Virus record (IMG/VR): IMGVR_UViG_3300045920_000109
Location: 1-26,545 of that record
Direction: 5' to 3' (one strand)
DNA length: 26,545 nucleotides
From: a virus
Shown here piece by piece: positions 1 through 26,545 of the stretch (position 1 is the first letter of the stretch; every line of letters begins with the position of its first letter). Position numbers and translations under genes: made by a program. The notes beneath the pieces are model-generated. The model saw nothing but the letters and a program-made list of their open reading frames with translations, was not told where the DNA came from and made no database searches.

Positions 1-14
1 TCCTCGCGGCGACA

Positions 15-272
15 TCAGAAAAAAACGCGCCGAGTCTTTCCGCCGCGCCACCGATTGTGACGCCGACACATGAGACGCTCGTTCTCGATCGTGGTGGGTC
101 CCCCATGGACGTGAGGGACGATGTGATCCGCCTCGAGAGGACCATGACACCCACCGAGGTGGGCCCAGGCACACCCTCCACCCCTAGCCAGGAGCTCGGC
201 TCTGACCAGGCGTTGCTTGTGGCTGGAATACCTACGTCGCGGGCTGTACCGAGGGCGCCGTACCTGCCTCAC
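15..272 (-). CDS. HNH endonuclease
   Basis: An 85-residue HNH-family nuclease. The first ~25 residues are very basic (many Arg). The nuclease core follows: a CAWAHLGGC zinc-knuckle-like pair, LEADHIVPHVHGG with the catalytic His, then an Asn in the TIENERLMC segment and a final CRRHNRW. The start is a GTG at 272-270 that overlaps the TGA of the upstream gene as GTGA; this is a choice, since the frame stays open further upstream but only as a shadow of the neighbouring gene. HNH proteins beside terminase genes assist cleavage in cos-type packaging (family knowledge). That role would fit here only if the molecule is circular and the left edge joins the terminase end, which is inference. It could also be a homing endonuclease. 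Confidence 0.85.
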   Translation of the reverse strand: MRQVRRPRYSPRRRYSSHKQRLVRAELLARGGGCAWAHLGGCHGPLEADHIVPHVHGGPTTIENERLMCRRHNRWRGGKTRRVFF

Positions 273-574
273 GCCGCCGGCACCGCCGCATCGATCACGA
301 TCTCGTTGTAGCTCGAGCCTGGGAACGTCTGGATCGCCCCTCCTGAGAAGGTCACCTTGGTCTCGACGAAGTAGGCGCCGGGAGCCGCCGTCTGCAGGGC
401 GGTGGGGGTGAATGAGATCTGCCCTTGCCCAGCATCGACGATGGTGGCTGCGCTCGAGAAGGCGAAGACCCCGGTCGGTGAGTGCATGACCTTGCACAGG
501 ACCGCTGATGCGCCGGTGATGTCGGCGTTCAGGTCCAGCGTCATCGGGATGGAGTCGCCTGCCTTGATCCTCAA
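269..574 (-). CDS. BppU-like baseplate/tail protein domain
   Basis: A 101-residue protein resembling the N-terminal immunoglobulin-like domain of phage upper baseplate proteins (BppU type). It opens with IKAGDSIPMTLDLN, a GDxIP entry strand typical of these domains, then ADITGASAVLCKV, and continues with beta-rich sequence to an Ala-rich end. The start is TTG at 574, chosen because GGTAGGAG sits seven bases upstream and the TTG overlaps the upstream TGA as TTGA. A later ATG at 544 would remove the conserved first strand. It is probably part of the tail-tip or receptor-binding apparatus with the repeat protein encoded immediately upstream. Resemblance is by eye only. Confidence 0.65.
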   Translation of the reverse strand: MRIKAGDSIPMTLDLNADITGASAVLCKVMHSPTGVFAFSSAATIVDAGQGQISFTPTALQTAAPGAYFVETKVTFSGGAIQTFPGSSYNEIVIDAAVPAA

Positions 575-2424
575 GTCGCCGCTCCTACCGTCGTGGTGTC
601 CTGGGCTAGGGCTTCGGTGAAGGTGTCCTGACCAGCACCGATGGACGTCGTATCGACCGACTCGGCGTAGGGGACAGGCACGCCGAGTGCTTCCGTTGTG
701 ACCGTACCGATGGGCAGGGTGGGCGTGACGGTGACCGCGACACCCAGGATCTTGGAGACTCCGACCGCACCGATCGGTAGCGTTGGTGTTGCGGTGAGCG
801 TAACTCCGGTGATGCTTCGGGTGACCGTGCCTGTGGGCAGGGTCGGAGTGACGGTGATGACCACGCCGCGAACGGAGTGATCGAGCGTCCCTGTGGGCAG
901 AGTTGGGGTCGCCTGGAGGACGACTCCGGTGATGGTGTGCCTGAGGCTTCCTACCGGTAGGGTGGGTGTGATCTCGAGGACGACGCCGGTGACGGTCTGA
1001 GTACCGGGGACCGTGACCTGTCCAACGGGCAGGGTCGGTGTTGCGGTGAGAGCGACCCCGGTGATGCTGTGTTGAAGGCTTCCGGTGGGAAGTGTAGGCG
1101 TGACTGTGAGGACGACGCCGGTGATGCTGTGTTGAAGGGATCCGGTCGGCAGGGTTGGCGTTGCCGTTACGACAACGCCAGTCAGCGTATGGGTGAGCGT
1201 TCCTGCCGGGAGAGACGGTGTAACGGTAAGGACGACGCCGGTGACGGTCTGAGGACCCGGGACCGTGACCTGTCCGCCGGAAGGCAGACTCGGGGTGACC
1301 GTCAGGACCGTGCCCGTGATGGTGTGGACGAGCGATCCGGTCGGCAAGGACGGCGTGGCTGATAGGACCGTGCCGGTGATCGTGTGCTGCAGGGAACCCG
1401 TGGGCAGGCTGGGTGTTGCGGTTACGACAACGCCGGTGATCGAGTGGTTGAGTGTCCCTGTTGGCAGGGTTGGGGTTACGGTGAGGACCGTCCCGGTAAG
1501 GGTATGGCTCAGGCTCCCAGTAGGGAGCGTAGGTGTGACCTCGAGGGCAACACCGGTGACCGTCTGTCCTGCGGCTTCGCCCGTTAGCCAGAACCAGATC
1601 AGCGGACCCTGAGCCGCGGCGCCGCTCGGTATGGTTACGTCGCCTGCTGGCAGCGAGGGTGAGACGGTAACAACGGTGCCTGTCAGGGTGTGGTTCAGGA
1701 GCCCCGTGGGGAGCGACGGGGTGACGGTGATCGTGTCGGCGTCTTCGCCGGTAACGGTCTGAGGACCCGCCGGGTGCAGCGTGATGGTCTGGGAACGCCA
1801 GGAGGCGTTCTCGCTGACCGTGAAGGTGCCAGGGTTCTCGGCGGATGCAGTGAGCTGCCGGGCGGCGGACGCGATCATCCCGCCGAGGTTGGTGCCTACG
1901 ACGCCGCAGGTCTTCTCGCTCTGGGAATGGGTGTAGTTGGTCGGGAAGGCCGTGCAGTACGTACCGTCGTCTGCCTGCTCACCCGCCGACCCACAGAGCG
2001 CGATGACCAGGTAGTCCTTCGACCCACCCGTCATCACCGCCGCCGGGGGATCCGGCGTGGTGGAGGAGCCGGTTGCGGTAGATCCGATCTCCGGCGCCTG
2101 CGTGGCCGGGTTCTCGGCGCCTGAGATACGGTAGGAGACGGTCGGGAAACGGGTACCTGATGACGTGGTCAGCGTGCAGGTCGCAGGCTCGGTGCCGTCC
2201 ATCCGCTTGTAAGCGACGTACAGCCCGATGGCGTTGTTCTCGTCCAGGAGCTCGGTGAGGCCGACGCCATCAGTGTCGGTGACGGTCGCCGCCGTCGAAC
2301 CCTTCGATCCGATGATGAGCAGCAGCTGCCCTGCCGTCGCCGTGACTAGCGTGACGGTGTGACTAGTTGCTGCTGTCGTCGGGTTCGCGCTTGTGACCGC
2401 TTCTTGTACGACCGGAGAGGCCAT
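571..2424 (-). CDS. Repetitive tail fibre / adhesin-like protein
   Basis: A 617-residue protein in two parts. Residues 1-222 form a beta-rich domain like those in phage and metagenomic surface proteins (TATAGQLLLIIGSKGST, YKRMDGTEP, VSYRISG). Residues 223-581 are about sixteen tandem units of roughly 20 residues with the core ITGVVLTVTPTLPTGSL. A 36-residue acidic tail ends the protein. Units 1, 3, 8 and 12 begin with TVTG after a GQ/GPQ/GTQ spacer, hinting at a larger repeat order. Unit 2 carries an insertion containing IWFWLTG. There is no signal peptide. The ATG at 2424 has GAAGGAGGGG upstream. It is likely an extended fibre that displays a receptor-binding domain, but which end binds the receptor cannot be told. 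Confidence 0.75.
   Translation of the reverse strand: MASPVVQEAVTSANPTTAATSHTVTLVTATAGQLLLIIGSKGSTAATVTDTDGVGLTELLDENNAIGLYVAYKRMDGTEPATCTLTTSSGTRFPTVSYRISGAENPATQAPEIGSTATGSSTTPDPPAAVMTGGSKDYLVIALCGSAGEQADDGTYCTAFPTNYTHSQSEKTCGVVGTNLGGMIASAARQLTASAENPGTFTVSENASWRSQTITLHPAGPQTVTGEDADTITVTPSLPTGLLNHTLTGTVVTVSPSLPAGDVTIPSGAAAQGPLIWFWLTGEAAGQTVTGVALEVTPTLPTGSLSHTLTGTVLTVTPTLPTGTLNHSITGVVVTATPSLPTGSLQHTITGTVLSATPSLPTGSLVHTITGTVLTVTPSLPSGGQVTVPGPQTVTGVVLTVTPSLPAGTLTHTLTGVVVTATPTLPTGSLQHSITGVVLTVTPTLPTGSLQHSITGVALTATPTLPVGQVTVPGTQTVTGVVLEITPTLPVGSLRHTITGVVLQATPTLPTGTLDHSVRGVVITVTPTLPTGTVTRSITGVTLTATPTLPIGAVGVSKILGVAVTVTPTLPIGTVTTEALGVPVPYAESVDTTSIGAGQDTFTEALAQDTTTVGAAT
682..1758 (-). repeat. Tandem ~60-bp coding repeats (about 16 units)
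   Basis: Within the fibre gene, DNA repeats with a period of 60 bases (20 codons). Several units keep exact register for four or more copies. Units differ mostly at the codon for the small hydrophobic residue after TG and at the last three residues (SLQH, TLNH, SLRH, TLDH). Three units instead end in a GQVTVPG-type or GGQVTVPG-type segment. Such arrays can expand or contract by recombination. Confidence 0.9.
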
Positions 2425-2443
2425 AAGTTAGCCCCTCCTTCTG

Positions 2444-2884
2444 CTAGATACGGATGATCCCCGTCGCCGGCCAGACCACGGTCACATCCGTACCCGAAGG
2501 CGTGAGGGGCAGGCCCGTGTAGTCGTCGTGATTGGAGATCAGCGGGCTCGTGGTGTTCGTGCCGGAGTCCTTCCACAGCTCGAGGCTTTCCACAGATGTC
2601 GAGCCGGTCAGGGCCTCGCCACCGGTGAACACCTCATCGGTCGCGTCCAGGATCAGGACGTTCGAGGTGACCGAGTTCGTCTTGCCCGCTAGGTTGGGCG
2701 ACGCGGCGAACGTCGGGTTGAACCCCGTCCGGTCGGCGGCGTCCACGTCGGCGGCCTGGTCGATGGTGTCCGTACCCTCGTCCACGAACCAGCAGCCGAT
2801 CGCGTCGGCGTCCCAGTCGATGAGCGAGTGCGTCGCGTTCCCGCCGAGGCACTTCCGGTACTCGTCGAACAGGATCCCTGCCAT
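2444..2884 (-). CDS. Probable minor tail protein of unnamed phage family
   Basis: A 146-residue protein starting MAGILFDEYRKCLGG. It resembles a widespread unnamed phage family that begins with a short helix, then a strand of the IDWDADAIGCWFVD kind, and is found among minor tail proteins. It ends in a beta-rich stretch (LPLTPSGTDVTVVWP). The ATG at 2884 is preferred over the GTG three bases upstream, because AAGGAGG sits five bases before it and it overlaps the upstream stop as TGATG. It lies in the fibre cassette between a Cys-containing protein of unknown function and the repeat fibre. Function is inferred from context and resemblance. Confidence 0.6.
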   Translation of the reverse strand: MAGILFDEYRKCLGGNATHSLIDWDADAIGCWFVDEGTDTIDQAADVDAADRTGFNPTFAASPNLAGKTNSVTSNVLILDATDEVFTGGEALTGSTSVESLELWKDSGTNTTSPLISNHDDYTGLPLTPSGTDVTVVWPATGIIRI

Positions 2885-3387
2885 CACTTCCTCCTTATCA
2901 CGAACGTCGTCGCTTTCTTCATCCGCTCGGCGGTGGCCTTGCGGTCGAGCTGCTCCCGGATCGCCTCCACGAGCGGCTGGAAGGGCTTGCGCATACGGAC
3001 GACCGCATCGGTGGTCGGGACCTCCGGCACGTAATGCCCTTGCCCGTTCGCCAGGATGATCTGCTGTTGAGGTTGCTCAAGGGCTCCGATGGTCTGGGGT
3101 GGGGCATTACGCCCCGGCACTACTTGCAGGCCGGCCATCGTCGGGACGGTTCGCAGCAGTTCCAGGATGCCGTCGGACACGAAGGTGTCGCCGTTCTCAT
3201 CCAGTCGAAGGTGGATCGTCTTGTATCTGTGGACCACGGGGTTATCGGGCTGGGAGCAGGCATTGCATGAGCGGGTGTGCTCGGCCGGCATCGGCTTGGA
3301 CACGAGCTCCACCGCGTAGGTGATGCGTGATCCTGAGGAAGACTTCAGCAACGGGTGATGAAGGCGAACACTCGCACTCGCCATCAT
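2884..3387 (-). CDS. Hypothetical protein in fibre cassette
   Basis: A 167-residue protein I do not recognise. The N-terminal third contains SCNACSQPDNPVV, a single CxxC pair too small for a full zinc site unless shared between subunits. It is followed by YKTIHLRLDENGDTFVSDGI. The middle is Gln/Pro-rich (EQPQQQIILANGQG), and the C-terminal 40 residues are charged and probably helical. Two adjacent ATGs (3387 and 3384) follow each other; the second overlaps the upstream stop as TGATG, so either may be used. No clear ribosome site, suggesting translational coupling. Position within the tail-fibre cassette suggests a structural or assembly role. Confidence 0.6.
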   Translation of the reverse strand: MMASASVRLHHPLLKSSSGSRITYAVELVSKPMPAEHTRSCNACSQPDNPVVHRYKTIHLRLDENGDTFVSDGILELLRTVPTMAGLQVVPGRNAPPQTIGALEQPQQQIILANGQGHYVPEVPTTDAVVRMRKPFQPLVEAIREQLDRKATAERMKKATTFVIRRK

Positions 3388-3944
3388 GGGCTCGCGATCG
3401 TCGTGAAGCCGGTCAGGGGGAGGTACGGGGAGGTGGCCTGGGCCGGGGTCGCGGTGGTCGGCAGCCCCGAGGCGTTCGTCTCAACGTAGGTGTTCAGTTG
3501 CCGCCCCGTGACGCTAGAGGACGTGGAACGAAGGACCGTCGCCGTGTTCCCGTTGCACCACAGCGCGAGCCAGTATTTGCCGGGGTAAATCGGCGTGTCG
3601 GCGATGTTGTCGAACTGACAGACGCTCGCACCGGCCGAGAGCGTCGAGGTGCCGAGAACGACCGCCGTGCCCGGCCCATCGGTCCCGTCGTCGTTGTCGT
3701 TGTAGATGCCCGCTTGCAGGTCGTTCGTCCCGACCGTCGAACCGTTCGCCCAGAACAGCCGATAGGCCACGCAGGCGACGGGGATGACGACCGGGGCGTA
3801 ATAGATCCTGTTCGTGAGCCCCCAGGTCGCACTCGCGGGCAGCGAGGCCCCGAAGGTCCTGAACTCGTACCCATACCCGACGTTCGTGAGCCAACTGACG
3901 AATGGTGGAACGCTCCCCGAGATCTGCGCTTGGGAATAGGCCAT
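3384..3944 (-). CDS. Tail-fibre cassette beta-sandwich protein (paralogue A)
   Basis: A 186-residue, Gly/Ser/Thr-rich, apparently all-beta protein. The segment ATWGLTNRIYYAPVVIPVAC, followed by a YRLFWANGS strand, an LQAGIYND turn and then PGKYWLALWCNG, matches a sandwich domain often seen in phage tail and appendage proteins. The neighbouring upstream gene has the same order of blocks (a W-rich opening strand, a GVY turn and a DPGWYYMAMS strand), so the two look like diverged duplicates. The ATG at 3944 overlaps the upstream TGA as TGATG. Open frame further upstream is only a shadow of that gene. A receptor-binding or fibre role is inferred. Confidence 0.65.
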   Translation of the reverse strand: MAYSQAQISGSVPPFVSWLTNVGYGYEFRTFGASLPASATWGLTNRIYYAPVVIPVACVAYRLFWANGSTVGTNDLQAGIYNDNDDGTDGPGTAVVLGTSTLSAGASVCQFDNIADTPIYPGKYWLALWCNGNTATVLRSTSSSVTGRQLNTYVETNASGLPTTATPAQATSPYLPLTGFTTIASP

Positions 3945-4492
3945 CAGGATGCCACCGAGTACGCGAATAGGCCGATAGCAGGAACGAACGCTCGCGTAGT
4001 CCGAGACAGAGTGGCCGTAGCCGGGAGACCCGTGCCTGCGCCGTCGGCGTTGTGCGCCGAGGTCATCTCGCAGATACCGAAGGCTTCGCAGATACCGGCG
4101 ACAGGAACCGTCCCGCTGTAGTTGTTCGTGCTGTCCGCCGACATCGCCATGTAGTACCAGCCAGGATCGAGAGTCAGGTCGGTCCAGTCCACCCGGTTCC
4201 ACGCCGATGCGGTGCGTGCCTGCTCGTCGGTGTCCTGGATGAGCGTCCCACTCATGGTGTAGACCCCGATGGCGAAGTTGCCGCCAGCGGTGGCTCCGGT
4301 GCCTGTGGCCACCTCGTAGATAACAACCCGTTGCGGTAGGAAGAACGGGACGAACAGGGCGACATCCGCGAGCGGCCAAGCCGCAGAGGCTGCCTGTCCG
4401 TTCCCGAGGGCGTGGGTGTGCTGCAAGATGCTGAACGGGCTGATGCAGTATCCGGTCAGACCCCGCATCAGGGGTTGCGCGGGCGTATACAT
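3944..4492 (-). CDS. Tail-fibre cassette beta-sandwich protein (paralogue B)
   Basis: A 182-residue beta-rich protein starting MYTPAQPLMRGLTGY. Its core runs WPLADVALFVPFFLPQRVVI, then GGNFAIGVYTMSG, and then DPGWYYMAMSADS. This parallels the block order of the downstream gene, with low but recognisable similarity. Many small residues and few charges fit an exposed virion protein. The ATG at 4492 overlaps the upstream stop as TGATG; longer frames upstream are composition shadows. Probably an appendage or receptor-binding protein. Confidence 0.65.
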   Translation of the reverse strand: MYTPAQPLMRGLTGYCISPFSILQHTHALGNGQAASAAWPLADVALFVPFFLPQRVVIYEVATGTGATAGGNFAIGVYTMSGTLIQDTDEQARTASAWNRVDWTDLTLDPGWYYMAMSADSTNNYSGTVPVAGICEAFGICEMTSAHNADGAGTGLPATATLSRTTRAFVPAIGLFAYSVAS

Positions 4493-4737
4493 CAGTCGGT
4501 CTGGGTCAAGTCGAAGTTCCGGGCTACGTCGTCGTTCCAGGCGGGCTGCGTCAGACCCGCGTCGATGAACGGCTGCCAGGTGAGCGCACGTTGCTGGACC
4601 GCCGCGAGCAGGTTCGTCTGCCCCGCGGTGAACTGGCTGATGAATTTGAGCGTACGGCCGGTAAGCGCGGAGTCCTCCCCGAAGCACTTGAGAAACGCCT
4701 CTGCGACTTGCATGCGTTCGGCCTGGGTCAGCGGCAT
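4492..4737 (-). CDS. Small hypothetical protein in fibre cassette
   Basis: An 81-residue soluble protein, MPLTQAERMQVAEAFLKC at the N-terminus. It is mostly helical by composition and has no membrane segment. ATG at 4737 overlaps the upstream stop as TGATG. It resembles short helical proteins encoded among phage minor tail genes, but I do not recognise a family. It may be an assembly chaperone or small structural protein; this is a guess from position. Confidence 0.55.
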   Translation of the reverse strand: MPLTQAERMQVAEAFLKCFGEDSALTGRTLKFISQFTAGQTNLLAAVQQRALTWQPFIDAGLTQPAWNDDVARNFDLTQTD

Positions 4738-5120
4738 CAGCTCGTCACCGTGAAGTAGTGGACCTTGGCGTCGCCCGACGCCGTGTACGCCGCCGAGGTG
4801 ATCGCCGTGACCGCCGAGGTCGTCCACAGGGTCAACGAGTCGCCGGGGTTCAGCCTCGAGTTGGAGGTCGTCGCCGTGCCACCGGCGGGGTCCACGAAGA
4901 TCGGCACGGTCTGGTAGTTGATGATCGTGATGGACAGGCGCGTATCGTCGGCAGCCTTGATCGTCGTGGAGGAGTTGGAGACGGTCACCTGGGCCGAGGC
5001 ACCGCCGGTGCCACCCGTTGCGATGACGCGCTGAAGCTGCACCGTCGTAGCGGCGATGGTCCTCTCATCGGAGGCGATGTTGGTCCCTGAGCCAGCAGTC
5101 ACCGGCACGTTATCGGCCAA
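4737..5120 (-). CDS. Probable virion structural protein, first gene of fibre cassette
   Basis: A 127-residue Thr/Ser/Ala-rich beta protein. The MADNVPVTAGSGTNIASDER opening is a form seen in small structural proteins of many tailed phages, whose exact position in the virion is not established. The frame opens with TTG at 5120, supported by GGGGGAGGTGAG about five bases upstream and by the MADN form of the family. This is the promoter-proximal gene of the left-hand structural cassette; the 108-base gap before it contains two inverted repeats. Confidence 0.7.
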   Translation of the reverse strand: MADNVPVTAGSGTNIASDERTIAATTVQLQRVIATGGTGGASAQVTVSNSSTTIKAADDTRLSITIINYQTVPIFVDPAGGTATTSNSRLNPGDSLTLWTTSAVTAITSAAYTASGDAKVHYFTVTS

Positions 5121-5145
5121 CGCTCACCTCCCCCGGATATGCCGA

Positions 5146-5165
5146 AGCCGCCCCGAGAGGCGGCT
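5146..5165 (-). terminator. GC hairpin in intergenic gap
   Basis: Perfect 7-bp stem (AGCCGCC / GGCGGCT) with a 6-base loop, between the early operon end and the left structural cassette. There is no T-run on either side, so it may be a factor-dependent terminator or an mRNA leader structure rather than a classic intrinsic terminator. Confidence 0.4.
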
Positions 5166-5205
5166 CCATGCCCGGAGACAAAACGGCCACCGGGTTGGCT
5201 CGGAT

Positions 5206-5227
5206 TGAATCACACCGATGTGATTCA
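5206..5227. promoter_or_regulatory. Perfect 22-base inverted repeat (operator or terminator stem)
   Basis: TGAATCACA, four spacer bases, then TGTGATTCA: a perfect 9-bp inverted repeat one base past the stop codon region of the last early gene. It is much more A+T-rich than its surroundings. It could be a dimer-binding operator controlling the left structural cassette or a terminator hairpin; no T-run follows on the minus strand. Confidence 0.5.
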
Positions 5228-5228
5228 G

Positions 5229-5633
5229 TCAACGCCGCTGGGTCGCCGCTTGCCGCTTCTCCTGGGCCCTGATCCACTCCTGGGGGTCGGTGCGTAGGTT
5301 GGCGTTGGCGAGCGTGATCGAGGCGTCCTCGAGCAGCGCCAGGGCCTCCGCGGCGTACTCGGCAGCTTGGCCTGCCGCACGCCGGAGCTCGGCCCGCATC
5401 GGGGAATGCGCCGCTGATTCGGTCGGGCGGACGTCGGAGAATCCTCTTCCGAGGGTCGGGGGTTCACCATCTCGGGGAGCCCAGACCCCGCCATCGACGG
5501 CGTCGGACCAGGCTTCGCGAAGCTCCGGCAGCAACTCGAGGATACTGGTGATGTTCTTCTCCCACCGCCGGCGGCTGAGTCGGTCGGGGGGGTCCCAGCG
5601 GACCCGAGCGTCTGACCCGATCGTCTGGCTCAT
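5229..5633 (-). CDS. Hypothetical protein, end of early operon
   Basis: A 134-residue charged protein starting MSQTIGSDARVRWDPP. It looks helical overall, with an Ala/Glu-rich stretch (AAEYAAEALALLEDAS) near residues 89-105 and a basic C-terminus. I do not recognise a family. The ATG at 5633 overlaps the upstream stop as ATGA; an open frame reaching about 6014 is only a shadow. It is the last gene before a 100-base gap with two inverted repeats, so probably the 3' end of this transcription unit. Confidence 0.6.
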   Translation of the reverse strand: MSQTIGSDARVRWDPPDRLSRRRWEKNITSILELLPELREAWSDAVDGGVWAPRDGEPPTLGRGFSDVRPTESAAHSPMRAELRRAAGQAAEYAAEALALLEDASITLANANLRTDPQEWIRAQEKRQAATQRR

Positions 5634-5986
5634 CTCACCTCCTCGGTCTGTTGAGAGCCGGGATGCCATACCCATACACCTTCGACACCGTTGCGAATCG
5701 CGCTCATCCGGTCTACCGGCTCCTCGGTCTGTTGGGAGAGGGCTTGGCGGGCGATGTCTGGGGCGTTCAATACATCCACGCAGTGCGGTGGCATGAGGTT
5801 CAATGTCGCGTGGGAAATCGTCTCCAACGCCGCCCGCAGCGCTCCGACTTGACCCTGAAGGTCTAGCGCTCCATTGCGCCACAGGTCTCGGTCCTCCCGC
5901 AGCCGCTCGACTTCTGCGTCTGCCGAGTACGTGGCGGCCCAGGCATCTTTCAACTCGTGCCGCAGCCGCTCGACCTCGGTACTCAC
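5630..5986 (-). CDS. Hypothetical coiled-coil protein
   Basis: A 118-residue protein. Residues 1-60 have a heptad-like pattern (EVERLRHELKDAW, EVERLREDRDLW) that predicts a coiled coil. The second half is less regular and repeats SQQTEE twice (SQQTEEPVDRM and SQQTEEVR). The start is GTG at 5986, overlapping the upstream TGA as GTGA with GGGAGGGG a few bases before it. No enzyme motif is visible. It follows the exported lysozyme-like gene; no functional link can be shown. Confidence 0.6.
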   Translation of the reverse strand: MSTEVERLRHELKDAWAATYSADAEVERLREDRDLWRNGALDLQGQVGALRAALETISHATLNLMPPHCVDVLNAPDIARQALSQQTEEPVDRMSAIRNGVEGVWVWHPGSQQTEEVR

Positions 5987-6432
5987 CTACACCCCTCCCA
6001 CGCCGACCAACCACCCTGCGCCATCCGCGCCGTGACCACGAGCTGACTTCTGCTGTTGGTCCACCTCGTCCACGGTCCTATCCTCCAGCCTTCTGGCATC
6101 AGCGAGGACACGCGGTCCGGCCAGTACGCCGCCGAGTGCTGCGCCAGGCCGAGGTAGTTGCCGGCGTTGTTCGCCAGGCGCCACCAGTGGCTCTCGCACT
6201 CGATCACCGAGGAAAAGGTCTCCCATCCTCCGGGGACGGGCCAGCGTTCCAGGACGCAGAGCGCCGTGCGGTGTTCCTCCCTGGCGGTCCAGGTTCCCGG
6301 ATCGAGGTTCTGGTATCGACACGTCCGTTCTCTCCAGTCATCATCACGTTGCCTGCTGCTAGCGGGTGGCCCGGCCGCCGCGATCCCTACCACGAGAACG
6401 GCGGTTAGGGCCGTCATAAGTGCTCGTCTCAA
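5983..6432 (-). CDS. Exported lytic transglycosylase/lysozyme-like protein
   Basis: A 149-residue predicted exported cell-wall hydrolase. Residues 1-26 (MRRALMTALTAVLVVGIAAA and on) form a signal peptide or signal anchor. From about residue 58 it matches the goose-lysozyme/SLT-like fold common in actinobacteria and their phages: VIECESHWW with a candidate catalytic Glu near residue 80, then NNAGNYLGLAQH and AYWPDRV. The start is TTG at 6432, six bases after GGAGG. An ATG further upstream would need a long basic leader. It sits far from the main lysis cassette, in the early operon or its tail, so it may act in wall remodelling during infection or in lysis. Confidence 0.75.
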   Translation of the reverse strand: MRRALMTALTAVLVVGIAAAGPPASSRQRDDDWRERTCRYQNLDPGTWTAREEHRTALCVLERWPVPGGWETFSSVIECESHWWRLANNAGNYLGLAQHSAAYWPDRVSSLMPEGWRIGPWTRWTNSRSQLVVTARMAQGGWSAWEGCR

Positions 6433-6499
6433 GTCACACCTCCGTCGGTTGGAGCTCCGCACCATGAGCGGAGTCAAGGGACGGTTTGGTCTGTGACGA

Positions 6500-6808
6500 T
6501 CACCTCCTAGATGCCTTCGTCTTGTTCGAGCGCAAGCGGAGAGCGTCGTAGACCTCCGCGCCGAGCTCGCCCCCGATCCACTCGTGAAACTCCAGCGGGT
6601 TCGCGTGAGCCCATCGGTGGCAGCCAACGCAGAGACTCAGTCCACAGGCAAGGTCGTGCCGTGTGGACTTCCGAGAGCGGGTGAAGATGTGATGCGCGTT
6701 CAGTCCGCGTGAACCGACCGGATACATCGTGAAACACCGCCGGCAGGCCCAGTTATCGCGGGTCTTCACCTGGAGAGACCAGTCGCGGTCGGCAGCGGTG
6801 AGCTTCAC
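6500..6808 (-). CDS. HNH nuclease (NinG/Rap-like)
   Basis: A 102-residue HNH protein. A CxxC pair (WACRRC), then LNAHHIFTRSRKSTRHD with the catalytic His pair, then LCVGCHRWAHANPLEFHEW. The spacing and the tail after the last Cys-His resemble the lambda NinG/Rap-type and related phage HNH nucleases, which act on branched DNA or as general phage HNH enzymes. The GTG start at 6808 overlaps the stop of a 40-codon gene as GTGA. A 67-base gap separates it from the exported lysozyme gene. Exact substrate cannot be told. Confidence 0.8.
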   Translation of the reverse strand: MKLTAADRDWSLQVKTRDNWACRRCFTMYPVGSRGLNAHHIFTRSRKSTRHDLACGLSLCVGCHRWAHANPLEFHEWIGGELGAEVYDALRLRSNKTKASRR

Positions 6809-6927
6809 GCCTTATCCCCGCTGGGGGGGTACTCACGGTGGTCCCGCCAATCAACCTCTACCCGCACCGCTAGCTGACGAAAGGGCGAGAGAGGGCGGCT
6901 CCGCCGCGCGATCCGTCTGCTACTCAT
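6805..6927 (-). CDS. Small basic protein upstream of HNH nuclease
   Basis: A 40-codon reading frame, MSSRRIARRSRPL at the start and ending EYPPSGDKA. Support is indirect: GGAG eight bases before the ATG, and a stop that overlaps the next gene's GTG as GTGA, as at most junctions here. Arg-rich at the N-terminus. No family recognised. It may be a real small gene or simply a leader that couples translation into the HNH gene. Confidence 0.45.
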   Translation of the reverse strand: MSSRRIARRSRPLSPFRQLAVRVEVDWRDHREYPPSGDKA

Positions 6928-7054
6928 CTCGTCCGCTCCGTCTCTTGGGCATCATCGGCCCACCTAATAGAGGGTGGTTTCCAACGCTTGACGCTTCGAC
7001 GAGCCGCTACACCGCGAGGGTGCCTCGACACGGCTACTGTCGCTCGCTTCCCCG
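6928..7054. other. 127-base gap with weak hairpin
   Basis: No gene is visible. It contains a 5-bp stem, CCACC / GGTGG, around an 8-base A+T-rich loop (about 6960-6977), followed on the plus strand by TTT. This may mark a transcript end or processing site between the small basic protein at 7055 and the HNH unit. No convincing promoter was found. Confidence 0.35.
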
Positions 7055-7231
7055 TCAAGCTATGTCGTACTGCTCCCGTTCCTCTGGCGTTGCCTGTCGC
7101 GTCGTGACCTTTCCCGATCGGCTCGCCCAGCGTTTCTCCTGGCGCTTCTTCCACTTGCGGCGAGCTGCCCGCTGTTCCTTGGTGGAACGCTTGACCAGGT
7201 GCATCGAGCCACCGATCGAGCCCTTACTCAT
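7055..7231 (-). CDS. Small, highly basic hypothetical protein
   Basis: A 58-residue protein, MSKGSIGGSMHLVKRSTKEQ, followed by a Lys/Arg-rich helix (RAARRKWKKRQEKRW) and an acidic end. Likely nucleic-acid-binding by charge, though no domain is recognised. The ATG at 7231 overlaps the upstream stop as ATGA. Confidence 0.6.
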   Translation of the reverse strand: MSKGSIGGSMHLVKRSTKEQRAARRKWKKRQEKRWASRSGKVTTRQATPEEREQYDIA

Positions 7232-7683
7232 GGCGGTGAATCTCCGTTCCTGTTGCTGCTGACCTCTGTAGCGTCGATGCCGCCGAGCAGCGCGTACATG
7301 CGCTGGAAGGCCATCTCGAAGATCTCCCACTCGTTGCCCGCCGACCAGACCGCCGCCGCTTGAAGAGCGATGGCCCTGCCTTCGGGGAGCGATGGAGCGT
7401 GGCCGTTCCCATTCCCGTTCAGTGAGATCGGAGCGAGCGCCAAGAGCTTCCACTTCTGGTTGCCCGCTTTGCTGAGGCCGGCGTCTTCGACGACCAGCTC
7501 GCGGGGGATGCCGATGGATTCGCGAAGCTGCCCCTGGACCTGCTCGGCCTTGTCGCGGTCCTTCTTCGTGATCTTGATCATCTCTTTGCCTGCGAAGGCC
7601 ACCACCGAATACATGAAGTCGCCGTACTGGGACTTCCACTCGTCGATCTCGTCGACGACGTCGGTGATGATGAACTGGGTCAT
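7228..7683 (-). CDS. Hypothetical early protein
   Basis: A 151-residue protein. The N-terminal part mixes strands and helices (MTQFIITDVVDEIDEWKSQ, then a charged KKDRDKAEQVQGQL helix). The centre is NQKWKLLALAPISLNGNGNG. The C-terminal part is helical and ends in a polar tail. No catalytic motif is evident. ATG at 7683 overlaps the upstream stop as ATGA. Because it follows a probable ssDNA-annealing gene in the same operon, a role in DNA metabolism is possible, but I do not recognise the family. Confidence 0.6.
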   Translation of the reverse strand: MTQFIITDVVDEIDEWKSQYGDFMYSVVAFAGKEMIKITKKDRDKAEQVQGQLRESIGIPRELVVEDAGLSKAGNQKWKLLALAPISLNGNGNGHAPSLPEGRAIALQAAAVWSAGNEWEIFEMAFQRMYALLGGIDATEVSSNRNGDSPP

Positions 7684-8036
7684 ATGGGCCTCCTGGCGAT
7701 CGCTTCACGAGCCAGCGCCTGCCAGCGATCGAGCTCGGCGTGGTTGGGGAGGTCACGTAGACAGGTGGGACAGGTATCGAGCCCGCGGCGCCGCAACCCG
7801 CGCAGAGCATCGACCAGCGAGTGCGGAAGACCCTTGGGAGGTTCGAACAGATGCCGTGCTGCCCCCCATGTTGCTGCCTCAGCGAAACCGGGGAGTGCTT
7901 CCTGACGGGCCTGCCTGTTCAGGTCGATCAGGGCGAGACACTTCGCTTCCAAGCTCTGGTCCGAGTCGGCGATCTCTCTGGCTTCGACCTGGTACTTGCC
8001 TAGGATCTCGAGCATCTCGTCGACCTCAGTAGTCAC
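7680..8036 (-). CDS. Hypothetical protein with CxxC motif
   Basis: A 118-residue helical protein. It begins VTTEVDEMLEILGKYQVEA and carries one CPTCLRDLPNH motif near residue 90, which could bind zinc with the following His. The GTG start at 8036 overlaps the upstream TGA as GTGA. No family recognised. Confidence 0.6.
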   Translation of the reverse strand: MTTEVDEMLEILGKYQVEAREIADSDQSLEAKCLALIDLNRQARQEALPGFAEAATWGAARHLFEPPKGLPHSLVDALRGLRRRGLDTCPTCLRDLPNHAELDRWQALAREAIARRPI

Positions 8037-8410
8037 GCCGCGTCCCCCTGTCCCCAACTCGCCAGCTTGGCTTCCTCCTTGAACGCTGAAGCAACGCTCT
8101 GAAGGCCGGAGAGGATCGCCATGCTGGCGCGCAGGGCCTCCCAGGCTGAGTCCTTCAGCGTTGCCGCCATCTCGGCGCGGAACCACTCATCCCGCGTCTT
8201 GAGGAACAGCTCGTCCTCGCGGTCGGCGACCAACTTGGCGCGGAGTTCGGGGCGCCGCTTCGCTCGAGCCTCCCGGTAAGCGACCTTGGCCTCGACGGCC
8301 TCCGAGTTCCGCCGACGGAGCTCGTCAAGGGCTATGCGGATGGCTTCGGCAGCGCCGATCATCTTCGCGTTGATCTGAGCAAGGCTTAGGTCGTGGGCGA
8401 CGTCGCTCAT
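8033..8410 (-). CDS. Hypothetical helical protein
   Basis: A 125-residue, strongly helical protein (MSDVAHDLSLAQINAKMIGA at the start) with a long charged middle (EAKVAYREARAKRRPELRAK). It resembles helical proteins often found beside phage recombination or single-strand-annealing genes. It directly follows such a gene here, with an ATGA overlap at 8407-8410. No motif fixes a function. Confidence 0.6.
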   Translation of the reverse strand: MSDVAHDLSLAQINAKMIGAAEAIRIALDELRRRNSEAVEAKVAYREARAKRRPELRAKLVADREDELFLKTRDEWFRAEMAATLKDSAWEALRASMAILSGLQSVASAFKEEAKLASWGQGDAA

Positions 8411-9063
8411 TCCGGTGTCCCCAAGTCTTCGACGGTGCCCTCCACGATCGAGACCCACGGGGCGCCGCAGAACTTGCAGCGTTCGGTGCCGGCCTTGATC
8501 ACCTTGGCTGGGGAGCCGTTCTTGTAGCGGTGCGAACAGGTGGTGCCCGAGGCCGGAGGAGGCTTAGTGGCTTCCGAGGAGACGGGAGCACTCTCCTCCG
8601 GCTCGGGCAGACGCGGCTCCCCGCTAGGGGTTTGTGCCGCGACATCGGCGGCGCTGGGGGGGGTCGATCGAGGGAGTGAGGTCCCTTCTGCGGCCCCCCC
8701 AGACGCCGTCTCCGCGCCGCCCTTCCCCGAAGCGGACACGGAAGCCATCTCTTCACGCGATGGACGCTGGCCCTTCGGCGCGTAGCCCAGGTTCGCCAGG
8801 GCTCGCCCGATCGCGGAGGTCTCGCAGTTCTCCAGGGCCGAGGTCGCGTTGACGCCGCGTTCGGTCTGGACTTCGTGGGCGTAGCCGGTCGCCGATGGTG
8901 GGGTGAGTGCCTCGTCCCGCCAGACGGACGCCTTGACGATGAAGCCCTCGCCCGCCGTCCCGACGTGGACCAACTCCGTCTCGATCCGCCCGCCGTGATG
9001 CTCCGACCAGAACGCTCGCAGGCGATCTTCGACAGGCTCGTACTTGGTCAGATCAAAGGGCAC
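8407..9063 (-). CDS. Probable Erf/Sak-like ssDNA-annealing protein with zinc ribbon
   Basis: A 218-residue protein. Residues 1-95 hold a compact domain: LTKYEPVEDRLRAFW, a beta-strand pair (FIVKASVWRD), an ATGYAHE loop and then ENCETSAIGRALANLGY. That last block is a hallmark of a broad group of phage proteins related to Erf/Sak single-strand-annealing proteins. Residues ~105-170 are a Pro/Ser/Ala-rich linker. Residues 176-199 form a Cys/His set (CSH, then CKFC) like a small zinc ribbon. The GTG start at 9063 has GGAGG six bases upstream. It likely works in phage DNA recombination or repair. The Erf/Sak assignment is by motif only. Confidence 0.6.
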   Translation of the reverse strand: MPFDLTKYEPVEDRLRAFWSEHHGGRIETELVHVGTAGEGFIVKASVWRDEALTPPSATGYAHEVQTERGVNATSALENCETSAIGRALANLGYAPKGQRPSREEMASVSASGKGGAETASGGAAEGTSLPRSTPPSAADVAAQTPSGEPRLPEPEESAPVSSEATKPPPASGTTCSHRYKNGSPAKVIKAGTERCKFCGAPWVSIVEGTVEDLGTPE

Positions 9064-9202
9064 GCCGAGCCTCCTGCCCCTCGATTCGGTCGAGCTCGAA
9101 GTCCGCCGTGCAGTCGGCGTGGGCAACGCCGTAGCGGTCGTCCCGCGTCTCGTTGGGCAAGATGCGGTCGCCGCAGTGAACGCAGTAGATGGGGTTGCTC
9201 AT
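9053..9202 (-). CDS. Small zinc-ribbon-like protein
   Basis: A 49-residue protein with CVHCGDRI and a later HADC, so up to four Cys/His ligands. It is typical of tiny phage zinc-ribbon proteins with no assigned role. ATG at 9202 overlaps the upstream stop as ATGA; its 3' end overlaps the next gene by 11 bases. Confidence 0.65.
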   Translation of the reverse strand: MSNPIYCVHCGDRILPNETRDDRYGVAHADCTADFELDRIEGQEARRAL

Positions 9203-9450
9203 GGCTCGTAGAGGGGGCAGGTGGTCATGTGGGTGTGCGGCGCGAGGGTTACCGGGCAGGTGCAGCCTTCTTCGCGTGCCCCGCGGCGGTAGTCGATGCG
9301 CTGCTGAGACTCTTGGTACGCGCGGCGTTGGGACAGGTGGGCCTTGGAGCACCATCCCCAGTGACCTTTCCACGGCTCGCGGTGGCACTCCGAACAGGCG
9401 GGATGACGTTGGCGCCAGCGGGCCATCTCGGCGTCGGTGAACTCGCTCAC
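9199..9450 (-). CDS. Small Cys/Trp-rich hypothetical protein
   Basis: An 83-residue protein with six cysteines (CSECHREPW, WCSKAHL, CTCP, CPLYEP). The Cys/His spacing suggests one or two zinc sites. The GTG start at 9450 overlaps the upstream stop as GTGA. Family unknown. Confidence 0.6.
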   Translation of the reverse strand: MSEFTDAEMARWRQRHPACSECHREPWKGHWGWCSKAHLSQRRAYQESQQRIDYRRGAREEGCTCPVTLAPHTHMTTCPLYEP

Positions 9451-9671
9451 GGCTTCCTCGTCCCGCAGAAGCACTTGCTCTCCGGCTCCTTGTCCTCGAT
9501 CGCCGGGTGACCTAGGACGACGCAGCCGAAGGTCACCGCCATCGCGGAGGCGCCGTAGTAAGGACCGCGCAGGACGCCGAGCAGGGCGATCTCCAGGTCG
9601 GAGATGCGGCGGTGCAGCATCTCCACGCGAGCCTCATAGCCGTCGGCTTCGATCTCGGCGGGGGACCTCAC
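9447..9671 (-). CDS. Small hypothetical protein
   Basis: A 74-residue protein. The first half is a charged helix (EARVEMLHRRISDLEIALL). The second half has a hydrophobic stretch (ASAMAVTFGCVVLGHPA) and a final CFC. GTG at 9671 overlaps the upstream TGA as GTGA. No family recognised. Confidence 0.55.
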   Translation of the reverse strand: MRSPAEIEADGYEARVEMLHRRISDLEIALLGVLRGPYYGASAMAVTFGCVVLGHPAIEDKEPESKCFCGTRKP

Positions 9672-9874
9672 TCGAAGTCTCCGCGCCGCTCGTGGTCGTA
9701 CAGCGGCTGCTTCTCGTAGACGGTGAAGTGGTGGTCGGACTCGGCGCGGAGGCGTTCGCGTTCTCTCCAGGCGCGGAACATCTCGGCTTCGCGCTCGTCC
9801 AGGTGGTAGGAGGCGCGGATGTAGAGCCACGCCGCGAGGACGACTCCGACCGCGACCAGGATGTAGCCGATCAT
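9668..9874 (-). CDS. Small membrane protein with cytoplasmic tail
   Basis: A 68-residue protein with one N-terminal transmembrane helix (MIGYILVAVGVVLAAWLYI) and a highly charged helical C-terminus (EREAEMFRAWRERERLR). An early phage membrane protein of this shape could alter host envelope functions or anchor partners, but no function is known. ATG at 9874 overlaps the upstream stop as ATGA. Confidence 0.6.
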   Translation of the reverse strand: MIGYILVAVGVVLAAWLYIRASYHLDEREAEMFRAWRERERLRAESDHHFTVYEKQPLYDHERRGDFE

Positions 9875-10098
9875 CGGCGTCCCTCGTGGTTGAACAGGTC
9901 GACGAGCGCCTCGGCGCGGGGATCCTCGTACTGCCAGGAGATATCGCGGATGAGCCGCTCGATGAGTTGGGCCTCGAGCTCGCGGGCGTCGCCGAACTCG
10001 CCGGCGGTCCACAGGTGCTTGATCGACTCGGTCAGCTTCCAATACTCGGCGGCTTCGTAGATGTATTCCTCGGCGGGCTTGAGCTTCGCCTTGGTCAC
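9871..10098 (-). CDS. Small hypothetical helical protein
   Basis: A 75-residue soluble, acidic/helical protein (KPAEEYIYEAAEYWKLTESI). The GTG start at 10098 overlaps the upstream stop as GTGA. No motif. Confidence 0.6.
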   Translation of the reverse strand: MTKAKLKPAEEYIYEAAEYWKLTESIKHLWTAGEFGDARELEAQLIERLIRDISWQYEDPRAEALVDLFNHEGRR

Positions 10099-10259
10099 GC
10101 CGCCTCCAGCAGGGCTCGACGCAGCGCCCGGACGATCTGGGTGGGCTCCATGCCCTTCAGGTCAGGAGCGAGCGCAGCAAAGGTCGAGGACAGGGCCTGG
10201 TAGCACGTCCAGCATCGGCGGTGCTCGATGAGCGGGTCGTGGTCGGGGGAGTGGGTCAT
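10095..10259 (-). CDS. Small CxxC protein
   Basis: A 54-residue protein beginning MTHSPDHDPLIEHRRCWTCY. The HRRCWTC block could be half of a zinc site. The rest is a short amphipathic helix region ending LRRALLEAA. ATG at 10259 overlaps the upstream TGA as ATGA, and its TGA overlaps the next GTG as GTGA, so it fills an otherwise empty 160-base gap in a tight operon. Family unknown. Confidence 0.65.
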   Translation of the reverse strand: MTHSPDHDPLIEHRRCWTCYQALSSTFAALAPDLKGMEPTQIVRALRRALLEAA

Positions 10260-10552
10260 GACGCTTCCTCCTCGAGGGCGAGATGCGTCATGACGGCGGT
10301 ACGGGAGATGTCCAGCAGGCGAGCGATCTCCGAGGGGTTCAAGCCCTTGGCCGAGTAGTCCTTCACCTTCTGCCGGAGGCGCTCGGTGGCGCGCTCGTTC
10401 TCGACGGCGGCGTCCATGAGGTGCATGTGGACGGCCTGCCTTGAGATGCCGCAGAGACGTGCGATCTCGGACTGCGTGAAGCCCTGAGCCTTGTATCGCA
10501 AGACCATCTGTCGGGTCTGGCCGCGTCCACGTTTGGCTCCGAGCTTCGCCAT
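10256..10552 (-). CDS. Double helix-turn-helix regulator, first gene of early operon
   Basis: A 98-residue protein made of two similar helix-turn-helix units: GFTQSEIARLCGISRQAV (about 24-41) and GLNPSEIARLLDISRTAV (about 70-87), joined by a charged helix. Each resembles the DNA-binding part of resolvase/sigma-like or MerR-like HTHs. There is no sensor or dimerisation domain, so it may bind a repeated site as a monomer or form a small dimer. ATG at 10552 lies about one base after the predicted transcript start, so the message may be nearly leaderless. A role as Cro-like or early activator is inferred from its position. Confidence 0.75.
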   Translation of the reverse strand: MAKLGAKRGRGQTRQMVLRYKAQGFTQSEIARLCGISRQAVHMHLMDAAVENERATERLRQKVKDYSAKGLNPSEIARLLDISRTAVMTHLALEEEAS

Positions 10553-10560
10553 GGGTCGGT

Positions 10561-10590
10561 AGCGTAGTACCGGGGGTATGTGGTCGTCAA
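10561..10590 (-). promoter_or_regulatory. Candidate leftward early promoter
   Basis: On the minus strand, TTGACG (10590-10585), an 18-base spacer, then TACGCT (10566-10561). The -35 matches consensus at five of six positions; the -10 is weak. The predicted start falls beside the ATG of the double-HTH gene. Confidence 0.5.
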
Positions 10591-10594
10591 GACC
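10582..10594. promoter_or_regulatory. Operator-like inverted repeat over the leftward -35
   Basis: GGTC, five bases, GACC: a short inverted repeat covering the leftward -35 hexamer and lying 16 bases upstream of the rightward -35. A repressor bound here would be placed to shut the early promoter. Short arms make this tentative. Confidence 0.35.
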
Positions 10595-10609
10595 TTACCG
10601 AGACGGAAG

Positions 10610-10638
10610 TTGACATTCTTTTGGGTCGGTCGCATGAT
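10610..10638 (+). promoter_or_regulatory. Candidate rightward promoter of regulator/integrase unit
   Basis: TTGACA (10610-10615), a 17-base spacer, then CATGAT (10633-10638). The -35 is perfect consensus and the -10 matches four of six. The predicted start is about 20 bases before the ATG of the small HTH regulator. Confidence 0.6.
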
Positions 10639-10663
10639 GTCCCCCCAACGTGGGAGGGCCAAG

Positions 10664-10939
10664 ATGGGAAGGACCGCGCCGAAACCGTGGGAATGGATCG
10701 CCCAAGCGCGAACGAAGGCGGGGATATCCAAGAGCCGCATGGCGCGGCTGCTCGACATCCAGGACAGGGCCTACCGGCGCTGGGAGCAGGCCCCCGGCGT
10801 TCGGCCTGAAGTCATCCACCTCGAACGCTTCTGCACCGTCACCGGGTCCGACCTCAAGCGGGGGATCGAGATCGTCTACGGTGTGACCATTCCGGGATAT
10901 CTCAACCGGCCCATCGACGTACTCGCCGGCGTCGCATGA
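10664..10939 (+). CDS. Small HTH regulator (candidate repressor)
   Basis: A 91-residue protein. Residues 8-60 hold a Xre/Cro-like helix-turn-helix: WEWIAQARTKAGISKSRMAR, followed by the LLDIQDRAYRRWEQ turn and recognition helix. A short C-terminal part may dimerise; there is no peptidase domain like that of LexA/CI. The start is ATG at 10664, five bases after GGGAGGG; the frame is open further upstream but that would run through the promoter. It is divergent from the early operon and followed by the integrase, the usual place for an immunity repressor. Repressor versus excise/Cro role cannot be separated from sequence alone. Confidence 0.7.
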   Translation: MGRTAPKPWEWIAQARTKAGISKSRMARLLDIQDRAYRRWEQAPGVRPEVIHLERFCTVTGSDLKRGIEIVYGVTIPGYLNRPIDVLAGVA

Positions 10940-10993
10940 ATCCGCCATGTCGCCTACTGCGGCAGCAACCTTCAACCGGCCGATACCTGAGAT

Positions 10994-11845
10994 GTGCGAC
11001 ACGTCTGGTGGATCTTGAGCATCGCCCTGCTCGAGATGACGCTGCTCGACCGGCTCCGATCGTGGACGGACTACCTCGAGGCGACGGACCACCGACCCAA
11101 GACGATCCGCGCCTACCGTTACTGGATCCTACGCTTTTCCGCCGACACCTTGATCGATCCGTGGGAGGCGACCGAGGACGACCTGGTCACCTACCTCGCC
11201 TCTCAGCCGAAGAACGGCTCGAGCCGGTCCTGCGTCCTTCGAGCGTTCAAGTCCTACTGGAGCTGGGCGGCGCCCAGAGCCGGAAGGGACCCGACCGAGC
11301 GGCTGCACATCCGCCGACCGTCTTCACCCAAGGCACCACACATCCCACCGGAGGTGTTCCGGGACATCTTGCGCGAGGCCTTCCACCGCGCGCCTCGAAG
11401 GGGATGGACACTGCTGCTGCTGTTCTCCACCGGGATCCGGATCGGCTCACTCGTCGCGCTGCGGGCCTCCGACGTGAACCTGGCCGATGGTGTCCTCTGG
11501 GTCAGAGAGGCCAAAGGTGGCCGTTCCTACGAGGTGCCGCTGGTCCGGCTATCTCTTTCGGCGGCTCGCTGGCTCGTTCAAGACGCAGCCGAACGAGAGA
11601 CCCTGGTGGGCGTGGGACAGGAGCAGGTCCGCAACTGGCTCCGGGAGGCACGGCTTTCGGCCGGGGTGCCCGACCGAGTGTGGCCACACCTGCTGCGGCA
11701 CTCGTTCGCGACCGAGCTGGCGCGGGTGACCGATCCGGAGACCTGGCGGGTGGCGATGAACCACGCCGACCTGTCGAACTTCCCGCGCTACGTCCACACC
11801 GACGCCGAGCGGATCCGGCAGGCCGTGGCCCGTATCAGGCTCTGA
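10994..11845 (+). CDS. int: Tyrosine-type site-specific integrase
   Basis: A 283-residue tyrosine recombinase that would integrate and help excise the phage at an attachment site. N-terminal core-binding domain (about 15-95: LDRLRSWTDYLEATDHRPKT) and a catalytic domain with all expected residues: Arg149 in STGIRIGSL, Lys174 in REAKGGRS, His232 and Arg235 in PHLLRHSF, His257 in MNHADL, and the nucleophile Tyr266 in NFPRYVH. It lacks the extra N-terminal arm-binding domain of lambda-type integrases, or has it much reduced. GTG at 10994 gives the longest form; ATG at 11036 (269 residues) is equally plausible, and neither has a strong ribosome site. Confidence 0.93.
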   Translation: MRHVWWILSIALLEMTLLDRLRSWTDYLEATDHRPKTIRAYRYWILRFSADTLIDPWEATEDDLVTYLASQPKNGSSRSCVLRAFKSYWSWAAPRAGRDPTERLHIRRPSSPKAPHIPPEVFRDILREAFHRAPRRGWTLLLLFSTGIRIGSLVALRASDVNLADGVLWVREAKGGRSYEVPLVRLSLSAARWLVQDAAERETLVGVGQEQVRNWLREARLSAGVPDRVWPHLLRHSFATELARVTDPETWRVAMNHADLSNFPRYVHTDAERIRQAVARIRL

Positions 11846-11950
11846 GAGGCCCTGTACCGCGTGGGGGGTATCGGACTACCCCCCCAGGCCCTACGGCCCT
11901 CCTGAGCCTTCTCAGAGGCCCTAGACGGCCATCTGTGAGAAGGGTAGAAG
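11846..11950. other. Candidate attachment-site region after integrase
   Basis: No gene. It holds a strong hairpin (11863-11884) and repeated AGGCCCT words at 11847, 11886 and 11916, the last two followed by CGGCC. A second small hairpin CTGAG-CCTT-CTCAG lies at about 11902-11915. Such repeats next to an integrase may be integrase-binding arms or part of attP, but no tRNA-like core was seen. Confidence 0.3.
11863..11884 (+). terminator. Strong hairpin downstream of integrase
   Basis: GGGGGGTA, six bases, TACCCCCC: a perfect 8-bp stem 18 bases past the integrase stop. No T-run follows. It may end or attenuate the integrase transcript, or be part of an attachment site. Confidence 0.45.
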
Positions 11951-11971
11951 ATGCATGAAGGAGGTTTGACC

Positions 11972-12229
11972 ATGCTCAGCCAGTACACGCCGGACGACGA
12001 GTCCTCGGTCGGCCTGCTCATCGTCCTGATCGCGCTCTACTTCATCCCCACGATCGTGGCCGTCATCCGCAAGGTGCCGAGCACCGGGTCGGTCGTGGTG
12101 ATCAACCTGTTCCTCGGGTGGAGCCTGATCGGATGGGTCGTGGCCCTCGCGATGGCGGTACGCACGGTCCCTCGTCCGGTACCTGGCCCGGTTCCGCCGC
12201 GTCGCGACGGCTTCCCACCGCCTCCATAA
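11972..12229 (+). CDS. Superinfection-immunity-type membrane protein
   Basis: An 85-residue inner-membrane protein. Two transmembrane helices (about 13-32 and 41-62) flank a short basic loop, with NLFLGWSLIGWVVALAMA in the second. The pattern, YFIPT-x-RK-x-N-GW-xx-GW, is the signature of the T4 Imm-like superinfection immunity family (Pfam PF14373). T4 Imm blocks DNA entry of related phages; many bacterial and prophage homologues exist without tested function. The Pro-rich tail is cytoplasmic or disordered. ATG at 11972 follows GAAGGAGG by seven bases. Its place after the integrase suits expression from a prophage. Confidence 0.75.
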   Translation: MLSQYTPDDESSVGLLIVLIALYFIPTIVAVIRKVPSTGSVVVINLFLGWSLIGWVVALAMAVRTVPRPVPGPVPPRRDGFPPPP

Positions 12230-12230
12230 A

Positions 12231-12283
12231 CGCCGGAAGGCCGCTGCCCCGAAGAAGGAGGCAGCGGCCAAGGGGCTCCGGCG
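12231..12283. terminator. Two-tier hairpin between convergent genes
   Basis: An inner perfect 10-bp stem (GGCCGCTGCC 12239-12248 / GGCAGCGGCC 12260-12269) inside an outer 6-bp stem (CGCCGG 12231-12236 / CCGGCG 12278-12283). It sits between the end of the plus-strand immunity gene and the end of the leftward lysis cassette, as expected of a bidirectional terminator. No T-run. Confidence 0.65.
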
Positions 12284-12285
12284 GG

Positions 12286-12528
12286 CTAGACGTTCGGGCT
12301 CTTGGAGACCGTCCCGTCCGGGCCGGGATAGAGCTGGCCGGCTCGCTGGCGCTTAGCGACGTACCAGGTGACGCCGGCGGCGAGCCAGGACACCACCACC
12401 ACGATCGCGGCGGCGGCGTTGGTCGAGACCTCCACGCCGAAGAACTCGTTGAGCAGGATCAGCAGAGCGCCAACGATGGAGCCGATTGCTCCGGTGAGCG
12501 CCTCCGACGGTCTCGAGGCGCCGATCAC
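12286..12528 (-). CDS. Holin-like membrane protein, last gene of lysis cassette
   Basis: An 80-residue protein with two predicted membrane helices (about 12-28, GAIGSIVGALLILL, and 37-57, AAAAIVVVVSWLAAGVTWYV) and a charged, polar C-terminus, the general plan of a class II holin. GTG at 12528, six bases after GGAGG, overlaps the upstream TGA as GTGA. It may form the membrane hole that releases the endolysin. Confidence 0.65.
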   Translation of the reverse strand: MIGASRPSEALTGAIGSIVGALLILLNEFFGVEVSTNAAAAIVVVVSWLAAGVTWYVAKRQRAGQLYPGPDGTVSKSPNV

Positions 12529-12686
12529 CTCTTGCCTCCGAAGGTCACGTTCACCCCGCCGTAGGTGTTGAACGCGATGGCGAGGACGAACCATTCGAGC
12601 GCTCCGAGGAGCACCTTCTCCTCGAGCACGGCGCCGACCAACCCAAGCGCGATGCAGACCAGCGCCAGCAGCGCGGTGATGGACAT
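12525..12686 (-). CDS. Small two-helix membrane protein of lysis cassette
   Basis: A 53-residue protein, MSITALLALVCIALGLVGAV, then a charged EEK turn and a second hydrophobic part (WFVLAIAFNTYGG). Similar small proteins are encoded next to holins in actinophages. AGGAGG lies four bases before the ATG at 12686. Its stop overlaps the holin-like gene's GTG. It could be a holin, an antiholin or an accessory protein. Confidence 0.65.
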   Translation of the reverse strand: MSITALLALVCIALGLVGAVLEEKVLLGALEWFVLAIAFNTYGGVNVTFGGKR

Positions 12687-12701
12687 GAGACCTCCTAACA
12701 A

Positions 12702-12723
12702 AGGTTTCTCCTAGGTTTCTCCT
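12702..12723. repeat. Two tandem 11-base repeats
   Basis: AGGTTTCTCCT occurs twice without a gap, between the secreted RTX-like gene and the next membrane gene, overlapping the former's stop codon. On the minus strand each copy reads as an AGGAG ribosome-site-like word, so this looks like a duplicated ribosome-binding segment. Possibly a slippage product. Confidence 0.6.
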
Positions 12724-13297
12724 AACAAGGTTCGGGTGGCTGAGGTGGGGGTGGGGTGCAGGCCGGGAACGGAACGGTCACAGTGACCGTCACCGTGGAC
12801 GGGGGTAGCGTCGGAACTGGCGGGGTGGGGACCGGCTCGATCAGCTCCTCGGCAAGCTCAAGGGCGCCGTGGAACGAACCGGAGAGCCTCGAGACGGCGA
12901 CGAGCGCCGAGCGAAAGGTCTCCTCACATCCCCGGGTACGGTCGCCCTCGTCGACGAAACACTGATCGCGGCCAGGACCGCCGTCGGCGAGCTCGCCCCC
13001 ACGGCGGTCGATGATGAAGATGCGGTCTCTTCCCTTGTTGCCGAAGGCCCGGTCTACTCCTGCCCCGCCGACCAGGACGTCGGGTCCTCGCCCTCCCCGC
13101 AGGGAGTCGTTGCCCTTGCCGCCGTGGATGTAGTCGCGGCCGTTCTTGCCGCACATCACGTCTCTACCGTCGGTGCCGGCCATCACATCGGGCAGCGGCG
13201 TTCCGGTCTTGGTGCACGGCACGTCCTGAGCGCTTGAGAAGGACAGACCTCCGAGGACCAGAAGTCCGACGAGCGTGATGACGACCGCCGGTCTCAC
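12722..13297 (-). CDS. Predicted secreted RTX-like calcium-binding protein
   Basis: A 191-residue predicted secreted protein. Residues 1-23 are a signal peptide (VITLVGLLVLGGLSFSSA). Residues ~41-110 are RTX-like nonapeptide units (GTDGRDVMCGKNGRD, GGKGNDSLRGGRGPD, GGPGRDQC) that in known proteins bind calcium. Residues ~154-191 are a Thr/Val stretch followed by a Pro-rich, Cys-containing end. Such units with extra cysteines are common in secreted actinobacterial proteins, so it may be a host-derived cargo gene. The GTG at 13297 is preferred to the GTG at 13303, because GAGGA lies six bases before it and it overlaps the upstream stop as GTGA. Its role in lysis or lysogeny is unknown. Confidence 0.7.
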   Translation of the reverse strand: MRPAVVITLVGLLVLGGLSFSSAQDVPCTKTGTPLPDVMAGTDGRDVMCGKNGRDYIHGGKGNDSLRGGRGPDVLVGGAGVDRAFGNKGRDRIFIIDRRGGELADGGPGRDQCFVDEGDRTRGCEETFRSALVAVSRLSGSFHGALELAEELIEPVPTPPVPTLPPSTVTVTVTVPFPACTPPPPQPPEPC

Positions 13298-13476
13298 ATG
13301 CACTCCTCGGGTAGAGATGGGACCTCGATCGTGTCGGGAAGGCCCAACGTCCGAGCGACGGACTCGAGTGCCTCAAGTTGCTGGATGTTCGCCTTGGCCG
13401 AGGTGCAGCCGATCTCGATCTGCGCGCGGTCGATCTGACGCTGGACGTAGGCGGGGACGAGCAGCACCAGCAGCAC
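13294..13476 (-). CDS. Small single-pass membrane protein
   Basis: At least 60 residues. A hydrophobic N-terminus (LLVLLVPAYV) is followed by a helical, Gln/Glu-rich region. The GTG at 13476 begins in the middle of the hydrophobic run and has no ribosome site. An in-frame CTG at 13515 would overlap the upstream stop as CTGA and give a full transmembrane helix (RQLAVPALLFALVLLVLLV), so the true protein may be 73 residues. Cys24 and the terminal Cys-Met could form a disulphide. Role likely spanin-like, holin accessory or unknown. Confidence 0.5.
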   Translation of the reverse strand: MLLVLLVPAYVQRQIDRAQIEIGCTSAKANIQQLEALESVARTLGLPDTIEVPSLPEECM

Positions 13477-13511
13477 CAGTGCGAACAGCAGCGCCGGGAC
13501 GGCGAGCTGCC

Positions 13512-13733
13512 TCAGCCCAGCAGGCGGAAGAGCGCGCCGAGGACGGTGGCTGATCCCACACCTGCCAAGATCGCGTAGAACTTCAGGTCGAGTGAACGGA
13601 TGCGGTGGGTGTTCTCGATCACCTGCCGCACGATCGGCGGGGTCGGGGGCATGTCGGTCTGCAACTCCTCCACCACCTTGAACCGCTGATAGAAGATGGC
13701 CCAGGTGACCTCGTCGACCGGGCCGTTGGTCAT
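13512..13733 (-). CDS. XhlA-like holin-associated membrane protein
   Basis: A 73-residue protein. A soluble, charged N-terminal helix region (about 1-47) is followed by one C-terminal transmembrane helix (AILAGVGSATVLGALFRLL). This order resembles haemolysin XhlA-type phage lysis accessory proteins, but the similarity is only in layout. ATG at 13733 overlaps the endolysin stop as ATGA, which suits a lysis role. Confidence 0.55.
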   Translation of the reverse strand: MTNGPVDEVTWAIFYQRFKVVEELQTDMPPTPPIVRQVIENTHRIRSLDLKFYAILAGVGSATVLGALFRLLG

Positions 13734-14236
13734 ATCGTGTAGCCGAACGAGTGGTGCCAGATCTCGTCGTCGGGACGGACCTGTTTCCATCCCTCCATCT
13801 TCAGACACGACCGGATGACGGCCTGGTTCGGCTGCGCCGTCGACACGTCCAGCGCAAGACCTCTGGTGTGGCCGGTGATCTCCGGGCGAGCGTATCTTGA
13901 ACTGTCCGACCGATACAGCGCCGCCTGAGTTGAGCAGGTCCTGTTCGTCCCCGGCGTCATGACGATCGGACGGCCCTCGAGGTAGACCTTCCCGCCGACC
14001 CTTACCTTGGTCTTGTCGATCCGGGCCTTGGTCCAGCCCGAGCGTTTGGCGTAGCGCACCTGAGCCGCCAGTAGAGCCCTCATGGCCGGACGCTGGAGTT
14101 TCAGGATCAGCCCCTGGCCCTTGGGGCTCGCGTCGTAGACGACCATGTTCGGGTAGTCGTCGCGACATGGCCCGCCGTAGTAGACGAAGCCGTAGGGGGT
14201 TCGGCGCTTGGAGGGTGAGGGGGTCCATTCGCTCAC
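13730..14236 (-). CDS. Endolysin: M15-family D,D-peptidase-like
   Basis: A 168-residue zinc peptidase of the M15/VanY type, expected to cut the D-Ala-containing peptide cross-links of peptidoglycan. Zinc ligands and catalytic residues: His123 and Asp130 in GHTRGLALD, Glu158 with His161 in DDEIWHHSFGY. The N-terminal 90 residues are basic and may contact the cell wall. There is no signal peptide, so it would need a holin. The GTG at 14236 overlaps the upstream TGA as GTGA; the upstream reach is a shadow of the metalloprotease gene. It is directly upstream of the XhlA-like gene. Confidence 0.8.
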   Translation of the reverse strand: MSEWTPSPSKRRTPYGFVYYGGPCRDDYPNMVVYDASPKGQGLILKLQRPAMRALLAAQVRYAKRSGWTKARIDKTKVRVGGKVYLEGRPIVMTPGTNRTCSTQAALYRSDSSRYARPEITGHTRGLALDVSTAQPNQAVIRSCLKMEGWKQVRPDDEIWHHSFGYTI

Positions 14237-14799
14237 GGGTAGTAGGCCTCCAACGAGTCGAGGTCGTGGGGATCGGGGACATCGGAGGAGCCGGCGTAAC
14301 CGAGCGCCGAGAAATACATCACCGAGGTCTTCGAGTCCGAGCGGTGCGTCAGCCCCAAGGCATGTCCGATCTCGTGCGTCACCACGAGCCGCTTGAACGC
14401 CGGTGACAGGTTCCGCCAGAAGGCGTCTCCGAGGTAGAAGCCGGCGAACGAACCGGGGTCGGTATCCGGCATCCACGCCGCCACCCCGATGACCGAACCG
14501 CCGTAGAGCGCGTCCATCCGCAGGAGCCGGAGATACGGCTGCACGATCACACGCTCGAGCTCGGCGTCGGAGGTGTCCCCTGGATTCATCACCGGGTAGT
14601 CGGCTGGGTCGTCCTCGGTGACGTTGAACACGATCCCGGCCTCGGCCCAGGCGTAGACGGCACCGGTCCGGAGCGCTCGCCACTTGGCCTGGCGCTTGGG
14701 TTTCAGCGACGGGGCGACGGTGTCCAAAACCTCGATCTCGGGGTAGTCCGGCCAGGTCATAGGGATGCCGCCGGACCAGGGCGGCGCAGGGCCGTGCAT
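14233..14799 (-). CDS. Matrixin-like zinc metalloprotease (B)
   Basis: A 188-residue protein with a complete metzincin active site: HEIGHALGLTH at 142-152 (three zinc ligands and the catalytic Glu143), followed by SVMYF with the Met-turn at residue 161. The rest of the catalytic domain fits matrixins and related secreted proteases. There is no signal peptide or prodomain. The start at ATG 14799 overlaps the upstream stop as TGATG; an ATG at 14760 is a shorter alternative. It lies between a second metalloprotease and the endolysin. Target could be a host surface protein or a virion protein. Confidence 0.8.
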   Translation of the reverse strand: MHGPAPPWSGGIPMTWPDYPEIEVLDTVAPSLKPKRQAKWRALRTGAVYAWAEAGIVFNVTEDDPADYPVMNPGDTSDAELERVIVQPYLRLLRMDALYGGSVIGVAAWMPDTDPGSFAGFYLGDAFWRNLSPAFKRLVVTHEIGHALGLTHRSDSKTSVMYFSALGYAGSSDVPDPHDLDSLEAYYP

Positions 14800-15308
14800 C
14801 AGAGGTAGTACGCCGCCGCCAGAGCGCGTTCCTCGTCGTTCGGCCGAGCTCGCCCCATCATCACGCCGTCGCCTCCGTGTCCGAATCCGAGGGCATGACC
14901 CGTCTCGTGAGCGGTGACCGCGGCGATGGCCGAGCGCCCGCCCTCTTCCCACCAGGCCCGCCACGGCGTCAGCAGACAGATGCCGCCTGACATCTCCTCG
15001 ATCCATCCCGCCGAGTCGCTCGGGATGGCGAAGTGCGCTCGGACGATGGCGATGGATCCGGGGATGATGAGCGGGTTCACGCTGTTGGCCGCGATCGTCT
15101 CGTCGTCGACGATGAAGGGCTGATCGGCTTCCGGGCGATAGCCGACTTCGAAGGAAAGCCCCCACCTGGATAGGGCGATCGTCAGGGCTTCTCGCCAACG
15201 TTTGCGGCGCTCACCTATGAATGTGCTCCGAACACCGTCTACGACTCGGATCGGCACGGTGTAGGTGGGACTTCCGAAGTCACCTCCGGGAGACCACGGA
15301 TAACTCAC
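14799..15308 (-). CDS. Matrixin-like zinc metalloprotease (A)
   Basis: A 169-residue protein with HETGHALGFGH at 134-144, matching the HExxHxxGxxH zinc site, and GVMMG just after it, which would supply the Met-turn. The spacing between the third His and the Met is shorter than in the neighbouring paralogue (six residues). No signal peptide is present. The N-terminal part shares little with protease B apart from general layout. GTG at 15308 overlaps the upstream tail gene stop as GTGA, so it is probably translated with the tail genes. Confidence 0.75.
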   Translation of the reverse strand: MSYPWSPGGDFGSPTYTVPIRVVDGVRSTFIGERRKRWREALTIALSRWGLSFEVGYRPEADQPFIVDDETIAANSVNPLIIPGSIAIVRAHFAIPSDSAGWIEEMSGGICLLTPWRAWWEEGGRSAIAAVTAHETGHALGFGHGGDGVMMGRARPNDEERALAAAYYL

Positions 15309-15835
15309 GCCAGCTTGACTCCCCACAGCGTGGAGTTCGCTTTCATCGTGGTCGTGCCGGTGCTACTCGGCGCCCACTCCAGCGTGACGTTCCCGCCCGT
15401 ACCACCCTGGTCGTACACGCCCTCGATCAAGATGTGGTTCTGGCCCGTCGTGAAGATGTCGTAGTCCTCCGAAGAAGTGGGGCTGGTGGTCCCGAGCCAT
15501 TTCTTGTAGTCGAACGTGCCGCCGATATCGATACCGGCGCCTGAGAAGGCGATCTCTCCGCCGGAGGGGAAGGTGAAGCGAACCACGAGGTCGGCGGTGG
15601 ACGCCGAACCTGTCACCAGCAAGGACCACCTCATATGCCAAATCTCGTTCGCGGGGACGTTGAACAACAGAGAGTCGTCGGCCTGGAGGGTGGTGGTAGC
15701 CACCGCCTCATCGGAGGACTTGCGCACCAGCAGGTGATGGCTGAGCGCGTTCAGGTTGTCGCGGATGTGCGTGTTGAAGTTCGCCGCCGTCAGGGTTTCC
15801 CCGGCAGACCATGTGCGAGGATTCGTCCAGGCCAA
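15305..15835 (-). CDS. Minor tail protein
   Basis: A 176-residue beta-rich protein that opens MAWTNPRTWSAGETLTAANF and continues NTHIRDNLNAL, an N-terminal signature shared by many phage tail proteins. The rest (about 35-176) looks like a beta-sandwich, suitable for tail-tip or fibre attachment. TTG at 15835 is preceded by GGAGGT five bases upstream and gives the expected MAWT start. It follows the distal tail protein and precedes the metalloproteases. Confidence 0.75.
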   Translation of the reverse strand: MAWTNPRTWSAGETLTAANFNTHIRDNLNALSHHLLVRKSSDEAVATTTLQADDSLLFNVPANEIWHMRWSLLVTGSASTADLVVRFTFPSGGEIAFSGAGIDIGGTFDYKKWLGTTSPTSSEDYDIFTTGQNHILIEGVYDQGGTGGNVTLEWAPSSTGTTTMKANSTLWGVKLA

Positions 15836-15865
15836 AGCAGACCTCCGAAGGTCGAAGAGACAGAG

Positions 15866-17074
15866 TCAGGCGAGGATCGCGGTCGAGTCCAGAAGGCCGT
15901 AGGTCGCGTCGTCTAAGATGCCGGCCTGAACCACTAGACCTGGGGCCACCGCGAGCGTTACGGTCCAGGTCCCATCCCGACCGATCTCATGGGAGATGCC
16001 CTCGATGGAGGACGTCTGCTCGGTGTCGGTGCGAGACTCCACCACCACGACGATGTCCGTGAGGTCCCTGGTGAGCACACGGTCCCAGAAGTCATGTTGC
16101 ATCGCGTTGTCGACGATGGACTCGAGACGCAAGACGGGGTTGGCGTAGCGTTGGACCTGGGTCTCCGCTCGCGTGAGCACGGCGCCGTCGCTCGAGAGCT
16201 GGATGTCCAGGTCCGATGAGGAGCGGATGCCGAAATCCGCCTGCGACTGGAGGTCGACCGCGGTCTGTTCGGCCCCTCCCATCCGGGTCATGTGGACGTC
16301 GTTCAGGATCAGGTCGTCGTTGCAGACGATCGAGATGTCCCGGTAACTCATCCCCGACCCGTCATCGGCCCAGCGTCTCGTCGAGAGGTCCGGGTTGACC
16401 TCCACATCCTCGCGGAAGACCGCCTTGCCGTCCTTGCCGATGAAGAACCTCCCGCCCTCGGCGTGGGCGATCTCCTGGATGTGCTCAAGGGCCGGGTCGT
16501 TGTCCAGCGTCACCGCGGGAACCGTTGCCACACCGACGTCGATGTCCCGCTCGGTCTCGGGCCACATCACGGCGTCCAGGATGGCGTCGATCCGTGCTCC
16601 TGAACCTTGCTCGGCGAACTCGCCGGAGACGAAGGCACGGGCGAGCATCGTGAACCCATCGACGAGGGAAACCGTGACCTCGGTGTCGAGGTCACCAGGG
16701 AAGACGACCGGCCAGGACTCCACGAAGCCGGTGAAGACGGGGTAATCGACAGCAGACCAGGTCCCCGTGATCCGCATCCGGCGCATCGGCAGGATGTTCG
16801 GGTAGTACGCCCCGGAGACATAGAACGGGGTGAAGCGTCCGTCCCGGTTGTCCAGGATAACGGTCGCCGTGCCGGCCTCGATCCGCTCGAGCTCGCGCTG
16901 AGCCCCTCGTCCCGTGGACGCTCCTCGGACGAACTCCGTGATGTCCGTCTCGAAATCGGCCACCAGCGGACCGAGGACCGCCGAGTCGAGCTGAGCGTTC
17001 TCGTCGTTGTCGAGCTGGGCTCCCTGGGTGAGGCTGCCGGTCTCGAACTCAACGAGCAGCGTCGGCGTGGTCAT
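15866..17074 (-). CDS. Distal / minor tail protein
   Basis: A 402-residue protein placed immediately after the tape measure, where siphoviruses encode the distal tail or baseplate hub protein. Residues ~40-115 hold the motif DITEFVRGAS, GTATVILDNRDGRFTPF and RRMRITGTW, which is characteristic of minor tail proteins of actinophages. Later parts are mixed alpha/beta (FIGKDGKAVFREDVE). It probably caps the tail tube and anchors fibres. ATG at 17074 overlaps the tape-measure stop as ATGA. Confidence 0.8.
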   Translation of the reverse strand: MTTPTLLVEFETGSLTQGAQLDNDENAQLDSAVLGPLVADFETDITEFVRGASTGRGAQRELERIEAGTATVILDNRDGRFTPFYVSGAYYPNILPMRRMRITGTWSAVDYPVFTGFVESWPVVFPGDLDTEVTVSLVDGFTMLARAFVSGEFAEQGSGARIDAILDAVMWPETERDIDVGVATVPAVTLDNDPALEHIQEIAHAEGGRFFIGKDGKAVFREDVEVNPDLSTRRWADDGSGMSYRDISIVCNDDLILNDVHMTRMGGAEQTAVDLQSQADFGIRSSSDLDIQLSSDGAVLTRAETQVQRYANPVLRLESIVDNAMQHDFWDRVLTRDLTDIVVVVESRTDTEQTSSIEGISHEIGRDGTWTVTLAVAPGLVVQAGILDDATYGLLDSTAILA

Positions 17075-18783
17075 ATGCCGGAGGTAACGTTGCGGTTCTG
17101 AAGCTTGCGGAGCTCGTCGCGTGTGATCCGGGCGAAGGTCTGACCATTGACCTGCAGGACGATGTCGCCGTTGATCCCGCCGCCGAACCCCATCTCGTTG
17201 TTCACACCGGAGAACACCTCACCCTTGTGGACCATCGCCAGGCCGGTCTTGTGGACGACGCCGCCGTGCTGGAACCTCGGCCTGGGTCCTTCTCCCGGAG
17301 GCGGGGCTCCCTGGAACACGGCGCTGTAGGTGGTGGTGACGTGCTCTGGCACTCGGTTGATCTGGGTGATGTATTCCTTGATGCGAGCGATTAGGTCGTC
17401 GACCTGGCCCCTAGAGATGCCGAGCTCGCGGCCCATGTCCCGGAGCTTGCCGATGATGTCACCCTGCTTCTGGCCGGCGTCTGCCAGCTCCTTGCCGTAG
17501 TTGAAGACCGCTTCCTCGAGGCTGATCTGAGCGGTGAGCGCATCCAGGACGGCTTCCTCGTAAGCCTTGGTGTCGGTCTTGCCTTCGCGCTCCAGGCGGT
17601 TGAGTTCGCGCTGGGCTTCGGATAGGTCGCGTGACGCCAGCTCGATCGCCAGGAATGAGTCGGTGGCCGCGAGGATGACCAGGTTCTGCTCGCGCTGGGC
17701 TTCGGTCAGACGCTCGGTGGCGCGGGTGAGGTCGTCGGTCGCTCCAGTCGTGTCCTCGGTAGAACCACGAAGGTCTGGGAGCGTTCCACGAGCTCGGCGT
17801 TCCTCGGCCACTGTCAGCGCGGCGATCTTGGTCTGGAGTTCCTCGTCGATCGTGATGACGTCACCAGAGGCATCGGACAGGGCCTGGAGGGCTTCCTGGA
17901 GTTGAACGGCCGTGATGGTGCCGTTCTGCCACTCGGTGACCAGGACCTTGGTCTGTGCCGCGACCTCCTCCAGGCTGGGGCCGGTTAGGTTCAGGAACCC
18001 ACCGATCTGCTCCAGGCCCTTGAGGAAGTCGGTGAGCGTCTCGACGGCGAACGAACCGACGGTCTCCTGGAGATCCTCGAACGTGTTCTTGAGTTCCTGG
18101 AGTTTCCCGGCGAACGTGTCGCCGGCTGCCTCGGCGGCACCGCCGAACTCCTTGGTCAGCTCGCGGAGGATCACCTTCTGGGCGCCCATCAGGTCGCCGG
18201 ATTCGACCAGGGATTGGATCGTCTCGCGCTGGGACTCGTTGAAGGACACACCAACTCGCCGCAGCGCGGTCATGCCGGTGATCGGGTCGTTCAGCGCCTT
18301 GCCGAGCGCGAGCGTTGCCGACTTGAGTTCCTCGGAGGAGGGGATGGCTCCCTGGTTGAGCGCCGTCGCCATGTCCAGGATCGCGCCCTGGGCCTGGTTG
18401 AAGATGTCGTTGCCCTTGCCCACCTCGTTGCGGACCTCGCGGAACGTCAACAGCAGGTTCGATGACGCCTGGATCGCCTCGTCGTCGATCGAGGTGAGCT
18501 CGCGGAGACGTGAGGCGAGGTTGGTGATGTCCTCAGCCGTGAGATTCGCGGCGCCGCCCGTCGACTTCAGGACGGCCTCGGTTTGCGCCATGACCTGTTC
18601 CTGCTCGGAGAACGCCTTGATGGAGGAGACGGCGAACCCCACGATGGCGGCGCCGGCGGCCAACATCGCCGTCTGAGCGACAGCACCGAACCTGGAGATG
18701 CCGGTCTGCGACTGGGTCAGGCTCGCGTTCAACGGAGTGGTGTTGCCTATGACGTCTACGACGAGTGTGGCGATGGTTGCGAT
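17071..18783 (-). CDS. Tail tape measure protein
   Basis: A 570-residue helical protein that sets tail length and may aid DNA entry. It has a hydrophobic stretch near residues 33-54 (MLAAGAAIVGFAVSSI), a long Ala/Gln/Glu-rich coiled-coil body, and a C-terminal segment (GDIVLQVNGQTFARITRDEL) like that of other tape measures. The first ordinary start, TTG at 18732, would lose the conserved opening. Reading back, ATC at 18783 gives MATIATLVVDVIGNTTPL, the usual start of these proteins, with GGAGG seven bases upstream. I therefore place the start at this ATC. It overlaps the GT chaperone stop. At 570 residues it predicts a short tail, near 85-90 nm at the usual 0.15 nm per residue. Confidence 0.85.
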   Translation of the reverse strand: MATIATLVVDVIGNTTPLNASLTQSQTGISRFGAVAQTAMLAAGAAIVGFAVSSIKAFSEQEQVMAQTEAVLKSTGGAANLTAEDITNLASRLRELTSIDDEAIQASSNLLLTFREVRNEVGKGNDIFNQAQGAILDMATALNQGAIPSSEELKSATLALGKALNDPITGMTALRRVGVSFNESQRETIQSLVESGDLMGAQKVILRELTKEFGGAAEAAGDTFAGKLQELKNTFEDLQETVGSFAVETLTDFLKGLEQIGGFLNLTGPSLEEVAAQTKVLVTEWQNGTITAVQLQEALQALSDASGDVITIDEELQTKIAALTVAEERRARGTLPDLRGSTEDTTGATDDLTRATERLTEAQREQNLVILAATDSFLAIELASRDLSEAQRELNRLEREGKTDTKAYEEAVLDALTAQISLEEAVFNYGKELADAGQKQGDIIGKLRDMGRELGISRGQVDDLIARIKEYITQINRVPEHVTTTYSAVFQGAPPPGEGPRPRFQHGGVVHKTGLAMVHKGEVFSGVNNEMGFGGGINGDIVLQVNGQTFARITRDELRKLQNRNVTSGI

Positions 18784-19441
18784 GCGGCAGCCTCCAGTGC
18801 CATGCCGAGCATGGCTGCGGACTGTTCCTCGGACGGGGGCTTACCGTCCCAGGTGAACAGGAAGTCGCGGAACCGGGCCGGACGGCCCTCGATCTTGGTG
18901 CCGTGGCTCGCGGCGGTGACGTAGGCGACGAGGGCTGCGGCGGCGTCGATCCGTTCGCCGAGAAGCAGGGGGCCTTCGACGCGTTCGAACGCCGCCCACT
19001 CCATCAGTTGCTGGTGGGTTATCTGACGCTCGAGGTCGGAGGGCAGGACGCCCAGCGCGAGGGCTACTCGGAAGAGCTGCCGTCTAGCTGGGCTGGCTCG
19101 AAAACCGCCGCCAGTTCCTCCACGTCCTGGTCGGCCACACCGCACAGCCTGCGGGCGACGTCGTAGAGCTTGGCGACGATCCCAGCGTCCAGGGAGGACA
19201 CCTCGGCCTCGGTGAACGATGAGCCGTCCTCGTCGGTGAGGCATTGCGCCACCAGGCGGGAGCGGAACGTGCCGTCGATCGGCTTGGGCTTCAGGGTGCC
19301 GTCCGCGCTCTGATCGAACAGGCTGCGCTCGTAGGTGCCGTACTCCCCCGCCGACAGACCGCGCATGAGCACCTTCCCGCCGGCGACCTCGACGGCCTCC
19401 TCGGTCGGCGCAAGCTCGAGGATCTCCTTCTTGCTGAGCAC
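18756..19441 (-). CDS. Tail assembly chaperone GT (by -1 frameshift)
   Basis: Predicted fusion of about 228 residues made when ribosomes shift -1 near the end of the G gene. The second frame (about 19100 to 18756) encodes RVALALGVLPSDLERQITHQ and then a MEWAAFERVEG block, matching the T-type C-terminal chaperone domain of siphoviruses. It has no credible start of its own. The likely slip is at GGTTTTC (19106-19100), where GTT TTC re-pairs as GGT TTT. GT proteins bind the tape measure and recruit tube protein during assembly. The T part ends inside the tape-measure start region. Confidence 0.75.
19064..19441 (-). CDS. Tail assembly chaperone G
   Basis: A 125-residue protein, MLSKKEILELAPTEEAVEVA at the start, with a mostly helical second half (SSLDAGIVAKLYDVARRLC). 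It lies between the tube protein and the tape measure, the fixed place of the lambda gpG-type chaperone. GTG at 19441 follows AAGGAGG by five bases. It ends SSSE at a TAG in the overlap with the T frame. It would be the majority product of this locus, with GT made at a low rate. Confidence 0.8.
   Translation of the reverse strand: MLSKKEILELAPTEEAVEVAGGKVLMRGLSAGEYGTYERSLFDQSADGTLKPKPIDGTFRSRLVAQCLTDEDGSSFTEAEVSSLDAGIVAKLYDVARRLCGVADQDVEELAAVFEPAQLDGSSSE
19100..19106 (-). other. Candidate -1 ribosomal slippery site
   Basis: Minus-strand heptamer GGTTTTC. In the G frame it is read as GTT TTC; slipping back one base gives GGT TTT. The A-site re-pairing is perfect (Phe to Phe), the P-site re-pairing imperfect. 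About 35 bases remain before the G stop. Other positions in the overlap are possible. Confidence 0.45.
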
Positions 19442-19450
19442 ATCGCCTCC

Positions 19451-19885
19451 TTAGGACGGGGTGACTGCTGTGACGCCGGGGGTGACGATCCGCAGCACGG
19501 CGTGAGACTCCATCCCGGCGTCGTCGGTGGCCTCGACCTCCCAGCTCGTCACCACCGAGGGGAACCGGTACGCCGTGGCCCATGATGGGTGCTGGAGCTC
19601 GTAGTACCGCACCGGAGGGGTCGTGGCGTCGTAGTCGGCCTTGACGTTGGAGTGCGTGGTCACCGTCGGATCGTGAAGCAGCGTCAGGGTGACCTGAAGG
19701 CCCTCGAACCGGCCCGGTAGGAAGTCCGACCAGGTGTCCCCGTGAGCCGAGACGTCGATCTCGCCGCGGTTCGACCCTACGGCGGTGATCGTCAAGAGCT
19801 GCGTGACGGTGTTGTAGGTCCCCGTTGCCACGCCGGTCGCGGCGTTCTGCTTCAGGAACCCGGCGAAGCCGGCGTACTTGGTCAT
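19451..19885 (-). CDS. Major tail tube protein
   Basis: A 144-residue beta-rich protein (MTKYAGFAGFLKQNAATGVA; TQLLTITAVGSNRGEIDVS; YRFPSVVTSWEVEATDDAG), of the size and pattern of phage tail tube proteins, and directly upstream of the tail chaperone genes. These subunits stack as rings along the tape measure. ATG at 19885 overlaps the upstream stop as ATGA and has GGAGGAGGG just before it, consistent with strong expression. Confidence 0.8.
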   Translation of the reverse strand: MTKYAGFAGFLKQNAATGVATGTYNTVTQLLTITAVGSNRGEIDVSAHGDTWSDFLPGRFEGLQVTLTLLHDPTVTTHSNVKADYDATTPPVRYYELQHPSWATAYRFPSVVTSWEVEATDDAGMESHAVLRIVTPGVTAVTPS

Positions 19886-20064
19886 GTGCCCTCCTCCACC
19901 TTCTGGAACGTGATGATCACTTCATCGGGTTCGGTCCCGTCCTCGACCTTGACGCGGACCGGGTCGCCGTATTCCCTGAGTTGCTCGAGCAGGTCGTCTG
20001 AAACCCGAACCCATCGCCAGCCGCTCGGCTCGATGCCTTCGGGCTTCTTGGGCTTGGTAGGCAT
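19882..20064 (-). CDS. Small hypothetical head-tail protein
   Basis: A 60-residue charged protein (MPTKPKKPEGIEPSGWRWVR). It fits between the tail tube gene and another small structural gene, with TGATG and ATGA overlaps at its two ends. No family recognised. It may be a minor joining or assembly factor. Confidence 0.6.
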   Translation of the reverse strand: MPTKPKKPEGIEPSGWRWVRVSDDLLEQLREYGDPVRVKVEDGTEPDEVIITFQKVEEGT

Positions 20065-20420
20065 CAGGCCACGTAGACCGCGGCGGTAACCGAGGTCGTG
20101 AACGAATGGGTCACGGTGACGTTGCCCGTGCCGGTGTTCACGAACCGCCGGATGGGGTTGAGACGGATGAACCGCGACTGCGCGTTGGTCACCGAGACCG
20201 TGATGTCCGGGTTGTATGCCGTGGATCCCGGAGCGTTCGTGGTCGAATTCGGGTCATCCACGGCGCAGGAGTCCGGGGAACCCCCGCCGTTGACGACGTG
20301 CAGGATGAACGCCTTGTCGTAGTCCGCCGCCGCCGGCGCGAACGTGTCCGTGGCGCTTACCGCCGTCATGGTGGGGTTCAGCCCCGCCTCCGTGATCGAC
20401 TGAACCGTGTAGACAGCCAT
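20064..20420 (-). CDS. Small virion structural protein
   Basis: A 118-residue beta protein (MAVYTVQSITEAGLNPTMTA; DKAFILHVVNGGG). The pattern matches a common phage structural family encoded between head and tail genes whose exact position is uncertain; it may be a head decoration or joining protein. ATG at 20420 has GGAGGG three bases upstream. Confidence 0.65.
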   Translation of the reverse strand: MAVYTVQSITEAGLNPTMTAVSATDTFAPAAADYDKAFILHVVNGGGSPDSCAVDDPNSTTNAPGSTAYNPDITVSVTNAQSRFIRLNPIRRFVNTGTGNVTVTHSFTTSVTAAVYVA

Positions 20421-20428
20421 CTACCCTC

Positions 20429-20767
20429 CTATCCGATCGCGGCCTTGTAGACCGCTGCCATCGCCGCTATCACTCCTGGAGTGGCGGCGGCTGCTGCTTC
20501 GCTCATGTACCGCTGGGCGGCCATGAACCGGGTGCCGTATTCGGGGAACCTCGCGTAGTCCACCGTCGGACCGACCTGACAATCATCGCCGTCGAGCTGG
20601 ACCGTGATCGAGCTCGCCAGAGCGCCGGTAGCCCTCGGTGCGGTGGCCTGTGCCGCTCGCTGTACTACGACCCCGCCGGCTCGCGCCGCGATCGGGGTGG
20701 CAACCTTGGCCCGGACCTTCTGAGCCTCGAACGCCGCTATCGCCTGGGGGACGCCGTGAACGGTTAT
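20429..20767 (-). CDS. HK97 gp10-like tail component
   Basis: A 112-residue protein like the HK97 gp10 family, which joins head and tail in siphoviruses. It has an N-terminal helix (VHGVPQAIAAFEAQKVRAKV), an ATAPRATGALASSI stretch, and the typical TVDYARFPEYGTRFMAAQRY block. No ATG, GTG or TTG lies near the expected start. The only fit is ATA at 20767, overlapping the upstream TAA as ATAA and giving MTVHGVPQ. An upstream start would require a long shadow. An unseen sequence error is also possible. Confidence 0.7.
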   Translation of the reverse strand: MTVHGVPQAIAAFEAQKVRAKVATPIAARAGGVVVQRAAQATAPRATGALASSITVQLDGDDCQVGPTVDYARFPEYGTRFMAAQRYMSEAAAAATPGVIAAMAAVYKAAIG

Positions 20768-21315
20768 CGGACCGGACCCCGCAGGAACGGCCGGAGGGCT
20801 TCGCGGTTGTCCTGGGTCAGGAACACCGACGTGGGGAAGCCGATGGTCTCGGCCGGGATGCCGCCCTGGAACACCGCCTGGCCGCGTTCGTCCATCGTAT
20901 AGGCCCGCTTGGTCATCTCGATGCAGATCGACTTGAACGTGTTGAACGCATCGGAGGACTCTGCGTATCCGTGGGTGTAGGTCACGGTCGCTCCTCGATC
21001 CCACGCCGTACCCGGCGCCGCCAGCGTGCCCGAGCGGATACCTCGTGGCACGATGTAGAACGCCGTCGTGGCGACGCCGTCGACCAAGACCTGAGATACC
21101 GCCGTCACCGGGCGCTCGGGCAGCGTCAGCAACGAGGAGGCGGTCGGGTAGGCCACGAACACGTCACCGGTCACCAGGGACAACGTCTGGCTGCAATGTG
21201 CCCGGATGATCGAGGATGCCGTCTGCACCAACGACTGGAGACGTCCGAGATCGTCGGGCATCGGTAGCCCGCTCCACTCGCAGACCTCGGTAGCGGTGGC
21301 GAACGGTCCGGCCAT
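20764..21315 (-). CDS. Head-tail connector protein
   Basis: A 183-residue protein (MAGPFATATEVCEWSGLPMP; QTASSIIRAHCSQTL; RPVTAVSQVLVDG). The helix-then-beta order and position match HK97 gp6/DNA-packaging head-tail connectors, which attach to the portal. It ends in TAA, rare among genes here, overlapping the next gene's presumed ATA start. ATG at 21315 abuts the upstream TAG with no good ribosome site, so it is likely coupled. Confidence 0.75.
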   Translation of the reverse strand: MAGPFATATEVCEWSGLPMPDDLGRLQSLVQTASSIIRAHCSQTLSLVTGDVFVAYPTASSLLTLPERPVTAVSQVLVDGVATTAFYIVPRGIRSGTLAAPGTAWDRGATVTYTHGYAESSDAFNTFKSICIEMTKRAYTMDERGQAVFQGGIPAETIGFPTSVFLTQDNREALRPFLRGPVR

Positions 21316-21624
21316 CTACTGGTTAGTCAACTGGCGCATCGTGACGGTGCCCGACACAACGGTGTTACCTACCCCTGGAGCGGTCGGAGCGCCGGCGGCG
21401 AAGGTCCCGGTCGACTCCACCTTGTAGACGATCCGCGTGGCGGGGATGTCGATGTACTCGTTCAGGACTGCCGCCACGGCGCCGGGGAAGTCCCGAGCGA
21501 TCAACGCTCGCCCAGTGGTATCGACGGTCGAGGTCGTGGCTCGTCCCAGCCAGTCCTTCGAATCCGACGCCGGGGTCACCAGCCGGCGGAGCAGGAAGTC
21601 CCGTCGTAGTGTTGAAGTTGCCAT
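21316..21624 (-). CDS. Hypothetical head-tail region protein
   Basis: A 102-residue protein. N-terminal basic part (MATSTLRRDFLLRRLVTPAS), then WLGRATTSTVDTTGRALI and a beta-rich remainder. Seen in this place in other siphoviruses as an unnamed head-tail protein. ATG at 21624 overlaps the upstream stop as TGATG and has AAGGAGG four bases upstream. Confidence 0.65.
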   Translation of the reverse strand: MATSTLRRDFLLRRLVTPASDSKDWLGRATTSTVDTTGRALIARDFPGAVAAVLNEYIDIPATRIVYKVESTGTFAAGAPTAPGVGNTVVSGTVTMRQLTNQ

Positions 21625-21788
21625 CAGCCCTCCTTCTTCGCGGTCGCCTTCTTGGATGCAGGCTTCGGCTTGGGCTCCTCGAGCCCACCGATGAATCCCC
21701 TGACCGTCTCGGCGTCCTCGGCTTCGCCTTCGGCCTCGAGCACTGCCAGGAGACGGTCGAGTCCTTCGCGTAGTGCTGCGTTCGCCAT
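21624..21788 (-). CDS. Small hypothetical protein after capsid gene
   Basis: A 54-residue protein, MANAALREGLDRLLAVLEAE, then an acidic segment and a Lys/Pro/Ala-rich end (PKPKPASKKATAKKEG). The start is supported by AAGGAGG four bases before the ATG at 21788 and a TGATG overlap at its end. The charged, low-complexity tail may be disordered. No family recognised. Confidence 0.65.
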   Translation of the reverse strand: MANAALREGLDRLLAVLEAEGEAEDAETVRGFIGGLEEPKPKPASKKATAKKEG

Positions 21789-21810
21789 CTGACCTCCTTC
21801 GGGGATGGAA

Positions 21811-21826
21811 GGGGTCCGAAGACCCC
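21811..21826 (-). terminator. Hairpin with TTCG loop after major capsid gene
   Basis: On the minus strand GGGGTC-TTCG-GACCCC: a 6-bp stem with a very stable TTCG tetraloop, followed by TTCC. It lies 18 bases past the capsid stop and probably terminates part of the transcripts or protects the capsid mRNA end. Confidence 0.6.
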
Positions 21827-21843
21827 CTCCGAGCCCCCTGGTC

Positions 21844-23070
21844 TTACGTCGCGGTCAGCTCGATGATGCCGGTGTCCTGGAGACGCATCGGAGTGAAGTA
21901 CCCCGCGTACGCGATCTGGACGCCGAGCACCGAGGGCTCCGTGACCTGAAGCGTCCCGACCCGCTGCTCGAATACGTCGATCGCAGCGGTGGAGAACAGG
22001 AACGCCTTGCCCGAGGCCAAACCCGCGCTCATGTACGTCGGGATGCCGGCCACGGCACCGACGAGACCGGACGAGTAGTCACCTGCGGACAGGCCGTCAC
22101 CCGTCTGGGCCACGCTGACGATCGGCGTGAATAGCGGACCGAACACCTCGAGGCGGTCCGGCGCCAGGGCCAGAACGACTCGACCCTGACCTGCCGTGCC
22201 GATGTAGATGTCGCCTGCCGCCGCCCACAGCGCCGCCCGGATCGTGGCCGCGGTTGGGGAGGCACCGTAGCCCACAGCCGTAGCCGTGGAACCATCGAGC
22301 GCCGTTCCCACCGCGGTCTCGGTCTGGATCGCGTACCGAGACGCCAGGTCCCGGATGATGATGTCCAGGATCTGGGGAGACGAGAAGTCGATGTCCTGCC
22401 GGGAGACGTTGACGTACCCGCCGTAGGTCACGGCGGTTCCCGTGACACGGGTGATCGTCATCTTCTGGCTGACCAGCTCGGCCTTCTCATCCGATGCCCC
22501 ACCTGCCGATCCCTGGACCGCCACCGAGGTCCCCTGCGTCACCTTGGGACGGTGGAACGTCGAGGACGGGAGTGGTTGTGGACCGATCACGGTCGTCAGC
22601 GGACGTGCGGCGTCCACATAGGACACCACCTCGCCGACGATCGGGTCGGGGACCACGCCGAGGTTGTCCGAGGTCTTCTGGTGCGCTGCGGCGCGGTAGA
22701 AGACATCCAGACGCTCGGTGGCCTCCCGGTCGCCCATCGCCGACTTGTAGGAATCCAGCGCCCATGCGCCAGCGGAGCGGTACTCGACCTCGTCCGAACC
22801 GATCGAGCGAGCCGTGAGCAGTGCCTTGTCGAGCTGACGCATCCGGTTCGCCACCGTAGCGGCGGCTTCGGCGGTCGACTCGAGCGTGGCCAGCTGCTCC
22901 TTGATCTCGCCCATCCGGTCACGCAGTCCGTGTAGCGTCTCGGTCTCCGTCTCGTTCAGGTCGCGACTACCGTCCTGAGCGCCCGAGATGATCCCCTGTA
23001 CGGCGGCGCTGCGCTCCTCGAGTTCGGTCTGAAGACGCCGGATCATGGCGTCGTTCGCCTGTGGTGCCAT
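21844..23070 (-). CDS. Major capsid protein (HK97 fold)
   Basis: A 408-residue HK97-type coat protein. Residues 1-85 are a coiled-coil, charged scaffold-like delta region (IRRLQTELEERSAAVQG; LRDRMGEIKEQLATLEST), likely removed by the protease encoded upstream. From about residue 90 the mature shell begins; recognisable blocks are YVDAARPLTTVIG, VSRQDIDFSSPQILDIII and the C-terminal beta segment ending TGIIELTAT. ATG at 23070 follows AAGGAGGA by five bases. A terminator-like hairpin follows. Confidence 0.92.
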   Translation of the reverse strand: MAPQANDAMIRRLQTELEERSAAVQGIISGAQDGSRDLNETETETLHGLRDRMGEIKEQLATLESTAEAAATVANRMRQLDKALLTARSIGSDEVEYRSAGAWALDSYKSAMGDREATERLDVFYRAAAHQKTSDNLGVVPDPIVGEVVSYVDAARPLTTVIGPQPLPSSTFHRPKVTQGTSVAVQGSAGGASDEKAELVSQKMTITRVTGTAVTYGGYVNVSRQDIDFSSPQILDIIIRDLASRYAIQTETAVGTALDGSTATAVGYGASPTAATIRAALWAAAGDIYIGTAGQGRVVLALAPDRLEVFGPLFTPIVSVAQTGDGLSAGDYSSGLVGAVAGIPTYMSAGLASGKAFLFSTAAIDVFEQRVGTLQVTEPSVLGVQIAYAGYFTPMRLQDTGIIELTAT

Positions 23071-23101
23071 TGCTTCCTCCTTCGTTCGTGTGGATAGGAC
23101 G

Positions 23102-23116
23102 CCGCCCGCTCGGCGG
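23102..23116. other. Short GC hairpin between protease and capsid genes
   Basis: CCGCC, five bases, GGCGG in a 46-base gap. It could be an RNA-processing or attenuation structure that lets capsid be made in excess over protease. Short and without T-run. Confidence 0.35.
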
Positions 23117-23848
23117 TCAGGACTTACGCGATTCGACCTGAGAACGCGCCCATTCGACTATGGGGTCGTTCATCGCCTCGTCCAGTGCTGGTGTATGGAG
23201 GCGCTCACCGTCTCCCGTGGTTCCCGATCCCTCACGGACCGCCAGCACCTGTGCTCCTGCGTATGCCGGACTCTCCACCATCGCCAGATGGTCGAGGAAG
23301 GCCCGCACGACCCTCCTCATACGCGTCCGGTTGTTCGTCTGCACGTCCGAGGGCTTCTTGACCCTGAAGCCCACCGACGCCGAGATCATGTCCTCCTCCG
23401 CGAGCGAGAGTGTCTCGTCGCCTCGTGGGGTGTTCGCCACCTTGACCCGAGCATGGAGGCCGTCGGGCTCATTCGTGAACTGGACGACCTTGCCGATCGT
23501 GTCACCGACGTGGTGCTCGCGGTTCACCCGGACCCTGCCGGCGTGCTCCTCGATGCCGTCGAAGGCGCCGCGGGTGAAGACCTCCCGCCAGACCTCCCCG
23601 CGCCACATCACCTCGGCTTCCTGCTCCCACGGCACGGCGATGAGATCGATGAGGCGCTGTCGGGAGTCGACGCCGGTGATGTTCGCCGCTCGCAGCTCGA
23701 CGCCGTAGTCCTGGCTGCGCTCGCTGGCGTAGAGCGCTCGCATCTGAGCCTGCGCCTTCTCCCTGGAGTCGTGGCAGCCTTCGTTCTCACCGTCTGAGTC
23801 CTTGATCACGCAGAACTTCTCGTCACGCTTCTCGATGTGCCACGGCAT
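23117..23848 (-). CDS. Prohead protease (HK97 family)
   Basis: A 243-residue serine protease of the HK97 gp4/U35 type that matures the prohead. Residues 1-45 are a small extra module with CVIKDSDGENEGCHDSREKA, often fused to such proteases. The catalytic part shows GEVWREVFTRGAFDG, then the catalytic His in REHHVGDTIGKV (about 112-113) and the Ser in DMISASVGFRV (about 156). The C-terminal 60 residues are variable. ATG at 23848 directly abuts the portal stop. Confidence 0.9.
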   Translation of the reverse strand: MPWHIEKRDEKFCVIKDSDGENEGCHDSREKAQAQMRALYASERSQDYGVELRAANITGVDSRQRLIDLIAVPWEQEAEVMWRGEVWREVFTRGAFDGIEEHAGRVRVNREHHVGDTIGKVVQFTNEPDGLHARVKVANTPRGDETLSLAEEDMISASVGFRVKKPSDVQTNNRTRMRRVVRAFLDHLAMVESPAYAGAQVLAVREGSGTTGDGERLHTPALDEAMNDPIVEWARSQVESRKS

Positions 23849-25108
23849 CTATTGCTCGCCTCCCGTGATCGCGGTCATGGCGGCCTCCGCCGTCTGGTCG
23901 TCCTCAGCCTGGAACCGCTCGTACCGAGCGACCTGCTCGGGGGTGACGGCACCCATCGCCACGAACTTCTCCCAGGCGCCGGCGCGAGCGTCGAAGGACG
24001 GGCGGGAGTATTCGTCGCGGTTGAGCTCGACGGCCTGTCCTCGGGGAAGTGCCCAGTAGGACAGCGCCGACATGACGTAGCGTGCCGCCGTCCCCAGGTA
24101 CGAGCGGTCGTGGAAGTCGAACAGGGACGAGACGTTGGAGTAGGTCATCGAATCCCCACCGGAGGGCAGCCCCACCAGGAACGGCGGAACTCCCAGCAGG
24201 ACGGAGATGCGGGATTCGTTGAACTGAGACAGCTCGTGCATCGCCATGTCTTTGGGTGAGGTCGCATTGTGATCCACGAGCTTGGTCCCGCCGTCGAACA
24301 CCGCCGGCGCCGTGGGGGCCTGGACCCGAGATGCCAGGAACTGCGAGATCAGGTCTTGGGCTTCACCGTCGTCCAGGGACTTCTCCGTCTCGATTGTCTG
24401 CGAGACGATGCCGCCTGTGGCGGCGGCCTCTCGGACGTAGCGGTTCATAATCCCGGCGGTGAGCATCCGCCCACCAGCCACGGAGAGCGGGCCGACGCCA
24501 TGTGCACCGTCGGTCGTGGATTTGTAGCGGATGTGCAGGATCAGGTTGGTGACGTCCGGGCCGGTGATGTCTCCGAGACGGTAGCGGCGTTCTCCGTTCT
24601 CGATCTCGACATGGAACGCCCACGGCGGGACGACCCGGAAGTGGCGTGGGAATCCGGTCCCGAACGAATCGACGAGCATGATGAACGCCTCGCCCATCTG
24701 GTAATCCCAGAACAGTTGCTTGGCGAACTCGTGCCACGAGGTGTAGATGCGCGGGTCGGGGTTGATCATCCAGGACAGCGGGTCGACGACCTTTCCGCCG
24801 GATGTCCGGTAGACCGGCATCGTCGCCAGCACCGAGGCGTTTAGGTCCAGACACCGCCACGCCACATCCACCAGCTCGTTGAACCGAGAGTTCATGTCCC
24901 AGTTCGGTGTCGACCACTCCGCCGGCCACCCCGCCCACGGCGAAGGGTGGAATGTCGGCAGCGACCGACCCACGACATCCGACGGCTCAAGCTCGAACCC
25001 ATGCGCGTCCCCGTCCGCCGTGCCCGCACCGACGCTCGCCGGCGGGTTGGCGTTGGGGATGTCGCCCGCGTGGTTGACTCCTCCGCTCAGCCAGTCCCAG
25101 AAGCCCAA
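23849..25108 (-). CDS. Portal protein (HK97 family)
   Basis: A 419-residue portal protein, the dodecameric gate at the capsid vertex through which DNA is packaged. Recognisable blocks are VAWRCLDLNASVLATMPVY, WDYQMGEAFIMLVDS, HIRYKSTTDGAHGVGPLSVA and ESRISVLLGVPPFLVGLPSG. The start is TTG at 25108, which abuts the terminase TAG and follows GGGAGG by four bases, giving MGFWDWLSGG. It lies in the usual terminase-portal-protease order. Confidence 0.92.
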   Translation of the reverse strand: MGFWDWLSGGVNHAGDIPNANPPASVGAGTADGDAHGFELEPSDVVGRSLPTFHPSPWAGWPAEWSTPNWDMNSRFNELVDVAWRCLDLNASVLATMPVYRTSGGKVVDPLSWMINPDPRIYTSWHEFAKQLFWDYQMGEAFIMLVDSFGTGFPRHFRVVPPWAFHVEIENGERRYRLGDITGPDVTNLILHIRYKSTTDGAHGVGPLSVAGGRMLTAGIMNRYVREAAATGGIVSQTIETEKSLDDGEAQDLISQFLASRVQAPTAPAVFDGGTKLVDHNATSPKDMAMHELSQFNESRISVLLGVPPFLVGLPSGGDSMTYSNVSSLFDFHDRSYLGTAARYVMSALSYWALPRGQAVELNRDEYSRPSFDARAGAWEKFVAMGAVTPEQVARYERFQAEDDQTAEAAMTAITGGEQ

Positions 25109-26545
25109 CTAACCTCCCTGGTAGACGTGGATACGAGGCGGCTTCTCGTTCGCGTGAAGGCTCGCCTGATTGACCGCCATGATGAGCGCGATGAAAGCGT
25201 TATTTCCCGCCGGGACGAAGTAGGACGCCGTCGCTGATTCCTTGACCTGGGCGCCGAGAACCTGAGCCCGGAGTTCGGGGTCGCCGTCGTGGATGACCTT
25301 GCCCGAGTTGACCTGCCCGATGAACGTCGCCGTTGCCTCGGTGAGGGCGATCGGGGACTGGATGAGCTTGGTGAACGGCAACCCCGACCCCTCGAGGACG
25401 TACTCCCCGCCCGAGCCGAACTGCCGCGTGTCGATGAAGATGTCCCGAACCTTGTAGGTCTCGGTGAGTCTGTGCAGCGCCGGCACGACTTCCGTCCAGA
25501 CGTGTGAACACTTCTGGATCCCCACCGCCGCCGTCCCGTCGGATCGCAGCGAGCACACGCCGATGCCGGTTCCGTCCTCCTGGGTGGTGCGGATCGCCAC
25601 CCAGACGCCATCTCCCGCTCGCAGGGTGCCGATGTCCGCACGCAGCGGGTCCCACTGCTCCGGCGAGATCGCGGCTCCCAGACCGGCCGGGATGCCGAGG
25701 TTGAAACGGCGCCAGTGAGACGGGATCATCGACGGGGACTCGTACTTCTCCCGAAGCAGCGCGATCGTGATGGCCCGCAGCGGATTCGCCCGCTTCGCGT
25801 CTGACATCCGGTCAGGGGACCCACCTTCGGGCAACTGGTACTCGTGGAGCACGGTCTGATCGGCCACGGCGCGGGTATGCCCGCCCCTGGTCCTGATTTC
25901 GGTGGCCCTCTCCCTGATCGCGGCGCGGACCTGCTCGAACTCCCCATCCGGTTCGCCGGCGGTCGAGATAGCCACGATCTGCCCGCCGGTCTTGTCCACC
26001 TTGCCTCGCCAGGTCCGATAAAGCCGCAGGTCACGGTGCCTATGGAGCTCGTCCAGGATCGCCAGGGTGGGGCGTGCGCCGTCCCCGGTCCGGTCGTCGG
26101 CGGCGAACACCTGGATCCGTGAACCGCCCTCGTCGTAACGGATCCGACGGTAGCCCTCCTGGGCCTTGAACTGCCGCAGCTGTGAGCGGGCGATGAAGCC
26201 GTCGGCGGCTAGGAACAGCCACGCCGCCTGGTCCCGGCTCGAGGCAGCCACCGTGACCATCGCCGAGGGGGAGAACTCGGCGTGGTAGAGGGCGAGGCCG
26301 GCCATGAAGGTCGTCTTCGCGTTGCCCTCCGGGATCACCAGCCAGCACTCCCGGAATCCGGCGAACACGTCCTTCAAGAACGCCGCCTGGAACGGCTCGA
26401 GGATCCAGGGCTGGCCGTTGTCCAGCTCGAGGCCGCGAGCCCAGGCCCGGAAGTGGGCCACGGTGAACGGCTTTGTACCAAGGGTTGTACGGCGCGTTGT
26501 ACCACGCTGTGTACCACGGGAGATTTTCTCGCCACTCCCGGCGCT
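25109..26545 (-). CDS. Terminase large subunit (partial at right edge)
   Basis: The packaging motor ATPase/nuclease, 478 residues visible. The frame stays open to the window edge without a start in the last 84 bases. The first in-frame GTG, 26461, falls inside the expected PFTVAHFRAWA opening, so the gene is probably cut. Counting from that GTG, the Walker A-like loop is IPEGNAKTT (about 43-51), Walker B is AILDE (about 134-138) and AISTAGEP follows. The nuclease half has FIDTRQFGSGGE (342-353). The usual first nuclease Asp position reads VWVAIRTTQEDG, so assignment of metal ligands is uncertain. It ends VYQGG and TAG, next to the portal TTG. Confidence 0.92.
   Translation of the reverse strand, partial: SAGSGEKISRGTQRGTTRRTTLGTKPFTVAHFRAWARGLELDNGQPWILEPFQAAFLKDVFAGFRECWLVIPEGNAKTTFMAGLALYHAEFSPSAMVTVAASSRDQAAWLFLAADGFIARSQLRQFKAQEGYRRIRYDEGGSRIQVFAADDRTGDGARPTLAILDELHRHRDLRLYRTWRGKVDKTGGQIVAISTAGEPDGEFEQVRAAIRERATEIRTRGGHTRAVADQTVLHEYQLPEGGSPDRMSDAKRANPLRAITIALLREKYESPSMIPSHWRRFNLGIPAGLGAAISPEQWDPLRADIGTLRAGDGVWVAIRTTQEDGTGIGVCSLRSDGTAAVGIQKCSHVWTEVVPALHRLTETYKVRDIFIDTRQFGSGGEYVLEGSGLPFTKLIQSPIALTEATATFIGQVNSGKVIHDGDPELRAQVLGAQVKESATASYFVPAGNNAFIALIMAVNQASLHANEKPPRIHVYQGG
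26472..26515. repeat. Four 12-base-spaced TGTAC motifs at 5' end of terminase gene
   Basis: TGTAC occurs at 26474, 26486, 26498 and 26510, exactly 12 bases apart, mostly within GTTGTACC-like words separated by four GC-rich bases. It lies in the N-terminal coding part or just upstream of the terminase gene. It could be a protein-binding array or a coding repeat (GT-x-x). Confidence 0.7.

Follow-up and report, generated by a model that had tools for sequence, protein, structure and literature searches.

ATC as the apparent start codon of the tape measure gene in a soil phage and its relatives

Genes and features at the tape measure junction

The window, meaning the whole stretch of DNA that was analysed, is IMG/VR virus record IMGVR_UViG_3300045920_000109, which has 26,545 nt and is described as a soil phage. 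The gene of the tape measure protein (TMP) is located directly after the G and T tail assembly chaperone frames (Table 1) and matches a second profile, phrog_26084 (E 5e-14), in the profile search. The T frame is a lambda T-type chaperone by profile and ends with the stop codon TAG at 18758-18756. Near its N-terminus T lacks a start codon; as in lambda, its frame is -1 relative to G, and it is probably reached by a -1 frameshift from G. By eye, no classic slippery heptamer could be made out where G ends (window positions 18756-19441, minus strand). The TMP frame, in turn, is -1 relative to T. The lambda-type chaperones share this arrangement, in which G and T immediately precede TMP and T is read -1 relative to G, but unlike in that system the TMP gene of the window starts inside the end of T. 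No tRNA genes were found in the window.

From stop to stop, the TMP frame covers 17071-18840, with 19 codons open upstream of the ATC. The sequence-only reading had claimed that no ATG, GTG or TTG gives the conserved N-terminus of TMP, and examination of the whole open stretch confirmed that none of these codons is present upstream of the TTG at 18732. The ATC that it had proposed at 18783, with GGAGG seven bases upstream, agrees with the letters of the minus strand, where the junction reads GCACT GGAGG CTGCCGC ATC GCA ACC ATC GCC ACA CTC GTC. After GCACT-GGAGG-CTGCCGC-ATC, the TMP sequence is GCAACCATCGCCACACTCGTCGTAGAC (minus strand, at the end of T). All other structural genes of the window that were checked start with ATG, GTG or TTG, mostly behind GGAGG-like Shine-Dalgarno (SD) sequences, except for the gp10-like gene.

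Table 1. Positions of the features discussed, in window coordinates unless another contig is named
Feature	Position	Strand	Evidence or remark
TMP gene, 570 aa read from ATC	17071..18783	minus	phrog_27166 (E 2.4e-31), translation, TMP relatives
ATC start codon of TMP	18781..18783	minus	relatives and substitution patterns
GGAGG SD, 7 nt before ATC, within T	18791..18795	minus	invariant in L082, L085 and L090
TTG, first standard codon of the TMP frame (codon 18), rejected	18730..18732	minus	no SD; CTG/CTC in relatives
T/TMP overlap, 28 nt, two coding frames	18756..18783	minus	T synonymous change 0.00
T-type chaperone frame (conserved part and stop)	18756..19061	minus	PF06223 (E 8e-12); phrog_337
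G-type tail assembly chaperone, GTG start with GGAGG	19064..19441	minus	conserved, precedes T
gp10-like head-tail gene, N-terminus begins ATA (20767-20765)	20429..20767	minus	aligned with ATG/GTG of relatives
T-TMP insert	L092 5242-5478; L122 from about 3297 to TMP start		small gene on reverse strand

The start site in relatives

Further members of the group were obtained by pattern scans of IMG/VR; among INPHARED phages, only distant TMP relatives were found. L082, L085 and L090, three additional diverged phages from IMG/VR, share the SD-ATC junction within the T/TMP overlap; it reads GGAGGCYGCCGC-ATC-GCAACCATYGCCACACTCG there, with diverged flanks. The N-terminal 600 nt of L087 are identical to those of L085. 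The identity between the window and L085 is 66% for T and 45% for TMP, and the TMP ATC appears to be as old as the split between these two phages, unless it was moved by recombination. The aligned start codon is ATG in L004 and L060 (MPTISTLVV) and GTG in L126 (VPTIADLVV). The alignment of close relatives that the sequence-only reading had named as a check thus returned both ATC and standard starts at the same position.

In L092 and L122, an insert of approximately 230 to 270 nt with a small reverse-strand gene separates T from TMP, and L123 is the same there. The ends of the insert are similar in L092 and L122; the enclosed genes differ, being zinc-ribbon-like and starting MQELPAAP... in L092 and MQELPPPPKQ... 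in L122. No intron or other RNA family was found with Rfam in these two phages. The old ATC site survives in both solely as T coding sequence, and TMP begins at ACG, again without a standard start. The contexts of the ACG are TAA GGC GGT GGA TCA CTT ACG GCC ACT ATA and TGA CTG ACG GCC ACA ATA, and the CTG immediately before the ACG is an alternative start in L122. Every third base differs between TMP codons 2-6 of L092 and the remnant upstream of the insert, a recoding that looks as if it served to escape a target-site nuclease. In Microbacterium phage Burritobowl (L169), too, a small gene is located on the reverse strand between the tail assembly chaperone and the tape measure (9985-10254), and it is absent from Softsoap. 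The chaperone/tape measure junction looks like a recurrent insertion site.

TMP codons 2-9 showed zero amino acid changes in all pairs of six phages, at a synonymous difference of 0.78 to 0.91 between the ATC phages and the insert phages L092 and L122. Between L090 and L092, pS was 0.60 and pN 0.013 for TMP codons 10-45, though in both phages standard codons begin only at number 59. These values point to strong protein-level selection on TMP codons 2-45. The synonymous differences in T among the four ATC phages were 0.53 to 0.64 just upstream of the overlap and 0.00 within it; for the same stretch compared with L122, from which TMP has moved away, the difference was 0.54 to 0.65. These substitution patterns indicate that the T and TMP frames are both coding from the ATC on and that TMP translation begins no later than codon 2. 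The serine of T at the ATC site is also kept in L092 and L122, where the overlap with TMP is gone, indicating that part of the ATC conservation could stem from T. Comparison of RNA folds around the TMP start revealed no common structure.

An ATC start was also detected in the TMP gene of an unrelated second lineage. The TMP of L003 (the same contig as L161) starts GAGGAGGGCAGTCCC-ATC-GCC with an SD, and the corresponding codon is GTG in L137 (66% identical) and L002. No report of an ATC-started tape measure was found in the literature searched.

Non-standard starts in other genes

A comparison of orthologs first showed ATC at the head protease start of L085 and L090. IMG/VR was scanned for protease starts of the xPWHIE head protease family with the pattern SD-NTN-CCN-TGG-CAY-ATH-GAR, and the start codons were GTG (12), ATC (7), ATG (6) and TTG (3), with no other NTN codon in homologs. 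One further match, with ATA, is an ORF that is no protease homolog. The ATC starts, which are six sequences once repeats are removed, belong to L085, L090, L175, L177, L178, L184 and L185, all with a GGAGG-type SD and an in-frame stop one or two codons upstream. In the protease tree, the ATC sequences L085, L177, L184 and L185 form a clade of 642- to 647-aa ORFs with 100/100 support. The scan for protease and major head profiles covered L085 and L185 of this four-member clade, and both ORFs match the head maturation protease and, over almost the full ORF, the major head protein. The all-ATC clade is accordingly read from its profiles as encoding a protease fused to the major capsid protein, a product needed in bulk. 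The ATC label requires at least three changes on the tree; the protease ATC could conceivably have a single origin.

Readthrough of the stop codon from the portal gene into the protease was rejected for L085, L177 and L185, in which the same-frame ORF before the stop has 22, 9 and 61 aa, respectively. For L090, L175/L178 and L184, the frame permits such readthrough, which may occur. The scan of portal starts returned ATG, GTG and TTG alone, indicating that AUC is not used in every gene.

Start codons were also scanned across 32 contigs or contig pieces of this kind, and a non-standard start was kept if its SD matched in six or more bases and two or more orthologs supported it. Those retained were only ATC (7) and ACG (1). 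These counts, like those of the protease starts, were drawn from metagenomic contigs in a single collection and do not represent independent samples. The remaining automatic matches were discarded for absence of an SD, a single supporting ortholog, position at a contig edge or being shadow frames. In the ortholog comparison, the L003 group gave one case, its ATC tape measure. In control phage pairs (Gordonia and Microbacterium), no credible non-standard start was found among about 52 mapped genes.

On the minus strand of the L092 contig (L156), a distal gene encoding TADNVTIDNG starts with ACG after GGAGG. An ATT two codons before the ACG is an alternative, and L082 and the L122 contig have ATG. 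The gp10-like gene of the window begins ATA ACC GTT, and the ATA overlaps the TAA stop of the adaptor gene (ATAA). Its start is ATG in L082, L085 and L090 and GTG in the L122 contig, and its own frame contains no standard start until 20563. This gene seems to start with ATA; the case is confined to one contig and may be a sequencing error.

Initiation at AUC and its alternatives

TMP is very probably translated from the AUC at 18783 by SD-driven initiation, in phages whose host tolerates AUC. Three points rest directly on the sequence comparison: a conserved SD-ATC site, a TMP frame translated from codon 2 and the recurrence of ATC in a second gene. The GGAGG inside the end of T would position the 30S subunit of the ribosome, and the initiator tRNA would pair with AUC as a near-cognate start with a third-base mismatch, inserting fMet. 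The Met would then probably be removed, since Ala follows, and a peptide starting ATIATLVVDVIG, or its fMet form, would be expected of TMP. Host ribosomes would have to accept AUC behind a strong SD; the recurrence of AUC in the protease and the protease-capsid ORF makes a permissive host the likeliest background. Searches for prophage relatives in bacterial genomes gave nothing useful for the host.

The ATC may be trapped by the 28-nt overlap with T. An NTG start would force Trp (TGG) in place of the conserved Ser (TCG) of T, because the next base of TMP is G. ATA at the TMP start would create a stop in T, and ATC keeps the T Ser.

Among bacteria, near-cognate start codons are reported for Deinococcus deserti. 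In reporters tested in Mycobacterium smegmatis, initiation at ATC with an SD is weak but exceeds background, and near-cognate AUU serves as a start in mycobacterial reporters (PMC4633059). The window resembles such bacterial near-cognate starts in its SD-led initiation at a codon one base off AUG, but differs in that AUC is found at two structural genes within a phage clade and has been retained as the phages diverged. What counts against the AUC reading is that AUC is a weak start in the bacteria tested and fits oddly with the protease-capsid ORF, and also that two sister phages use ACG, not ATC.

The sequence-only reading had combined the start site with a purpose, namely that rare AUC could keep tape measure levels low; the site is well supported, the purpose is not. 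TMP is needed in few copies, a point counted in favour of such a purpose, as is the weakness of AUC in the reporters. Related phages, however, start the protease and the protease-capsid ORF with AUC, and its use on the protease-capsid ORF argues against AUC mainly keeping tape measure levels low. Relatives also start TMP with ATG or GTG, and the TMP of mycobacteriophage Corndog is not obviously reduced despite a non-standard start (PMC4351075). Reduced TMP expression through AUC is possible by analogy with the reporters (PMC4633059), but as the purpose of the codon it is improbable.

Alternatively, T and TMP could be fused by a -1 ribosomal frameshift in the overlap, with the ATC as an internal Ile codon. 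TMP does lie -1 relative to T, both frames are coding in the overlap, and a -1 shift from G into T is common in tailed phages in this gene region (PMC5009743). However, inspection of the conserved junction by eye showed no X-XXY-YYZ heptamer, relatives carry ATG or GTG at the same position, and TMP also lacks a standard start in L092 and L122, where T stops over 200 nt ahead of it. The frameshift would also leave the ATC protease starts of L085, L177 and L185 unexplained. Frameshifting from T to TMP is judged unlikely in the window itself, and the fusion has a low probability as an explanation of the ATC.

The TTG at 18732, which no other standard codon precedes in the TMP frame, could be the true start, or a later standard codon could be, with the upstream segment untranslated. 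As the sequence-only reading had stated, this TTG has no ribosome site and cuts off the conserved opening. The codon at its position is CTG or CTC in L090, L092 and L082, whose first standard TMP codons are numbers 59, 59 and 47 (18 in L085), and codons 2-45 are those under protein-level selection. Together with the ATC relatives and the aligned ATG or GTG of L004, L060 and L126, the substitution patterns upheld the ATC over the TTG, and a start at codon 18 or later is very improbable. An ATG turned into ATC by recent mutation, or by a mistake in sequencing or assembly, would need one base change in a single metagenomic contig, but this has next to no probability and is refuted for TMP, because the diverged phages from other metagenome sets also carry ATC.

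Initiation at AUC has consequences for annotation. The usual gene-start rule fails here, and gene callers limited to ATG, GTG and TTG lose the conserved N-terminus of TMP and would also shorten the protease-capsid ORFs. In a soil phage clade, a start codon believed to be nearly unused in bacteria would be conserved at two structural genes, which makes the host-dependent stringency of start codon selection directly testable. The range of start codons tolerated by the host's ribosomes may be wider than expected. It is conceivable, though we hold this only tentatively, that this soil phage clade, and hence its host, uses AUC as an ordinary fourth start codon. If so, AUC would start the tape measure in one lineage and, at high output, the protease-major capsid ORF in another; the host initiation machinery would have relaxed start selection, and mis-annotated gene starts would be widespread in the host and its phages.

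The window would also provide an AUC counterpart to the ACG case of Corndog. The TMP genes of the Cluster O mycobacteriophages Corndog, Firecracker and YungJamal lack ATG, GTG and TTG starts; in Corndog and Firecracker, an HNH gene lies between the chaperone and tmp, and ACG is found in place of ATG (PMC4351075). The most N-terminal TMP peptide of Corndog begins right after the ACG, and the authors of that study leave both ACG initiation and ribosome bypassing as explanations (PMC4351075). The sequences of Firecracker and Catdawg were also checked. Like this group, the window has a TMP without a standard start, an odd codon at the position of a relative's ATG and Ala as the second residue. L092 and L122 are especially similar, as both the gene inserted between chaperone and TMP and the ACG start are found in them; neither is found in the window. 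Unlike Corndog, the window combines ATC with a good SD and an overlap of TMP with T, and it lacks the insert; its start is read from sequence, whereas that of Corndog is backed by peptides.
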